NCBI GenBank assembly: GCA_947497985.1
Contig: CANMIX010000003.1
Span: 186,001 to 250,000 of the forward strand
Source of the DNA: an uncultured Paracoccaceae bacterium
GTDB lineage: Bacteria > Pseudomonadota > Alphaproteobacteria > Rhodobacterales > Rhodobacteraceae
Reading direction: 5' to 3'
Length of the DNA: 64,000 nt
The notes under the pieces were generated by a model that ran no database searches, was not told where the DNA came from, and was given only the letters and a program-made list of their open reading frames with translations. Both the position numbers and the translations under genes were made by a program. This document shows positions 1-64,000 of this stretch, one piece after another. Position 1 is the stretch's first letter; every line of letters begins with the position of its first letter.

Positions 1-143
1 TAGCCTGCTTTCAGATGGACGTAAATATGAGCGTCCTTGAAGGAGGGATAGGAATTTTCCCCCGTCGCTTGATGGTGCGCGTGGATGATCACGCCCGTGC
101 CGAACGTGTGATGCACGACAATGAAATTCCATTGGGACGCTGA
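1..143 (+). CDS. DUF2007 domain protein, 3' end only
   Basis: The reading frame entering the window (codons beginning at base 3) runs to a TGA at 141-143 and encodes about 46 residues. The visible part has CFQMD, an IGIFPRRLMV stretch and a closing DDHARAERVMHD segment, which I recognise as the end of the small DUF2007 family (often labelled putative signal transducing protein). The function of this family is not established. The stop codon lies three bases before the GTG of the methyltransferase gene, so the two are probably co-transcribed, a pairing I know from other alphaproteobacteria. The start is outside the window. Confidence 0.75.
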   Translation, partial: ACFQMDVNMSVLEGGIGIFPRRLMVRVDDHARAERVMHDNEIPLGR

Positions 144-146
144 TCC

Positions 147-908
147 GTGTTTGGCGATGATGAGTTAAGCCGTGATGCCTTCCTCGGAGGTCAAGTCACT
201 CTTTTGCAACCCAAAAACGGATATCGTGCTGGTGTCGACCCGGTGTTGTTGGCGGCTTCTGTGCCTGCCAAACCGGGTCAATCCGTCTTGGAACTGGGGT
301 GCGGGGCGGGGCAGGCGCTGATCTGCCTTGGTCGGCGGGCTGACGGCATGCAACTGACAGGGGTTGAACTTCAGTCGGCCTATGCCGATCTGGCGCGGCA
401 AAATGGCGCTTTGAATGATGTGAATTTAGAGGTGGTTCAGGCTGATTTGTCGGCCTTGCCCAGCGATCTGCGTCAGATCCGGTTCGATCACGTTATTGCC
501 AATCCGCCCTATTATCGCGCAGGCGCCCATAGTCCTGCGCAGGACGACGGACGCTCGGTGGCATTGGGTGAGCAGACGCCGTTGGATTTGTGGATAGACA
601 CGGCCAGCCGCAGGCTTGCACCAAAAGGGTACCTGCACCTGATCCAACGTGCGGATCGCCTGTCGGATGTGCTGCGTGCTTGCGACGGTCGACTGGGCAG
701 CCTTGAAATTCTTCCAGTCACGCCGCGCATGGGACGCGCGGCCGAGCTGATCCTGTTGCGCGCGCGCAAAGGCGGACGGGCGGATTTGAAACTCCACGCT
801 CCGTTGGTTTTGCACAGGAATTCAGAACATCAGGGCGACCATCCCGATTACCGCCCCGAAATCGAAGCAATCTTGCGGCACGGGCAAAGGTTGGATTGGC
901 CAAAGTGA
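147..908 (+). CDS. tRNA1(Val) (adenine-37-N6)-methyltransferase-like (YfiC/TrmN6 family)
   Basis: SAM-dependent methyltransferase of 253 residues. The SAM-binding motif I, VLELGCGAG, is at about residues 47-55. The catalytic motif IV NPPYY at 119-123 is typical of N6-adenine and N5-glutamine methyltransferases. The N-terminal PKNGYRAGVDPVLLAA segment is characteristic of the YfiC/TrmN6 group, which in E. coli methylates adenine 37 of valine tRNA; specificity here is inferred from family only. The start is GTG at 147, three bases after the upstream stop, which suggests translational coupling. A PrmC-like or rRNA-directed activity cannot be excluded. Confidence 0.78.
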   Translation: MFGDDELSRDAFLGGQVTLLQPKNGYRAGVDPVLLAASVPAKPGQSVLELGCGAGQALICLGRRADGMQLTGVELQSAYADLARQNGALNDVNLEVVQADLSALPSDLRQIRFDHVIANPPYYRAGAHSPAQDDGRSVALGEQTPLDLWIDTASRRLAPKGYLHLIQRADRLSDVLRACDGRLGSLEILPVTPRMGRAAELILLRARKGGRADLKLHAPLVLHRNSEHQGDHPDYRPEIEAILRHGQRLDWPK

Positions 909-1092
909 CGATTTTTGCGCACAAAATGCGTAATATTCACGGTTTTTGACCTAAAATCGGCATCCAACTGCCGATCCGCCGCATTCGTCTCGAATTTCTC
1001 GCATCTGCAGCGTGACAGGTGAGCAGGTTTTATGGTCCACTGAAATCGCCCGGAGAAACCGGGTTCATTCAACGCTCAACAGGAGGATAGCC

Positions 1093-1260
1093 ATGAGCCT
1101 CAGCTCGCATCTCAATGAACTGAAGAAGAAGCACGAGCACCTGAGCAATGAAGTGGAGGTCGCACAGCGGTCGCCGGGAACGGACGGTCTGCAAATCGCC
1201 TCCCTGAAGAAGCAGAAGCTGAAGATCAAAGAACAAATATCCCGACTATCGGTGGAGTAA
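1093..1260 (+). CDS. DUF465 (YdcH-like) small protein
   Basis: A 55-residue protein, mostly charged and predicted helical, with a KKKHEHLSNEV segment and an LKKQKLKIKEQI segment near the C-terminus. These are the hallmarks of DUF465/YdcH, small alpha-helical proteins of unknown function that are abundant in alphaproteobacteria. The ATG at 1093 follows a strong ribosome site, AGGAGG at 1081-1086, so I prefer it to the in-frame ATG at 1012. It is monocistronic and followed by a terminator-like hairpin. Confidence 0.85.
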   Translation: MSLSSHLNELKKKHEHLSNEVEVAQRSPGTDGLQIASLKKQKLKIKEQISRLSVE

Positions 1261-1330
1261 TACGTCACCGCGCCTCGTAAAAGATGCGGAACGGCACCGA
1301 TGGGGCACGCCTAACTGGGACAGGCATTTA

Positions 1331-1355
1331 GGGTCATCCTGAGATGGCCCTTTTT
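1331..1355 (+). terminator. Rho-independent terminator after the DUF465 gene
   Basis: GGGTCAT (1331-1337) pairs with ATGGCCC (1344-1350), allowing one G-U pair, around a six-base loop, and TTTTT follows at 1351-1355. It sits 70 bases downstream of the DUF465 stop and ahead of the convergent transporter gene. Confidence 0.7.
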
Positions 1356-1386
1356 GTTGGCCAAACGCAATGGGATCCGGTGGGGC

Positions 1387-2268
1387 CTAACGCGATGTTG
1401 TATCTGCCACCGAACGGCTTGCGAACGCCGCGCACAGAGCCGCAGCGGTGATCAACCCAGCTGCCAGAGCCAAGTTCCAGCTGAACAGCGCATATCCCGT
1501 AAGAACCAAAACAACAGTCGACAGCAGCGGTGTGGCATATGACACCGTGCCCAGCATCTGGATATCGCCTTTCTTGACGCCGATGTCCCAGACAAAAAAT
1601 GCAAGTCCCACAGGCCCCAATCCCAATCCAACGGCAGATGCCCAGCTCAGCGCGGTCTCGGGCCAGACAGTTTCTTCCAGCGCTAGATGTAGCCCCCAGG
1701 ACGCGATGGCAGAGAACAGGCAAAACACCGTGACGCTGCTGGTGGGCACCGTCGCAAACCGGCGTGAGATCACGGAATAGCTGGACCAGGTCAACGCACA
1801 TAGCAATGCTAGCCCATAACCCGGCAGATACTGCGCTTGAAACCCGGCCGCGCCACCGCTGACAATCAACGCCGCGCCGCAAAACCCCAAAACCGCACCA
1901 ATCACATGGCCTTTGCGCAGATGCTCTCCGGGCAACAGGCCAGAGAACAACACAATAAGCAGGGGCCAAAGATAGGCGATCAACCCGGCTTCGGCCGCAG
2001 GCGCCAGGCGCAGGGCAGAAAAATAAAGCGCGTGATAGGCAAAAAGCGCAACCGAGCCAAAGGCATAGATCCGCCATGGCACTTTACGAAATTCTCCCAG
2101 GCTGCCGGTTATAGTGCACCAAATCAAACCCAGACTGCCGCCAATGGTAAAACACAGCGCATTCAACAGCAGCGGTGGTGTGGGTTCCGATCCGACCGTC
2201 AAAAGGGCCAGCAAGGCCCACAGTAAGATTGCACCGAATCCAATCACGGTCGCGCGGGGTTTAGTCAT
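1387..2268 (-). CDS. EamA/DMT-family exporter, YddG-like
   Basis: Integral membrane protein of about 293 residues with roughly ten hydrophobic segments and the tandem EamA architecture of drug/metabolite transporters. The C-terminal motif GDIQMLGTVSYATPLLS and overall length resemble the YddG-type aromatic amino acid exporters; the substrate is inferred. The start ATG at 2268 overlaps the end of the LysR gene (stop 2261-2263), which points to translational coupling with the regulator. An in-frame ATG at 2283 would add five residues. The local regulator may control this exporter. Confidence 0.8.
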   Translation of the reverse strand: MTKPRATVIGFGAILLWALLALLTVGSEPTPPLLLNALCFTIGGSLGLIWCTITGSLGEFRKVPWRIYAFGSVALFAYHALYFSALRLAPAAEAGLIAYLWPLLIVLFSGLLPGEHLRKGHVIGAVLGFCGAALIVSGGAAGFQAQYLPGYGLALLCALTWSSYSVISRRFATVPTSSVTVFCLFSAIASWGLHLALEETVWPETALSWASAVGLGLGPVGLAFFVWDIGVKKGDIQMLGTVSYATPLLSTVVLVLTGYALFSWNLALAAGLITAAALCAAFASRSVADTTSR

Positions 2269-3211
2269 GGTCGGAAATCTCATCTATGGGAATTACGTTA
2301 AATCCGTCGAATATATGCGCCGTTTTGCCGATCTCTGCAAAGAACCAATCGCGAAAGGCCGCGATTTGTGGACGGTCCTGGCTGCTATTGATGCACATAA
2401 ATCGAAAACAGGCAGAGACTTCGATGGCGGTCGGGAACGGCGCCACCAACCGCCCGTCTTGAATGTCTTTGATGATCATAGGACGTCTGGCCAATGCTAC
2501 GCCCATCCCGGCAACGGCCGCATCGACGACATGGTTCGCTCCGGAAAAACGAGTTCCATGCTCCGGGGTGAAATCAACGCCGACGGCCTGAAACCAATCC
2601 TGCCATCGCGGTGGCCGCGGCAGAAAATGTAGCGATTCATCAATGATAAGCGGGGCGTGGGTGATTGCCTCCGGCGTGGTAAAACGTTCCGCCAATTCAG
2701 GGGTCATAACGGGTGTTAGCCAGTCATTGGGCACCTGCCGGGAATACAGCTCCTCTGGGCTGGACGTGCCAAAGCGGATTGCGACGTCCACGTCTTCGCG
2801 GTGCAGATCGACTGTGCGCAATGTGGCTGAAAAGCTCAGGTCAATATCCGGGTGTGCTTGGGCGAAATCATACAGCCGGGGTGCCAGCCATTTGGCCGTT
2901 AGGGCTGGTCCGGCCGTTACTGTCAGCGTTGTGTTGTTCTGCAAGCGTCGCGTGGCAGACCAGGCCTCGGACAAGCGCAGGAAACCATCTGCCGCACCAG
3001 GGGCCAGTATGCGGCCGGCCTCCGTAAGCTCCACTGCACGGTTCAGACGGCGAAACAGCTTGTCGCCCAGATGTTCCTCCAACGTCTTGATCTGAAATGA
3101 CAAGGCAGCTGGCGTCACGTTCAACTCATTTGCCGCCTTGGCAAAGGACATATGGCGCGCTGCTGCATCAAAGGCACGCAAAGCAGTCAACGGGGGCAGG
3201 CGGTCGGGCAT
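2261..3211 (-). CDS. LysR-family transcriptional regulator (GcvA-like)
   Basis: A 316-residue regulator. The N-terminal winged HTH covers about residues 1-65 (LTALRAFDAAARHMSFAKAA, then LNVTPAALSFQIKTLEEHLG). The rest is a LysR substrate-binding domain. The phrase TPAALSFQIKTLE is typical of the GcvA subgroup. It lies directly upstream of the exporter gene and overlaps it by eight bases, so the two form one unit. LysR proteins usually control neighbouring genes in response to a small molecule; the ligand is unknown. Upstream, on the other strand, is a small unannotated gene whose promoter must share the 110-base gap. Confidence 0.88.
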   Translation of the reverse strand: MPDRLPPLTALRAFDAAARHMSFAKAANELNVTPAALSFQIKTLEEHLGDKLFRRLNRAVELTEAGRILAPGAADGFLRLSEAWSATRRLQNNTTLTVTAGPALTAKWLAPRLYDFAQAHPDIDLSFSATLRTVDLHREDVDVAIRFGTSSPEELYSRQVPNDWLTPVMTPELAERFTTPEAITHAPLIIDESLHFLPRPPRWQDWFQAVGVDFTPEHGTRFSGANHVVDAAVAGMGVALARRPMIIKDIQDGRLVAPFPTAIEVSACFRFMCINSSQDRPQIAAFRDWFFAEIGKTAHIFDGFNVIPIDEISDHD

Positions 3212-3323
3212 TTTCGATCAAGTTTTTCTTAACTGAAATCAGCAGAAGTCTCGTTTGTGATCTGCATAGAAAGCATGCATCTTAAGTTCAGTAAAGACAA
3301 GCTGACCTGAATAGGAGGCCAAG

Positions 3324-3470
3324 ATGATCGAAGCAACCACGCAGACACATATCGCACAGGCCATGATGCGCGCCCACAACGAACGGGCCAAGGCGTTTTC
3401 AATCTTTTGGGCGGTGCTGTGGAAATTACCAAAACGGCGCACGCGCGCTTCCGCTTCCCGCTGGGCCTAG
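3324..3470 (+). CDS. Small unrecognised protein, 48 aa
   Basis: ATG at 3324 is preceded by AGGAGG (3313-3318) at a normal distance. The frame encodes 48 residues: a polar N-terminus (MIEATTQTHIAQAMMRAHNE), a hydrophobic stretch FSIFWAVLWKL, and an Arg-rich tail KRRTRASASRW. The layout (short amphipathic helix, basic C-terminus) recalls small DUF1127-like proteins, but I do not recognise the family with certainty. It is divergent from the LysR gene and is followed within 30 bases by a strong hairpin terminator, which supports it being a real transcribed gene. Confidence 0.6.
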   Translation: MIEATTQTHIAQAMMRAHNERAKAFSIFWAVLWKLPKRRTRASASRWA

Positions 3471-3494
3471 GCCTGGGTCCTTACGGGATACAAA

Positions 3495-3520
3495 AAGGGC
3501 CGCTCATCCGGGCGGCCCTT
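3495..3520. terminator. Hairpin terminator between the 48-aa gene and phbB
   Basis: AAGGGCCGC (3495-3503) pairs perfectly with GCGGCCCTT (3512-3520) around an eight-base loop. A-rich sequence precedes it on the plus strand (T-rich for minus-strand transcripts), and the genes on either side converge here, so it could serve both. Confidence 0.72.
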
Positions 3521-3557
3521 GCTTTACTCGAGTGTTGCCTATGACCGGCGGTCGAAA

Positions 3558-4280
3558 TCAGACGACGAACTGCGCACCATTTGCGGAAATGGTCGATCCA
3601 TTGATAAAGGCCGAGTCGTCGGACGCGAGGAACGCCACACATCGTGCGATTTCTTCTGGCTCACCCAGGCGGCCGGTTGGGATCTGGCCAATGATCATGT
3701 CGCGGACTTTTTCCGGAACCGCCATCACCATTTCGGTGGCGATATAGCCGGGGCAGATCGCATTCGCTGTGATACCTTTGGCCGCGCCTTCCAGTGCCAG
3801 TGATTTAACGATACCCAGGTCACCGGCTTTGGTCGCAGCATAGTTCACCTGACCAAATTGCCCTTTTTGGCCGTTGATCGACGAGATCACGATAACACGG
3901 CCAAATCCGCGTTCGCGCATGCCAGGCCAGATCGGATGGACTGTGTTGAAAACACCCGTCAAATTCGTGTCGATCACCTGTTGCCACTGCTCGGGAGTCA
4001 TCTTGTGGAACGGGGCATCGCGGGTGATGCCAGCATTTGCGACAACCACGTCAATGCCACCCAAGTCGGCTTCAACCTTTGCGATACCCGCCTTGGAATC
4101 TTCATAGTCGCCCACGTTCCATTTGTAGGTCTTGATGCCGGTTTCTTCGGTGAATGCGGCGGCTGCTTCGTCATTGCCGGCATAAGTTGCGGCAACTGTG
4201 TAACCTTCGGCTTTCAGCGTTTTTGAGATTGCTGCGCCAATGCCGCGTGATCCACCCGTAACCAATGCTGTACGTGCCAT
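3558..4280 (-). CDS. phbB: Acetoacetyl-CoA reductase
   Basis: Short-chain dehydrogenase of 240 residues, the usual PhaB/PhbB length. It reduces acetoacetyl-CoA to (R)-3-hydroxybutyryl-CoA with NADPH in polyhydroxybutyrate synthesis. Visible motifs: the nucleotide-binding TGGSRGIG near residue 8, NAGITRD, the catalytic Ser in VISSING, YAATKAG holding the Tyr/Lys pair, and CPGYIATEM. The start at 4280 (MARTALVTGG) has GGAGGA just upstream; a longer frame to 4418 lacks a signal. phbA lies upstream on the same strand, but a terminator and a promoter-like gap separate them. A PhaR-type operator candidate lies 50 bases upstream. Confidence 0.95.
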   Translation of the reverse strand: MARTALVTGGSRGIGAAISKTLKAEGYTVAATYAGNDEAAAAFTEETGIKTYKWNVGDYEDSKAGIAKVEADLGGIDVVVANAGITRDAPFHKMTPEQWQQVIDTNLTGVFNTVHPIWPGMRERGFGRVIVISSINGQKGQFGQVNYAATKAGDLGIVKSLALEGAAKGITANAICPGYIATEMVMAVPEKVRDMIIGQIPTGRLGEPEEIARCVAFLASDDSAFINGSTISANGAQFVV

Positions 4281-4330
4281 TTTAGTCTTCCTCCACTTGG
4301 GTATTCGCCTTGTAATTAAATTGCAAAATT

Positions 4331-4341
4331 CTGCATCGCAG
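4331..4341. promoter_or_regulatory. Candidate PhaR operator upstream of phbB
   Basis: The bases CTGCATCGCAG form CTGC-N3-GCAG, which matches the TGC-rich consensus I recall for the PHB-responsive repressor PhaR of Paracoccus and Rhodobacter. It lies in an AT-rich gap with further TTGC/GCAA half-sites on both sides (4321-4355). The phaR gene is not in this window; binding is inferred. Confidence 0.5.
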
Positions 4342-4425
4342 CGCAAGCAAATTGCGACGCTAGATTTCAATTTATCTAAGGCTATGTTGCACGACCAATG
4401 GTAACGGGGCGATGTCAAAACAAAA

Positions 4426-4445
4426 GGGCACCCCTAGGGGTGCCC
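4426..4445 (-). terminator. Rho-independent terminator of phbA
   Basis: A perfect 20-base palindrome, GGGCACCCCTAGGGGTGCCC, 25 bases downstream of the phbA stop. On the minus strand it is followed by TTTTGTTTT. Confidence 0.85.
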
Positions 4446-4470
4446 TCGTAAATTACGGTTTTTTAATCGT

Positions 4471-5646
4471 TTATGGCCGTTCAACGCACAAAGCGACGCC
4501 CATGCCACCGCCGATGCATAGGGTGGCGAGACCTTTCTTGGCGTCGCGACGCTTCATTTCAAACAGAAGTGTATTCAGAACACGACAACCGGACGCACCA
4601 ATGGGGTGACCAATGGCAATGGCACCACCGTTGACGTTCACGATCGACGGATCCCAGCCCATATCTTTGTTCACAGCGCAGGCCTGGGCCGCAAAGGCTT
4701 CGTTTGCTTCCACCAGATCCAGATCATCAACAGACCAGCCGGCTTTCTCCAGCGCTTTGCGCGATGCGTAGATCGGACCAACACCCATGATCGAGGGATC
4801 CAGACCAGCGGTTGCATAAGACACGATTCGCGCCAGCGGTTCGATGCCACGTTTCTCGGCTTCATCGGCGCTCATCAGCAGCGCCGCTGCGGCACCATCG
4901 TTCAAGCCGGATGCGTTCGCGGCGGTGACAGAGCCATCTTTGGTGAAAGCGGGACGCAGTTTCTGCATGCTTTCAATGGTGGCGCCGTGACGGATATATT
5001 CGTCGGCATCAACCGTGATGTCCCCTTTGCGATGCTTCACAATAAAGGGCACGATCTCGTCTACGAATTTACCAGCCTTTTGGGCGGCTTCCGCTTTATT
5101 CTGCGATGCCAGCGCAAATTCATCCTGCATTTCACGGCTGATCTGCCATTTGTCAGCCACATTTTCGGCGGTCTGACCCATGTGATAGCCGTTGAACGCA
5201 TCCCACAGACCATCGCGGATCATGGTATCGATATACTTCATATCGCCCATTTTCTGACCGGCCCGCATATGTGCAGCATGGGTCGACAGGGTCATATTTT
5301 CCTGACCGCCCGCTGCGACAATTGACGCATCTCCCAGTTGGATGTGCTGTGCGGCCAGAGCCACGGCGCGCAGACCGGATCCACAGACCTGATTGATCCC
5401 CCATGCGGCGCTTTCTTGTGGAAGGCCTGCATTGATATGCGCTTGGCGCGCGGGGTTCTGACCTTGGGCTGCGGTCAGAACCTGGCCCAGAATTGTTTCT
5501 GATACTTCGGCTTTGCCGACGCCTGCGCGTTCGACCACGGCTTCCAGAACTGTGGAACCCAGATCGTGGGCAGGTGTGGTGGCGAACGAGCCGCCAAAGC
5601 TTCCGACTGCGGTACGCGCAGCGGATGCAATTACAACGTTGGTCAT
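4471..5646 (-). CDS. phbA: Acetyl-CoA C-acetyltransferase (beta-ketothiolase)
   Basis: Biosynthetic thiolase of 391 residues that condenses two acetyl-CoA into acetoacetyl-CoA. This feeds both PHB synthesis and the ethylmalonyl-CoA pathway encoded elsewhere in the window. The catalytic residues are visible: nucleophile Cys88 in [11 protein letters not shown], His347 in [10 protein letters not shown] and Cys377 in LCIGGGMG, positions within one residue of the well-known Zoogloea enzyme. It has its own terminator and is separated from phbB by about 190 bases. The upstream gap carries inverted TTGC/GCAA repeats that could be PhaR sites. Confidence 0.96.
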
Positions 5647-5767
5647 GACTTTTGGTCCTTTGACATCCAGATATTGCGGAAGCGGGTCACAGGTTTGAAA
5701 CTGTATGTGCTATCGCAGCGACCGGCATTCCCCCTCCCTTGCTGCGCACAATAAACAAGTTTGTGCA

Positions 5768-5785
5768 CTTGCAGCAATTTGCAAG
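5768..5785. promoter_or_regulatory. Inverted repeat upstream of phbA, possible PhaR site
   Basis: CTTGCA (5768-5773) and TGCAAG (5780-5785) are separated by six bases, in a stretch dense in TGC/GCA elements (5710-5800). It lies about 122-139 bases upstream of the phbA start. It is similar in composition to the site upstream of phbB, which would suit joint control by PhaR. Confidence 0.4.
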
Positions 5786-5876
5786 GTGTCGCAGCCCAAG
5801 GGCCAAAGTCAACTGAAACTGTCACATCAAAGCGTGTGTTTTTGAGAATTGATAACGCTGTGGTTGCGCGCCTAAC

Positions 5877-6716
5877 TTATGCGCGGTTGCGAGACTTTAG
5901 CTCTTCGACCCACGGCGCGCGTACTGTTGGCGCCCCGTACAGATAGCCCTGAAGACAGTCGACACCGATGGATACCAGGAATTCTGCGTCTGCCTCGGTC
6001 TCAACAGATTCGGCCACGGTCAGCATATCGAACTGTTTGGCCACCCCGACCAACGCACGCACAACCGCTTGATTGTCAAAGTTTTCTGAAATCTTGCGGA
6101 CGAATTGCCCGTCCAGTTTTACCGCATCGAAAAAGAACTGGCGGAAATGAGCAATCGACATGCTGCCCGCGCCAAAATTGTCCATGGCAAAGGCAATGCC
6201 ATATTCCTGCATTCGGGTCATGAAGTCCAAGACCAGTTCCGGCGCGCCCTGGGTTGAAGCTTCGGTGATTTCCAACAGCAGACGTTCGCCGATGGATTTA
6301 TCTTTTATGAGAAACCGTTTGAGCGCCTGGTTCCAGCGTTCATAACCAATGGATCGGGCCGACATATTGATCGACAGGCGGATCTCGGGATGTTTGCTGA
6401 GTGCGCGCAGACCATGCTGCAGCGCCAAACAGTCCAGCTCACGCCCCAATTCAGTGTCCTCGACGACATCCATAAATTCGCGCGCCGGGATCACCCTACC
6501 GGTGGAATCCAGAACCCGAATATACCCCTCATAAAAGGCGACACCATGGGGCGGCAGCGCCTGCATGATTGGCTGATAGGCCAGCATGGTTTGATCGTAT
6601 TTGATCGCATCGGCCACCATATCCAATGTAGAGCGGTCCCGATTGGTCACTGCAGAGCCCAAAGGCGTATCTGCCCCTTCGGCCATATCAGCGAGTTTGA
6701 TGCGATTTTTCTTCAC
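5877..6716 (-). CDS. EAL-domain protein with altered signature residues
   Basis: A 279-residue stand-alone EAL domain after about 40 N-terminal residues, with no membrane segment, so cytoplasmic. EAL proteins hydrolyse or bind cyclic di-GMP. Several active-site positions are kept: Asn117 in INMSA, Glu149 in LEIT, Lys200 and Asp202 in VKLDG, and Gln256 in LQGY. The EAL triplet itself reads E63-G64-Y65, and the metal-binding DDFGTG motif reads DNFGAG (Asn180 for the second Asp). I infer weakened or lost phosphodiesterase activity and possibly a c-di-GMP receptor or protein-interaction role. Both neighbouring genes look functionally unrelated. Confidence 0.82.
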   Translation of the reverse strand: MKKNRIKLADMAEGADTPLGSAVTNRDRSTLDMVADAIKYDQTMLAYQPIMQALPPHGVAFYEGYIRVLDSTGRVIPAREFMDVVEDTELGRELDCLALQHGLRALSKHPEIRLSINMSARSIGYERWNQALKRFLIKDKSIGERLLLEITEASTQGAPELVLDFMTRMQEYGIAFAMDNFGAGSMSIAHFRQFFFDAVKLDGQFVRKISENFDNQAVVRALVGVAKQFDMLTVAESVETEADAEFLVSIGVDCLQGYLYGAPTVRAPWVEELKSRNRA

Positions 6717-6903
6717 GGAAATGCTCCCGGCGATTCACGTTGACCAATATGCGTCAACTCACAGGATCCTCCAAAAGAGTGAAGCGGTGATTAAATATAG
6801 GATTTTACTTAAAGAAAGAGAGCATGATGACCTCCACCACGCCCTCGATACATCTGGGATAAAAGACCGGCCTTGCGATTGGATTAAATCCAATCAGCAC
6901 GGC

Positions 6904-7467
6904 TTATTCTGCGTCGATCATCGCTTGGACAATTGCCTTGGCACTGTCAGAGTTCCACTCGGCATCGCCCAGCAGACGGGCGACCTCTTTGCCGTCACGG
7001 TCCAGCAGTACCGTAATGGGCAGGCCGATCACTGCCATGTCACGCGCCAGCGTCTGTTTGTCATCCTGGTGACGGGGCAGGTTGGTGATGCCGTTTTCGT
7101 CAAAGAACTTGCGGATGCCGCCTGGGGAATTGCGGCCGGTGGCGATGGTCAGAACTTCAAAATCGTCGCCGCCAAATTCTTCCTGCAGTTCAGAAATCTG
7201 CGGCATCTCTTTGCGGCAGGGCGCGCACCAGGTGGCCCAGAAGTTCACCAGAACCACTTTACCTTTGTAGTCCTGCAAAGTGGCACTTCCCGCATCATCA
7301 GCCAGATTGAACGGCTTGTCCGAGACATCTTTGGCCGCGCTGTGAACCACCAGTCGCCGCAGGCTGTCTTCGCGCAAGGCCTCCAAAGTGGCAGGATCGG
7401 CGGCAAGGGCGGCATTTGCACCGAGCGCCAGAGCCATATAAAGGGTGAGGTGACGAAACAGACGCAT
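6904..7467 (-). CDS. tlpA: TlpA-like periplasmic thioredoxin-fold reductase
   Basis: A 187-residue protein with a typical signal peptide (about residues 1-23, ending ANAALAAD) and an AhpC/TSA-TlpA fold. The redox-active site WCAPC is at residues 80-84 inside NFWATWCAPCRKE, and the cis-Pro region reads GLPITVLLD. It probably acts as a thiol-disulfide reductase in the periplasm, for example in cytochrome oxidase assembly; the partner is inferred. It is divergent from argH with a 20-base gap, a TlpA-argH arrangement I know from other Rhodobacterales. Confidence 0.85.
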   Translation of the reverse strand: MRLFRHLTLYMALALGANAALAADPATLEALREDSLRRLVVHSAAKDVSDKPFNLADDAGSATLQDYKGKVVLVNFWATWCAPCRKEMPQISELQEEFGGDDFEVLTIATGRNSPGGIRKFFDENGITNLPRHQDDKQTLARDMAVIGLPITVLLDRDGKEVARLLGDAEWNSDSAKAIVQAMIDAE

Positions 7468-7487
7468 AATTTCTCCAGGGTTCCACT

Positions 7488-8882
7488 ATGACAGATCAAA
7501 CCTCGAACCAGATGTGGGGCGGCCGCTTTGCCGCTGGTCCAGACGCGATCATGGAGGCAATTAATGCCTCGATCGGTTTTGACAAGCGGATGGCAGCACA
7601 AGATATCGCCGGTTCCAGGGCCCACGCAGCGATGCTCGCCGCAACAGGCGTTATTACGGATAATGATGCCGAGGCCATTCGGGAAGGTCTGCTCACTGTA
7701 TTGTCAGAGATTGAAACGGGAAAATTTGAATATTCGACAGCGCTCGAAGACATTCACATGAACGTGGAAGCGCGCTTGAAAGAGATCATCGGCGAGCCGG
7801 CCGGACGTCTGCACACAGGCCGGTCGCGCAATGATCAGGTCGCGACTGATTTTAAACTCTGGGTGCGGGATCAATTTGATGCCGCTGAAAAGGGTCTTTT
7901 GGCGTTGATCGCCGCTCTTGTGGATCAGGCCGAAGCTGGCGCCGACTGGGTGATGCCGGGCTTTACCCACCTGCAGACCGCGCAGCCGGTGACCTGGGGC
8001 CACCATATGATGGCCTATGTTGAGATGTTTGGCCGTGATCTGTCGCGTGTGCGGGATGCCCGCGCCCGGATGAACGAATCCCCTTTGGGCGCGGCTGCTT
8101 TGGCTGGTACGTCTTTCCCAATCGATCGGGAGATGACGGCATCCGCGCTTGGCTTCGATCGCCCGGCTGCCAACTCGCTGGATGCGGTGTCGGACCGCGA
8201 TTTCGCGCTGGAATTCCTGTCGAGCGCATCAATCTGTGCCATGCATTTGTCGCGCTTTGCCGAAGAGCTGGTCATCTGGTCATCCGCACAATTCCGTTTT
8301 GTGACGCTCTCGGATCGTTTCTCGACCGGATCATCGATCATGCCACAAAAGAAAAACCCTGACGCAGCCGAGTTGATTCGCGCCAAAGTGGGTCGGATCT
8401 TTGGGGCAAACACCGCGTTGATGATGGTGATGAAAGGTCTGCCGCTCGCCTATTCCAAGGACATGCAGGAAGACAAAGAGCAGGTCTTTGATGCCGCCGA
8501 CAATTGGATGCTGGCGCTGGCTGCGATGGAAGGCATGGTGAAAGACATGACTGGCAACCGCGAGTCGCTGGCGGCCGCCGCAGGATCTGGCTTTTCTACT
8601 GCGACTGACCTGGCCGACTGGATGGTCCGCGTGTTGAAAGTGCCGTTTCGGGATGCGCACCATGTCACCGGCGCGCTGGTTGCCATGGCCGAAAGCCGCA
8701 GCTGTGATCTGCCGGACCTGAGCCTTGAGGATATGCAAGGGGTGCATGCGGGCATCACTGAGGATATCTTCTCTGTGTTGGGCGTGGAAAATTCAGTGAA
8801 TTCGCGCATGAGCTATGGCGGAACCGCGCCCGCACAGGTGCGTGCGCAAGTTGGTCGTTGGAAAGAGATTCTGAACAGCTAA
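7488..8882 (+). CDS. argH: Argininosuccinate lyase
   Basis: The enzyme of the last arginine biosynthesis step, cleaving argininosuccinate to arginine and fumarate; 464 residues, standard length. The fumarase/aspartase superfamily signature [12 protein letters not shown] is at residues 281-292, TGRSRNDQ at 110-117, and the conserved Thr-His of [10 protein letters not shown] at 160-161. ATG at 7488 is the only sensible start. It is followed by two small lipoprotein genes and lysA, a gene order seen in many alphaproteobacteria. Confidence 0.97.
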
Positions 8883-8931
8883 GTTGTACGCTAGGTCGCG
8901 TGACGTAGTTTAACAAAGTACGGAGGTTGAA

Positions 8932-9108
8932 ATGTCCAAAATTGTTTGCCTGATGGCGGCCCTTCTGGTTCTGGCCTCCTGTGGCGCGGATGGGGAACCC
9001 ATCCGCCCAACGTTTGGAGCCGGGGTGAATGTTTCCAGCAGCGGTGTACATGTGGGCACCAATGTTGGCGTGAGCAAAGGCCCGCTCTCTGTCTCACTTG
9101 GGCTTTGA
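8932..9108 (+). CDS. Small lipoprotein, 58 aa, between argH and lysA
   Basis: ATG at 8932 with a good ribosome site (GGAGG at 8922-8926). The product begins MSKIVCLMAALLVLASCGAD: a short lipoprotein signal with lipobox LASC and Cys17 as the acylated residue. The mature part (CGADGEPIRPT, then a Gly/Ser/Val-rich tail) has no known domain. The CG-x-x-G-x-P start and the argH-lysA position recall the LptM (YifL-like) lipoproteins that assist LPS translocon assembly in enterobacteria; that relation is a guess. Start and stop are clear. Confidence 0.7.
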   Translation: MSKIVCLMAALLVLASCGADGEPIRPTFGAGVNVSSSGVHVGTNVGVSKGPLSVSLGL

Positions 9109-9271
9109 GCCGGCGGCCGATGTGCTCCCGTCCGTCGCGTGTTTTTCATAGAAAAACCGCTCCCGTTGGGCGTTGCACCGCGCAAGCGCGGTGCGGGTTG
9201 TATTTAGGAGCAGGGAATTGCGTCGATCAGAATTCGTATCGATTGCGGATAAGTTGAAGGGGACAGGTGTG

Positions 9272-9430
9272 ATGCGCAGCCTTATGGTATTGATACTGAC
9301 CATGCCGCTTGTGGCCTGCGAGCCGCACAGGCCTACTACGCATGCACCGCGCAAGGCGCCTCAAGAAACCGCCAAAAGCGGGATCACGATTTCAGGTAGC
9401 GCGCAGGTCGGGGTGTCTGGCCGTTTCTAA
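9272..9430 (+). CDS. Second small lipoprotein, 52 aa
   Basis: ATG at 9272 (GTG at 9269 is an alternative) opens a frame encoding MRSLMVLILTMPLVACEPHR and a polar tail ending SAQVGVSGRF. The hydrophobic N-terminus with lipobox LVAC marks an acylated lipoprotein; Cys17 would be lipidated. An AAGGGGA ribosome site lies about ten bases upstream. It is not alignable to the preceding lipoprotein beyond the signal, although both end in a short Gly/Ser/Val pattern. It lies 100 bases before lysA. Function unknown. Confidence 0.6.
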   Translation: MRSLMVLILTMPLVACEPHRPTTHAPRKAPQETAKSGITISGSAQVGVSGRF

Positions 9431-9531
9431 CACGCGCCCATCAGCGATCGGGGGCTGCGCCAGCGGACAATTGTGTCGATCCGTTCGGAAATCATTGATC
9501 CTCACTGCCCTTTTACCCTAAACGCCATCTT

Positions 9532-10797
9532 ATGGATCATTTTCTCTACCGCGACGGCGCGCTTTACGCCGAAGACGTGCCGGTGGCCGAGATTGCGGCC
9601 GCCGTTGGCTCCCCGTGTTATATCTATTCCACCGCGACATTGTTGCGCCACTTCCGGCTGTTCGACGAAGCCCTTGAGGGCACCGAGCATCTGGTGTGTT
9701 ACGCGATGAAAGCGGCCTCCAATCAGGCGATCCTGAAGACGCTTGCTGATGCAGGTGCTGGCATGGATGTGGTGAGCCAAGGTGAATATCTGCGTGCCAA
9801 GGCCGCGGGAGTGCCCGGGGACAAGATCGTCTTTTCCGGCGTTGGCAAAACCGAGGAAGAGATTCGCACAGCGTTGAGCGGTGGCATCCGGCAGTTCAAC
9901 GTGGAATCTGAGCCCGAGATGGTGGCGATCAGCAAGGTTGCTCAGGAATTGGGCAAAACCGCGCCGATAACCATTCGGGTCAACCCGGATGTGGACGCCA
10001 AGACCCATGCCAAAATCGCCACCGGAAAATCCGAAAACAAGTTCGGCATCCCGATCTCGCGCGCCAAGGAAGTCTATGCGCTTGCCGCGTCTTTGCCCGG
10101 CTTGGACATCGTGGGGATTGATTGCCACATCGGTTCGCAGTTGACCGAGCTGGAACCCTTTGCACTGGCCTACAAAAAGGTCGCTGAACTGACCGAGACA
10201 CTGCGGGCAGAAGGCCACAATATCCGCCGTCTCGACCTTGGGGGCGGTCTTGGCATTCCCTACACCCGTTCAAATGATGCGCCCCCTCTGCCGGTGGAAT
10301 ATGGTCAATTGATCAAGGACACGCTGGGCTATTTGGGGTGCGAGATTGAGATTGAGCCCGGCCGTCTGATTGCCGGTAACGCGGGGATCATGCTGTCCAA
10401 AGTGATCTATGTGAAGTCCGGAGAAGACCGCGATTTCCTAATTATCGATGGCGCCATGAATGACCTGATCCGTCCTGCCATGTACGAGGCGCATCATGAC
10501 ATCGTGCCAGTCGTCGAAGCCACGCCAGGTGTTGAACCGCGCCCTTATGATATCGTTGGTCCGGTTTGCGAATCTGGTGATACCTTTGCCAAAGGGCGCA
10601 ATATGCCGCCGCTTGATGCAGGCGACTTGATCGCCTTCCGCAGCGCGGGTGCTTATGGTGCGGTGATGGCCAGCGAATACAATTCCCGCCCCCTGATCCC
10701 CGAGGTTCTTGTTAACGGAGATCAATTCGCGGTTATTCGCAAGCGGCCAAGCTTTGACGAAATGATAAATCGCGATACCATACCTGAGTGGCTCTGA
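9532..10797 (+). CDS. lysA: Diaminopimelate decarboxylase
   Basis: PLP-dependent fold-III decarboxylase of 421 residues that converts meso-diaminopimelate to L-lysine. The PLP-binding Lys60 is in CYAMKAAS, the glycine loop is LDLGGGLGIPY, the phosphate-binding EPGR motif is near residue 277, and the substrate-binding CESGDTFAKGR is near residue 345. ATG at 9532. The downstream DUF4175 gene starts 38 bases after the stop and is probably co-transcribed. Confidence 0.96.
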   Translation: MDHFLYRDGALYAEDVPVAEIAAAVGSPCYIYSTATLLRHFRLFDEALEGTEHLVCYAMKAASNQAILKTLADAGAGMDVVSQGEYLRAKAAGVPGDKIVFSGVGKTEEEIRTALSGGIRQFNVESEPEMVAISKVAQELGKTAPITIRVNPDVDAKTHAKIATGKSENKFGIPISRAKEVYALAASLPGLDIVGIDCHIGSQLTELEPFALAYKKVAELTETLRAEGHNIRRLDLGGGLGIPYTRSNDAPPLPVEYGQLIKDTLGYLGCEIEIEPGRLIAGNAGIMLSKVIYVKSGEDRDFLIIDGAMNDLIRPAMYEAHHDIVPVVEATPGVEPRPYDIVGPVCESGDTFAKGRNMPPLDAGDLIAFRSAGAYGAVMASEYNSRPLIPEVLVNGDQFAVIRKRPSFDEMINRDTIPEWL

Positions 10798-10835
10798 AGC
10801 GGTTTTGCCTTCGGAGCATACGGAGGCAATGCCAA

Positions 10836-13484
10836 ATGTCCAAAAAGGACCGCCAGAACAGCTCCGCCAAATCGGCTTGGGGTGGACCGAAGGGGCCGCA
10901 ACACGACAGGCAGACCGGCTTATTCGGCCTTGATCCCCGTCTGTTGCCCCTGCGCCGTCAGCTATGGCTGACTCGGCTTGGCCTTTTTGGCGAGAGTCTG
11001 ATGCGCGCGCTGTGGCCTGCTGTTTCGGTCTTGTTTGTGATTCTCGCAGCCATAATGTTGGGTGCGCCAGAATTTTTGCCGCTCGAGGTGTTATGGGCGG
11101 GCGCAGTACTCTTGGGTCTCTTGTTGAGTGCGACCAGTGTTTGGGGTTTGCGGCGGTTGCGCTGGCCCAGTTGGCAGATGGCGCAGACCCACCTTGACCA
11201 AACCCTTCCAGGGCGTCCGATTGCAGCGCTGCTGGATGATCAAGTTATTGGTCAGGGCGACGCGGCCTCTGCACAATTGTGGAAATTACACCAAAAGCGT
11301 ATGGCGACGCGCGCAGCACAGGCCACGGCCCCTGCGCCGGACCTGCGTTTGACGTCCGCTGACCCCTTTGCACTGCGCTATATGGCTTTGACTGTAATGG
11401 TGGTCGCGCTCTTGTTTGGGTCGATCCTTCATGTGGGCGGTTTGCAAAAGATGGCTCCCGGCGCTGCGCAGGCGCAGATTGGCCCCAGTTGGGAAGGTTG
11501 GCTGGAGCCGCCACGTTATACAGGGCTGCCGGTGCTTTACCTTGCGGATCAACCCGGTTCGACCCTAGAAGTGGCCGAAGGCAGCACTGTTACTTTGCGT
11601 TTTTATGGTGAAGTCGGCGATTTGACCTTGGCGGAAACCGTGTCCGGCCGTACCGACGCCGTGCCATCTGCTGCCGATCCAGAACAGCAGTTTGAAATCA
11701 CCCAAGGCGGAGACATCGAAATTCGTGGCCCCGGTGGGCACAGTTGGAACGTGTCTGTCATTCCGGACACCGCCCCTCATGTTTCTGTATCCGGGGAGCC
11801 CGAAGTGGGACCCGAAGGTCTGATGCAATTGCCGTTTGTCGGTCGTGATGACCATGGCATTGAACGAGGGCAGGTGATCATTGATCTGGATATCCTGGCG
11901 CTGGAACGCCGCCATGGCCTGGCTGTGCAGCCAGACCCACGCGCCGCGATCGAGCTTGATCTGCCATTGCCGCTGACCGGGGACCGACGCGAGTTTACTG
12001 AATTCCTGATGGATGATTTCTCGCAGCACCCTTGGGCCAATATGCCCGTGGTCTTTACGTTCTTTGTCGAAGATGCAGCTGGACAGACAGGCGAAAGCGC
12101 AGGCTTTGGTGCGCCCCTTGCAGCGCGGCGGTTTTTTGATCCACTGGCGGCGGCCATTGTTGAACAGCGCCGGGATCTGTTGTGGGCGCGGGCCAATGCG
12201 CCCCGGATCACCCAGATCCTGCGCACGTTGACCCATGAACCCGAAGATCTGTTTCGCGATACTGGCGACTACTTGCGGCTGCGCGCCATTTTGCGGCGGC
12301 TTGAGACCTATGTGGAGGCCGGGCTTGACGCGGCAAAGCAGGAAGAGATCGCGACGGCGCTTTGGGATCTCGCGATTGCTCTGGAAGACGGTGACATTGG
12401 CGACGCGTTGGAACGGATGCGGCGTGCACAGGACCGGTTAAGTCAGGCGATGCGCGATGGCGCCTCGGATCAGGAAATAGCGGAATTGATGCAAGAACTG
12501 CGTGAAGCCACGCAGGACTATATGCGCCAATTGCAACGTCAGGCCCAAGAGAATGAGAGCGACGACCGCGACAGCGGGCAGCAGTCGGAAAATATGCTGG
12601 AACTCAGCCAGGACGATCTGCAGGCCATGATGGATCGTATCCAGGAGCTGATGGAACAGGGCCGCATGGCCGAGGCCGAACAGGCGCTGCGCGAATTCCA
12701 GCAGATGATGGAAAACATGCAGGTCACCCAAGGCCAACAGGGTCAGGGCAACTCGCCCGGCGATCAGGCCATGGAGGATTTGGCTGAAACCCTGCGTGAA
12801 CAACAAGGCCTGTCCGACCAAGCGTTCCGTGATCTGCAGGAACAGTTCAACCCCAATGCGCAATCCGGCGAAAGCGGCCAGAACGAAGGCCGTCAGGGTG
12901 GCCAAGGTCGTGGGCAAAGTCACGAACCGGGCCAGCAATCGCCAGGCGCAGAAGGCCAGACCGGCGAGGGATCCGAGGGCGGCGCGCAGCCTGGTCAAGG
13001 GCAGGGGCAATCGCTGGCAGATCGTCAACAACAGCTGCGTGATGAATTGCAGCGCCAGCAGGACGGCCTGCCTCTGGGCAATTCCTCCGAAGGACAAGAC
13101 ACACGTGAAGCGCTGGACCGGGCAGGACGCGCAATGGATGACGCTGAGGGTGCGTTGCGAGAGGGTGACATGGCCGAAGCGTTGGACCGGCAGTCCGAGG
13201 CAATGGAAGCCCTGCGCGACGGTATGCGCGCGCTTGGTGAAGCGATGGCTGAACAACAACAAGCCCCCGGCGGCCAAGGGCAGAACGGCCAACAAAACCG
13301 CGCCGAGGGCACCGATCCTCTGGGGCGTAATGGTGGCGGTGCCAGCGAAGGGGGCAATGTCGGCGACGAACAAGCCTATCGCCGGGCCTGGGATCTGCTC
13401 GAAGACATCCGCCGCCGCTCAGGCGAGCAGAACCGCAGCGAAAGCGAACGGAACTATTTGCAACGATTGCTTGACCGCTTCTAA
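10836..13484 (+). CDS. TIGR02302/DUF4175 family membrane protein
   Basis: A large protein of 882 residues. It starts with a basic cytosolic tail, then a membrane hairpin (two hydrophobic segments, about residues 52-105) and a third segment near 186-208. A long soluble region follows, then a helical, glutamine- and glycine-rich low-complexity C-terminus (about 575-850) with many QGQ, GQ and EQQ runs. Length, architecture and position after lysA fit the alphaproteobacterial TIGR02302 family (DUF4175), whose role is unknown; an envelope role is likely. ATG at 10836 is chosen because CGGAGGC lies eight bases upstream; an in-frame start at 10788 would overlap lysA. Confidence 0.85.
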   Translation: MSKKDRQNSSAKSAWGGPKGPQHDRQTGLFGLDPRLLPLRRQLWLTRLGLFGESLMRALWPAVSVLFVILAAIMLGAPEFLPLEVLWAGAVLLGLLLSATSVWGLRRLRWPSWQMAQTHLDQTLPGRPIAALLDDQVIGQGDAASAQLWKLHQKRMATRAAQATAPAPDLRLTSADPFALRYMALTVMVVALLFGSILHVGGLQKMAPGAAQAQIGPSWEGWLEPPRYTGLPVLYLADQPGSTLEVAEGSTVTLRFYGEVGDLTLAETVSGRTDAVPSAADPEQQFEITQGGDIEIRGPGGHSWNVSVIPDTAPHVSVSGEPEVGPEGLMQLPFVGRDDHGIERGQVIIDLDILALERRHGLAVQPDPRAAIELDLPLPLTGDRREFTEFLMDDFSQHPWANMPVVFTFFVEDAAGQTGESAGFGAPLAARRFFDPLAAAIVEQRRDLLWARANAPRITQILRTLTHEPEDLFRDTGDYLRLRAILRRLETYVEAGLDAAKQEEIATALWDLAIALEDGDIGDALERMRRAQDRLSQAMRDGASDQEIAELMQELREATQDYMRQLQRQAQENESDDRDSGQQSENMLELSQDDLQAMMDRIQELMEQGRMAEAEQALREFQQMMENMQVTQGQQGQGNSPGDQAMEDLAETLREQQGLSDQAFRDLQEQFNPNAQSGESGQNEGRQGGQGRGQSHEPGQQSPGAEGQTGEGSEGGAQPGQGQGQSLADRQQQLRDELQRQQDGLPLGNSSEGQDTREALDRAGRAMDDAEGALREGDMAEALDRQSEAMEALRDGMRALGEAMAEQQQAPGGQGQNGQQNRAEGTDPLGRNGGGASEGGNVGDEQAYRRAWDLLEDIRRRSGEQNRSESERNYLQRLLDRF

Positions 13485-13528
13485 GCGTGATTAGGCCACA
13501 CGGCCTGTCATACACGTGCAAGGGGAGG

Positions 13529-14506
13529 TCATTCGGCGGGCGTGGTGGGTTGCTGTGCCAATTGTTCAACCTGCGTATGTAACCACACACGGGTTTCATT
13601 TACCCAATCCACATAGTCCTGCAGCAGCGGCTCTGCCTCTGGGACATAGACGGCCAAAGTTGCGGAATATAGGTAAATCAAAGTGGCTGCCGCCGCGATC
13701 AGGATCGCAACCATGAACCCACGTAAAAAACCACTGCGTCGCTGCTGAGGCGCTTCGTCATACGCAAGCCCATGGGCCGCTGCCGCAGAAGGCACCTCGT
13801 AACCGCCTCTGAGTGACGAGTTTATTTCCTCAATATCCGGCAACAAGCCGCGGCGCGAGCCAGAGAAATCCTCTTCTGGTACGTCTGGATCCTCGCCGCG
13901 CAGCCGCGCCATGCGTTCACGGGTCTGTTGCGCGCGTTGCTCGGTATCATCCGGCGATGGCGTCGCCAGTCCCAAATCTGGCTGCGTCTCCAACCCGGTC
14001 GCTTCGGCAGCGCGCAGCGCAGCTTCGCGTTTTGCCTCTTCTCGCAGAATATCCGCGACCGAGGCATCAAGCCCGCGCTGTTTGGCCCGTTCCGGCTGCG
14101 GCTCAGGGTCGGTTGCATCCTCTTCGGGATCCACCTCCTCCTCGTCAGAGGAAAAATCCTCAGCGTCTTGTGCTTGCTCTTCCTCAGGTTCTTCGGCTTG
14201 TGACGTCTCGTCCTCGACATCGTCGGCAGTATGGTCCTCTTCGAGGTGATCTTCCGGCGGGGTCGCGAAATCCTCCTGGGAGCTGACGTCGGCCTCAGGT
14301 GCGTCATACGCCTCTGCGACCTCTGGCGTCGCCTTTTCCGGTGGGACATCTACAACCGCTTTTGCGATCGCAGCTGCGGCCGCATCTGAGCCTTCCTGAA
14401 ACCAGGTGGTTCCACAGTCCGAACATTGCACGTCCCGGCCTTCGGCAGGGATGACATCATCGGGAACCTCATATTGGGCTCCGCAATTTGGACATGTCAG
14501 GCGCAT
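13529..14506 (-). CDS. Zinc-ribbon (MJ0042-type) membrane protein with acidic linker
   Basis: A 325-residue protein. The N-terminus (residues 1-40) is a zinc ribbon with CPNCG and CSDCG cysteine pairs, matching the MJ0042 zinc-finger family. Residues about 60-150 are extremely rich in Glu and Asp, followed by a basic/helical region with Ala and Arg, and one membrane segment near 265-290 (GFMVAILIAAAATLIYLYSA). About 30 residues follow the membrane segment. Similar zinc-ribbon proteins stand beside ftsEX in many Rhodobacterales; the role is unknown. It is convergent with the DUF4175 gene and divergent from ftsE. Confidence 0.82.
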   Translation of the reverse strand: MRLTCPNCGAQYEVPDDVIPAEGRDVQCSDCGTTWFQEGSDAAAAAIAKAVVDVPPEKATPEVAEAYDAPEADVSSQEDFATPPEDHLEEDHTADDVEDETSQAEEPEEEQAQDAEDFSSDEEEVDPEEDATDPEPQPERAKQRGLDASVADILREEAKREAALRAAEATGLETQPDLGLATPSPDDTEQRAQQTRERMARLRGEDPDVPEEDFSGSRRGLLPDIEEINSSLRGGYEVPSAAAAHGLAYDEAPQQRRSGFLRGFMVAILIAAAATLIYLYSATLAVYVPEAEPLLQDYVDWVNETRVWLHTQVEQLAQQPTTPAE

Positions 14507-14718
14507 TCGGTTCTCCTTGTCGCAGATGATGACACAGGTGCACCATCTTTGATTTTCCAGAAATCATAAGCAGTTCGCGGCCTTCACGAAAGACACAATT
14601 GCCACAGACGCGGGCCAAGGCAGCGCAGAGGGACCGCAGAGACACAACTGGACCACGCCAACCATTGAAACCCGCCGCCGGCTGAGGCACAACTGGCGCG
14701 TGATATGAGGGGGCAGCC

Positions 14719-15396
14719 GTGATTGAGCTGGACAACATAGCCTATAACTACGGGGGTGGTGAGCTGCTGAGCAATGTCTCAGTGCAACTTGCACCCGGCT
14801 CATTCTACTTCCTGACTGGCCCGTCCGGTGCGGGTAAGACGACGTTGCTCAAGATGTGCTATGGCGCGTTGGCGCCAACGGCGGGGCGTGTTCGGGCCTT
14901 TAATATGGACGTGAACGGGCTGGACCGCGACCAGATGGCATACCTGCGCCGCCGTGTTGGGGTGGTGCATCAGGACTGCCGCTTTCTGGATCATTTGACC
15001 CTGATCGAAAACATCGCACTGCCTTTGACCGTGTCCGGTAAGGATCTGTCCCAGGAAGAGGCCAACTTACACGAATTGTTGAACTGGGTCGGCCTGTCGG
15101 AACGCGCCCATGCGCTGCCGCCAGAACTGTCGGGCGGCGAGCGTCAACGGGCAGCGCTGGCGCGTGCGGTGATCCTGTCGCCGGATGTCATTATTGCGGA
15201 TGAACCCACCGGTAACGTTGATTGGGAAATGTCCCAACGTTTGCTGCGCCTGTTGGTCGAATTGAACAATATGGGCAAGACCGTGCTGGTTGCGACCCAT
15301 GATCTGCCTCTGATCCGCGCTGCCAAGAACCAGGTGCAAGCGCGCGTGTTGCGGATTTCGAACCGGCAGTTGGCCTTGGCGGGGGTCGATCTATGA
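14719..15396 (+). CDS. ftsE: Cell division ATP-binding protein FtsE
   Basis: ABC ATPase of 225 residues, partner of FtsX in the division-site complex that controls peptidoglycan hydrolases. Walker A GPSGAGKT at 34-41, signature LSGGERQR at 137-144, Walker B VIIADEPTGNVD starting at 157, and the H-loop in VATHD. Start GTG at 14719 follows a strong GAGGGGG ribosome site. The last bases overlap the ATG of ftsX (15393), so translation is coupled. Confidence 0.95.
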   Translation: MIELDNIAYNYGGGELLSNVSVQLAPGSFYFLTGPSGAGKTTLLKMCYGALAPTAGRVRAFNMDVNGLDRDQMAYLRRRVGVVHQDCRFLDHLTLIENIALPLTVSGKDLSQEEANLHELLNWVGLSERAHALPPELSGGERQRAALARAVILSPDVIIADEPTGNVDWEMSQRLLRLLVELNNMGKTVLVATHDLPLIRAAKNQVQARVLRISNRQLALAGVDL

Positions 15397-16283
15397 GCGC
15401 GCGCAATCTGATCCTTGGCGATGCCCAGGCGGACCGCGTGGTGCCCCCCAGCGGCTTCACGGCGCAGCTGACGTTGTTTGTCGCCGGTGCCATGGCTTTT
15501 TTAACTGTATTTGCGCTGGCTTTGTCGGTGGCTTCTGGCCGTTTGGCGGATCGTTGGGCGGATGAGCTGGCCGGGGCGGCCACCCTGCGCATCAACGCCC
15601 CCGCCGACCAACGCCAGGCCCAGACCGACGCGGCGCTGACAATTCTGCGCCAGACTCCCGGCGTGGCGGATGTGCGTGTCATTACGTCCGAGGAGCAGGC
15701 CGCGATGCTGTCACCCTGGTTTGGCGCGGACCTGCCCATCGACAGCCTGCCGGTACCGCAACTGGTTGAAATACTCGCAGGCAACCCTGCCTATGATGCC
15801 ACTGGCCTGCGCCTGCGTCTTCAGGCTGAGGTGCCCGGGGCGGTGCTGGATGACCATACCCGCTGGCGTGAACCCCTGGTGGACGCGGCCCGCGCGCTGC
15901 GCCGTTTGGCCGTTGTGTCCATCCTGCTGATTGGCGGTGCCACGGCAGCGATGATCACACTTGCAGCCAATGCTGCTTTGGCCGCCAATTCCCAGGTGAT
16001 CGAAGTGCTGCGTCTGGTCGGTGCTCTTGATACCTATATCGCCCATGCCTTTATCCGTCGTTTCACCCTGCGCGCGCTTTTGGGCGCGGCTGTTGGCGTG
16101 ATCTGCGGCATGCTGGGGGTATTCTTCCTGCCCGCGGCCTCTGAGGAAGGCGGCTTCCTCACGGGCCTAGGCTTTAGTGGCCTCAGCTGGTTGTTGCCGC
16201 TGGCTATTCCTCCGCTGGGCGCGCTTGTGGCGTTTTTTGCCACCACGCGCGCCGCTAAGAAACGACTGGGAGCTCTGACGTGA
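15393..16283 (+). CDS. ftsX: Cell division protein FtsX
   Basis: A 296-residue permease-like protein with four membrane segments: one after a cytosolic tail (about 28-50), then a periplasmic domain of about 120 residues, then three segments in the C-terminal half. This is the FtsX topology. It transmits FtsE ATPase state to cell-wall amidase control. It overlaps ftsE by four bases and is overlapped by plsC by four bases, so the three genes form one operon. Sequence conservation of FtsX is low, so the call rests on topology and on its place after ftsE. Confidence 0.93.
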   Translation: MSARNLILGDAQADRVVPPSGFTAQLTLFVAGAMAFLTVFALALSVASGRLADRWADELAGAATLRINAPADQRQAQTDAALTILRQTPGVADVRVITSEEQAAMLSPWFGADLPIDSLPVPQLVEILAGNPAYDATGLRLRLQAEVPGAVLDDHTRWREPLVDAARALRRLAVVSILLIGGATAAMITLAANAALAANSQVIEVLRLVGALDTYIAHAFIRRFTLRALLGAAVGVICGMLGVFFLPAASEEGGFLTGLGFSGLSWLLPLAIPPLGALVAFFATTRAAKKRLGALT

Positions 16284-17047
16284 TCCTTATCCAATGGCTA
16301 CGTTCGCTTTTGTATATGGTACAGATCTACGCGGCGATGCTGATCCTTGGCATCCTCTTTGCGCCGCTTGCGATATTCTCAAAATCGGGCGCCAAACTCG
16401 CCTGCAAGGTTTATTGCGCCTGGGTGTTGTGGAGCGCGCGTTGGATGGTTGGCATCCGGACTGAAATTCGCGGCACCATCCCTACGGAGGAGGTTGTCAT
16501 TGCCTCCAAGCACCAGAGCTTTCTGGATATCCTGATCCTGTTTGGTCACATGCCCTGGCCCAAGTTCATCATGAAACGTGAGCTGATGTGGACACCGGTT
16601 ATCGGCCTTTATGCCAAACGTCTGGGCTGTGTGCCGGTGAACCGAGGCAAAGGTGGCACGACAATTGCAAAGATGGTGCAGGACGTTGCCAAAGAATTTG
16701 CCGAGCCCGGCCAATTGGTAATCTACCCTCAGGGAACCCGCGTCGCCCCCGGCGTCCACAAACCGTACAAGGTCGGTGCGGCGGTTCTATATGAACAACT
16801 AGGCCAGCCATGTATTCCAGTTGCCACCAATGTGGGCCTTTTCTGGCCACGCACGGGAATTTTACGAAAGCCAGGCGTCGCCGTTATTGAATTCCTTGAC
16901 CCAATTGCCCCAGGACTGTCCAAGGACGCATTTATGGCGCGGGTCGAAGATTTGGTCGAAACCCGCTCTAATGCTTTGATGAAAGAGGCCGGCTTTGACC
17001 CAGATAAACTACATCAAGACAGTGGAAGCGCTGGAAGCGCTCTATGA
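16280..17047 (+). CDS. plsC: 1-acyl-sn-glycerol-3-phosphate acyltransferase
   Basis: A 255-residue membrane-associated acyltransferase that makes phosphatidic acid from lysophosphatidic acid. The catalytic H-x4-D motif (KHQSFLD) is at residues 77-83. The substrate-binding motif reads YPQGTR at 149-154, where the commoner form is FPEGTR. An N-terminal hydrophobic segment spans about 10-32. GTG at 16280 overlaps the ftsX stop by four bases. A downstream gene begins inside its 3' end. Confidence 0.92.
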   Translation: MILIQWLRSLLYMVQIYAAMLILGILFAPLAIFSKSGAKLACKVYCAWVLWSARWMVGIRTEIRGTIPTEEVVIASKHQSFLDILILFGHMPWPKFIMKRELMWTPVIGLYAKRLGCVPVNRGKGGTTIAKMVQDVAKEFAEPGQLVIYPQGTRVAPGVHKPYKVGAAVLYEQLGQPCIPVATNVGLFWPRTGILRKPGVAVIEFLDPIAPGLSKDAFMARVEDLVETRSNALMKEAGFDPDKLHQDSGSAGSAL

Positions 17048-17567
17048 GAAACCCGCCGATCTGGTGATCAACAAGGTCACTGGAGAGATTACGCCTCTGT
17101 ATCAGAAATGGATTGAGGCCTCGCGCATCTGCATGCTCGCCTCGGTCGGCCCCGAAGGCACCGATGATACGCCGCGCGGCGACCGCGGACCGGTGGTGCA
17201 GATCCTCGACAGTAAAACTGTCGCGCTGCCGGATTGGCCCGGCAACAACCGCCTGGATACGCTGCGCAATATTGTGCGGGACGGTCGGGTGTCCCTGATG
17301 TTCCTGGTGCCGGGCTCGGAAAATGTGATCCGCATCAACGGCACCGCGCGCCTGACCGATGACGTTGTGTTGCGCGCCCGCTTTGACCGCAATGGCAAAC
17401 AGCCCAAGACCGTGATCCTCGTCTCGGTAGAAGAGGTCTACGGCCAATGTGCCCAGGCGCTGAAAACGGCTGAGATCTGGACCAGCGGCGATCTGGCCCA
17501 GGATCTTCCCACCGTGGCAGAGCTGATCGGCGAAGCGCTGGAATGGAGCGCGAAAAACTCCGCCTAG
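16995..17567 (+). CDS. Pyridoxamine-phosphate-oxidase-like FMN-binding family protein (copy 1)
   Basis: A 190-residue protein of the split-barrel flavin reductase/PPOX-like fold. It has PLYQKWIEAS, SVGPEGTDDTPRGD, LPDWPGNNRLDTLRNI and LMFLVPG. It is likely a flavin or F420-like cofactor-binding oxidoreductase; substrate unknown. TTG at 16995 is chosen as start: AAAGAGG lies upstream, and the resulting N-terminus aligns with the paralogue that begins at 17707. This start gives a 53-base overlap with plsC. The neighbouring gene is a clear duplicate, at about 60 percent identity by eye. Confidence 0.75.
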   Translation: MTQINYIKTVEALEALYEKPADLVINKVTGEITPLYQKWIEASRICMLASVGPEGTDDTPRGDRGPVVQILDSKTVALPDWPGNNRLDTLRNIVRDGRVSLMFLVPGSENVIRINGTARLTDDVVLRARFDRNGKQPKTVILVSVEEVYGQCAQALKTAEIWTSGDLAQDLPTVAELIGEALEWSAKNSA

Positions 17568-17706
17568 GCGACAGTCACACAATTGTGTGGCTGCTGTTGC
17601 GCCGTTGTCATAAAACCAAAGGGTTCCGTTGCGTAAATGCGGCGGAGCCCTATGTTTTTATGCCTGACCTGTGTCTTGGGCTCGGACACGACAGCGGACT
17701 TAGAAA

Positions 17707-18312
17707 ATGCAAACAATCGAGACAATTGAACAGTTGGAAATGCTCTATGGTGCGCCGGGCGCGCCGTCTTTGCGCAAGGTGGTGACACGGATGACACCGC
17801 TTTATCGCAAATGGATCATGGCGTCTCGGTTCTGCGTGTTGTCGACAATTGGCCCCGAAGGCACCGATGGCAGCCCGCGTGGTGACGAAGGTTCGGTTGT
17901 GATGGAACTGGATGCCAAAACGCTGGCGCTGCCCGATTGGCGTGGCAACAACCGCATCGACTCCTTGCGCAATATCGTGCGCGACAACCGTGTATCGCTG
18001 ATGTTTATGGTGCCCGGTTCCAACAATGTGATCCGCGTCAATGGCACCGCGATCCTGACCGCCGACACAGAGCTGCGGGCGCGTTTTGAAAAACAGGGCA
18101 AACAGCCCGCCACTGTCATCGTGATTACTGTGGCCGAGATCTACTCGCAATGCGCCCGCGCCTTGATCCGCGCCAAAACCTGGACCAGCGGCGATGAAAG
18201 TAAAGATCTGCCAACGGTCGGCCAGCTGCTGGCCGAAGCGACACAGGGCGAAGAAGGCGGTGAGACCTACGACCGCGAATGGGCCCCGCGCGCCGCAAAA
18301 ACAATGTGGTAA
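17707..18312 (+). CDS. Pyridoxamine-phosphate-oxidase-like FMN-binding family protein (copy 2)
   Basis: A 201-residue paralogue of the gene ending at 17567. It shares the same blocks (PLYRKWIMAS, TIGPEGTDGSPRGDEG, LPDWRGNNRIDSLRNI, LMFMVPG, RINGT/RVNGT-type) through the whole length, and adds about 12 residues at the C-terminus. ATG at 17707 after a 139-base gap that could hold its own promoter. It is predicted to be a cytosolic flavoprotein of the PPOX superfamily; the reaction is unknown. The two copies may form a heterodimer or act on related substrates, which is inference. Confidence 0.75.
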   Translation: MQTIETIEQLEMLYGAPGAPSLRKVVTRMTPLYRKWIMASRFCVLSTIGPEGTDGSPRGDEGSVVMELDAKTLALPDWRGNNRIDSLRNIVRDNRVSLMFMVPGSNNVIRVNGTAILTADTELRARFEKQGKQPATVIVITVAEIYSQCARALIRAKTWTSGDESKDLPTVGQLLAEATQGEEGGETYDREWAPRAAKTMW

Positions 18313-18357
18313 CGTCCGAGGATTGCCACATTTTTAAATAAACTTCTGCACAGTAAA

Positions 18358-18383
18358 TCGCGTGGGATCAAAACCCCACGCGA
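18358..18383. other. Perfect hairpin before the sterol-desaturase-family gene
   Basis: TCGCGTGGG (18358-18366) pairs with CCCACGCGA (18375-18383) around an eight-base loop. It could end the transcript of the preceding gene, but no T-tract follows, so I do not call it a terminator. Confidence 0.45.
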
Positions 18384-18418
18384 CGTAATGAGTTCGTAAA
18401 TTGCAGAGGTGATCCGCC

Positions 18419-19423
18419 GTGCAGGAGTTTTTTGCTAGTTATCTGGCCTATGCCAAACATGTCCTTATGGCGATTTTTGACCCCGGCCAGCGGATCTTTT
18501 ACCTCTATATTGCTACCTCAATCCTAGCGGCTTTTGGCATCTACTCTGTGCATCGTGCCCGCAAGTCTGCGGATACGCCCGACAGTTTCGTCGCCTTTCT
18601 CTTTCCCAAATCCGTCTGGGGGCATCCCTCGGCCTGGCTCGATGTGCGTTACTTCTTCTTTCACAAACTAATCGGCCATTTCCTGATGTTCGGCCTTCTT
18701 GCCGGAGCGGCGGCGATGGTGTTTCGCCTGATGACCGGCGTTTCGATCACCTCTTTGCCAACAACCGCGCAGGGCGGCCTCAGCTGGGTGATCGTGATCG
18801 CCTATATGTTCGTGTCCACATTGGTGTCCGATTTCATCGGCTGGGGCGTGCATTACCTGCAACACAAGGTGCCGATCCTGTGGGAATTTCACAAAGTCCA
18901 CCACAGCGCCGAAGTCATGCATCCGCTGTCCAATTATCGCGAGCACCCGATCGATAATCTGTTGTATCAGCTTTGCATTGGCCTGGGCTACGGGGCGGTG
19001 ACCGGTGGTGCATATCTGGTGCTGGATGTGGTGCCCAGCCTGCCCAGTATCCTCGGCGTGCCCGTATTGATGTTTCTGTTTAATATCCTGGCCTACAATC
19101 TGCGTCATTCGCATATCTGGCTGCGCTGGCCCGGCGTCTGGTCCAAGGTCTTTCCCTCACCCGCGCATCATCACGTCCACCACAGCTGCCATCCGGCCCA
19201 TTTCGACAAGAACTTTGCCTTTCTCTTTCCGTTTTGGGACGTGATTTTTGGCACGTACATCATGCCGGACGACAATCGGGACGTGAAATTTGGCGTTGCG
19301 GGTATGAAAGCGATGGAGATGGACAGCTGCTGGAAGCTTTATTCCATCCCCTTTGTCAAAGCCGCCCGTCGTCTGCGGAAAAAGAAAACTCAGGCCAAAG
19401 GCAAATCAAACAGCCTGATTTAA
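18419..19423 (+). CDS. Sterol desaturase/fatty acid hydroxylase family protein
   Basis: A 334-residue membrane enzyme. The di-iron histidine clusters of the family are visible: HYLQH at 145-149, HKVHH at 158-162, and HHHVHH near residue 250, plus NLRHSH near 228. Several hydrophobic segments surround them (about 25-45, 85-105, 120-140, 200-225). Members hydroxylate or desaturate lipids; the substrate cannot be named from the sequence, with ornithine lipid, carotenoid or fatty acid all possible. The start is GTG at 18419 after AGAGGTGAT. It stands alone on its transcript. Confidence 0.82.
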   Translation: MQEFFASYLAYAKHVLMAIFDPGQRIFYLYIATSILAAFGIYSVHRARKSADTPDSFVAFLFPKSVWGHPSAWLDVRYFFFHKLIGHFLMFGLLAGAAAMVFRLMTGVSITSLPTTAQGGLSWVIVIAYMFVSTLVSDFIGWGVHYLQHKVPILWEFHKVHHSAEVMHPLSNYREHPIDNLLYQLCIGLGYGAVTGGAYLVLDVVPSLPSILGVPVLMFLFNILAYNLRHSHIWLRWPGVWSKVFPSPAHHHVHHSCHPAHFDKNFAFLFPFWDVIFGTYIMPDDNRDVKFGVAGMKAMEMDSCWKLYSIPFVKAARRLRKKKTQAKGKSNSLI

Positions 19424-19529
19424 ACTCTTCCCGAAACCGTGCAGGCAGAAATTGGGTGAATTTAACTTTTTCTGTTTTTTTGTAGCACGCAGCCGACGGA
19501 AACGCGCTGCTGTACCGTGATAGTCTACA

Positions 19530-19660
19530 GGCGACACTCTTCGTCTCTGTGTCGCCCATGTTCCGAAAGTTGGTCCTGCCCCCTTAGCGGGCCATACTTA
19601 CCTGGCCGGTGGTTCACCCCCACCGGCCACTTTTCTGACAGAGACAGAAACGTGCGGGTG
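19530..19660 (+). ncRNA. Candidate structured RNA (unidentified)
   Basis: The 257-base gap after the desaturase gene is dense in potential helices. GGCGACAC (19530-19537) can pair with GTGTCGCC (19549-19556). Alternatively GTCTCTGT (19543-19550) can pair with ACAGAGAC (19638-19645), closing an outer helix. TGGCCGGTGG (19603-19612) pairs perfectly with CCACCGGCCA (19620-19629), followed by CTTTT. The first two pairings are mutually exclusive, as in a regulatory RNA. Parts around 19559-19590 resemble the 5' bubble strand of 6S RNA by eye, but I cannot confirm that. No good coding frame covers it. Confidence 0.3.
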
Positions 19661-19680
19661 AGATGGTGGAAAATCAGCTC

Positions 19681-20217
19681 CTAGGGGAACTTGTTCCGTT
19701 GGGAGGGCGGGCGCGTGAATGTCAAAATACTTCCGGCGCTGTCGCCTTGCTCTGGATATGCAAAGGAATAGATCCCCCAACGTTGCGTCGAGTGTCTCGG
19801 ACCATGCATCCAAGACGTAGCAAGTGCATCAACTCCCAACTTGGGCTTTGGATCAAAGCTCAACTCAGGAAACTGCTCAACTGCAAAAGCATCGACCAAG
19901 ATGCGCAAATCAGCCGCGTCATCGGCGCTCAAGGCAAAGGGCGCGTAGGTTGAAATACTGCACTGCTGCACGCCTACCCGCAAAAAACTGGCAGATCTGT
20001 CATCAACCCAATGGGCGGTGTCTGGAGACGTGGTCCAGCGGCTCAACCTTTTATCCAGCGTCGCTTCCAAGGTTTGGGTGTAAGGCGGCATGCAATATTG
20101 TGAAAACAGCCACATGATCCGCTCTGCGCGACTTTCGCGCGGCCACAGCTGAGATGCACCTAAAAAACCGCCCCCTAGGCAGGCGAAAAGGAAGCAAATG
20201 AAAAATGCTTTATTCAT
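19681..20217 (-). CDS. Hypothetical secreted protein, 178 aa
   Basis: I do not recognise the family. The product has an N-terminal signal or anchor (MNKAFFICFLFACLGGGFLG) and a polar domain. Cysteines occur at positions in SQYCMPPY and VQQCSIST, plausibly a disulfide in the periplasm. Tryptophans and prolines are frequent and no enzyme motif is visible. It lies on the minus strand downstream of the lpdA terminator, so it is probably transcribed independently. Its upstream gap is only about 15 bases before that terminator, so a promoter must lie inside or upstream of the hairpin. Confidence 0.6.
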   Translation of the reverse strand: MNKAFFICFLFACLGGGFLGASQLWPRESRAERIMWLFSQYCMPPYTQTLEATLDKRLSRWTTSPDTAHWVDDRSASFLRVGVQQCSISTYAPFALSADDAADLRILVDAFAVEQFPELSFDPKPKLGVDALATSWMHGPRHSTQRWGIYSFAYPEQGDSAGSILTFTRPPSQRNKFP

Positions 20218-20232
20218 AAGGGTCTCATGTAA

Positions 20233-20264
20233 AAAAGCCCGCTCGAAACACTGAGCGGGCTTTT
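20233..20264 (-). terminator. Rho-independent terminator of lpdA
   Basis: AAAAGCCCGCTC (20233-20244) pairs with GAGCGGGCTTTT (20253-20264) around an eight-base loop. It lies six bases beyond the lpdA stop codon on the minus strand and is followed there by further T residues. Confidence 0.88.
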
Positions 20265-20270
20265 AAGAGC

Positions 20271-21665
20271 TTAAGCGTGGATCGCGCCGTCTCCACAGGA
20301 GAGCGCCGCCTCACGCACCGCTTCCGAGTATGTCGGGTGGGCGTGGCAGGTCAGGGCGATGTCCTCGGCAGAGGCGCCGAATTCCATCGCAACGCAGATC
20401 TCGTGGATCATGTCACCGGCTGCCGGGCCGATGATCGCAGCCCCCAGAACGCGGTCGGTTTCGGCATCCACGATGATTTTCACAAAACCATCCGCCTGGC
20501 CCACGGCCTTGGCACGGCCATTGCCCATAAAGGAGAATTTGCCAACTTTGACCTTGCGGCCTTCGGCCTTCAGCGCATCCTCGGTTGCACCAACGGTGGC
20601 AACCTCAGGGGTGGTGTAAACAACACCCGGAATGACGCCATAGTTCACGTGGCCATGTTTGCCCGCGATCACCTCAGCCACGGCCATGCCTTCGTCTTCG
20701 GCTTTGTGCGCCAGCATCGGACCTTCGATTACGTCACCGATGGCATAGACGCCGGGCACGTTGGTGGCCCATTTCGCGTCTGTGGCGATCTGGCCGCGTT
20801 CGGTCATCTTGACGCCCAATGCATCCAGACCCAGACCTTCGGCGTATGGTTTACGGCCGGTCGCAACCAGAACCACATCCGCGTCGACAACAACCTCGTC
20901 GCCACCTTTCTTGGGCTGGTATTTGACCTTGGCTTTGGTCTTGGTCGCATCAACACCTTGAACGGCAGCGCCCATGATGAAGTTCAGACCCTGCTTTTCG
21001 AGGATCTTTTTGAAGGAACGCTGAACGTCCTTGTCCATGCCGGGGCAGACCGCGTCCATATATTCGACAACGGTAACTTCGGATCCCAGACGCGCATAGA
21101 CGGAACCCAGTTCCAGGCCGATCACGCCCGCACCGATGACAACCATCTTTTTCGGAACCTTCGGCAGTTCCAGCGCGCCGGTCGAGTCGACCACAACGCC
21201 CGTGTCATTGTCGACCTCAACACCCGGCAGGGAGGAGGGGACAGAACCAGAGGCGATCACGATGTTCTTGGTCGCGTATGTCTCATCGCCAACCTTGACT
21301 TGACCGGCCGCGGGGATTGACGCCCAACCTTTCAGCCAGTCGATCTTGTTCTTCTTCATCAAGAACTCAACACCGCCGGTGTTCTGGCCGATGACTTCAT
21401 CCTTATAGGATTTCATCTGGTTCCAATCGACCGAAGGCGATTTGCCCTTCAGGCCCATCTTGGCAAAGTTATGCTCGGCTTCATGCAGCTGGTGCGTCGC
21501 GTGCAAAAGTGCCTTGGAGGGGATACAGCCCACGTTCAGGCATGTGCCGCCCAGGGTTTCGCGACCCTCAACAATGGCGGTTTTCAGGCCCAGCTGGGCG
21601 CAGCGGATGGCCGACACATAGCCACCAGGGCCCGCGCCGATTACGATGACGTCATAGGATGACAT
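20271..21665 (-). CDS. lpdA: Dihydrolipoyl dehydrogenase (E3)
   Basis: A 464-residue FAD flavoprotein, the E3 of 2-oxoacid dehydrogenase complexes. N-terminal FAD fingerprint [11 protein letters not shown], redox disulfide in [13 protein letters not shown] (Cys42 and Cys47), NAD-binding [17 protein letters not shown], and the C-terminal catalytic His-Glu pair in HAHPTYSE. Its position downstream of sucA-sucB shows that it serves the 2-oxoglutarate dehydrogenase complex. A 94-aa gene and an intergenic repeat lie between it and sucB. Confidence 0.96.
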
Positions 21666-21699
21666 TTATATGTGCTCCTTTGGGTTTTGAGAGCGGGGA

Positions 21700-21755
21700 G
21701 GGGGCTCTGCCCCCGGCGCTATGCGCCTCCCCCGAAGTATTTGGGAAAAGATGAA
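21700..21755. repeat. REP-like intergenic palindrome, copy 1
   Basis: Two small hairpins in series, GGGGC-tct-GCCCC (21701-21713) and GGCGC-tat-GCGCC (21715-21727), followed by the block CCCCCGAAGTATTT (21729-21742) and an A-rich tail ending ATGAA. The same block with a GCGCC/GGCGC hairpin recurs at 35645-35687. Sequences of this form are, from my memory, common between genes in Rhodobacterales. Confidence 0.6.
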
Positions 21756-21793
21756 ACGGGCGGCTTTTTCGGATTTCGGAAACCAGTGCGAAC

Positions 21794-22078
21794 TCATTTC
21801 CGTTCCATAACCTCACTATCGAACAAGGTTATCTGTCTCGAAATTTCAGAACAAAGGTGTTCGTAAATGTCCACCATTGCCAAGTTATGCTCGCCGGTCT
21901 CTGCTTTTTTGAAGAACCCGTCGCACTTGTTGATGGCTTCGAACAAGCTCAGAGTGCGTTGCAAGTCCCTACTATTTGCCTCGGATAGCCACTGATACAG
22001 AGGGAATAATGCCGCAAAAGCGACGGCGATGATGACAAGGCGCTCGATAATAGTGACGATTTCCAACAGCTTGTTCAT
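21794..22078 (-). CDS. Small membrane protein between sucB and lpdA, 94 aa
   Basis: I do not recognise the family. One N-terminal membrane segment (about residues 8-31, IVTIIERLVIIAVAFAALFP) is followed by a charged helical tail with two cysteines (NKCDGFF, EHLCSEI). ATG at 22078 follows GAGG. Base composition looks more AT-rich than the neighbouring enzyme genes. It interrupts the usual sucB-lpd order, so it may be a recent insertion into the operon. It could be a membrane anchor or a small toxin-like protein, but nothing in the sequence proves either. Confidence 0.55.
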   Translation of the reverse strand: MNKLLEIVTIIERLVIIAVAFAALFPLYQWLSEANSRDLQRTLSLFEAINKCDGFFKKAETGEHNLAMVDIYEHLCSEISRQITLFDSEVMERK

Positions 22079-22108
22079 CTAACCTCGCGTAGTCACTTTC
22101 TACGAGAC

Positions 22109-22139
22109 GCCTCCCCTCTTCCTTAGAAAGAGAGGAGGC
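22109..22139 (-). terminator. Hairpin downstream of sucB, weak terminator or attenuator
   Basis: GCCTCCCCTCTT (22109-22120) pairs with AAGAGAGGAGGC (22128-22139) apart from one mismatch-type pair. It lies just after the sucB stop on the minus strand. No T-run follows, so partial termination or an RNA processing site is more likely than full termination. Confidence 0.4.
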
Positions 22140-22147
22140 CATTTTGA

Positions 22148-23641
22148 TTACAGATCCATCAGCAGACGGCGCGGATCCTCGAGGGCTTCTTTGACGCGGA
22201 CCAAGAAGGTCACAGCGCCTTTGCCGTCGACGATACGGTGGTCATAGGACAGGGCTAGATACATCATCGGGCGGATCTCAACCTTGCCGTTGATCGCCAT
22301 GGGGCGATCCTGGATCTTGTGCATGCCCAGGATACCGGACTGCGGGGGGTTCAGGATCGGCGAGGACATCAGCGAGCCATAGACACCACCGTTAGAGATG
22401 GTGAAGGTGCCGCCCTGCATTTCTGCCATGGACAGTTTGCCGTCACGGGCGCGCTTGCCCTTTTCAGCGATCGCTTTTTCGATGTCAGCAAAAGACATCG
22501 CATCAGCGTCGCGGATGACCGGAACAACCAGACCTGTTGGGGTACCAGCAGCAACACCCATGTGAACAAATTTCTTGTACACGATGTCGGTGCCGTCGAT
22601 CTCGGCGTTCACTTCAGGCACTTCTTTCAGCGCGTGGCAGCAAGCCTTGGTAAAGAAGGACATAAAGCCCAGACGCGCGCCGTGCTTCTTCTCAAACAGC
22701 TCTTTGTATTCTTTACGCAGCGCCATCACCTCGGTCATGTCGACCTCGTTGTAGGTGGTCAGCATTGCTGCGGTGTTCTGGCTGTCTTTCAGACGCTTGG
22801 CGATGGTCTGGCGCAGGCGGGTCATCTTAACGCGCTCTTCGCGGGCGGCGTCGTCAACCGGTACTGGCGCACGGGGTGCTGCAGCGGCGGCAGGCGCAGG
22901 GGTTGCAGCTGCGGCTGCAACCGCGCGTGCAACGTCGTCTTTCATGATGCGACCGTCGCGGCCAGAGCCTGCAACGCTAGCGGCGTTCAGACCGGCTTCG
23001 GCCATGGCTTTTTCCGCCGATGGCGCATTGGCGATGTCTTTGCCAGCAGCTGCAGGAGCAGCGGCCGCAGCAGGCGCGGCGGCAGGCGCAGCTGCACCCG
23101 CAGATCCACCGATCACACCCAGTTTCGCAGTCGCGTCAACGGTGGAGCCTTCAGGCGCTGTGATTTCGGTCAGAACACCAGCCGCTGGGGCAGGGACTTC
23201 GACGGAAACTTTGTCGGTTTCCAGCTCACACAGCATCTCGTCCTGGGCAACAGTGTCGCCAACAGCTTTGAACCATGTGGAAACGGTGGCCTCGGTCACG
23301 GATTCACCCAAGGTCGGAACCATAACGTCGGTGGCCGCACCTGCATCCGCCGCCGGCGCGGCTGCTGCCGGAGCCGCTGCAGGGGCCGGAGCCGCCGCTT
23401 CGCCGCCTGCGGTGATCATCGCCAGCAGCGCATCAACACCAACGGTTTCACCTTCGGGGGCAACAATCTCACCCAGGGTGCCAGCCGCCGGGGCAGGCAC
23501 TTCTACTGTCACCTTATCGGTTTCCAGCTCACACAGCATTTCGTCCTGTGCCACTGCGTCACCCGGCTTTTTGAACCAGGTGGCAACAGTTGCCTCAGTT
23601 ACGGATTCGCCCAGAGTGGGCACACGCACTTCAGTGGTCAT
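22148..23641 (-). CDS. sucB: Dihydrolipoyllysine-residue succinyltransferase (E2 of OGDH)
   Basis: A 497-residue E2. It carries two lipoyl domains rather than the one usual in E. coli SucB: attachment lysines Lys43 (ELETDKVTV) and Lys144 (ELETDKVSV) stand in nearly identical contexts. They are linked by Ala/Pro-rich hinges, then an E3/E1-binding domain (about 205-245), another Ala/Pro linker, and the catalytic domain with DHRIVDG at 467-473. Two lipoyl domains are known from some alphaproteobacterial SucB proteins. It lies 13 bases downstream of sucA and is co-transcribed with it. Confidence 0.96.
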
Positions 23642-23654
23642 TTCTCTGTCTTCC

Positions 23655-26609
23655 TCAGATGCTCAGCGCTTCGTTTACAAGCGCAGCTTGTTGGGCTTTG
23701 TGTTCGCTGGCCAGGCCGGTTGCAGGCGAGGCCGATGTGGCGCGACCGACATAGGTCGGGCGCGAATGTTTCGCTTTGATCCGGGTCAGAACCCATTCGA
23801 TGTTGGGCTCAATAAAGGACCATGCACCCTGGTTCTTGGGCTCTTCCTGACACCAGACCATTTCGGCGTCTTTAAAGCGCTCAAGCTCCTTCACCAGCGA
23901 GATCGCTGGGAATGGGTAATATTGTTCGATCCGCATCAGATAGACATCATCGATGCCGCGCGCGTCACGCTCTTCCAGCAGGTCGTAATAGACCTTGCCG
24001 GAACACAGAACGACGCGTTTGATCTTGCTGTCCGCCGCCAGTTTGGTGTCGGAATTGCCGTGCTGGGCATCATCCCACAGAACCCGGTGGAAGCTGGAAC
24101 CGGTGGTAAAGTCCGCGGCGGTGCTGACCGCCAGCTTGTGGCGCAGCAGGGATTTCGGGGTCACCAGGATCAGCGGCTTACGGAAGGTCCGGTGCAGCTG
24201 ACGGCGCAGGATGTGGAAGTAGTTCGCAGGCGTTGTACAGTTCGCCACAATCCAGTTGTCCTGACCACACATCTGCAGGAAACGCTCCAGACGCGCCGAG
24301 GAGTGCTCGGGGCCTTGGCCTTCGAAACCATGTGGCAGCAGAACGGTCAGACCGGACATCCGCAGCCATTTCGATTCACCGGATGAGATGAACTGGTCGA
24401 ACATGATCTGCGCGCCGTTGGCAAAGTCACCAAACTGGGCTTCCCAAAGGGTCAGCGCGTTGGGCTCCGCCAAGGAGTAGCCATATTCAAAACCCAGAAC
24501 CGCATATTCCGACAGGGCTGAATCGATCACTTCGTATTGGGCCTGACCCGGACGAATGTTGTTGATCGGGTAATACCGCTCTTCGGTGTCTTGGTTCACG
24601 ATGCCCGAGTGACGCTGCGAGAAGGTGCCGCGTGTTGCGTCCTGACCGGACAGACGTACTGGGTATCCTTCGGTCGCCAGCGAGCCAAAGGCCATTGCTT
24701 CGCCGGTTGCCCAGTCAAACCCTTTGCCAGTTTCAAACATCTTGGCACGGGCGCCAAGGAAACGGTTGATGGTTTTGTGAACCGGATAACCTTCGGGCAG
24801 GGTGGTCAGACCACGGCCCACCTCGTCCAGTGTTTCCGGCTTGATCGCGGTTTCACCACGCTGGTAATCCGCATCCTGCTTGTCGAGATGCGACCAACGC
24901 CCATCCAGCCAATCGGCCTTGTTGGGTTTGTATTCTTTACCGGTCTCGAACTCAGCGTTCAGATGGGCCTGGAACGCCGCTTTCATGTCCTCGATCTCAC
25001 CCTCAGGGATCAGACCGTCTTTGACCAGACGTTCGGTGTACAAGGACAGGGTGGTTTTGTGACCCTTGATCTTTTTGTACATCAACGGGTTGGTGAACAT
25101 CGGCTCGTCGCCTTCGTTGTGACCAAACCGGCGGTAGCAGAAGATGTCCAGAACAACATCCTTACCAAACTTCTGGCGGAACTCGGTCGCAACCTTGGCG
25201 GCGTGTACAACCGCTTCGGGGTCGTCGCCGTTCACGTGGAAGATCGGCGCTTCCACAACCAACGCGTTGTCGGTCGGGTAAGGGCTTGAACGCGAGAAGT
25301 GCGGTGCTGTGGTGAAACCGATTTGGTTGTTCACAACGATATGGATGGTGCCGCCAGTCTTGTGACCACGCAGACCTGACAGAGCGAAACATTCCGCAAC
25401 AACACCCTGGCCTGCAAAGGCCGCGTCGCCGTGCAGCAGGATCGGCAGGACTGTGGTGCGCGCATCGTCGTTCAACTGGTCTTGCTTGGCGCGTACTTTA
25501 CCCAAAACAACCGGGTTTACCGCTTCCAGGTGCGATGGGTTGGCGGTCAATGACAGGTGAACGGTGTTCTTGTCGAACTCACGATCCGAGGAGGCACCAA
25601 GGTGGTATTTCACATCGCCAGAGCCATCAACGTCTTCAGGCTTGAACGAGCCGCCTTGGAATTCGTTGAAGATCGCGCGATACGGCTTTTGCATAACGTT
25701 TGCCAGAACCGACAGGCGGCCGCGGTGAGGCATACCGATAACGATGTCCTGAACACCCAAGGCGCCACCGCGCTTGATGATCTGTTCCATCGCCGGGATC
25801 AGGCTTTCACCGCCGTCCAGACCAAAACGTTTGGTGCCCATGTATTTGACGTGCAGGAATTTCTCGAAACCTTCGGCCTCGACCAGTTTGTTCAGGATCG
25901 CTTTGCGGCCCTCACGGGTGAACTGGATTTCCTTGCCGTACCCTTCGATGCGCTCTTTCAGCCAGGCCGATTGCTCGGGGTCGGAAATATGCATGTACTG
26001 CAACGCAAAGGTGCCACAATAGGTACGGCGAACAATATCCACGATCTGGCGCATGGATGCGACCTGCAGACCCAGAACATTGTCGATAAAGATCGGGCGA
26101 TCCATATCCGCATCGGTAAAGCCGTATGCCTTGGGGTCCAGCTCAGGATGCGGGTCACGACCGTGCAAGCCAAGCGGATCCAGATCAGCAGCCAGGTGGC
26201 CCCGGATACGGTGAGCCCGGATCAGCATCAGCGCCCGGATGGAGTCCAGAACCGCGCGTTGAACCTGCGCGTCGGAAATTTCAACACCTGCAGAGGCGGC
26301 TTTTTCCTTGATTTTCTTGCCGGCACCTTTGGCTTCAGCGGGGGCCACAGGCCATTCACCGGTCAGCGCTGCGGTCTCTTCATCTGAGGGAACCGGCGGC
26401 CAGTCAGAACGGCCCCAGGACGGCCCCTCGGCCTCTTTCTTGACGTCCATCTCGGCGTCGCCCATCTGGCGGAAGAACTCAGCCCATGCGGCGTCTACCG
26501 CGTTGGGGTCTTTCGCATACTGGGCGTAAAGCTGCTCCAGATACTCAGCGTTATGCCCCTGCATGAACGAGGAGGCATGGAAGATGTCATTTGGGCTTTG
26601 TTCGGTCAT
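23655..26609 (-). CDS. sucA: 2-oxoglutarate dehydrogenase E1
   Basis: A 984-residue thiamine-diphosphate decarboxylase of the TCA cycle, which converts 2-oxoglutarate to succinyl-CoA with SucB and LpdA. The ThDP signature [10 protein letters not shown] is present, as are [12 protein letters not shown], the active-site GHNEGDEP region and [12 protein letters not shown]. The N-terminal [19 protein letters not shown] is the E2-binding element typical of SucA. The start at 26609 is standard. A 242-base gap with hairpins separates it from sucD upstream. Confidence 0.97.
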
Positions 26610-26715
26610 TGTAGGTGCCTCTTATGGGGTTGGACCGTTATCTTGTCAGATGCTGTGCGGCAGCGTGGTCTTGAAGGGTTTCAGAAAGGTGAAGCCCAGA
26701 CCGGATCCGGCTGCG

Positions 26716-26737
26716 AATAGGGCACGTGTGCCCTATT
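26716..26737. other. 22-base near-perfect palindrome between sucD and sucA
   Basis: AATAGGGCAC (26716-26725) and GTGCCCTATT (26728-26737) form an inverted repeat with a two-base centre. In DNA it could be an operator for a dimeric protein. As RNA its loop would be too small for a perfect hairpin. It lies about 107-128 bases upstream of the sucA start. Confidence 0.5.
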
Positions 26738-26776
26738 GGCAGCGCAATCGTCAGGCGTGCGCGGCAGAACGGGGGA

Positions 26777-26803
26777 AAAGGCGGGCGCAGAACGCCCACC
26801 TTT
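26777..26803 (-). terminator. Terminator between sucD and sucA
   Basis: On the minus strand an 11-bp stem forms between 26803-26793 and 26787-26777 (with one G-U pair) around a five-base loop, followed by TTTT and then a C-run. It lies about 50 bases after the sucD stop. It should reduce readthrough from sucCD into sucAB. Confidence 0.65.
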
Positions 26804-26851
26804 CGTATTCGGGTTGAGCCCGCCAAAAGGACAGTCTCGAACTAACATCGC

Positions 26852-27733
26852 TTAGCCGATCGCCTTCAGAACGGCTTCGCCCAGACCGGCAGGGCTGTCA
26901 GCAACAACGATACCCGCGGATTTCATCGCTTCGATCTTGTCGTCTGCGCCGCCTTTACCACCGGCAACGATCGCGCCAGCGTGGCCCATGCGGCGGCCGG
27001 GAGGGGCTGTACGGCCCGCAATGAAACCAGCAACCGGCTTCCAGCGACCTTTTTTCTTCTGCTCGGCCAGGAATTCTGCGGCTTCTTCTTCCGCGGAACC
27101 ACCGATTTCACCGATCATGATGATCGATTGGGTCTCATCATCGTCCAGGAACATGTCCAGTACGTCGATGTGCTCGGTGCCTTTGATGGGGTCGCCGCCG
27201 ATGCCAACAGCTGTCGACTGGCCCAGACCGATGTCCGCGGTTTGCTTAACCGCTTCATATGTCAGGGTGCCAGAGCGCGACACAACGCCAACCGAGCCAC
27301 GCTTGTGGATGTGACCAGGCATAATGCCGATTTTGCATGCGTCAGGGGTGATAACGCCGGGGCAGTTGGGGCCGATCAGACGCGAGGTGCTGTCTTCCAG
27401 CGCGCGCTTCACTTTCATCATGTCCAGCACAGGGATGCCTTCGGTGATGCAGACGATCAGTTCCATATTCGCGTCGATCGCTTCCAGGATCGAGTCCGCC
27501 GCGAAGGGGGGCGGAACATAGATCACGGATGCGTTGGCTTCGGTCACGTGCTTGGCTTCGTGAACGGAGTTAAAGACCGGCAGGTTCAGGTGAGTTTGGC
27601 CACCTTTGCCTGGAGTTACACCACCAACCATTTTGGTGCCGTAAGCGATGGCTTGTTCAGAGTGGAATGTGCCCTGCGAGCCGGTAAAGCCCTGACAGAT
27701 CACTTTGGTGTTTTCGTCGATGAGGACTGCCAT
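26852..27733 (-). CDS. sucD: Succinyl-CoA ligase, alpha subunit
   Basis: A 293-residue alpha subunit. CoA-binding Rossmann motif [14 protein letters not shown] near the N-terminus, the PNCPGVI loop, and the phosphorylated histidine His251 in MGHAGAIV. With SucC it interconverts succinyl-CoA and succinate with nucleotide phosphorylation. It starts at 27733, 83 bases after the sucC stop, and is co-transcribed with it. Confidence 0.97.
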
Positions 27734-27816
27734 ATGAGGAGTCTCCTTAATAATTCGATACGCTCAACGAGCGCTGAAACATGAGGAAAAGGCCTGTTGC
27801 CAAGCCTCTGGGTTCC

Positions 27817-29010
27817 TTAGCCTTTGACCGCCTTCACGATTTTCTCGGCACCGTCAGACAGGTTGTCTGCTGCGATGACGTCCAGGCCCGAAGTGTTGAT
27901 GATCTCTTTGCCGAGCTCAACATTGGTACCTTCCAGACGTACAACCAGCGGTACTTCCAGACCAACTTCTTTAACAGCCGCGATCACGCCTTCTGCGATC
28001 ACGTCGCAGCGCATGATGCCACCAAAGATGTTCACCAGAATACCTTTGACGTTGGGGTCCGAGGTGATGATTTTGAACGCCTCAGTTACTTTCTCTTTGG
28101 TAGCACCGCCACCAACGTCGAGGAAGTTTGCAGGCTCAGCACCGTAGAGTTTGATGATGTCCATAGTGGCCATCGCCAGACCCGCACCGTTCACCATGCA
28201 GCCGATTTCACCGTCGAGCGTGATGTAGTTCAGGTCGTATTTGGACGCTTCCAGCTCTTTGGGGTCTTCTTCGGTCTCGTCGCGCAGAGCGGCGACATCG
28301 GCGTGGCGGTATACCGCGTTGCCGTCAAAGCCCAGCTTGGCGTCCAGAACCTTGAGCGAACCTTCGTCGGTCACGATCAGCGGGTTGATCTCCAGCATCT
28401 CCATGTCCTTCTCAACGAAGGCTTGGTACAGCAGACCCATCAGCTTGACGCATTCTTTAACCTGTGTGCCTTCGAGGCCCAGAGAGAACGCGATGCGGCG
28501 GCCATGGTACGCTTGGTAGCCGGTTGCCGGATCAACAGAGAAAGACAGGATCTTCTCAGGGGTGCTTTCAGCAACCTCTTCGATGTCCATGCCGCCCTCT
28601 GTGGAGCACACGAAAGAAATGCGCGAGGTGACGCGGTCAACCAGCAGCGCAAGATACAGCTCGGTCTGGATGCCAGAACCGGCTTCGATGTAGATGCGGT
28701 TGACCTGCTTGCCCGCTGGGCCGGTTTGATGCGTAACCAGGGTGCGGCCCAGCATCTTCTTGGCTTCTTCGGCGGCTTCTTCAACCGACTTGGTCAGGCG
28801 TACACCGCCCTTTTCGCCCGCGTCGGCTTCCTTAAAGGAACCCTTGCCGCGACCACCTGCGTGGATCTGCGCCTTTACAACCCAAAGAGGGCCGTCCAGC
28901 TCGCCTGCTGCGGTTTTGGCGTCTTCTGCTTTGAGTACAGCGCGACCCTCAGATACTGGCGCGCCATAGCTCTTCAAAAGGGCCTTGGCCTGATATTCAT
29001 GGATGTTCAT
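27817..29010 (-). CDS. sucC: Succinyl-CoA ligase, beta subunit
   Basis: A 397-residue ATP-grasp subunit. It begins [19 protein letters not shown], the standard SucC N-terminus, so the start is 29010 rather than the longer frame to 29064. Motifs: the nucleotide-binding [21 protein letters not shown], and the [12 protein letters not shown] loop near the C-terminus. It is the first gene of the sucCD unit. Two perfect GTGATCAC palindromes 21 bp apart lie 114-142 bases upstream. Confidence 0.96.
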
Positions 29011-29448
29011 GAGAAACTGTCCCGTCTGGCTACAATTGTCCTTGGTAATTGAGCCCAGATACACCCATGGGTTAAAGGTTTATTTGACGGAGGATGCAGA
29101 AATATCGAAGATTTTCTGATTTTGTGATCACGCTATTTCGGGGTGTGATCACAAGTGCCTTTGTGCGAGGCGCTAACATGATTCGTGCAAAGTCAATATG
29201 TCTGTTTTTTGTCAGCTTCGCATGCAAATGTGCACTGCACGTCGAAAAACCCGCTTGCCACTGCCAAAAACCTACGCAACCCGGTCCGGGTCAGCATTTA
29301 GCGGCGGGTGAGTGTCCGGAACAACCTCCTACATCTGGCTTAACTCACAATGGTGAGAGCCTGGCGATCAGCCCCATTTTTAACGCTGGCTACCCCTACG
29401 AAGCCGTGCTCCTATTTCGACATTTGACACAGATTCTGGATTTGAAAT
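29011..29448. other. Divergent promoter region between sucC and the Sel1-repeat gene
   Basis: A 438-base gap with no convincing gene. It holds the paired GTGATCAC sites (29124-29131 and 29145-29152) and must contain the sucC promoter towards the minus strand and the promoter of the Cys-rich repeat protein towards the plus strand. An open frame at 29094-29516 overlaps the paired sites and the next gene and has no homology I recognise. Confidence 0.6.
29124..29152. promoter_or_regulatory. Paired GTGATCAC operators upstream of sucC
   Basis: Two perfect eight-base palindromes at 29124-29131 and 29145-29152. Their centres are exactly 21 bp (two helical turns) apart. The second sits in the fuller form TGTGATCACA. 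They lie 114-121 and 135-142 bases upstream of the sucC start codon, the same geometry as at sdhC. This suggests binding by a dimer or pair of dimers on one DNA face; the regulator is unidentified. Confidence 0.65.
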
Positions 29449-30633
29449 ATGCGTATTATCTTACTTCTTATGTTGGGGTTGTTTGCTGGCCCAGTCACCG
29501 CTCTGACGCTTGGTAATCCCGTGCACTTTTGGCTGGCGACCTATGATTGTGAACAGGGCGACGTTCAGGCATGCCTGCATATGATGCAGGAAGAAGAATT
29601 GATCGCCACCATTGCCAACCGACCCAAGGCAGAACAAGCGCTCCCCGATCTGCAGTCCGCCTGCACCTCGTCAAACGCCGAGGCCTGCGCCCGGTTGGCG
29701 GGCACGCTCATGGCCGTGTCATGGGAGAACTCGGTCGAGGCCTTCGACTTGTTTGCGCAATCTTGTGACGCAGGCTTTGGCTGGTCTTGTCTAAAGGTTG
29801 CCTATCCGATCCATGTCATCCTGGCTGAGGGGCAGGTGAGTAGTCTGCGGGAACGCGCTTCCACTTCCTATGACACATTAGCGCAACAGTGTGAGGCGGG
29901 CGATGCCTTTGCCTGCGCGTCACAGTCGCGCCTGCATCTGTCGGTGTACCTTGTCGAGCTTGAAGCCGAAACGTCCAAGGCAATCTGGTATCATCAGCTG
30001 GTCCCGCTTTGCGAACAGGACGTAGCGCGGGCCTGCGCGCAGCTTGGCTTCCTTGTGGGATCTGAAGATCATGCACCGCTCAGTGCCGGAACCGAAATCG
30101 GCAACCTCGATCTGGCGGTTGAGCTTTCGCACAAGGCCTGCGATCTCGGCAATCCTCGCGGTTGTTTTAACACCGCAGTCGATACCGAGGGTGATCAAGA
30201 GGCCAACGCCTATTTCACCCAAGCCTGTGTTCATGGGGATCTCTTGGCCTGTCAGATCCTGAATGTTGAGCCGATCTGGAACGGCCGGTCTCCGGTGGAT
30301 GTTCTGGAACAGGCCTGTCACGCCGGTGATATCTCCGCCTGTTTCACGTCGCAGGTGGCGAATGCTCCGGGGCCTGCAACGTTGCGCGACTCCATCACAG
30401 ATCAAGAACGCGCGGCGGCACAAACCTATGCCGACCAAATGGAGGTTTTGTGCTTGCAAGGCTCTGCGCCCGCCTGTGGTCAGGTTGGCGATGCCTTGTT
30501 TGACGAAGTGGTGTTCAATCCCAAGGGCGCGCGACTGGCCTTTGCCGGTTGTGGCGACGAGGACGAGTATGGATCCGACGCGCGGTCCTGCGAAATTCTA
30601 GAAGCCTATCAGGCGCTTTTGCCAACCGAATAA
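29449..30633 (+). CDS. Secreted cysteine-rich Sel1-type repeat protein
   Basis: A 394-residue protein with a signal peptide (MRIILLLMLGLFAGPVTA). It consists of about ten helical repeats of roughly 30-40 residues. Nine repeats carry a pair of cysteines spaced C-x7-C (for example CEQGDVQAC, CDAGFGWSC, CHAGDISAC), and a tenth pair has a longer spacing. C-x7-C pairs in Sel1-like repeats are the hallmark of the Helicobacter Hcp proteins, in which each pair is a disulfide. I infer a periplasmic or exported, disulfide-stapled protein-binding solenoid. No partner gene is adjacent, since both neighbours are TCA genes. Confidence 0.8.
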   Translation: MRIILLLMLGLFAGPVTALTLGNPVHFWLATYDCEQGDVQACLHMMQEEELIATIANRPKAEQALPDLQSACTSSNAEACARLAGTLMAVSWENSVEAFDLFAQSCDAGFGWSCLKVAYPIHVILAEGQVSSLRERASTSYDTLAQQCEAGDAFACASQSRLHLSVYLVELEAETSKAIWYHQLVPLCEQDVARACAQLGFLVGSEDHAPLSAGTEIGNLDLAVELSHKACDLGNPRGCFNTAVDTEGDQEANAYFTQACVHGDLLACQILNVEPIWNGRSPVDVLEQACHAGDISACFTSQVANAPGPATLRDSITDQERAAAQTYADQMEVLCLQGSAPACGQVGDALFDEVVFNPKGARLAFAGCGDEDEYGSDARSCEILEAYQALLPTE

Positions 30634-30677
30634 GGCGGCGCATCCACCGCGTCGAACCGCAGGTCGGTACAAAAAAA

Positions 30678-30703
30678 ACAAGCCCGGCGGATACCGGGCT
30701 TGT
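30678..30703 (-). terminator. Rho-independent terminator of mdh
   Basis: ACAAGCCCGG (30678-30687) pairs with CCGGGCTTGT (30694-30703) around a six-base loop. An eight-base A-run on the plus strand side (30670-30677) becomes a T-run for minus-strand transcripts, so it ends mdh, and it may also act on the convergent repeat-protein gene. Confidence 0.88.
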
Positions 30704-30726
30704 TCATCAAAATGTCGAGCCGTGGC

Positions 30727-32247
<1,521 letters not shown>

Positions 32248-32568
32248 TCAGGCGTCTTGTTCTGGATCTGGTACAACTTCGGCCAATGTCTCAAACGACT
32301 GGCCAGAGGCCACAAGGCATGTCACGCCAGTTGGCATTGTCACGGTGATCGTCCAAGTACCGGTGTCTTCGGAGGCAAATGTCTCCATCACGGTGCCTTG
32401 TTGGCCGATGCCGATACTTTTGCGGCTCTCGCCGTATTTGTTGGCCAATCGCTGCACGACAACTTCACGCGGTGCGCAGTTGCGGCTGGCCGTCTGTGCT
32501 TGAACAATGGGCGCGGTCATAACGGTGCTGACCAGCGCGGCGATGATAGTCATAGTCGTCTTCTTCAT
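32248..32568 (-). CDS. Small secreted hypothetical protein, 106 aa
   Basis: ATG at 32568 follows AAAGGG and opens MKKTTMTIIAALVSTVMTAP, a standard signal peptide cleaved near VQAQ. The mature part has two cysteines (NCAPREVVVQR and VTCLVAS) and a beta-rich C-terminal region with TWTITVTMPTG. I do not recognise a named family. The minus-strand gene lies in the gap between mdh and the CitE-family gene and shares no operon with either. A frame extending to 32700 is open but lacks a ribosome site. Confidence 0.68.
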   Translation of the reverse strand: MKKTTMTIIAALVSTVMTAPIVQAQTASRNCAPREVVVQRLANKYGESRKSIGIGQQGTVMETFASEDTGTWTITVTMPTGVTCLVASGQSFETLAEVVPDPEQDA

Positions 32569-32904
32569 GGGTTTTACCCTTTCCGGAACGGCCGCCTGCA
32601 GGAGTACTTCCACGCCCCCAATAACGCTCTGCACACAAGCCGGTTTGACGATAAGGCAGGTTTTCCTGCCAACGGATCCGCCTGCACGTGGTCGATGCAA
32701 TGAACTCGGTCCCGTATGAAAACTGTCTCAGGAAGTTCCTGCAAACTGGTTAACGCTGCGCGCGCACCTCCAAATTTGACATTGAGGACATGGAATGTGA
32801 CCGCTATTTGCACAATTTTTCTGCGGCGCAGAGAAATTTGGGTTGAAATCATATTTCTAAAATTATAGCAATCTAGCAACATTATGACTCACTGGGAGAG
32901 ATTC
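32569..32904. other. Divergent intergenic region, 336 bases
   Basis: The gap between the small secreted protein and the CitE-family gene. It contains a perfect hairpin GGCAGG-tttt-CCTGCC (32655-32670) and becomes very AT-rich towards 32800-32885, as expected for a promoter. No GTGATCAC site is present here. No gene seen. Confidence 0.5.
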
Positions 32905-33759
32905 ATGGCCTCGCGCAACCGTCCGTACCGTTCCGTTCTCTATATCCCTGGCTCCAAACCGCGGGCGCTGGACAAGGCTCGTGGCTTGCCGGTGGATGCG
33001 ATTATCTTTGATCTCGAAGATGCTGTGTCCTTGGAGGAAAAGGAAAATGCCCGCCAAACCCTGTCCCAAGCCCTGGAAGAGGGTGGCTATGGCGCGCGGG
33101 TGAAAATCGTGCGTATCAATGGCTTGGATACGGAGTGGGGGCGAGCTGATGCGGAAGCTGCTGCCAAGATGGGCTGCGACGCGGTGCTTCTGCCCAAGGT
33201 CGACCGCGCGGCGGATTTGGATGCACTTGCAGAAATCACCGGCGAAATTCCCCTTTGGGCGATGATGGAAACGCCGCGCGGCATGCTGAACGCCGCAGAG
33301 ATCGCCGCACATCCTAAATTGCAGGGTCTGGTGATGGGGACGAATGATCTGGCCAAGGAACTGCAAACTCGGTTCCGCCCCGACCGTCTGCCGCTGATGG
33401 GAGGCCTCAACATGTGCTTACTGGCCGCCAAGGCCGAGGGAAAGATTATCGTCGATGGGGTCTACAACGCATTTAAGGACGCCGAAGGTCTGGCTGCCGA
33501 ATGCGAACAGGGCCGCGATATGGGCATGGACGGCAAAACCCTGATCCACCCGGCGCAGGTTGATGTGGCCAATGCCGCCTTTGCCCCGTCTGAAGCTGAG
33601 GTCGATCTGGCCCAACGTCAGATCGCCGCCTTTGAAGAGGCCGAGGCCGCAGGGCAGGGGGTCGCCGTGGTGGATGGCAAGATCGTGGAAAACCTCCATG
33701 TTGTCACAGCCCGCGAAATTCTCGCCAAAGCGGATGCAATCGCGGCGCTAGGGGCCTAA
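32905..33759 (+). CDS. mcl2: CitE/HpcH-family CoA ester lyase, probably (3S)-malyl-CoA thioesterase
   Basis: A 284-residue TIM-barrel protein of the CitE/malyl-CoA lyase family. RSVLYIPGSKPRALDKAR and the metal-site IIFDLEDAVSLEEKE near the N-terminus are typical. In Rhodobacter sphaeroides the gene in this position, next to mesaconyl-CoA hydratase and sdh, encodes the malyl-CoA thioesterase Mcl2 of the ethylmalonyl-CoA pathway. The assignment to thioesterase rather than lyase rests on this context and length, not on residues I can point to. ATG at 32905 has GGGAGAG just upstream. NnrU, DUF1737 and the hydratase follow on the same strand. Confidence 0.75.
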   Translation: MASRNRPYRSVLYIPGSKPRALDKARGLPVDAIIFDLEDAVSLEEKENARQTLSQALEEGGYGARVKIVRINGLDTEWGRADAEAAAKMGCDAVLLPKVDRAADLDALAEITGEIPLWAMMETPRGMLNAAEIAAHPKLQGLVMGTNDLAKELQTRFRPDRLPLMGGLNMCLLAAKAEGKIIVDGVYNAFKDAEGLAAECEQGRDMGMDGKTLIHPAQVDVANAAFAPSEAEVDLAQRQIAAFEEAEAAGQGVAVVDGKIVENLHVVTAREILAKADAIAALGA

Positions 33760-33793
33760 GTGTTTAGCAGATTTACATTCTGCGGAGACTGAC

Positions 33794-34342
33794 ATGGCAC
33801 TTCTTGTCCTAGGCATCCTATTGTGGTGGGCGGCCCATCTGTTCAAACGCTTGGCTCCCGAACGGCGCGCAGCTCTTGGTGACAAAGGCAAAGGCCCGGT
33901 TGCGCTGGCGCTGTTTGCCAGCGTGATCTTGATGGTCATTGGCTATAAATGGTCCGGCGCCTTTGACCTTGGTACGCCCCCTGCGGCCTTGAAGGGCATC
34001 AACAATCTGATGGTTCTTGTGGCGTTTTATATGATGAGCCCCGCCCCAAAGAAAGGCGCGCTGCTGAATGGCATCCGCCACCCGATGCTGATGGGCTTGG
34101 GCCTCTGGGCGCTTGCGCATCTCTTGGTCAATTGGGACGCGGCTTCCTTCCTCCTGTTCGGCTCGATGCTGGTCTGGGCTGTGGTTGAGATCAAAGTGAT
34201 CAATAAGGCCGAGCCTGACTGGACCCCAGGCCCCAAAGGCACCATCGCCAAAGACGCGATGTTCTTTGTTGGCTCGATTGTCCTCGTGGGGGCCGTCGGC
34301 TATGTCCACAGCCTCATTGGCCCATCGCCTTTTGGAGGATAA
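33794..34342 (+). CDS. NnrU family membrane protein
   Basis: A 182-residue integral membrane protein with about five hydrophobic segments and the family block GIRHPMLMGLGLWALAHLL. NnrU was named for a requirement in denitrification in Rhodobacter, but the domain also occurs in genomes without denitrification and its activity is unknown. Here it lies between two ethylmalonyl-CoA genes, an arrangement I recall from related species, and probably shares their transcript. Confidence 0.85.
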   Translation: MALLVLGILLWWAAHLFKRLAPERRAALGDKGKGPVALALFASVILMVIGYKWSGAFDLGTPPAALKGINNLMVLVAFYMMSPAPKKGALLNGIRHPMLMGLGLWALAHLLVNWDAASFLLFGSMLVWAVVEIKVINKAEPDWTPGPKGTIAKDAMFFVGSIVLVGAVGYVHSLIGPSPFGG

Positions 34343-34346
34343 CAGC

Positions 34347-34550
34347 ATGAAACTTTACCGCTTTTTGAGCGAAGACGACACGTCGGCCTTTTGCCACAAG
34401 GTGACCGATGCCCTGAACAAGGGCTGGGAACTGCACGGAAGCCCAACTTATGCCTATGACGCCGCCAATGGCATCATGCGCTGTGGTCAATCCGTGGTGA
34501 AGGAGGTCGAGGGAACTTACACCCCTGACATCAAACTGGGAGAACAGTGA
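34347..34550 (+). CDS. DUF1737 protein, 67 aa
   Basis: A small protein beginning MKLYRFLSEDDTSAFCHKVT, with GWELHGSPTYAYD, the characteristic DUF1737 core. Its function is unknown. ATG at 34347 with GGAGG upstream (34334-34338). Its stop overlaps the ATG of the hydratase gene (34550), so the two are translationally coupled. Confidence 0.8.
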   Translation: MKLYRFLSEDDTSAFCHKVTDALNKGWELHGSPTYAYDAANGIMRCGQSVVKEVEGTYTPDIKLGEQ

Positions 34551-35581
34551 TGGCAAAGACCAATCCTGGCCGCTTTTTCGAAGACTATACAGTGGGCGAT
34601 GTGATCAAACACGCCGTCCCGCGCACCGTTTCGGGAGGCGAGCGCGCGCTGTATCACGCGCTCTATCCGGCCCGTCATGCGCTTTATTCTTCGGATGAAT
34701 TTGCGGCTTCGGTTGGTCTGCCAAAGGCGCCGCTGGACGATCTGGCGGCGTTTCACATCGTCTTTGGCAAGACGGTCCCGGATGTGTCGCTGAATGCGGT
34801 GGCCAATCTGGGCTACGGCGAAGGGCGCTGGATGTTGCCGGTCTATGAGGGCGACACGCTGAGGTCCGAGTCTGAGGTGATCGGGGTCAAGCAGAATTCC
34901 AACGGCAAATCCGGTGTTGTCTATGTGCGCACCTGCGGTCTGAACCAGAATGATGACGTGGTGATGGACTATGTGCGCTGGGTGATGGTGCGCAAAGGCG
35001 ATCTGGACGCGCCGGCACCTGAAACTGTGATCCCCGAGCTGAAGAAGGTGATTGACCCCGATGATCTGGCGATCCCCGCGGGGCTGGATTTCACCAATTA
35101 TGATTTTACGCTCGCTGGTGAGCCGCACCGGTGGGGCGATTATGAGGTGGGGGAGACCATCGACCATGTGGATGGTGTCACCGTGGAAGAGGCCGAACAT
35201 ATGCTCGCCACACGCCTGTGGCAGAACACCGCCAAGGTGCATTTTGACAGCACCGCGCGCCCGGATGGCACCCGGCTGATCTATGGCGGTCACGTGATTT
35301 CCATGGCGCGGGCCCTGTCTTTCAATGGTTTGGCCAATGCGCAGATGATTGTCGGTCTCAATGGTGGTGCCCATGCCAACCCCTGTCTTGCAGGAACAAC
35401 CATCCGCGCCTGGTCCGAGGTTCTGGACAAGGCCGAGACCGCAGCGCCGGGCGTTGGCGCGATCCGGCTGCGGCTGGTTGCGACTTCTGGCGGTGATGCC
35501 TTTGAGCTGAAAGGTGAGGGCGGCAAGTACCGCCCTGAGGTCTTGTTGGACCTGGATTACTGGGCATTGATGCCGATCTGA
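34550..35581 (+). CDS. mch: Mesaconyl-CoA hydratase (MaoC family)
   Basis: A 343-residue double hot-dog-fold enzyme (MaoC-like; two halves, about 1-165 and 190-343) that hydrates mesaconyl-CoA to beta-methylmalyl-CoA in the ethylmalonyl-CoA pathway. Visible: GRFFEDYTVGDVIKHA, the LYSSDEFAASVGL block and GGHVISMARALSFNG. ATG at 34550 overlaps the DUF1737 stop; a GTG at 34547 is a less likely start. Clustering with the CitE-family gene and sdh supports the pathway role. Confidence 0.9.
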   Translation: MAKTNPGRFFEDYTVGDVIKHAVPRTVSGGERALYHALYPARHALYSSDEFAASVGLPKAPLDDLAAFHIVFGKTVPDVSLNAVANLGYGEGRWMLPVYEGDTLRSESEVIGVKQNSNGKSGVVYVRTCGLNQNDDVVMDYVRWVMVRKGDLDAPAPETVIPELKKVIDPDDLAIPAGLDFTNYDFTLAGEPHRWGDYEVGETIDHVDGVTVEEAEHMLATRLWQNTAKVHFDSTARPDGTRLIYGGHVISMARALSFNGLANAQMIVGLNGGAHANPCLAGTTIRAWSEVLDKAETAAPGVGAIRLRLVATSGGDAFELKGEGGKYRPEVLLDLDYWALMPI

Positions 35582-35610
35582 TCTGCGGCGGCGCGTCATG
35601 CGTGTCGCTT

Positions 35611-35618
35611 GTGATCAC
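35611..35618. promoter_or_regulatory. Lone GTGATCAC palindrome after the hydratase gene
   Basis: A perfect copy of the eight-base palindrome, 30 bases after the hydratase stop and about 370 bases upstream of sdhC. It has no partner at 21 bp. It may be an auxiliary or distal site of the sdh control region. Confidence 0.4.
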
Positions 35619-35644
35619 GGGCAGATGAGAGGGCCAGCCTCTTC

Positions 35645-35687
35645 GCGCCTTTGGCGCTTCACCCCCGAAGTATTTTGGAAAAAATGA
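35645..35687. repeat. REP-like intergenic palindrome, copy 2
   Basis: Hairpin GCGCC-ttt-GGCGC (35645-35657) followed by CCCCCGAAGTATTTTGG (from 35662) and an A-run ending ATGAA. It shares the block and tail of the copy at 21700-21755. Confidence 0.6.
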
Positions 35688-35842
35688 AGAGGCGCGTCGG
35701 TTCTGTCGGTGTGCCTTTTGTCGTGAAGGTATCGTGAAATTTTCTTTGCATTAGGATTTTGTCGTATTTTATGACGTTCCTAGCTTATTCAGGAAGAGAT
35801 TTGAGTGATTCCTATCCGACAGAAAAACTCGGATAAATGTTT

Positions 35843-35871
35843 GTGATCACTTAATATGTTGCCGTGATCAC
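35843..35871. promoter_or_regulatory. Paired GTGATCAC operators upstream of sdhC
   Basis: Perfect palindromes at 35843-35850 and 35864-35871, 21 bp apart centre to centre. Their distances to the sdhC start (116-123 and 137-144 bases) match those of the pair at sucC within two bases. Likely operators of a shared TCA regulator. Confidence 0.65.
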
Positions 35872-35986
35872 GTTTGTAGTTTTTTAGCGCCAACAGCGGT
35901 GCTGCATCGCAAAATTTACTCCGCCTTAGCGTGACAGCAGCCAAAAAAACGGTAAAACGACGTCAGCTAACCGGAAAGGAGCCAAC

Positions 35987-36370
35987 ATGGCCGATGTGAA
36001 TCGGGGCAACCGCCCTCTGTCGCCACATATGACAATCTACCGCCCCCAGATGACCTCTGGATCGTCGATTATGGTGCGCATTACTGCAATCGCATGCCTG
36101 GTGCTGTCGCTGTTCATCGTATGGTGGCTTGTTGGCGCAACAACCTCTGAAACGGGCTTTGCAGGGATCGATGGATTTCTGACCAGCTGGTTTGGGGATC
36201 TGATGATGCTCGGCGGGACCTGGGCGCTTTGGTACCACATGCTGGGTCGTCTGCGTCACGTGATCTGGGACCTTGGTTATGGGCTGGATGTCGACTTTTC
36301 CGAAAAAATGGGTCTGGGCATGTTCATCGGCGCAACCGGCCTGACCATTATTACGATCGTTGCGGTTTAA
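35987..36370 (+). CDS. sdhC: Succinate dehydrogenase cytochrome b556 subunit
   Basis: A 127-residue membrane anchor with three hydrophobic segments. The N-terminal NRPLSPHMTIYRP is the family signature, and His84 in LWYHMLGRLRH is the probable haem b ligand. ATG at 35987 with AAGGAG upstream. It is the first gene of sdhCDA. Confidence 0.95.
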   Translation: MADVNRGNRPLSPHMTIYRPQMTSGSSIMVRITAIACLVLSLFIVWWLVGATTSETGFAGIDGFLTSWFGDLMMLGGTWALWYHMLGRLRHVIWDLGYGLDVDFSEKMGLGMFIGATGLTIITIVAV

Positions 36371-36381
36371 AGGAGCGAATG

Positions 36382-36753
36382 ATGCGTTATTTGACGGACC
36401 GTAAACGCGCGCAGGGCCTCGGGGCTTCTGGTGCTGGGACACACCACCACTGGCAGATGATGGTCTCCTCCATGCTGATGGTGCCTGCCGTACCTCTGTT
36501 CATCTTCATCGTGGGCGCTGGCATTGGCGGAACCTATGAAGAGGTTGTGGCCTATTTCGCGCGCCCTTGCACCGCGATCATCACCGGGTTGAGCCTGACC
36601 GTGATCCTCAACCACCTGAAGCATGAGGCGCATGAGGCGATCGAAGACTACATGCACGGCGTCGCTGAAAAAGTGGCTCTGGTTGCCGCAAGTGCCTTTT
36701 CCTACACGCTGATCGCTGCAGGGCTCTTTTCCCTGATCAAGATCGCGCTGTAA
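36382..36753 (+). CDS. sdhD: Succinate dehydrogenase membrane anchor subunit
   Basis: A 123-residue anchor with three membrane segments and conserved histidines in LNHLKHEAHEAIEDYMHG. The N-terminus reads MRYLTDRKRAQGLGASG, typical of alphaproteobacterial SdhD. Adjacent ATGs at 36379 and 36382 are both possible; I choose 36382 for better spacing from AGGAG at 36371. Confidence 0.92.
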   Translation: MRYLTDRKRAQGLGASGAGTHHHWQMMVSSMLMVPAVPLFIFIVGAGIGGTYEEVVAYFARPCTAIITGLSLTVILNHLKHEAHEAIEDYMHGVAEKVALVAASAFSYTLIAAGLFSLIKIAL

Positions 36754-36777
36754 CGCCTGCCATAAGGAATTCAACTG

Positions 36778-38586
36778 ATGACAGCAGCATATGAATATGA
36801 AACCCACGAATACGACGTCGTTGTCGTAGGCGCAGGTGGTGCAGGTCTGCGCGCGACCCTCGGCATGGCCGAGCAAGGTCTGCGTACGGCGTGTATCTCT
36901 AAGGTTTTTCCGACCCGTTCCCACACGGTTGCAGCGCAGGGTGGCATCGCGGCCTCTCTGTCCAACATGGGCCCTGATAACTGGCAGTGGCACATGTATG
37001 ACACCGTCAAAGGCTCTGACTGGCTGGGTGATACGGATGCGATGGAATATCTGGCCCGCGAAGCGCCCAAGGCGGTTTACGAGCTGGAGCATTACGGCGT
37101 GCCCTTCTCGCGGACTGAGGAAGGCAAGATCTACCAGCGTCCCTTTGGTGGTCACACCACCGAATTTGGCGAAGGTCCCCCCGTTCAGCGGACCTGTGCG
37201 GCGGCGGACCGGACCGGTCACGCGATCCTGCACACGCTTTATGGGCAGTCGCTGAAGAACAACGCGGAATTCTACATCGAATATTTCGCAGTTGACCTGA
37301 TCATGTCCGACGATGGTCAGTGTCAGGGTGTTGTCTGCTGGAAGCTCGACGACGGCACCATGCATGTGTTCAACGCCAAGATGGTTGTTCTGGCAACTGG
37401 TGGTTATGGCCGTGCGTATTTCTCTGCGACCTCTGCGCATACCTGCACCGGTGACGGTGGCGGCATGGTGGCCCGTGCGGGTCTGGCGCTGCAGGATATG
37501 GAATTTGTTCAGTTCCACCCAACCGGCATCTACGGTTCGGGTTGTCTGATTACCGAAGGTGCACGCGGCGAGGGTGGTTATCTGACCAACTCCGAAGGTG
37601 AGCGTTTCATGGAACGCTATGCGCCGAACTACAAAGACCTGGCACCGCGTGACTATGTTTCGCGCTCCATGACCATGGAAATCCGCGAAGGTCGTGGTGT
37701 GGGTGAAGGCGGTGATCACATTCACCTGAACCTAAGCCACCTGCCGGCCGAAGCGCTGGCGGAACGTCTGCCGGGTATCTCGGAATCGGCCAAAATCTTT
37801 GCCGGTGTTGATGTGACCAAAGAGCCGATCCCGGTTCTGCCGACGGTTCACTACAACATGGGCGGTATTCCAACCAACTATTGGGGTGAGGTTCTGAACC
37901 CAACGGCGGAAGATCCCAATGCGGTTGTTCCGGGTCTGATGGCTGCTGGTGAAGCGGGCTGTGCCTCTGTTCACGGTGCGAACCGTCTGGGCTCTAACTC
38001 CTTGATCGACTTGGTGGTCTTTGGCCGCGCGGCCTCGATCCGGGCGGGTAAAGTTGTCGGCAAAGATGCGCCGAACCCGGTTCTGAACCAGTCATCCATC
38101 GACAAAGCCTTTGATCGTTTTGACGCGTTGCGCAATGCAAACGGTTCGATGGCAACCGCTGAGCTGCGTCTGGAAATGCAGAAGACTATGCAGTCTGATG
38201 CTGCGGTGTTCCGCACCGACAAGACCCTGAAAGAGGGTGTTGAGAAGATGACCGCAATCGCGGCCAAGATGGATGACCTGAAGGTGACCGACCGCTCGCT
38301 GGTTTGGAACTCTGACCTGATGGAAACTCTGGAGCTCGACAACCTGATGCCTAACGCTTTGGCGACCATCGTCGGCGCGGAAGCGCGTAAAGAGTCCCGT
38401 GGCGCACACGCACATGAGGATTACGCGACACGTGACGATGAGAACTGGCGTATCCACTCGGTGACCCGCGTGGAAGGCAACAAGGTAGACCTGAGCTTCC
38501 GCCCAGTGGTTCTGGATCCGCTGACGAACGAGGACGAAGGCGGCATTTCGCTGGCCAAAATCGCGCCCAAGGCACGGACATTCTAA
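36778..38586 (+). CDS. sdhA: Succinate dehydrogenase flavoprotein subunit
   Basis: A 602-residue FAD subunit that oxidises succinate to fumarate. FAD fingerprint [11 protein letters not shown] near residue 17, covalent-FAD His49 in SHTVAAQGG, substrate loop [16 protein letters not shown], and C-terminal [19 protein letters not shown]. Full length. A strong terminator follows, so sdhB downstream must have its own promoter. Confidence 0.97.
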
Positions 38587-38589
38587 ACA

Positions 38590-38624
38590 AAATACCCCCT
38601 CAGCCAAAGAGCGGGGGGGTATTT
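38590..38624 (+). terminator. Terminator after sdhA
   Basis: AAATACCCCC (38590-38599) pairs with GGGGGTATTT (38615-38624) around an inner TC/GAGC region, ending in TTTT. It lies directly after the sdhA stop. It separates sdhCDA from the glycan genes and sdhB. Confidence 0.75.
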
Positions 38625-38667
38625 TGCGATTTAAACGAAACATACGGTTCCGTTTGTTCGATACGTC

Positions 38668-39774
38668 TTAAGTGATATTTGTGAGGCCTAAGTGCTCTCT
38701 TAGGCGGGACGCCGCGACATCCGTGCTAAATTCAGCCACAATTCGCGCCCGCGCAGCTTCAGCCATCTGAGCAATTTCGGCTTCGGGTTTTTGGTACAAG
38801 GCAACCAGCGCAGCGGCCATCCCTGGAACATCGTGCTCGTCTACCAAAAAACCGGTCTCTCCCTCGATCACTGCTTCTGGAATGCCGGAGTGGCGGGTGG
38901 ACACAACTGGCACAGCGGATGCCATGGCCTCTAGCACTGAAACGGGTAATCCTTCGCAATCACCGTTTGGGGCACGTACGGAATGTTGCAGGAAGACTTG
39001 GGCGTTTTGCATGAGTGACTGAACGAAATCATGGGGTTGTGAGCCATGGAAGGTAACGTGTTTGTCGAGTCCGTTGGCATCAACGTAGCTTTTGCAACTC
39101 TCTAATAGGTCCCCGTTCCCGACAAAGTCCAAATGCAGATCGGGGACATGGCGCAAGGCCAGTTCCACCGCTTTGATTGTGGACAGCGGTGATTTCTTTT
39201 CAACAAACCGCCCCACGGCCAAAAGACGTTTCGACTGTCTACGACTAGGGAGGAATTCACCAGGGTCGACGCCGCAGGCACAAACAATGATTTTGTCGCG
39301 GGGGCATCCTAATTCGACGAGGCACTCTGCAATGAACTGCGATGGCGCAATAAAGCCGTCGGCGCGCTCGAACATGTGCCGATACTTTTTTCCCTGTGAA
39401 CTATTGATGTCCTTTGTCGCGTCATAGCCATGGAAGTGGACAAAAACCCTACGATCCCGCTTTGCCAAAGGAGTAATGTATTCAGCTCCAACAGTGCCAT
39501 ATTCGACGAGAACGGTGTCGATGTCTTCACGGGTTAGAAAACGATGAATGCGTCGATTGACCTTGGACTTCGAAAGAAAGAGACGTAAGCCTTTCTTTTT
39601 TTTGGAAATTTGCGTCCACAGAGCGGGGAATGTCGAGAAGTTTTCGGAGCTTTTCTGCTCTGTTGCGATCAAGACGGTATGACCTGGTGCCAAATCATGC
39701 GCGTGTCGGCGGATAAATGTCTCTGACGGCCGGTCAAAGGATTTTGCGACAACGGCTAAGCGATTGGATGGCAT
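38668..39774 (-). CDS. GT4-family glycosyltransferase
   Basis: A 368-residue GT-B glycosyltransferase. The acceptor-side N-terminal domain has SETFIRRHAHDLAPGH. The donor-side C-terminal domain has the family motif EGLPVSVLEAMASAVPVVST, with the E-x7-E pair, and GETGFLVDEHD. It probably adds a sugar to a cell-surface polysaccharide; donor and acceptor are unknown. The frame is open to 39810, but ATG at 39774 (MPSNRLAVVAKSF) gives a natural N-terminus. It is divergent from the pyruvyl transferase gene. The region looks more AT-rich than the sdh genes on either side. Confidence 0.82.
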   Translation of the reverse strand: MPSNRLAVVAKSFDRPSETFIRRHAHDLAPGHTVLIATEQKSSENFSTFPALWTQISKKKKGLRLFLSKSKVNRRIHRFLTREDIDTVLVEYGTVGAEYITPLAKRDRRVFVHFHGYDATKDINSSQGKKYRHMFERADGFIAPSQFIAECLVELGCPRDKIIVCACGVDPGEFLPSRRQSKRLLAVGRFVEKKSPLSTIKAVELALRHVPDLHLDFVGNGDLLESCKSYVDANGLDKHVTFHGSQPHDFVQSLMQNAQVFLQHSVRAPNGDCEGLPVSVLEAMASAVPVVSTRHSGIPEAVIEGETGFLVDEHDVPGMAAALVALYQKPEAEIAQMAEAARARIVAEFSTDVAASRLREHLGLTNIT

Positions 39775-39849
39775 TGAAAACCTACCTGAGTTATTGAGAC
39801 ATGCCAACATAGCGACCGAGATAAGAGATAACTAGAGAGGAACCGGGCA

Positions 39850-40893
39850 ATGGGAAAGCTTCTGCGACAAATTTTCGGTGGAAAGGCTACCCGAAAACAG
39901 CCCCCGAGGTTCAGCAATGCAGTGCTGGCTGAGACCGACGTGCGCCATGTCCATCTTTTGGACACTGGTGTTGGCTCCGACAATGTCGGTGATGAAATCA
40001 TTATGGAGAAATGCCGTTTAATTCTAGAGCCTTATATGCAGGACTCTTATGTAACCTCATCCAGCAGCCATGATGGTTTGGGGCCGTGGAGCCGAAGTCT
40101 GATTGAAACAGCGGATCTTGTTATTTTGTTGGGGACAAACGCGCTTGCGCCGTTTGATCAGCGAACGCGGCAGCATGTTTGGACAATCCGAGATGAGGAT
40201 CTTGAACTGCTGTCCGGGAAGGTCGTGCTTTTCGGCGTCGGCGCCAACCGCTATTTTGACGAAATTGACGCTGCGCAAAAAGCTTTGTTGCACCAGATCC
40301 TAGCGACGGATTTTACCCATTCCGTGCGCGACAATTTGGGAGCGGAAATTGTCCGTGCTTGTGGACACAAAGCCATAAACACGTCATGTCCGACGCTTTG
40401 GGGTTTTGCGGATGTACGGCAGGACTTGCCGAAAGAACGCGCGGCTACGGTATGCTTCACATTAACTGCGCACAAAGCGACGGAGGATGATGTCGAGATG
40501 GTCGAAATCTTGCGCGCCGTATATGAGCGTGTCGCATTCTGGCCACAGCAACCCAGAGATTTAGCTTACTTGCGCAGCATGCCAAACGGTAGCGACGGGA
40601 TTGAAATTCTTGCACCTAATTTGTCCGCCTATGATACGTTTTTGACATCCGAGCGCCCGGATGTCGTTGGCACTCGGCTTCATGGGTCTATTAGAGGATT
40701 GCATAACAACTGCCGTGCGTTGGCCGTCGCGATTGACAATCGTGCGGATCAGATTGGGAGCGAAACCGGGCTTCCAACACTGAAGCGCGAATGGGTCAAA
40801 ACTGACTTGGAGCGTGTTGTGAAATCAGACTTCGCGGCGTTACCCAATGTACCTAAAGACGCGATTCGTACCTTCCTGATGCAGTTTGAATAA
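39850..40893 (+). CDS. Polysaccharide pyruvyl transferase family protein
   Basis: A 347-residue protein of the PS_pyruv_trans family. Visible: LLDTGVGSDNVGDEIIM near the N-terminus, GVGANRYFD in the middle, and VGTRLHGSIRGL near residue 278, the family's conserved RLHG block. Members transfer pyruvyl (or similar) groups to sugars of exported polysaccharides. It starts 75 bases from the divergent glycosyltransferase. It lies between sdhA and sdhB, which are adjacent in most bacteria. Confidence 0.8.
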   Translation: MGKLLRQIFGGKATRKQPPRFSNAVLAETDVRHVHLLDTGVGSDNVGDEIIMEKCRLILEPYMQDSYVTSSSSHDGLGPWSRSLIETADLVILLGTNALAPFDQRTRQHVWTIRDEDLELLSGKVVLFGVGANRYFDEIDAAQKALLHQILATDFTHSVRDNLGAEIVRACGHKAINTSCPTLWGFADVRQDLPKERAATVCFTLTAHKATEDDVEMVEILRAVYERVAFWPQQPRDLAYLRSMPNGSDGIEILAPNLSAYDTFLTSERPDVVGTRLHGSIRGLHNNCRALAVAIDNRADQIGSETGLPTLKREWVKTDLERVVKSDFAALPNVPKDAIRTFLMQFE

Positions 40894-40895
40894 AA

Positions 40896-40907
40896 TTGTG
40901 ATCACAA
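40896..40907. promoter_or_regulatory. TTGTGATCACAA operator candidate upstream of sdhB
   Basis: A perfect 12-base palindrome, the longest of the set, four bases after the pyruvyl transferase stop. Its GTGATCAC core (40898-40905) lies 136-143 bases upstream of the sdhB start, the same distance as the outer member of the sdhC and sucC pairs. The inner position holds no match. Confidence 0.6.
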
Positions 40908-41040
40908 AAGGGGAAAACAGGTATTTTTACACTTTTTTGCCCGCTAACATCATGGCTTGAGGCTTTGATAACGGCTCCTAATGCAGTATTCACAGGAATG
41001 AAGCAGAGCCCAATATTCAGGAAGCCTAGAGGATACCCAG

Positions 41041-41820
41041 ATGGTTGAATTTGCACTACCTAAAAATTCCCGTATGACCACGGGTAAAACGTGGCCAAAA
41101 CCGGAAGGTGCCACCAATGTTCGGAAATTCCAGATCTACCGCTGGAACCCGGATGATGGCAAAAACCCAAGCTTGGACACATATTTCCTGGATATGGACA
41201 AATGTGGCCCGATGATCTTGGACGCGCTGATCAAGATCAAAAACGAGATTGATCCGACCCTGACCTTCCGCCGCTCTTGCCGCGAAGGGATCTGTGGCTC
41301 CTGTGCGATGAACATCGACGGCATCAATACTCTGGCCTGTATTTACGGTCTGGATGAGATTGAGGGTGACGTGAAGATCTATCCGCTGCCGCATATGTCG
41401 GTGGTCAAGGATTTGATCCCGGATCTGACACACTTCTACGCCCAGCACGCGTCGATCATGCCGTGGCTGGAAACCAAGACCAACCGTCCCGCGAAAGAGT
41501 GGAAGCAGTCCATTGAGGACCGCAAAAAGCTTGATGGTCTGTATGAATGTGTGATGTGCGCCAGCTGCTCGACCTCTTGCCCGAGCTACTGGTGGAACAG
41601 CGATCGCTACCTCGGCCCAGCGGCGCTGCTGCATGCCTATCGCTGGATTATTGACAGCCGTGATGAAGCAACCGGTGAACGTCTGGACGAGTTGGAAGAT
41701 CCGTTCAAACTCTACCGCTGCCACACTATCATGAACTGTGCGAAAACCTGCCCGAAGGGTCTGAACCCGGCCAAGGCGATCGCCAACATCAAACAGATGA
41801 TGGTGGAGCGTGGGGTCTAA
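41041..41820 (+). CDS. sdhB: Succinate dehydrogenase iron-sulfur subunit
   Basis: A 259-residue electron-transfer subunit. The [2Fe-2S] cysteines are Cys80, Cys85 and Cys88 ([10 protein letters not shown]) plus Cys100. The [4Fe-4S]/[3Fe-4S] motifs are [12 protein letters not shown] and [12 protein letters not shown]. The product is standard, but the gene is separated from sdhCDA by 2.4 kb and two unrelated genes. It is therefore expected to be transcribed from its own promoter in the 147-base upstream gap. Confidence 0.97.
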
Positions 41821-41842
41821 AGACCGTCACCACTGCTAATTC

Positions 41843-41879
41843 AAAAGCCCCCGTTCCCAAAGGTGGAGCGGGGTCTTTT
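41843..41879 (+). terminator. Terminator after sdhB
   Basis: AAAAG-C-CCCCG (41843-41853) pairs with CGGGG-T-CTTTT (41869-41879) with one internal mismatch, ending in a T-run. It lies about 25 bases after the sdhB stop. Confidence 0.7.
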
Positions 41880-41963
41880 CTTTGTAAATTCACGGTTTTC
41901 CACACTCAGCCTTGGCCGCAAAATTTGTTATACTTAACCTGCACACAAGTCAGGAGTAACGCC

Positions 41964-43394
41964 ATGTTGCGGTCGATGGGACGCCGGTTTTTGATTGTCG
42001 GTTTATTGGTGGTGCTGATGTTCGTACCGCTGTTTTTCGCCGCTGAGATCGTGCAGGGGCGCAAGTCTTTTTCGACAACGACCATTGAAACCGTAGGTCG
42101 GGAATGGGGCGGGGCGCAGATTCTGTCAGGGCCGCAGCTGGTGATCCCGGTGGAGCGTACTGTGACCAAATACAGCAGTCGTCCCAAGGTGCACGCCACA
42201 ACCGGCGTGGTGCTGTTGGGTGAAGATGGCGCGCCCTTGACGGAACGTTTCGCCGAGGAAGTGACCGAATTGGCGGCGCCGGTGTTTCTCTATCCTGAGC
42301 AGTTTGACGTTGACCTGACCACCAGCGCGCAGATCCGCAAACGGGGAATTTTCGAGGTGCCGGTCTATCAAGCGCAGTCAAAATTCGCCTTTGATTTCAA
42401 GCCAGACGATGCGGAGCGCGAGATTGGCGAGACGGAGGTGCTCTTGTGGGAGAAAGCCACGCTTCGGATGTCTGTGTCATCGAACAGGGCCTTGCGTGGG
42501 ACCGCGCTTTTACGCAGCGGTGCTGCGGCATTTACACTGGAGCCGTTTGACCGGGGCAATGGGATCGAGGCCGCGGTGGGTGATCCGCGCGGCTTGCCCG
42601 CATTCGGATTGGAACTGGACTTTAACGGGGCGCAGTATCTGCATATTGCACCCGTCGGACGTAACAGCAGCGTTCGAATTGCCAGCGACTGGCCGCATCC
42701 TTCCTTTGATGGGGCGTTTCTACCGGACGCGCGCGCGGTGACGGACAGTGGGTTTGAGGCCGAGTGGCGCATTCCCCATCTGGCACGATCCCTACCACAG
42801 GCCAGCCGTGATGACCCTGATTTTTCCGCGCGGTCAGAGTTTGCCTTTGGGGTGACGTATCTGCGGCCCAATGATTTCTACCAAAAGGCCTATCGCGCGG
42901 CGCGCTATGGTATCTTGTTCATATCGCTTACCTTTTTGACGATCCTGTTGGTGGAAAAGGGGCGCGAGAAACCGGTGCATCCGGTGCAATATCTGCTGGT
43001 CGGCTTGGCGCAGTCGTTGTTTGTTTTGTTGATGGTCGCCTATGCGGAGCTGATCGGATTTGCGCTGGCATATGCGGTGTCCGCGGGGGCGGTTGTGGTC
43101 TTGTTGACCGCTTATGGCTGGATCGGGCTGAAGCTCGGGGCACGGACGCTTGTTCTGGGCGCGGTTCTGGTGGTGATTTATGCGGTGCTCTACCTGATCC
43201 TGCATTCGGCGGATTATGCGTTGATGGCGGGCTCGACATTGGCCTTCCTGGCGCTGGCGCTGACCATGTTTGCCACCCGCAACGAGGATTGGTTTGGGCC
43301 GGAACGGCCAGAGAAGCCAGGCAAAAAGAAATCGGGGAAGAGTGTTTTGCCGTGGGGCGACGCGGTTGAAGCAGAGGCAAACCCGTCTGAGTAG
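41964..43394 (+). CDS. creD: Inner membrane protein CreD-like
   Basis: A 476-residue protein with an N-terminal membrane segment (FLIVGLLVVLMFVPLFFAAE), a large soluble periplasmic domain, and five to six membrane segments in the last third (about 320-450). This matches CreD (cell envelope integrity, IM protein). CreD is linked to envelope stress and, in some species, to colicin or beta-lactam response; no CreBC-like genes are visible here. ATG at 41964 with CAGGAG upstream; a longer frame from 41925 lacks a ribosome site. Confidence 0.85.
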   Translation: MLRSMGRRFLIVGLLVVLMFVPLFFAAEIVQGRKSFSTTTIETVGREWGGAQILSGPQLVIPVERTVTKYSSRPKVHATTGVVLLGEDGAPLTERFAEEVTELAAPVFLYPEQFDVDLTTSAQIRKRGIFEVPVYQAQSKFAFDFKPDDAEREIGETEVLLWEKATLRMSVSSNRALRGTALLRSGAAAFTLEPFDRGNGIEAAVGDPRGLPAFGLELDFNGAQYLHIAPVGRNSSVRIASDWPHPSFDGAFLPDARAVTDSGFEAEWRIPHLARSLPQASRDDPDFSARSEFAFGVTYLRPNDFYQKAYRAARYGILFISLTFLTILLVEKGREKPVHPVQYLLVGLAQSLFVLLMVAYAELIGFALAYAVSAGAVVVLLTAYGWIGLKLGARTLVLGAVLVVIYAVLYLILHSADYALMAGSTLAFLALALTMFATRNEDWFGPERPEKPGKKKSGKSVLPWGDAVEAEANPSE

Positions 43395-43406
43395 GGCACG
43401 CGTTTT

Positions 43407-43435
43407 GCCCCGCCCGGATGTCTTCCGGGTGGGGC
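43407..43435 (+). terminator. Terminator-like hairpin after creD
   Basis: GCCCCGCCCGG (43407-43417) pairs with CCGGGTGGGGC (43425-43435), allowing a G-U pair, around seven bases. A T-run comes about 15 bases later rather than directly after. Confidence 0.5.
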
Positions 43436-43521
43436 CCGCCGGGTGATGCATTTTTAACTACGGCTGCGGACTATGTCAGGGCAGGGTTAATCGCCTGTAG
43501 CATGGACGTGCGCGCAACGGG

Positions 43522-43893
43522 CTAGCTGCGGGCGTCATAGGTGGCTCGGTTTTCTTCCACGTCGGGCCAGCGGTTTGAGGCCCAGCCCATCAGACCCTTT
43601 TGCAGATCGGCGAGCTCTTGCCCCAAGGGGGTGAGCGTATAGGTCACAGCCACCGGCGGGCCGGGGTCGACATCGCGGGTGAGATAGCCGTCACGTTCCA
43701 GATTGCGCAGGTTTTCCGTCAGCACCCGCTGGGTCACATCGCCAATGGCGCGGCGCAGCGCGTTAAAGCGTAAAGGCCCCTGCGCGAGTTCATAGAGGAT
43801 CAGCATATGCCATTTGCCAAGGGCGCGGGCGAGCACGTTGCGCACCGGGCAGTCATCGCTGTTTTTCGGGGCGGTGTCGGTATCCTTGGCCAT
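43522..43893 (-). CDS. HxlR-family transcriptional regulator
   Basis: A 123-residue winged-helix regulator. The HxlR signature is visible: CPVRNVLARALGKWHMLILYEL, then RFNALRRAIGDVTQRVLTENLRNLERDGYLTR. The Cys in DDCPVR is a likely sensing residue of this family. The start at 43893 (MAKDTD) has AAGGAG upstream. It is divergent from the double SnoaL-type gene, 93 bases away, and most likely controls it. Confidence 0.88.
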   Translation of the reverse strand: MAKDTDTAPKNSDDCPVRNVLARALGKWHMLILYELAQGPLRFNALRRAIGDVTQRVLTENLRNLERDGYLTRDVDPGPPVAVTYTLTPLGQELADLQKGLMGWASNRWPDVEENRATYDARS

Positions 43894-43986
43894 ACCTAGT
43901 CTCCTTAAGGTGCGTAATTGACGCTTGGTGCGGATTTGATACCACATGTTGCATCACGTGACCACAAGCAGGATAGGAGCAAGGAA

Positions 43987-44772
43987 ATGGCTGTGAAGGA
44001 CATCGTATTGGCGACAGTGACGGCGCTGTTTGGAGACTATGACGTGGAGGCGGCGCGCCAGTTGTTGGCGCCGGACTACCTCCAGCACAATCCGGCGGTG
44101 CCGACGGGGGCAGAGGCGATCCTTGGCTTTGTGCCCGCGCTTCAGGAGATGGGTCTGCGCGGAGACGTGCACCGGGTGATTGCCGAGGGCGATCTGGTGG
44201 TGCTGCATGCGACCTATGAAAACGCGCAGGCTTTTGGGGCAGAGACTTTGGTGGCCTTTGACGTGTTCCGGGTGGCGGACGGCAAGGTTGCAGAACATTG
44301 GGACAATCTGCAGCCGCTGGTGCCGCAGGATCAGACCGCATCGGGGCGCTCGATGGTGGATGGGCCGGTGGAGATTGTTGATCTGGACAAGACGGCTGAG
44401 AACAAGGCACTGGTTGAAGGCTTTGTGGATGCGGTTTTGCTGGGCAAGGCACCCGAGACGATCACCGATTACATCTCAACCGAGACCTATCATCAGCATA
44501 ACCCCTATGTGGGCGATGGGCTGGATGGGCTGGATGGGCTGGGCGCGGCTTTTGCGGCATTCGCCGAACAGGGGCTCGCGGTGAAATATGATGAGGTGCA
44601 TATGGTTGTGGCTGAGGGGAATTTTGTATTCACCGCGGCTGAAGGCTGGCTGGGCACGCAGCCGACCGCGTTTTTTGATCTGTTCCGGGTTGAAGGCGGC
44701 AAGATCGTGGAACATTGGGATGTGGTGTCCGAGATTCCGGCGGAGTTTGCCCATGAGAATGGCAAGTTTTGA
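43987..44772 (+). CDS. Two-domain SnoaL/NTF2-like protein
   Basis: A 261-residue protein built from two homologous halves of about 115 residues (1-115 and about 133-258). Each half has a D/E-x-Y-x-QHNP motif (YLQHNPAVP and YHQHNPYVG) and ends DLFR/DVFR...GGKIVEHWD or DGKVAEHWD. This is the SnoaL-like NTF2 fold, used by small hydrolases, cyclases and uncharacterised enzymes. The QHNP and EHWD residues line the pocket in the family and are kept in both halves. ATG at 43987 with AAGGAAA. The adjacent HxlR regulator suggests inducible control. Confidence 0.78.
   Translation: MAVKDIVLATVTALFGDYDVEAARQLLAPDYLQHNPAVPTGAEAILGFVPALQEMGLRGDVHRVIAEGDLVVLHATYENAQAFGAETLVAFDVFRVADGKVAEHWDNLQPLVPQDQTASGRSMVDGPVEIVDLDKTAENKALVEGFVDAVLLGKAPETITDYISTETYHQHNPYVGDGLDGLDGLGAAFAAFAEQGLAVKYDEVHMVVAEGNFVFTAAEGWLGTQPTAFFDLFRVEGGKIVEHWDVVSEIPAEFAHENGKF
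44518..44542. repeat. Short tandem repeat inside the SnoaL gene
   Basis: GGGCTGGAT twice plus GGGCTGG, encoding GLDGLDGLG in the loop after the second QHNP motif. The third-domain copy lacks it, so it is probably a local slippage expansion. Confidence 0.7.
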
Positions 44773-44961
44773 TCGCCTGATCTAATCCGAACTGAAATCT
44801 ATCTGCGCTGGCCCGGTCTCCTTTGATCCGGGCCGGTTTCACGTTTTGGGACAGAAGCTTGCGGGCGGGCGGTTGTAGGTGGGCGGCGGCGTTCTTATTT
44901 CGGCGCTAATGCTTACGCGGGGGCGCTCCCTGTGTGGCCAACCACAACGAGGGGATTTGGG

Positions 44962-46029
44962 ATGAAATACCGCAAGCTTGGCACCAGCGATTTGAACGTC
45001 TCGCGCATCTGTCTGGGGACGATGACCTGGGGGCAGCAGAACACCTATGAGGAAGCGGCGGCCCAGATGGAGTTGGCACTGGATCATGGCGTCAATTTCT
45101 GGGACACGGCCGAGGTGTATCCCGTGCCGATCTCCAACGATGTGGCGGGTGGCACCGAAGACATCATCGGCCGCTGGTTTGAGGCCACGGGCCGACGCAA
45201 TGAAGTAATCCTTGCGACCAAGATGGTGGGGCCTGCGCCCTTGTTACGGGGGCGGGGCCTTGTGCCTGCGGATGTGGAAGAGGCAGTTGATGGCTCTCTG
45301 CGGCGGCTGCGCACAGATGTGATTGATCTCTACCAGCTGCATTGGCCCCAGCGGCAAATGAATGGGTTTGCGCAGCGCGATTTCCAGCCGGATCTGCATA
45401 CCTCCTTTGCGGGGGAAGATCTGGAAGGCATGTTGGAAGCGCTCGCCCGGATGGTGGAGAAGGGCAAAATCCGCGAGATTGGCGTGTCGAACGAGACCCC
45501 CTGGGGGATCATGAAATACCTGCGTCTGGCCGAAGAAAAGGGCCTGCCGCGCATTCAAGCCAGCCAGAACCCATACAGCCTGTTGCAGCGGAACTGGGAT
45601 GTTTCAACCGCCGAAGTTGCCATGCATGAACGTGTGGACCTGCTGGCCTATTCCCCACTGGGGGGCGGGGTGTTGACTGGTAAATATCTGGATGGACAAC
45701 AGCCCGAGGGCGCGCGTTTCTCGGAAGCCTGGGGCGCTGGTGTGATGACCAAACATTACGAGAACCGCGACAGTGATATCGTGCGCAAATATGCGGAGTT
45801 GGCGCAGGATCATGGGATGAGCCCCACCCAGCTGGCCATCGCCTTTGTGAATTCGCGGGCCTATCTGGGATCCAACATCATCGGGGCGACAACCATTGCC
45901 CAGCTTGAGGAATGTCTGTCGGCGGAAGAGATCACCCTGAGCGCGGATGTGTTGGACGCCATCGAAGAGCTGCATGACGCCTATCCAAGTCCATCCTTGG
46001 GGCGCAAAGGTATGCGTGACGCGGGCTGA
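44962..46029 (+). CDS. Aldo/keto reductase, Tas-like
   Basis: A 355-residue NADP(H)-dependent TIM-barrel oxidoreductase. The catalytic tetrad is visible: Asp and Tyr in NFWDTAEVYP, Lys in LATKMVG, and His in YQLHWPQR. The layout and length match the Tas group of aldo/keto reductases; the natural substrate is unknown. ATG at 44962 with GAGGGG upstream. An open frame reaching back to 44932 has no better ribosome site. Confidence 0.85.
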   Translation: MKYRKLGTSDLNVSRICLGTMTWGQQNTYEEAAAQMELALDHGVNFWDTAEVYPVPISNDVAGGTEDIIGRWFEATGRRNEVILATKMVGPAPLLRGRGLVPADVEEAVDGSLRRLRTDVIDLYQLHWPQRQMNGFAQRDFQPDLHTSFAGEDLEGMLEALARMVEKGKIREIGVSNETPWGIMKYLRLAEEKGLPRIQASQNPYSLLQRNWDVSTAEVAMHERVDLLAYSPLGGGVLTGKYLDGQQPEGARFSEAWGAGVMTKHYENRDSDIVRKYAELAQDHGMSPTQLAIAFVNSRAYLGSNIIGATTIAQLEECLSAEEITLSADVLDAIEELHDAYPSPSLGRKGMRDAG

Positions 46030-46199
46030 TCGGTTCGGGGAAACTACGGTCAGGCGCTGGGCAACTGGCGTCTGACTCACCGATCATGCTGCAATGCAGA
46101 GTGTGCATATCGAGACTGCAAAAACGTCTGATGTAACAGCTTCGTAAACCCCCTTTATTTGAAGGCATCACCAGATGAGTCCTTTGAAGGGAAATCGAC

Positions 46200-46355
46200 A
46201 TGACTGACGTTGTTCAAATCGCCGAGAAGACCGATGCGCAAGCTGCGCTGGACATGCTGACCGAGGCGTGGAGCTATTACATGCCCGAAGCCGTGCCGGT
46301 CAAAGACGTCGCTGAGACAGAAGGTTATGTCGACTACTATGCAGACGCGGCCTAA
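46200..46355 (+). CDS. Small unrecognised protein, 51 aa
   Basis: ATG at 46200 with GAAGGGA at normal distance opens a 51-residue acidic protein: an amphipathic N-terminal helix (MTDVVQIAEKTDAQAALDML), then a Tyr-rich part (AWSYYMPE, GYVDYYADAA). No cysteine or membrane segment. It is too short for most automatic gene finders. I think it is real from the ribosome site and the clean stop-to-start spacing, but do not recognise a family. Confidence 0.55.
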   Translation: MTDVVQIAEKTDAQAALDMLTEAWSYYMPEAVPVKDVAETEGYVDYYADAA

Positions 46356-46441
46356 GGCGGCGTATCGGGCGCAGTGATCCATCAAAGGTAAAGGAACGCC
46401 CTCCCATTGATGGAGGGCTTGGCCTTGGTGTAAGGGGCAGT

Positions 46442-46636
46442 ATGCCCGTGATCCTGATCCTTTTGTTGCTGGGTGTGTTTGCCTATCTCTATTGGAAGCG
46501 CACAACCACTACATTGACCCGCAATTGCCGCTGGCGGGAGAACCGCCGCGCGGCCAGTTGGACCTGTGCCTATTGCGGGGCCACGCAAGCAGGCAGTGAG
46601 ATGCCGAAGATCTGCAAAGCCGCGCCAAAAGGCTGA
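46442..46636 (+). CDS. Small membrane protein with CxxC motif, 64 aa
   Basis: One N-terminal membrane segment (MPVILILLLLGVFAYLYW), a basic Arg/Thr-rich part, and a C-terminal CAYCGATQ with a further Cys (ICKAAPKG). This is a rudimentary zinc-ribbon-like tail. AAGGGG lies upstream of ATG 46442. Uncharacterised; likely anchored in the inner membrane with the Cys part in the cytosol (positive-inside). Confidence 0.6.
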   Translation: MPVILILLLLGVFAYLYWKRTTTTLTRNCRWRENRRAASWTCAYCGATQAGSEMPKICKAAPKG

Positions 46637-46642
46637 GCGCGG

Positions 46643-47017
46643 TTACTGCGATCCGGGGAAGGATCCATCCATAAAGATCGGCGCAAAACCGCCATAGATC
46701 AGGCGCTTGCCGTCAAAGGGCATCTCCTGCATGGAGGCCATCATCTCCGGGTCGTTTTCCATCGCTTTCCAGGCTGCATTGCGGGTCTCTTTGTCGGGCC
46801 AGACGGTGAAAGAGACCACGACGGTTTCGCCGGCTTCGCATTTGACGGCCAGCGGGAAAGACGTGAGCTCGCCATCGGGCACGTCATCGCCCCAGTTTTC
46901 GCAGATGGCAATGGCCCCATGCGCTTTCATCAGGGGCCAGAAGTCGCGGACATGGGCGAGATAGGCGTCTTTCTTCTCAGTCGGGACGGCGGCAATAAAA
47001 CTGTCGAGGTAAGGCAT
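46643..47017 (-). CDS. DUF1428 family protein
   Basis: A 124-residue protein that starts MPYLDSFIAAVPTEKKDAYL and contains CENWGDDVPDGE and FTVWPDKETRNAAW, the recognisable DUF1428 (YbaA-like) blocks. It is expected to be a small dimeric alpha/beta-barrel (ferredoxin-like) protein of unknown function. ATG at 47017 has AGGAGA upstream; a longer frame to 47152 has no signal. It is monocistronic and convergent with the small CxxC protein. Confidence 0.85.
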   Translation of the reverse strand: MPYLDSFIAAVPTEKKDAYLAHVRDFWPLMKAHGAIAICENWGDDVPDGELTSFPLAVKCEAGETVVVSFTVWPDKETRNAAWKAMENDPEMMASMQEMPFDGKRLIYGGFAPIFMDGSFPGSQ

Positions 47018-47231
47018 GTGGTCTCTCCTGCGCTGGGCTGATCGGATCGAACGTATTGGTGGGCGCAGTCTATCGGAAATTCGTGACAAAATCACGGGGA
47101 AGGGCAGCGGGGTGTGGGATCGTGAAATGAGCAAGGACAAGAGGCCGTGCACATTCTCTGCCTTGCGGAGCAGGCGATGCTTGCCATTTCAGGTATTCCC
47201 GGTCTTTCTGTGCTAAAAACGGGGATTGAAT

Positions 47232-48092
47232 ATGACCAAGATAACGACTGTCGCTCCGCCCGAGGATGCAGCCCTGCGGCGCGCGGTGGCGCCGGTGATC
47301 TGCTATCCGAATGAGACCCTGCCTGAGGTGCCGCTGGCGCTTTATCAAAGCGCGCGCGCCGGTGCGGAAAAAGTCGATGAAGTCTTGGTGCAGCCGCGCG
47401 AAGCGGCCTGTTTCACGGTGCCTGCGGGACAGTTTTTTCGGATCTCTTCGGTTGAGGGGCCGCAGGTGGGCGATCTGAACCTGTGGAACGCCAAGGATCT
47501 GAATGAGCGGTTTTATTCCGGCAAGACCCGCGCGTTGCATGGCACCCATTTGACCACGGGTGAGCGGATGTGGACCAGTTTCCCCCATTTGCGCCCCATG
47601 GCCACTATCGTGGAGGACACGTTGGGTTGGTACGGGATGGATGAATTCGGCGGCTCGGTCCATGATGTGATCGGCACCCGCTGCGATCCCTATACCGGCA
47701 ACCTGTTGACGGATGTGCAGTACCATCACTGTTGCCATTCCAACCTGACCCGTGCGTTGGCGGATCACCTAGGGGTATCGTTGGCTGAGGCGGAACCCCA
47801 TGTGCATGATGTGTTGAACGTCTTTATGTGCACCGGGTTCACCCGCGACACGGGGCAGTATTTTATGAAGGCCAGTCCAGTGCGCCCGGGGGATTACCTT
47901 GAGTTCTTTGCGGAAATTGATCTGCTGGGTGGTTTAAGCGCCTGTCCGGGTGGGGACTGCTCGTCCGAGCACACCAGCGATACCGCCGCCTGTTATCCAA
48001 TGCTGGTTGAGGTTTTTGCTCCCAAGGCTGGCGCGTTGGAGGGATGGGGCAGCCCAGCCAAAAACGGATACGATCAAAGCCATGGGCGGTAG
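47232..48092 (+). CDS. DUF1989 (urea carboxylase-associated) family protein
   Basis: A 286-residue protein of the DUF1989 family, often annotated urea carboxylase-associated. Visible blocks: FFRISSVEGPQVGDLNLWN, LTTGERMWTSFPHLRPM, TRCDPY, the metal-ligand-like YHHCCHSN and CPGGDCSSEHT. No urea carboxylase gene is adjacent, so the role here is open; related proteins act in guanidine and urea nitrogen use. ATG at 47232 with GGGGA upstream. Confidence 0.75.
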   Translation: MTKITTVAPPEDAALRRAVAPVICYPNETLPEVPLALYQSARAGAEKVDEVLVQPREAACFTVPAGQFFRISSVEGPQVGDLNLWNAKDLNERFYSGKTRALHGTHLTTGERMWTSFPHLRPMATIVEDTLGWYGMDEFGGSVHDVIGTRCDPYTGNLLTDVQYHHCCHSNLTRALADHLGVSLAEAEPHVHDVLNVFMCTGFTRDTGQYFMKASPVRPGDYLEFFAEIDLLGGLSACPGGDCSSEHTSDTAACYPMLVEVFAPKAGALEGWGSPAKNGYDQSHGR

Positions 48093-48106
48093 GCCGTTGT
48101 TCAGGC

Positions 48107-48139
48107 CCCCAAGGCAGCTGAGTGGGCGTTGCCTTGGGG
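48107..48139. terminator. Terminator between DUF1989 and deoD
   Basis: CCCCAAGGCA (48107-48116) pairs with TGCCTTGGGG (48130-48139), followed by CGTTTTA. It lies 14 bases after the DUF1989 stop, between convergent genes, and may serve both. Confidence 0.78.
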
Positions 48140-48165
48140 CGTTTTATTCAACGCATAGGCGCTGA

Positions 48166-48870
48166 TCAGGCAAATGCGGCCTTAAGTGCAATCTCGACCA
48201 TATCGCCAAAGCTGCGTTCGCGTTCTTCGGACGATAAAGCCGCGCCCGTTTGCAAATGATCCGAGACCGTCAGAACTGCCAGGGCACGTGCATCATGGCG
48301 CGCGGCCAGCGTATAAAGTTCGGCCGCTTCCATTTCGACACCCAGGATATTGTGGCGCACCATCTGTTCATTGAGGTCGGGGCGTTCGTCATAAAACGTA
48401 TCCGACGAATAGATCCCGCCCACATGGACATCAACATCCAGGCTTTCGGCGGCATGGGCGGCTGCGTGCAGCAGTCCCCAATCCGCACAAGGGGCGAAGT
48501 TCACCTCACGAAATATGCTGTCCGAAGGCGAACCCACAGTGGTTGCTGTCATGGCAATAATCACATCGCGAATATTGACCTTGGCCTGCATACCACCACA
48601 GGAGCCGATGCGGATCAGGGTTTTTGCCCCAAAATTTCGGATCAGTTCATTTGTGTAGATCGAAAGCGACGGCATCCCCATACCGCTGCCTTGGATTGTC
48701 ACGGGGTGGCCATTCCAAGTGCCCGTGTAGCCGAGCATGCCACGCACTTCATTTACAAGCCGCGCATCATCCAGAAACGTTTCCGCTGCCCATTTTGCGC
48801 GATAGGGATCGCCGGGCAATAAAACCGTTTCCGCAATATCGCCGGGCGCGGCACCAATATGAATAGTCAC
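48166..48870 (-). CDS. deoD: Purine nucleoside phosphorylase, DeoD type
   Basis: A 234-residue hexameric-type PNP that cleaves purine (deoxy)nucleosides to base and (deoxy)ribose-1-phosphate. Signature [15 protein letters not shown], the phosphate-binding [21 protein letters not shown], and the catalytic Asp in LTVSDHL. The BMP-type nucleoside importer later in the window could supply its substrates, although it is not linked on the DNA. Confidence 0.95.
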
Positions 48871-48891
48871 TCGTACACCTCAAAAAAGGAG

Positions 48892-49209
48892 TTAGATTTC
48901 CAATTCTGAGATATCAGCACCGGCAGTCAATGCAGCATGGACCCAATGTGGTTTGCGTCCACGGCCGCTCCAGGTCTCATCTGGGTTCTGCGGGTTGCGA
49001 TACTTGGGTGCAGCTTTGCCTTTTTTACCGGTGTGGCGTGCAGTTGCGGCGATCTCTTCGAGCGAGAAACCGAATTTTGCCGCAGCTTCTTCTGCAGCGC
49101 GCAAAGCTTCGGTGCGTTCACGCTCTTCGGCGCGTTGAATCGCCGTGTCCAGATTTGAGCGCAATTCGATGAGCTCAAGCCGGGACATGGTCGAAAGATC
49201 GATTGTCAT
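48892..49209 (-). CDS. H-NS family nucleoid protein (HvrA-like)
   Basis: A 105-residue protein. The N-terminal helical oligomerisation part (LSTMSRLELIELRSNLDTAI, EERERTEAL) is followed by the C-terminal DNA-binding domain with NPDETWSGRGRKPHW, the classic H-NS/HvrA pattern. ATG at 49209 is chosen; an extension to 49236 is open without a ribosome site. In Rhodobacter, HvrA-like proteins modulate photosynthesis and other genes. It lies between deoD and ecm. Confidence 0.88.
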   Translation of the reverse strand: MTIDLSTMSRLELIELRSNLDTAIQRAEERERTEALRAAEEAAAKFGFSLEEIAATARHTGKKGKAAPKYRNPQNPDETWSGRGRKPHWVHAALTAGADISELEI

Positions 49210-49322
49210 TGGTCTTCTCCAAATTAGTTCCACCATAATATATGGCGTATTCTGCTTTATGAAATAAAACAGAACCTGCTTTCATCAACTAATTTGGCAG
49301 TTTTTCGCTTTTTTTCCCGAAT

Positions 49323-51299
49323 TTAACTCTCTACTTCCCCAGAAATAGCGAGGTCGGTAATGTCACTCATCATAGAATTGAGTTCAAAGTCCTTTGGCGT
49401 AAAAACGCGGGACACCCCCATTTCTCTGAGTTTTGCAGCATCTTCGTCTGGAATAATACCGCCAACAATCACCGGAAGATTTTCCAATCCGGCCTCGCGC
49501 AAGCGATTTAGGGTTTCTTCGACGAGGGGTAAATGGCTGCCGGATAGAATGGAAAGGCCGAGAACATGGGCTTTGTCGTCCTGGGCAGATTGTACCAATT
49601 CTGCGGGCGTCAGGCGAATACCGTCATAGGTAATATCCATGCCGCAGTCGCGCGCACGATAGGCAATTTGTTCGGCCCCATTCGAATGGCCGTCAAGGCC
49701 GGGTTTGCCGATGACGAATTTCAAACGACGTCCCAATTTGTCGCTGGCAGCGTTCACCTCGTCCCGGAGGTCTTCGAGGTTCTCGGTCTTGTTGGACTGG
49801 CTTGCAGAGACGCCGGTTGGGCCACGATAGATACCGTGCACACGGCGCATTTCTTCTGCCCATTCACCGGTGGTGACGCCGGCTTTGGCGGCGCGGATCG
49901 ACGGTTCCATGATATTTGCGCCGTTGCTGGCGGCCTCGCGCAGCGCTTTGAGAGCGGCTGAAACGGCTGCGTCGTCACGCTCTGCACGCCAGGCATTCAG
50001 TCGGGTGATCTGCTCTTCTTCTACGGCGGGGTCGACAACCATAATGCCGCCGTCCTCGGTTTGTAGTGGCGACGGCTCACCCTCGGTCCAGCGGTTCACG
50101 CCCACAACGGTGGTCTCGCCACGTTCGATGCGGTTCAGGCGGTCGGCGTTTGATTCCACCAGACGGGATTTCATGTATTCGATCGACTGCACAGCGCCGC
50201 CCATCGATCCAAGGTTTGCCAGCTCGGCGCGAGCGCCGTCTTTCAGGGCCTCGACCTTGGCATCGACCACAGGGTTGCCATCAAACAGATCGCCATATTC
50301 CAGCAGGTCGGTCTCATAAGCGAGGATCTGTTGCATCCGCATGGACCATTGTTGATCCCAGGGGCGCGGCAGCCCCAAAGCTTCGTTCCAGGCGGGCAGC
50401 TGCACGGCGCGCGCACGGGCCTTTTTCGACAGGGTCACCGCCAGCATTTCGATCAGGATCCGATAGACGTTGTTTTCCGGCTGCTGCTCGGTCAAGCCAA
50501 GCGAATTGACCTGCACACCATAGCGGAAGCGGCGGAATTTGGATTCGGTAACCCCATAGCGCTCCTTACAAATTTCGTCCCACAGATCAACAAAGGCGCG
50601 CATTTTGCACATCTCGGTGACAAAGCGGATACCGGCGTTCACAAAGAAAGAAATGCGCCCCACCATGGCTGGGAAATCCGCGGGATCCACCCGTGGTTGC
50701 AACTCGTCCAGCACCGCCTGCGCGGTGGCCAGCGCAAAGGCGAGCTCTTGTTCGGGCGTCGCGCCGGCCTCTTGCAGGTGGTAGGAGCAGACGTTCATCG
50801 GGTTCCACTTGGGAATGTTGCGGTAGCAGTATTCCGCAACATCGCCGATCATTTTTAGGCTGGGTTTGGGCGGACAAATATAGGTGCCCCGGCTCAAATA
50901 TTCTTTGATCAGGTCGTTTTGAACGGTGCCTTGCAGCTTTGAGATATCTGCGCCCTGTTCCTCGGCTGCGGCCACATACAGCGACAAAAGCCAAGGGGCT
51001 GTGGCGTTGATTGTCATCGAGGTGTTCATCTGTTCCAGCGGAATCTGGTCGAACAAAGTACGCATGTCGCCCAAGTGGCAAACAGGTACGCCGACCTTGC
51101 CGACCTCACCCCGCGCGAGCACATGGTCGCTGTCGTAACCGGTCTGTGTGGGCAGGTCGAAGGCCACCGACAGACCTGTCTGTCCTTTGGCCAGGTTGGC
51201 CCGGTAGAGCGCGTTGGATTTGGTCGCGGTGGAATGACCCGCATAGGTGCGGATCAGCCAGGGGCGGTCGGTCTTGGTCTCTTTCTGCGTCTGCGACAT
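49323..51299 (-). CDS. ecm: Ethylmalonyl-CoA mutase
   Basis: A 658-residue B12-dependent mutase that converts (2R)-ethylmalonyl-CoA to methylsuccinyl-CoA. It has the one-chain layout of the Ecm/MeaA group: an N-terminal substrate TIM barrel (TYAGHSTATKSNALYRANLA, LPTQTGYDSDH) and a C-terminal cobalamin domain, with the lower-ligand DxHxxG motif at 536-541 (LDGHSNG) and VIVGGIIPDED. It stands divergent from ccr, the enzyme two steps before it, across a 745-base region. Confidence 0.94.
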   Translation of the reverse strand: MSQTQKETKTDRPWLIRTYAGHSTATKSNALYRANLAKGQTGLSVAFDLPTQTGYDSDHVLARGEVGKVGVPVCHLGDMRTLFDQIPLEQMNTSMTINATAPWLLSLYVAAAEEQGADISKLQGTVQNDLIKEYLSRGTYICPPKPSLKMIGDVAEYCYRNIPKWNPMNVCSYHLQEAGATPEQELAFALATAQAVLDELQPRVDPADFPAMVGRISFFVNAGIRFVTEMCKMRAFVDLWDEICKERYGVTESKFRRFRYGVQVNSLGLTEQQPENNVYRILIEMLAVTLSKKARARAVQLPAWNEALGLPRPWDQQWSMRMQQILAYETDLLEYGDLFDGNPVVDAKVEALKDGARAELANLGSMGGAVQSIEYMKSRLVESNADRLNRIERGETTVVGVNRWTEGEPSPLQTEDGGIMVVDPAVEEEQITRLNAWRAERDDAAVSAALKALREAASNGANIMEPSIRAAKAGVTTGEWAEEMRRVHGIYRGPTGVSASQSNKTENLEDLRDEVNAASDKLGRRLKFVIGKPGLDGHSNGAEQIAYRARDCGMDITYDGIRLTPAELVQSAQDDKAHVLGLSILSGSHLPLVEETLNRLREAGLENLPVIVGGIIPDEDAAKLREMGVSRVFTPKDFELNSMMSDITDLAISGEVES

Positions 51300-51572
51300 G
51301 GCGAACCTCGTGAATCTCGACGGGTAATTTTATTTCGTTTAATTGTTGTAGATCGTAATTTTGAACCCTTGTCAATTCGCTGCATTGCGGCGTGCGCCGG
51401 GTTTTTGTCAGGTCTTAGCGCTTTTGGGAGGCGCGCTTGGCCACAGGTGTCGGCCTTGGGAGTTGTTTTTATATCTACAATCTATGAGGGAGGATATAAA
51501 TTTGTGAATACGTTTTAAATTGCATAGGGTGAAAGGTAAGTGAGATTATTAACACTTCGGTTAATCCAGCCT

Positions 51573-51592
51573 TATGTGATTTATTTCACATA
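51573..51592. promoter_or_regulatory. CRP/FNR-class palindrome in the ecm-ccr region
   Basis: TATGTGA (51573-51579), a six-base spacer and TCACATA (51586-51592). This matches the textbook TGTGA-N6-TCACA CRP consensus in both halves. It lies about 275 bases upstream of the ecm start. It could equally be part of a transcript-end hairpin (outer AGCC/GGCT also pairs). Confidence 0.5.
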
Positions 51593-51900
51593 GGCTGATC
51601 GTTTCAACACGGCGGCGGCTTCATGAACGCCCGCATCAATAATGAAGACTGTTTCCCGTGATACTAGCTTATTTTTGAAGCGCTGTTCAGACCGAGAATA
51701 GAACGGGAAATGCGCCTGACGTCGGGGAAGGCATATTTTCAAAGCCGACATATTCATTTTGCGGCACATTGGTTGGAAGCCCGATTTATTTCCGTAAAGA
51801 AGCACTGGATTGCGTGGCTTTAAAGGCACCGCGGTACTGCCAAAAGGATGCCAGAGACGGCCTGTAGCCCTTGGCCGATAGGCGTCGACCGTGCTGCATG

Positions 51901-51976
51901 CGCAAAGTAAATTCTGCGCTTGCGAGGTCATAAAATTACAAAAAAGACGCCTATGGGGTTGCAATATTACTTTGCG
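51901..51976. promoter_or_regulatory. Widely spaced inverted repeat upstream of ccr
   Basis: CGCAAAGTAA (51901-51910) and TTACTTTGCG (51967-51976) are exact reverse complements 56 bases apart, ending 68 bases before the ccr start. TTTGC/GCAAA half-sites are, as I recall, recognised by the ScfR-type regulators (for example RamB, PccR) that control ethylmalonyl-CoA and propionyl-CoA genes in relatives. Binding here is inferred. Confidence 0.4.
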
Positions 51977-52044
51977 GTTTCTATTCCTGTTGGGGAGGCC
52001 GCGATTCTGCACTGCGGCGATGCTGTTGAGGGAAGGAGGCCAAC

Positions 52045-53331
52045 ATGGCTTTGGACAACGAGAACCAGGCGCTGGCTTATGATGCGCCACAAAAAGATCT
52101 CTATGAGATGGGCGAAATCCCTCCGATGGGATATGTGCCCAAGCAAATGTACGCCTGGGCCATTCGTCGGGAGCGTCATGGTGAGCCGGACAAAGCGATG
52201 TTGCAGGAAGTTGTGGATGTGCCCGAGCTGGACAGCCACGAGGTGTTGGTTCTGGTGATGGCTGCCGGCGTCAATTATAATGGCGTTTGGGCGGGGCTTG
52301 GTAAGCCGATCAGCCCCTTTGACGTTCACGGCGCGCCGTTCCACATCGCTGGTTCCGATGCATCGGGCATCGTTTGGGCGGTCGGTGATAAGGTTAAACG
52401 CTGGAAGGTTGGCGACGAAGTTGTCATTCATTGCAACCAGGACGATGGTGACGATGAAGAATGTAACGGCGGCGATCCGATGTATTCCGAAAGCCAACGT
52501 ATCTGGGGCTATGAGACGCCGGATGGGTCGTTTGCTCAGTTCACCAATGTTCAGGCGCAGCAGCTGATGCCACGGCCCAAACATCTGACTTGGGAAGAGA
52601 GCGCATGTTATACGCTGACCCTGGCGACCGCTTATCGGATGTTGTTTGGTCACGAGCCGCATGATTTGAAGCCTGGCCAGAATGTGTTGGTATGGGGGGC
52701 CTCGGGTGGTCTGGGATCTTATGCGATCCAGTTGATCAACACGGCTGGCGCCAATGCAATTGGCGTGATCTCGGACGAGAGCAAGCGTGACTTTGTCATG
52801 GGGCTGGGCGCCAAGGGTGTGATTAACCGCAATGACTTCAATTGCTGGGGTCAGCTACCGACGGTGAATACGCCAGAGTATAACACTTGGCTGAAAGAGG
52901 CGCGCAAGTTCGGCAAGGCGATCTGGGAAATTACCGGCAAGGGCGTCAATGTCGACATGGTGTTTGAACACCCCGGCGAGAAGACGTTCCCTGTGTCTTC
53001 ACTAGTCTGTAAAAAGGGCGGAATGGTTGTAATTTGCGCCGGAACGTCCGGGTTCAACTGTACCTTTGACGTGCGTTACATGTGGATGCATCAAAAGCGT
53101 TTGCAGGGCTCGCATTTTGCCCATTTGAAACAGGCTGCGGCCGCGAACAAGCTGATGGTGGAGCGTCGTCTGGATCCCTGCATGTCAGAGGTGTTTACCT
53201 GGGCTGATCTGCCCGAGGCGCACATGAAAATGCTGCGCAATGAACATAAGCCTGGCAATATGTCGGTGCTGGTTCAGGCTCCAAAAACCGGGCTGCGCAC
53301 GTTGGAAGATGTGCTGGAGGCTGGCAAGTAA
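52045..53331 (+). CDS. ccr: Crotonyl-CoA carboxylase/reductase
   Basis: A 428-residue medium-chain dehydrogenase that reductively carboxylates crotonyl-CoA to ethylmalonyl-CoA, the key reaction of the ethylmalonyl-CoA pathway. The family N-terminus LYEMGEIPPMGYVP, the NADPH motif VWGASGGLGSYAIQL, and GEKTFPVSS/VCKKGGMVV are visible. ATG at 52045 with GGAAGGAGG upstream, a strong site. Length equals known Ccr proteins. A strong terminator follows. Confidence 0.96.
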   Translation: MALDNENQALAYDAPQKDLYEMGEIPPMGYVPKQMYAWAIRRERHGEPDKAMLQEVVDVPELDSHEVLVLVMAAGVNYNGVWAGLGKPISPFDVHGAPFHIAGSDASGIVWAVGDKVKRWKVGDEVVIHCNQDDGDDEECNGGDPMYSESQRIWGYETPDGSFAQFTNVQAQQLMPRPKHLTWEESACYTLTLATAYRMLFGHEPHDLKPGQNVLVWGASGGLGSYAIQLINTAGANAIGVISDESKRDFVMGLGAKGVINRNDFNCWGQLPTVNTPEYNTWLKEARKFGKAIWEITGKGVNVDMVFEHPGEKTFPVSSLVCKKGGMVVICAGTSGFNCTFDVRYMWMHQKRLQGSHFAHLKQAAAANKLMVERRLDPCMSEVFTWADLPEAHMKMLRNEHKPGNMSVLVQAPKTGLRTLEDVLEAGK

Positions 53332-53354
53332 ACCAGCGATAGAAAGTCTGATCC

Positions 53355-53404
53355 AAGGGCTCTGCTTCTGTTCATAGAAATGAACAGGGCGGGGCCCTTT
53401 TTGT
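53355..53404 (+). terminator. Terminator of ccr
   Basis: AAGGGC (53355-53360) pairs with GCCCTT (53394-53399), enclosing a second helix CTGTTCA/TGAACAG, followed by TTTTTG. It lies 23 bases after the ccr stop. Confidence 0.8.
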
Positions 53405-53460
53405 ATTAAAATCAGCACAATAGCTTCGCATTTATCGAGTTTCTTGCCGCAGGGGGGCAA

Positions 53461-53508
53461 AAATTTGTTCACAATGAGAACTTTCTGATAGAGAATAAGA
53501 ACAAATTT
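53461..53508. promoter_or_regulatory. Inverted repeat upstream of luxR
   Basis: AAATTTGTTC (53461-53470) and GAACAAATTT (53499-53508) are perfect complements with a 28-base spacer in an AT-rich region. They lie 110-157 bases before the luxR start. It could be an operator or loop site; it does not look like a classical lux box. Confidence 0.4.
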
Positions 53509-53617
53509 ACGGATTTAGAAATGTTTCCGTTGACCGTAAAAGGTTAATGAAGAAACCTGAAAGTCGTTAAGGATTGGGAAAGGTGCGGGCAAAGAGACAC
53601 ATCGCTCTAGGGAGCGT

Positions 53618-54367
53618 GTGAAACTGCGCGGTAGTGGTTCAAGAAATATGGAGAACAGGGACGATTTGGACCGGATTCTCGACGCGTTGGCCGCTACGAC
53701 GACTTTGCCCGGGTTGCAAACGATCGTCGAACGCCTGACAGACTATCTGAGCGTCGATCATGCGGTTTACCATTGGGTGGACAGCCAGGGAGATCACTAT
53801 CACTTTGGGACTTACACCGAAACCTGGGTGGAGCGCTATCAAGCCGCAGACTATGTGCGTGTAGACCCGGTAGTTGCAGGCTGTTACCAGAATTTTCACC
53901 CACTCGATTGGCGTCGTCTTGACTGGAGCACGCGCAAGGTGCGGGCTTTCCTAAGTGATGCTTTGGAGCATGGTGTGGGCAACCAGGGTTATTCCATTCC
54001 GATCCGTGGCCCCAGTGGCCAGTTTGCGGTGTTCACCCTAAGCCATAATTGCAGTGATTCTGCCTGGGACACCTTCATTGCCGCCTATAATCGAGAGCTG
54101 CTTTTGCTGGCACATTTCTTCAATCGCAAAGCATTGGAGTTCGAACCAGGCCGGTTGGACCTGCTGGACATCAGCCTGTCCCCGCGTGAGGTAGACGCCT
54201 TAACGTTGTTGGCACAAGGTCAAAGCAGGGCCCAAGTTGCGAGTAGTTTATCCATATCAGAGCACACTTTACGGGTATATATCGAAAGTGCGCGATATAA
54301 ATTAGGCGCTGCAAACACAACTCATGCGATTGCACGCGCAACGAGCATAGGCTTGATCGTCATATGA
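53618..54367 (+). CDS. luxR: LuxR-family quorum-sensing regulator
   Basis: A 249-residue regulator with an N-terminal autoinducer-binding domain (about 25-165; the family Trp and Tyr are in VYHWVDSQGD and TYTETWVERYQAADYVRVDP) and a C-terminal LuxR HTH (about 185-245: LSPREVDALTLLAQG, SSLSISEHTLRVYIESARYKL). It pairs with the luxI gene starting 91 bases downstream. GTG at 53618 with AGGGAG is chosen; ATG at 53648 would shorten it by ten residues. It should bind the acyl-homoserine lactone made next door. Confidence 0.88.
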   Translation: MKLRGSGSRNMENRDDLDRILDALAATTTLPGLQTIVERLTDYLSVDHAVYHWVDSQGDHYHFGTYTETWVERYQAADYVRVDPVVAGCYQNFHPLDWRRLDWSTRKVRAFLSDALEHGVGNQGYSIPIRGPSGQFAVFTLSHNCSDSAWDTFIAAYNRELLLLAHFFNRKALEFEPGRLDLLDISLSPREVDALTLLAQGQSRAQVASSLSISEHTLRVYIESARYKLGAANTTHAIARATSIGLIVI

Positions 54368-54458
54368 CGTAAGGATGACTATCATTTAATATTAAGTCTT
54401 TGGTGTGTAGCATATCGTGGTGCCTACTGTCCCCGTTTCAAGCAAAAGGGGACACAAA

Positions 54459-55112
54459 ATGCTTCGTTACATCTATCGTCACGACCTTCACCAATTTCCA
54501 CAACTTGCCCGATCGATGCACTTGGATCGCGCGGATCAGTTCCACACGCGGCTGGGCTGGGATGTCAACCTTGACGCGAATGGGGAAGAGCATGATCAAT
54601 ATGACCAGCTCGACCCGCTATATGTCATCTGGGAGCAACCCGACGGCAGCCATGGGGGATCCATGCGATTTTTGCCAACCACTGGACCCGTTATGGTTAA
54701 TGACTTCTTCCTGGATCTTACCGGTGGGGTGCCTTTGCAAAGCCCGCTGATCTGGGAAAGCACTCGGTTTTGCCTGTCGCGCGATGTCTCTGGCAATGTG
54801 GCCGGTGCCTTGATGCTTGCTGGGATTGAGGTGATGCGCAATTTTGGCATCGAACATTTCGCCGGGGTTTTTGACCGACGAATGGTGCGGATCTACCGTA
54901 GTCTTGGCTTTAGCCCCGAGGTGATTGGGCGACGCGGAGAAGGGCGCGAACAAATCTGCCTGGGCCTGTGGGAATATTCCTCCGAAGTCTATGAACGTGT
55001 GGCTGCGCGTTGTGAAATTCCGATGGAGACCTCGCAGCAGTGGTTTGATCATTCCTTTGGTGCCGTTGTTCCTCATATGCCCGCCAGCCCGGCGCAATTT
55101 GCGGCGGAATAA
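54459..55112 (+). CDS. luxI: Acyl-homoserine-lactone synthase (LuxI family)
   Basis: A 217-residue AHL synthase that joins SAM and an acyl chain. The invariant LuxI residues are present: Arg24, Phe28 and Trp34 in RADQFHTRLGWD, Asp46 and Asp49 in EHDQYDQLD, Arg70 in GSMRFLPTTGP, and Glu100 and Arg103 in WESTRF. ATG at 54459 is chosen (AAAAGGGGA upstream) over an open extension to 54417. It is the second gene of the LuxR-LuxI pair. No lux box is visible in the 91-base gap. Confidence 0.93.
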   Translation: MLRYIYRHDLHQFPQLARSMHLDRADQFHTRLGWDVNLDANGEEHDQYDQLDPLYVIWEQPDGSHGGSMRFLPTTGPVMVNDFFLDLTGGVPLQSPLIWESTRFCLSRDVSGNVAGALMLAGIEVMRNFGIEHFAGVFDRRMVRIYRSLGFSPEVIGRRGEGREQICLGLWEYSSEVYERVAARCEIPMETSQQWFDHSFGAVVPHMPASPAQFAAE

Positions 55113-55183
55113 ATTCTCAGATCAGGATGGGGGCGGCCGTATGGTGTCTGGTGCCGTCGGCCCCATCCCTGTAGGGTCGCGCC

Positions 55184-56716
55184 ATGACAGCGACATCCGT
55201 ACAGTTTTCCGACGATCAGGCCACGGCCTTTGACAGTGTGACCGAAGCATTGCGCCAGGCCGGTGTGGACCTGGACGATGGGCTTTTGCAATCTCCGATG
55301 GGCGAAAGCGGCGTGCGCGCGGTGATTGGCAAAGCGGGTTCTGGCAAAACGCTGTTGCTGGCAGAGCTTTATAAAGCCTTGGAAAATTCCGGGGTCGAGG
55401 TCGTGTCAGGCGATTATGAAAGCCGCAAGAAAAGCGACCGGCGTACACTGGCTATTTTGGCCCCAACCAACAAAGCGGCCAGCGTTCTGCGTCTGCGCGG
55501 CGTGCCGGCAACCACCATCCACCGCATTCTCTATACGCCAGTCTATGACCCGGAATATGAGAAGATCGCCGAATGGCTGGCGGGGCAGGGCGATGAGCCG
55601 GATATGGAAGGCCTGACCGAAGAAGCCCTGGCACGTGCGCAGGCGTTTTATGAGAAGAACAAATCCATTCCGGGTGCTTTGGCCGCTGCGGGTTTGCGCG
55701 GCTCTGATTTCATCACCGGTTGGAAACGGCGCGAAGAGCCGTTGGACATCGGATTTGTCGATGAGGCCTCGATGCTGGATGATCGCCAATTTGACGATCT
55801 GAAAGAGATCTTTCCCAATCTTGTCTTGTTTGGTGACCCGGCCCAGCTTGCTCCTGTGAACCAGTCCGGCTCGATGGTGTTTGATGCTTTGCCCGAAGAG
55901 CATCGGCTGATCCTGAACCGCATCCACCGGCAAAAGGCCGATAACCCTATCCTGGATCTGGCCCATGCGCTGGCGGATCCGCAGCTGGGATTTGAAGACT
56001 TCGAACGGATGATCGAAGAGACCGCCCAGCGAGACGAACGGGTGGTCTGGGGCCAGCGGGTCGAAGTGGATCTGATGGCACGCTCTCCGGTGCTGGTCTG
56101 GCGCAACAACACGCGGATCCGGCTGATCAACGCGTTTCGCGCGGTCTATGGTGCGCCCGAGGATGAGCTGCTGGCGGGGGAGCCCTTGATCTGTGACGGG
56201 ATTGAGCTGCCGATGAAACACCGTAAGAAACGACTTGATCTTGAGGCGCGGGGCCTGATCAAAGGCGCGCAAGTGATCTACCTTGGCCCGGGTCGCAAGC
56301 CCGGATTTTCGCGACTACATGTGATGGGGGCTGAGGATCCGCAAGTCTCGGCCGCCTCCATCGTGAAAATCGAAAAACCTGATGAAGAAGAACCCTTTAT
56401 CCCGTTTGCCGCACGGATGGGGGCGACGTTTTTGCATGGGGCTGCGGTGACCATCCACAAGGCTCAAGGCAGCCAATGGGACACGGCGCAGGTCTTTGCG
56501 CCTGACATCTACGCAGCTGCCCGCATGGGGCGGGTCGAGGCGGGTCAGCCTTTGTGGAAACGACTGGCCTATGTGGCGATTACCCGTGCCCAGGAACGTC
56601 TGATCTGGGTTGTGCGCAACCGGTTGGCCAAGCCAAGCGATACGCTGCGGGTAGATGATCTGAAGGTCGCGCCCGTGGCCTTGCAGCTGGAGGCGCAGGA
56701 AGAGGAGGTCACATGA
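55184..56716 (+). CDS. RecD-like ATP-dependent DNA helicase
   Basis: A 510-residue SF1 helicase of the RecD/TraA-like group. Walker A GKAGSGKT near 49-56, PTNKAASVLR (motif Ia), Walker B VDEASMLDD near 193, LFGDPAQLAPV (motif III), HKAQGSQWD (motif V) and VAITRAQERL (motif VI). It is much shorter than RecD and lacks RecBC partners nearby, so it acts alone or with an unknown partner, probably in DNA repair or recombination. The last four bases overlap the ATG of the SDR gene. Confidence 0.9.
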   Translation: MTATSVQFSDDQATAFDSVTEALRQAGVDLDDGLLQSPMGESGVRAVIGKAGSGKTLLLAELYKALENSGVEVVSGDYESRKKSDRRTLAILAPTNKAASVLRLRGVPATTIHRILYTPVYDPEYEKIAEWLAGQGDEPDMEGLTEEALARAQAFYEKNKSIPGALAAAGLRGSDFITGWKRREEPLDIGFVDEASMLDDRQFDDLKEIFPNLVLFGDPAQLAPVNQSGSMVFDALPEEHRLILNRIHRQKADNPILDLAHALADPQLGFEDFERMIEETAQRDERVVWGQRVEVDLMARSPVLVWRNNTRIRLINAFRAVYGAPEDELLAGEPLICDGIELPMKHRKKRLDLEARGLIKGAQVIYLGPGRKPGFSRLHVMGAEDPQVSAASIVKIEKPDEEEPFIPFAARMGATFLHGAAVTIHKAQGSQWDTAQVFAPDIYAAARMGRVEAGQPLWKRLAYVAITRAQERLIWVVRNRLAKPSDTLRVDDLKVAPVALQLEAQEEEVT

Positions 56717-57450
56717 ACCGGAGCATCATCATCACCGGGGCAAGTTCTGGGATTGGGCAAGCAACGGCAGAGCTGTTCCTCGGGTCCGGCTGGACGGTCG
56801 GTCTTTTGGCACGGCGTGTGGACCGTCTGGAGGATATCGCGTCCGGTCATCGCCGTGCTATTGTGTTGCCTGCTGATGTGACCAAACCTGATGAGGTTTC
56901 GACCGCGTTTGAGCAATTCGCGGACCAGGCCGGACATCTGGACGTTCTGTTCAACAATGCCGGTATCTTTACTGCGCCAGGGCTGATTGATGAGATCGCG
57001 CTGGAGGATTGGTATGCCTCGCTCAATGTGAACCTGACGGGAATGTTCCTGGCGGCACGCGCGGCCTTTGCCCAGATGCGCGCGCAGGATCCGATGGGTG
57101 GGCGGATTATCAACAACGGATCGATCGCCGCGCATGTACCACGGCCAAACTCGACCCCTTATGCGGCGACCAAGGCGGCGATTACCGGCATGACCAAGTC
57201 CTTATCTCTGGATGGGCGGGCGTTTAACATTGCCTGTGGTCAGATCGATATTGGAAACGCACGCACGCCTATGGTGGAAGAGCTGATTTCTCGCGCCGTA
57301 GAGGCCGATCCAGAGGCGCCGGTGATGGATAGTTTCTCCGTTGAGGATGCTGCACGGTCTGTGTTGCATATGGCTGAATTGCCGTTGGAAGCGAATGTGC
57401 AATTTATGACGGTGATGGCAACCAAAATGCCCTATATCGGCCGCGGGTGA
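56713..57450 (+). CDS. Short-chain dehydrogenase/reductase
   Basis: A 245-residue classical SDR. TGASSGIGQ near residue 8, NNAG, the catalytic Ser in NNGSIAAH, and Tyr/Lys in PYAATKAA. Substrate unknown. It overlaps the helicase gene by four bases, so translation is coupled. This is an odd functional pairing that I have seen in other Rhodobacterales. Confidence 0.88.
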   Translation: MNRSIIITGASSGIGQATAELFLGSGWTVGLLARRVDRLEDIASGHRRAIVLPADVTKPDEVSTAFEQFADQAGHLDVLFNNAGIFTAPGLIDEIALEDWYASLNVNLTGMFLAARAAFAQMRAQDPMGGRIINNGSIAAHVPRPNSTPYAATKAAITGMTKSLSLDGRAFNIACGQIDIGNARTPMVEELISRAVEADPEAPVMDSFSVEDAARSVLHMAELPLEANVQFMTVMATKMPYIGRG

Positions 57451-57518
57451 TATAGGCTCTAGGGGGCTCCCGCCAACCCCGATACAGCAGCAAGCTGCAG
57501 CCGGGGCTGTTGGACGTG

Positions 57519-57542
57519 GCGCCTCTGGCAGGCCAGAGGCGC
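57519..57542. other. Perfect hairpin between convergent genes
   Basis: GCGCCTCTGG (57519-57528) pairs with CCAGAGGCGC (57533-57542) around a four-base loop. No T-run on either side, so it may be a transcription-end or RNA-processing element rather than a classical terminator. Confidence 0.45.
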
Positions 57543-57555
57543 GGTGCTGCCGCAG

Positions 57556-58326
57556 TCAGCCGTTGCGTAGGAGGCGGAAGATAGCCGATGCGCCCCAGCC
57601 AGAAACCATCGCAATCGCCAGCGCCAAAAGCCCGTAGAGCACAGGTTGCTCGCGTGACAGGGTAAAGAGGAAACGTTCCAGACCGACTTTGCGCACGTCG
57701 ATGCTGCTGTCGTGGTCTGCGATTACCTGACCGCCGCGTGTGAGGAGAATACGAGCTGTGTATTCGCCTTCGGTCAGGTCGGGGGGCATTTGGATTGTGG
57801 TGCGAAACAGCGTCTGTTGATCCACTTCCACAGTATTTTCCAGAAGCGCGTATTTGGTTTGGTTCTCGCGGATGCGCACCAGAGCTTCAACGTAATCCTG
57901 CGCCTGTTCATGGGCGACTTTGGCTCCGATTGACAGAATGGCGCGTTCGATGGAGACCCTGTAGCGGCGGTCGTTTGACAATGTCAGCATCTCTTCAAAC
58001 GGGGCGCTGGTGGCGACGGCGTAAAAGATCGGTGCTCGGTCCACTGTGACTGAATCCACATTGGTCCAGATACCAAATCGCTTACCCTTGCGGCGCACCA
58101 CCGCCGGTACCGACGGGCCGGAGAGCGTGACCAGAACATGCAGGGGCTCGCCCTCTGGTAGGGGGGATTCACGTTTCACCGCGCCAAAGATCAGGATTTC
58201 GGACCCGTCAAAGTCGGTGGTGATTTCCACCTGGTTCTGGCTGAGGCCCAAGACCACCTCTTCCTGTGCTGACGCGGTCGACAACGCAAGCAGAAGCGAG
58301 ACAAGGAGAGTGACAATGATCCGCAT
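57556..58326 (-). CDS. TIGR02186 family membrane-anchored protein
   Basis: A 256-residue protein with an N-terminal signal (MRIIVTLLVSLLLALSTASA), a beta-rich periplasmic domain and one C-terminal membrane segment (about 225-248). I recognise the TIGR02186 pattern by the block LILFGAVKRESPLPEG-type core and its constant pairing with TauE/SafE permeases. It starts one base after the TauE stop, so translation is coupled. It is probably an accessory subunit for sulfur-compound export. ATG at 58326 is chosen over an open extension to 58344. Confidence 0.78.
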   Translation of the reverse strand: MRIIVTLLVSLLLALSTASAQEEVVLGLSQNQVEITTDFDGSEILIFGAVKRESPLPEGEPLHVLVTLSGPSVPAVVRRKGKRFGIWTNVDSVTVDRAPIFYAVATSAPFEEMLTLSNDRRYRVSIERAILSIGAKVAHEQAQDYVEALVRIRENQTKYALLENTVEVDQQTLFRTTIQMPPDLTEGEYTARILLTRGGQVIADHDSSIDVRKVGLERFLFTLSREQPVLYGLLALAIAMVSGWGASAIFRLLRNG

Positions 58327-58327
58327 C

Positions 58328-59242
58328 CTACCCCCTTGCCACATTGGTGATGGAATAGAGCTCGGAGGGTTCCAGCAGCAGATCCAGTCCCAACTTACCG
58401 CAGACCGCCAGCACGATCACAGCCAGCAGGATCCGCAGTTGTTCTGCCTTGAGGTAGGACCCTAGGCGGGTGCCAAACTGAGCACCGACCACGCCGCCGA
58501 CCAGCAGTAAGAAAGCCAGTACGATGTCCACGGTCTGGTTGGTGATGGCATGCATCATCGTCGTGGCACCAGTCACCGTAATGATCTGAAACAGTGAGGT
58601 GCCGATCACCACTTTGGTCGGAATGCCAAGGACATAGATCATGGCAGGCACCATAATGAAACCGCCGCCAACACCCATAACGGCAGTCAAGATACCGACC
58701 AGAAACCCGACGAGAATGGGCGGGATCACCGAGATATAGAGCTGTGAGGTACGAAACCGGGTTTTCAGCGGCATCTTGTGCACCCAGCCGCGCTGCTTGC
58801 GCTTGGGCGGCGCGCCGCGCCGGGATTTGCGCAGGGCGTTGACGCTTTCGATGAACATCAATCCGCCAACAATACCAAGAAAGACCACGTAACAGAGCGT
58901 CACAAACAGATCGACCTGGCCTAGTGATTTCAGGTAGTTGAAAACCGCGATGCCGCAGGCCGCTCCCATTAGACCGCCGACTTGCAGCACAACCCCCATC
59001 TTCAGATCGACCGTGCGACGCCGCAAATGGGCCAGCACCCCAGAGACTGAGGAGGCCACGATTTGATTCGCCCCAGTTGCCACTGCAACAGCTGGCGGTA
59101 CGCCAATAAAGAACAACAGCGGTGTCAGAAGAAACCCGCCTCCGACGCCGAACATGCCCGACAGGATTCCAACGATCCCGCCGAGACCGAGCAACGTAAA
59201 GGCGTTGACCGAGATTTCAGCGATGGGGAGGTAGATATTCAT
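58328..59242 (-). CDS. TauE/SafE family sulfite/organosulfur exporter
   Basis: A 304-residue permease with eight or so membrane segments and the duplicated TauE half-motif: GIVGILSGMFGVGGGFLLTP near the start and GILTAVMGVGGGFIMVPAM in the second half. Members export sulfite or sulfoacetate in anion efflux. A basic stretch (SRRGAPPKRKQRG) sits in a central cytosolic loop. It is the first gene of a pair with the TIGR02186 protein. Confidence 0.88.
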   Translation of the reverse strand: MNIYLPIAEISVNAFTLLGLGGIVGILSGMFGVGGGFLLTPLLFFIGVPPAVAVATGANQIVASSVSGVLAHLRRRTVDLKMGVVLQVGGLMGAACGIAVFNYLKSLGQVDLFVTLCYVVFLGIVGGLMFIESVNALRKSRRGAPPKRKQRGWVHKMPLKTRFRTSQLYISVIPPILVGFLVGILTAVMGVGGGFIMVPAMIYVLGIPTKVVIGTSLFQIITVTGATTMMHAITNQTVDIVLAFLLLVGGVVGAQFGTRLGSYLKAEQLRILLAVIVLAVCGKLGLDLLLEPSELYSITNVARG

Positions 59243-59361
59243 GTCCTTTGTTAAACCCCAGTAAAGGACAAAATCAACTGTGTTTGCTGCTTTGCGGCGT
59301 CAGAATTCTTGAATGTGTCCTGAAGCAGAACTGTGTTTCGCCTCAGGAACGCGCGGATTTC

Positions 59362-60372
59362 TTAGCGTTCCTTCACATAAGGTTCGCCGCCGGCCTTGGG
59401 GGGAACGGCTTTGCCGACAAAGCCCGCAAGGATCACCACGGTCATGATATAGGGGAGAGCGCCCAGCAGCTGACCTTGGATTTTGGTCTGGAAAATCGCT
59501 TCTAGCACGTCGGGTCGCAGCTCAAGGGCTTGGAACAGGCCGAACAACAGGCAAGCTCCCAATGCGTACCAAGGGCGCCATTTGGCAAAGATCAGCGCCG
59601 CCAACGCGATAAAGCCGCGACCAGCCGACATTTCTTTGACAAAGCCTGCCTGCAATGCGGTCGACAGATATGCGCCCGCAATTCCACATAAGATCCCGCA
59701 GATGCCGACGGCAGCAAACCGCAGGCCCACAACCGAGACACCAGCGGTGTCCACTGCCGCGGGGTTTTCACCAACCGCACGCAGGCGCAGGCCAAAACGG
59801 GTGCCAAAGAGCACCCATGCGGTCAGTGGCACCGCCAATAGCGACAAGTAGACCAGAACGGAATGACCCGAGATCAGTTCAGAATAGGCTTGTTGGAGTG
59901 GTCCGGCCTCTGCCAGCAGACGAGATAGGGGGCGACCTGCGGCTTCGGCCTCGGTTGGACCGATGGCAAAGGGGAGTTCGATGGGGGAGAAGCGACCGCC
60001 GTCAAGCAGCGACGGCGTGCGGCCGCCTTGTTGGAACCAATCTTGTGCGATCAAAACGGTCAGACCGACGGCGAGGAAGTTGATTGCCACGCCCGAGATC
60101 AGCTGGTTGCCGCGGAAGGTGATGGAGGCGACGCCGTGCAATGCGGCCAAAACCAGAGAGGAGCCAATACCGGCCAATAAGCCCAGCCACGCGTTGCCGG
60201 TGGTTGCCGCGATTGCGGCTGAGAAGAACGCCGCCATCAGCATCTTGCCTTCGAGACCGATGTCGAAAATGCCAGCACGTTCAGAAAACAGACCGGCCAG
60301 ACAGGCCAATAGCAAGGGCGTTGCGAGACGGACAGAGCTGTCAAAGATTTGGATAAGGGTCAGGAAATCCAT
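59362..60372 (-). CDS. BMP-type ABC transporter permease (second subunit)
   Basis: A 336-residue permease of the BPD/LivHM-like branch (BmpABC/NupQ type), with eight to ten hydrophobic segments and GLFSERAGIFDIGLEGKMLM, the family's glycine-rich start. Its start overlaps the end of the next permease gene by one base. With the ATPase and the BMP binding protein it forms a nucleoside (purine-type) importer; substrate is inferred from family. Confidence 0.85.
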   Translation of the reverse strand: MDFLTLIQIFDSSVRLATPLLLACLAGLFSERAGIFDIGLEGKMLMAAFFSAAIAATTGNAWLGLLAGIGSSLVLAALHGVASITFRGNQLISGVAINFLAVGLTVLIAQDWFQQGGRTPSLLDGGRFSPIELPFAIGPTEAEAAGRPLSRLLAEAGPLQQAYSELISGHSVLVYLSLLAVPLTAWVLFGTRFGLRLRAVGENPAAVDTAGVSVVGLRFAAVGICGILCGIAGAYLSTALQAGFVKEMSAGRGFIALAALIFAKWRPWYALGACLLFGLFQALELRPDVLEAIFQTKIQGQLLGALPYIMTVVILAGFVGKAVPPKAGGEPYVKER

Positions 60373-61466
60373 CAGGCTTTTTCCTTCCGCAGAGCAATGA
60401 AGATTTTTTCCAGCGGCATCCGGACCATATTGTCGAGCGCGCCAGTAAAGAGGATGACGAGTGCCTGAATGACAACGATCAACTCACGCGGGATGGAAGT
60501 CCAGAGCGCCAGTTCCGCACCGCCCTGGTAGAGGAAGCCAAAGAGGATCGCCGCCAGAAAGACACCAAACGGGTGATTCCGACCCATCAGGGCCACGGCA
60601 ATGCCGATGAAACCTGCGCCTTCGGTTGCGTTCAAGACTAGACGCTCGGCCTCACCCATGACGTTGTTGATGGCCATCATGCCACAGAGCGCACCAGAGA
60701 TCAGCATGGCAATCATGGTGATCTTGACCGGGGACATGCCGGCATAGCGCGCGCCGGTCTCGGATTTACCATAGGAGCGGATTTCATAGCCAAGCCATGT
60801 GCGCCAGATCAACAGCCAGACCAGAACGCAGGCCGCCAGAGCCACCAGAAGACTGACGTTGGCAGGTGCGTTTTTTGAAAAATTGATGCCAAGCGGTAGC
60901 AGGATTTCATGCAGCGACGGAAGGTGCACGGCATCGGGGAAACGGGCGGTGGCCGGGTCGAAACCACCTTCGGGTTTCAGGATATTGACCAGCATATAGT
61001 TCAACAACGCAGCGGCGATGAAATTGAACATGATGGTGGTGATAACCACATGGCTGCCGCGTTTGGCCTGAAGATAGGCGGGGATTGCGGCCCAGGCTGC
61101 ACCAAAGAGCGCAGCCGCGACACTGGCAAACAACAGGGCGACAGTCCAATGGGGCCACGGGATAAACAGGCAGGCGTAAGCCACGCCGAGACCGCCCAGC
61201 ATTGCCTGACCTTCGCCGCCAATGTTGAACAGGCCTGCGTGATAAGCCACCGCAACCGCCAGACCGGTAAAGAGGAAGTTGGTCGCGTAATACAGCGTGT
61301 AGCCCCAGCCATAAGTCGAGCCAAGCGCGCCTTCGATCATCAGGTTCAGCGCCTCAGTCGGGCTTTCACCGATGGCAAGGATCACAAGTGCCGAGAGACC
61401 CGCCGCCAGCAATAAGCTGATGAGAGGGATCAGGACGACATCCGCCCATTTTGGCATTTTTTCCAT
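60372..61466 (-). CDS. BMP-type ABC transporter permease (first subunit)
   Basis: A 364-residue permease of the same branch. GLFNIGGEGQAMLGGLGVAY is the matching glycine block, with ten predicted membrane segments. It sits between the ATPase and the second permease, with one-base overlaps at both ends, so all are translated from one message. Confidence 0.86.
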   Translation of the reverse strand: MEKMPKWADVVLIPLISLLLAAGLSALVILAIGESPTEALNLMIEGALGSTYGWGYTLYYATNFLFTGLAVAVAYHAGLFNIGGEGQAMLGGLGVAYACLFIPWPHWTVALLFASVAAALFGAAWAAIPAYLQAKRGSHVVITTIMFNFIAAALLNYMLVNILKPEGGFDPATARFPDAVHLPSLHEILLPLGINFSKNAPANVSLLVALAACVLVWLLIWRTWLGYEIRSYGKSETGARYAGMSPVKITMIAMLISGALCGMMAINNVMGEAERLVLNATEGAGFIGIAVALMGRNHPFGVFLAAILFGFLYQGGAELALWTSIPRELIVVIQALVILFTGALDNMVRMPLEKIFIALRKEKA

Positions 61467-62995
61467 TATGCAGTCTCCGCCGTCATGCCCGCCATCATCA
61501 GGCCCAGCTCTTTTTCATCTGTTTCTGCGGCCTGACGTTCACCCATGATATGGCCGTCAAACATCACCGCGACGCGGTCGGCGAGCGATAGGATCTCTTC
61601 CAGCTCGACCGAGACCAAGAGCACCGCTTTGCCCTGATCGCGCAGGGCGACGATCTGTTGGTGGATGAACTCAATCGCGCCGATGTCGACACCGCGGGTG
61701 GGTTGCCCGACCAGCAAGAGGTCGGGATTACGCTCAATCTCGCGGGCGACGACGATTTTTTGTTGGTTGCCGCCCGAGAAATTCTTGGCCGCAAGCCATG
61801 GGTCTGGGGGGCGGACGTCGAATTTCTCCATCTTGGCTTCGGTGTCGGCACGTAGGGCCGCGTTGTCCATAAGGACGCCCTTTTGGAATTCGGGCGCGCG
61901 GTGATAGCCAAAGGCGACGTTTTCCCAGGCGTGGAAGTCCATGATCAGCCCCTCGCGCTGGCGATCTTCGGGGACGTGGCCGATATGGGCTGCGCGGCGT
62001 GCGCGGCCATTGGCACCTGATCCTGTCAGGGGCAGGGGCGTGCCGTGCAGTTTGATCGAGCCTTCACCGGTACGCATGCCGCCGAGCACTTCCAGAAGTT
62101 CCGATTGACCATTGCCTGCAACCCCGGCGATGCCGAGGATTTCACCGGCACGCACCGTCAGGTTGATGCCTTTGACACGCTCAACACCGGCCTCGTCCGA
62201 CACGCGCAGGTTTTCAATCTCGAGCACGGGTGCTGCGGGTCTGGCGGGGACTTTGTCGACCTGCAAAAGAACTTTGCGACCCACCATAAGCTCGGCCAGA
62301 TGTTCTGGATTGGTCTCAGCGGTTTTGACGGTTGCAGTCATTTCACCGCGCCGCATCACTGATACGGTGTCGGTATATTCCATGATCTCACGCAGCTTAT
62401 GGGTGATCAGGATGATGGTTTTGCCTTCGCTGCGCAGCCTGTCCAGAATGCGAAACAGCTGGTCGGCCTCGGCCGGGGTCAGAACCCCCGTGGGCTCGTC
62501 GAGAATAAGGATATCGGCCTGACGGTAGAGCGCTTTGAGGATTTCGACCCGCTGCTGCATGCCGACGCCGATCTTGTCGATGCGGGCGTCGGGGTCGACG
62601 TTCAACTCATACTCGGTTGCCAGTGTTTTCAGGGACTTGCGCGCCTTGGCCAGCGAGGGGCGTAAAAGCCCGCCGTCTTCGGCGCCCAGGATGATGTTTT
62701 CCAGAACAGTGAAGTTTTCGACCAGTTTGAAATGCTGGAATACCATGCCGATGCCGGCGGCGATGGCGGCCTGGCTGTCGGGGATTTCGGTCAGTTTTCC
62801 ATTTATCCAAACCTCGCCTTTGTCGGCCTTGTAGAACCCATAAAGGATGCTCATCAGCGTGGATTTGCCCGCGCCGTTTTCGCCGATGATGCCGTGGATT
62901 GTACCCGGCTGGACCTGGATGGAGATGTCTTTATTGGCCTGTACCGGGCCAAAGGACTTGGAAATACTTTTGAGCTCGATTGCGGGTGCGGTCAT
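61466..62995 (-). CDS. BMP-type ABC transporter ATPase with two nucleotide-binding domains
   Basis: A 509-residue double ATPase. The N-terminal domain has Walker A GENGAGKST at 38-46 and a degenerate signature GVGMQQRVEI. The C-terminal domain has a degenerate Walker A (GVAGNGQSE) and a canonical signature FSGGNQQKIVVA. This asymmetry is normal in the sugar/nucleoside subgroup. ATG at 62995 is preferred because AGGAG lies six bases upstream; ATG at 63016 is possible. Confidence 0.9.
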   Translation of the reverse strand: MTAPAIELKSISKSFGPVQANKDISIQVQPGTIHGIIGENGAGKSTLMSILYGFYKADKGEVWINGKLTEIPDSQAAIAAGIGMVFQHFKLVENFTVLENIILGAEDGGLLRPSLAKARKSLKTLATEYELNVDPDARIDKIGVGMQQRVEILKALYRQADILILDEPTGVLTPAEADQLFRILDRLRSEGKTIILITHKLREIMEYTDTVSVMRRGEMTATVKTAETNPEHLAELMVGRKVLLQVDKVPARPAAPVLEIENLRVSDEAGVERVKGINLTVRAGEILGIAGVAGNGQSELLEVLGGMRTGEGSIKLHGTPLPLTGSGANGRARRAAHIGHVPEDRQREGLIMDFHAWENVAFGYHRAPEFQKGVLMDNAALRADTEAKMEKFDVRPPDPWLAAKNFSGGNQQKIVVAREIERNPDLLLVGQPTRGVDIGAIEFIHQQIVALRDQGKAVLLVSVELEEILSLADRVAVMFDGHIMGERQAAETDEKELGLMMAGMTAETA

Positions 62996-63087
62996 CGGGG
63001 CTCCTACTGTCGTCATGGGGCGGGGGCAGTTGATGTGTTCCAATAAAATGGACGTCGCCCGCTATCACATGGTGTTTTTATGCGAAA

Positions 63088-63118
63088 CCCGGAAGACGCG
63101 GAATATGCGTCCTCCGGG
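63088..63118 (-). terminator. Terminator-like hairpin between BMP gene and ATPase
   Basis: CCCGGAAGACGC (63088-63099) pairs with GCGTCCTCCGGG (63107-63118), allowing one G-U pair, around seven bases. It is about 44 bases after the BMP-gene stop. On the minus strand a T-rich stretch follows. It would allow high BMP and lower ATPase/permease expression. Confidence 0.65.
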
Positions 63119-63161
63119 TAGATTGGTGTGGGGCGGTTTCACACCCCTGATGATCGGTGAA

Positions 63162-64000
63162 TTAGAATTCCAGAACCGGGCAGCTGCTGTCCGCATAGTA
63201 GCTGGCAACGCTGACTTCACCGTCGATGATCTGTTGGCGCGTCGCGTTGACGGTGGCTGCCATTTCCTCAGAGACCAAATCAGCGTTGTATTCATCCATG
63301 GCAAAGCCGACGCCTTCTTCGGCCAGCCCCATGGTGAAGACGCCGGTTTCAACCGCTTCGCCTGCTTTCATCGCTTCATAGACCGCGACATCCACGCGTT
63401 TCAGCATAGAAGTCAGAACTTTGCCCGGGTGCAGGTGGTTTTGGTTGCTGTCTACGCCGATGGACAGGATGCCTTCATCGGCAGCGGTCTGCAGAACGCC
63501 AACACCGGTGCCGCCGGCCGCTGCGTAGACAACATCCGCGCCTTGGGAGATTTGCGCTTTGGTCAGCTCAGAGCCTTTTACCGGGTCGTTCCAGGCGGCG
63601 GGTGTGGTGCCGGTCATATTGGCAACAACGGTTGCGTCCGGGTTCACGGCCTTGACGCCTTGGGCATAGCCACAGGCAAAATGGCGGATCAGCGGTACGT
63701 CCATGCCGCCAATGAAGCCAACGGTGCCGGATTTCGACGACATCGCCGCCAGCATGCCAACAAGGTAGGATCCTTCATGTTCCGCAAAGCCGACCTGGCG
63801 CACGTTGGGCAGGTCCAGCCAGTTCACGTCGATCACGACGAATTTGGTGTCAGGATAGTCAGGTGCAACGGTGGACAGCGGATCGGCCATGGCAAAGCCC
63901 ATAGTGACAACGGGGTTGGCACCGGCTTCTGCAAAACGACGCAGGGCCTGTTCACGCTGAGCCTCAGATTGCAGTTCGATCTCGCGGTATTTGCCGCCGG
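63162..64000 (-). CDS. BMP family ABC substrate-binding protein, 5' end missing
   Basis: The C-terminal ~279 residues of a basic membrane protein (BMP/PnrA-like) binding protein are in the window. The frame is open to the window edge, so the signal peptide and N-terminal lobe are missing. Visible parts: GGIDVPLIRHFACGY-type block, FAEHEGSYLVGMLAAM, VVYAAAGGTGVGVL and GVDSNQNHLHPG, all typical of PnrA-like nucleoside-binding proteins. It is first in the importer operon. Confidence 0.88.
   Translation of the reverse strand, partial: GGKYREIELQSEAQREQALRRFAEAGANPVVTMGFAMADPLSTVAPDYPDTKFVVIDVNWLDLPNVRQVGFAEHEGSYLVGMLAAMSSKSGTVGFIGGMDVPLIRHFACGYAQGVKAVNPDATVVANMTGTTPAAWNDPVKGSELTKAQISQGADVVYAAAGGTGVGVLQTAADEGILSIGVDSNQNHLHPGKVLTSMLKRVDVAVYEAMKAGEAVETGVFTMGLAEEGVGFAMDEYNADLVSEEMAATVNATRQQIIDGEVSVASYYADSSCPVLEF

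Follow-up and report, generated by a model that had tools for sequence, protein, structure and literature searches.

The 64,000-nt stretch of DNA analysed here (the window), from an uncultured Paracoccaceae bacterium, carries copies of the palindrome GTGATCAC upstream of several TCA-cycle genes (Table 1), raising the question of whether these are operators of a single regulator and, if so, of which one. Perfect copies start at 29124, 29145, 31978, 35611, 35843, 35864, 37712 (within sdhA) and 40898, the eight positions given in a preliminary description of this DNA, and none of 100 dinucleotide shuffles reached this number (mean 1.1). The background assumed in that description, one copy per 65 kb, was too low: the 4.19-Mb genome contains 159 copies (~2.4 per 64 kb), giving a Poisson p of 0.004 for eight in the window. 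Longer forms and pairs of the motif provide stronger statistics than this 8-mer count. There are 17 genome sites of the flanked form TTGTGATCAC, six of them inside 11.8 kb of the window (binomial p = 6e-12, computed post hoc with the data already seen), and the extended form TGTGATCACA has only five, three within the window, and is non-coding at four (those of sucC, mdh, sdhB and a GntR-family gene, candidate akgR, considered below). The doublets before sucC and sdhC are the only GTGATCAC pairs in the genome with a gap of 10–16 bp.

The description of all copies except that in sdhA as non-coding holds at an ORF cut-off of 150 aa (seven of eight outside ORFs), but at 120 aa only four of eight remain outside, as ORFs of 140 and 130 aa would then cover three copies. 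Commonness in unrelated intergenic DNA was assessed for the TTGTGATCAC sites beyond the window, 11 in all: nine are in ORFs of at least 295 aa and another overlaps a 242-aa ORF at its end (all reading frames defined by length), while the last precedes the GntR gene. The reported absence of the motif near ccr, ecm, phbA and phbB agrees with there being no ninth perfect copy in the window, to which this check was limited.

Table 1 Candidate AkgR operators, promoter-like elements and neighbouring genes in the window.
Feature	Position	Strand	Basis or remark
sucA, 2-oxoglutarate dehydrogenase E1	23655..26609	-	NF006914
sucD, succinate-CoA ligase alpha subunit	26852..27733	-	NF004230
sucC, succinate-CoA ligase beta subunit	27817..29010	-	NCBIfam NF001913; start codon 29010
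sucC promoter, -35-like element TTTAAC	29071..29076	-	47 nt past doublet
sucC candidate double operator, two GTGATCAC	29124..29152	-	13-bp gap, 21 bp start to start
mdh, malate dehydrogenase	30727..31689	-	NF004863
Single GTGATCAC before mdh	31978..31985		288 bp before mdh; lineage-specific
Mesaconyl-CoA hydratase-like gene	34547-35581		
Lone GTGATCAC	35611..35618		368 bp before sdhC, just past mesaconyl-CoA hydratase-like gene; not conserved
sdhC candidate double operator, two GTGATCAC	35843..35871	+	13-bp gap
sdhC promoter, -35-like element GTGACA	35931..35936	+	59 nt past doublet
sdhC promoter, -10 candidate TAAAAC	35953-35958	+	
sdhC, sdhD, sdhA	35987..38586	+	sdhC start 35987
Two genes between sdhA and sdhB: glycosyltransferase (-), polysaccharide pyruvyl transferase (+)	38668..40893		Pfam
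Single putative operator before sdhB	40898..40905		Core of 12-bp palindrome TTGTGATCACAA; 135 bp before sdhB
sdhB, succinate dehydrogenase iron-sulfur subunit	41041..41820	+	NF004616; start 41041

The conserved element is the 21-bp doublet, kept before two TCA operons across the family. A GTGATCAC pair with a gap of 5–35 bp was found in 223 of 248 genera of the family, a gap-13 pair in 17 of 18 genomes of the genus (this one included; the genome lacking it is 67% complete) and a gap 12–14 pair in all 26 named genomes, which had been selected for carrying the GntR/FCD orthologue. Among the 75 forward places listed, from 37 of the 223 pair-positive genomes, the gap is 13 bp in 64, 12 bp in six and another length in five. 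Of 101 pairs with gap 12–13 examined, 97 precede sucC or sdhC, one sucA and one fumC; the remaining two are coding N13 pairs, in folC (L046) and a surA-like gene (L199), and were taken as chance. No adjoining TCA gene was found for four pairs with other gaps (L069 and L160, 10 bp; L058, 19 bp; L070, 23 bp). In the rest of the class, a pair with gap 5–35 was present in 18 of 285 genomes, with gap 13 in only two of 19 places, and none of the 285 carries the GntR/FCD orthologue at E <= 1e-50; the module was thus not seen beyond the family in that draw.

Only part of the geometry originally proposed for four transcription units is shared. The 21-bp spacing and the reported distances to the start codons of sucC, sdhC and sdhB are correct, and the arrangement is common to sucC and sdhC, but not to mdh (a site 288 bp away), sdhB (a single site) or the copy at 35611. 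Likewise, conservation at orthologous promoters holds for sucC and sdhC but not for mdh (site in 0/38 other loci) or sdhB (1/39). The 40 comparison loci had been picked for having doublets, so that only the mdh and sdhB counts, not those for sucC and sdhC, are independent evidence. A third site before sdhC, as at 35611, occurs in one other locus only (L244). The sdhB site begins 5 bp past the last gene of a locus-specific insert, whose genes had no blastn match in the 40 related loci, and the DNA holding this site is absent between sdhA and sdhB in the nearest relative. Unlike the doublet, the single copies look recent and local. That they are chance occurrences or relics rather than working operators, as their poor conservation would suggest, is a serious alternative to which we give somewhat less than even odds, given that the mdh and sdhB copies have the rare TGTGATCACA form and that the nearest relative has GTAATCAC, a one-mismatch form, at the aligned mdh position. 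This alternative is compatible with the reading of sucC and sdhC favoured below.

Doublet position follows promoter elements and not the start codon, a relationship clearer at sdhC than at sucC. Across 37 genomes, each from a different genus and including this one, a TTT is position-locked 47–49 nt past the sucC doublet, although the best -35/-10 score falls at a common offset in only 8/37 promoters. At sdhC, GTGA[CT] lies 58–60 nt past the doublet in 20 of 32 other genera and is missing from the other 12. Distance to the start codon was rejected as the conserved measure because it drifts in the family sets, from 93 to 151 (sucC) and 107 to 191 (sdhC), while the promoter-like elements hold their offset from the doublet; sucC distances in the pair-target and 40-locus surveys are 3 nt short, the query having begun one codon early. 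Strict sigma-70 consensus scans did not find the assigned -35/-10 pairs at sucC or sdhC. Besides 59 +/- 1, doublet-to-35 distances at sdhC include single values of 55, 57, 69 and 78, with two -35 candidates (35/48, 68/79 and 57/68) at each of three promoters; the value of 55 is off helical phase, in a phase reading drawn from few promoters.

A GntR/FCD protein whose gene lies elsewhere in this genome is very probably the regulator. The candidate akgR gene (C3:57228-57878, minus strand; 217-aa product; PF00392, 1.1e-13; PF07729 (FCD), 3.6e-17) lies on the same contig, ~128 kb before the window and ~157 kb from sucC, and has a GTGATCAC site over its own -10 region. A site precedes akgR in 109 of 110 orthologue loci, a set that holds some genomes twice and in which named and other genomes partly overlap, and in 95 of these 109 begins 18 nt past the first base of TTGA[CT]. 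Across the 248 genera, 220 have both orthologue and pair, four the gene only, three the pair only (G036, G113 and G131) and 21 neither (one-sided Fisher p = 1.5e-23, with genera not independent and the 1e-50 orthologue cut-off chosen after the scores were seen). At least four changes are forced on a sucC tree of 20 of the 21 'neither' genomes and 43 chosen others, in which two rows are distant paralogues and bootstrap support is unsettled. Gene and pair are 9.5–13.5 kb apart in six genomes (G225, G027, G260, G141, G171 and G514) and farther apart in G080 (17.5 kb), G182 (58 kb) and G144 (81 kb).

RSP_0981 of Rhodobacter sphaeroides, a GntR protein, is taken here to be AkgR. In the passages cited, PMC6365646 ties GTGATCAC to AkgR binding sites of R. 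sphaeroides and PMC4344238 predicts sucCD, sdh and 2-oxoglutarate dehydrogenase as targets of RSP_0981, in agreement with the palindrome and with the suc and sdh sites found here. The gene numbers in the latter (sucCD, RSP_0967-6; sdh, 0974-6; GntR, 0981) are compatible with the 9.5–13.5 kb distances. The GTGATCAC repeats are thus very probably docking sites for AkgR as a regulator of the TCA cycle, and the earlier suggestion of one regulator for the TCA operons is well supported by the published motif and targets together with a co-occurring GntR/FCD gene that itself carries the site. We favour, at a probability of about 0.82, a reading in which GTGATCAC is the operator of the AkgR orthologue, the doublets activate sucC and sdhC, the site at akgR represses its own gene, and mdh and sdhB carry single sites that are missing in relatives.

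Action in the opposite direction, with the same regulator repressing sucC and sdhC from the doublets or switching sign with ligand, appears unlikely. Many GntR proteins are repressors, and the operator over the akgR -10 region is placed for repression. A protein bound well upstream of -35 is not expected to block polymerase, however, and this is where both doublets lie relative to the -35-like elements. The passages cited from PMC6365646 also term AkgR of R. sphaeroides a transcriptional activator, and are the source of that label here.

It is less probable still that the sites belong to another GntR paralogue or to an unrelated regulator. With 33 GntR matches in the genome, 31 of them over the cut-off, the site could be shared by a paralogue, and outside the family GntR genes 31–36% identical lie 0.2–2.5 kb from similar pairs (G410, G375 and G278). 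Against this stands the co-occurrence of orthologue and pair, and only one of the 17 TTGTGATCAC sites (this form only) has a listed GntR domain within 1 kb, that of candidate akgR. Two regulators had been named at the outset, and only AkgR fits. CceR (LacI family, RSP_1663) has mdh and sdh among its predicted targets in R. sphaeroides, with the motif [A/G/T]GTT N6-8 AAC[A/C/T] (PMC4344238, passages cited); this differs from GTGATCAC and had no match in the stretches (186–411 bp each) upstream of sucC, mdh, sdhC and sdhB. An origin of the GTGATCAC copies by chance or codon usage, for which the 159 genome copies and the position of 14 of the first 15 on contig C1 inside ORFs (120-aa cut-off) might speak, is opposed by conservation, spacing and co-occurrence to the point of being negligible, and for the doublets is ruled out by these, the shuffles and the targets.

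Under the favoured reading, GTGATCAC would be read by the AkgR orthologue, with two dimers at sucC and sdhC probably on one helix face and two turns (21 bp) apart, the nearer centred ~51 bp (sucC) or 63 bp (sdhC) before the -35-like element. These dimers may contact RNA polymerase from upstream and so activate the TCA operons, while at akgR one dimer on the -10 region would shut off the gene in negative feedback; the mdh and sdhB promoters here would add single sites absent from relatives. More tentatively, and with the odds slightly against so broad a view, this may be a rigid activation module common to the family, in which two AkgR dimers sit near-whole turns from -35, the regulator represses itself through a single -10 operator, and the regulon grows as new promoters acquire a site.

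The AkgR regulon is already known, and this organism is a new member with a sharper architecture: a GntR-family regulator, here with GntR and FCD domains, is common to both, whereas the doublet, the 21-bp spacing, the relation to the promoter and the akgR site do not appear in the published passages cited, and the sites at mdh and sdhB are a local feature of this lineage. A literature search, which left out the 2015 AkgR paper, found no description of the doublet and no paper on tandem GntR sites or on GntR control of TCA suc or sdh genes; in a search on AkgR, the TCA cycle and Roseobacter, AkgR was in none of the matches listed. Class I activators such as CRP bind upstream, on one helix face, with distances to -35 in helical turns. 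The doublets resemble this arrangement, but the protein family is unrelated, two tandem sites are present and the polymerase contact is a proposed one. In the passages cited from PMC6365646, PS417_07240 of Pseudomonas simiae, a gntR-like regulator of a deoxyribonate cluster 32% identical to AkgR, has GTGATCAC at -47 to -40 of its own gene; the cluster is catabolic rather than part of the TCA cycle, with one palindrome described.

These bacteria depend centrally on the TCA cycle, whose direct control by AkgR the cited sources link to one model species. As a simple signature, the doublet allows the AkgR regulon to be read in the majority of genera in the family and indicates which gene encodes the regulator in each genome; it would also be a clean system for how spacing and helical phase decide between activation and repression by one protein. 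In terms of the module, doublet-to-35 distances are 48 at sucC and 59 at sdhC, with single sdhC cases of 48, 69 and 78–79. In the same tentative view, sdhB was separated from sdhCDA by the inserted genes, and the DNA newly placed upstream of it carries the putative operator.

All eight copies of GTGATCAC, the 8-bp palindrome taken as the putative AkgR operator, that the preliminary description listed for the window were found in place, a number reached in 0/100 shuffles of the window. The background had been put at one copy per window; with 159 copies counted genome-wide (4.19 Mb) it is actually ~2.4, against which eight is still high (p = 0.004). Their non-coding position held for 7/8 at an ORF cut-off of 150 aa and for fewer at 120 aa, where three would fall in short ORFs (140 and 130 aa). 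On another contig, 14 of the 15 first-listed copies are inside ORFs, and copies in the window differ in kind from those in the rest of the genome. TTGTGATCAC (GTGATCAC plus two bases) has 17 genome sites, six of them in the TCA stretch of the window. ORFs at least 295 aa long contain nine of the remaining 11; a tenth partly covers the end of an ORF of 242 aa, and the last is found just upstream of a GntR gene. The longer flanked form TGTGATCACA occurs five times: at sucC, mdh and sdhB, before the GntR gene and once inside coding sequence. The GntR/FCD gene (217 aa), which starts 10 bp after its site, is the akgR candidate.

RSP_0981, a GntR protein of Rhodobacter sphaeroides, is taken here to be AkgR. 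In a part of PMC4344238, RSP_0981 is predicted to regulate sucCD, sdh and 2-oxoglutarate dehydrogenase, and a GTGATCAC-type palindrome has been tied to AkgR sites (PMC6365646); because of these published links, the triple of regulator, site and target is already known in a relative. No description of the doublet, its relation to the promoters, the akgR site or the sdhB case was found among the literature matches listed, the 2015 AkgR study lying outside that search.

This genome has two GTGATCAC pairs (doublets), before sucC and sdhC, both with a gap of 13 bp, and the spacing proved conserved there in other genera of the family, the gap being mostly 13. At least one gap-13 pair is present in 17/18 genomes of the genus, this one counted, and pairs of gap 5–35 were found in 223/248 genera (backwards control: positive in one genome). 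The genus is probably Tritonibacter, as pairs in T. mobilis and T. multivorans have the same contig coordinates as those in two of its 18 genomes. Of the 75 pairs listed, 64 have a gap of 13, six a gap of 12 and five one of another length; 26 genomes picked among orthologue carriers have 54 pairs of gap 12–14 (48 with 13, six with 12, none with 14). At 106 loci examined, the window's two among them, 97 pairs are located before sucC or sdhC and nine are not. The 101 pairs with gap 12–13 include four of these exceptions, one before sucA, one before fumC and two in coding sequence; the five with other gaps comprise one (gap 5) before akgR and four without an adjoining TCA gene. fumC, met unsought and outside this genus, is a further candidate TCA target.

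Coordinates of the candidate regulator gene, its site and other features
Feature	Location	Strand	Remark
akgR candidate	C3:57228-57878	minus	window's own contig
TGTGATCACA site before akgR candidate	C3:57889		
Third doublet (genome G059)	L161:1501-1529		13-bp gap; 124 nt before likely start of fumC
Class II fumarase gene, fumC (genome G059)	L161:1654-3027		
Predicted cysteine-rich protein	window 29449-30633		transcribed away from sucC
Glycosyltransferase and polysaccharide pyruvyl transferase genes	window 38668-40893		between sdhA and sdhB

The GntR/FCD orthologue (best E ≤ 1e-50, a threshold chosen after the scores were seen) was sought in the 248 genera already counted for pairs. Both orthologue and pair are present in 220, neither in 21, the gene only in four and the pair only in three (one-sided Fisher p = 1.5e-23, the genera not being independent). 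Among gene-only genomes, G057 has a one-mismatch doublet where the doublet is normally found, no sucC match was obtained in G139 or G172, and the best sucC match of G164 is just 50% identical; the pair-only genomes are G036 (91% complete), G113 (77%) and G131 (100%, 320 contigs). On a SucC protein tree including 20 of the 21 genomes with neither, the presence/absence label has to change 11 times, with well-supported branches forcing four or more of these changes, and absence of gene and pair is therefore not one loss event. G174, which lacks the gene, has a possible doublet remnant in the same place (4/16 bases differ).

In sdhC promoters, GTGA[CT] lies 58–60 nt after the doublet in 20/32 other genera, and 57 to 95 nt from the start codon in these. 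It is elsewhere in 7/32 (singly at 55, 57, 69 and 78; double candidates at 35/48, 68/79 and 57/68) and was not found in 5/32. In sucC promoters, TTT is enriched 47–49 nt after the doublet. The 12 best columns sum to 6.25 (sdhC) and 8.97 (sucC), and control maxima for column information over 300 rotations were 2.38 and 2.04, respectively. Sliding −35/−10 scores peak at 59 (sdhC) and 48 (sucC), about one helical turn apart, but only 8/37 individual sucC promoters have their best score at 48. A strict consensus scan does not detect sucC or sdhC promoters, so the −35/−10 labels derive from comparison. Doublets two turns long, upstream of the putative −35 and in near-constant phase, would fit activation by polymerase contact. 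The cysteine-rich protein predicted near sucC (394 aa) has no Pfam match at E 0.001.

At akgR itself, GTGATCAC lies 0–26 bp before the start codon in 109/110 orthologue loci (30, this genome included, plus 80, the two sets partly overlapping). From the start of TTGA[CT] to that of GTGATCAC is exactly 18 nt in 95/109, which places GTGATCAC over the expected −10 region, a layout suggestive of self-repression. In Leisingera, loci L276 and L284 each have an additional GTGATCAC located 52 bp upstream of the akgR start codon, and in G204 (L166) akgR is preceded by a pair whose gap is 5 bp.

The fixed geometry did not extend to mdh and sdhB, for which it had also been proposed: a perfect site is found within 450 bp of mdh in 0/38 other loci and at sdhB in 1/39 other sdhB-bearing loci (L241). 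The nearest relative has GTAATCAC at the aligned mdh position. sdhA and sdhB are 2.45 kb (2454 bp) apart in the window vs 12 bp in the nearest relative, and the two intervening genes plus the 160 bp before sdhB had no blastn match in 40 related loci. Relatives have sdhA–sdhB gaps of anywhere between 10 and 3572 bp, and insertions may recur at this junction. When loci are ranked by this gap, the two with an sdhB site (2454 and 3572 bp) fall in the top three, together with one of 2742 bp that lacks a site. This pattern suggests, from two cases that are not proof, that the operator matters once sdhB loses the operon promoter.

Outside the family, GTGATCAC pairs were seen in L201, L218 and L200 (genomes G410, G375 and G278; gaps 13, 16 and 14), 0.2–2.5 kb from GntR genes 31–36% identical to the AkgR candidate; a wider GntR clade may share a GTGATCAC-type operator.
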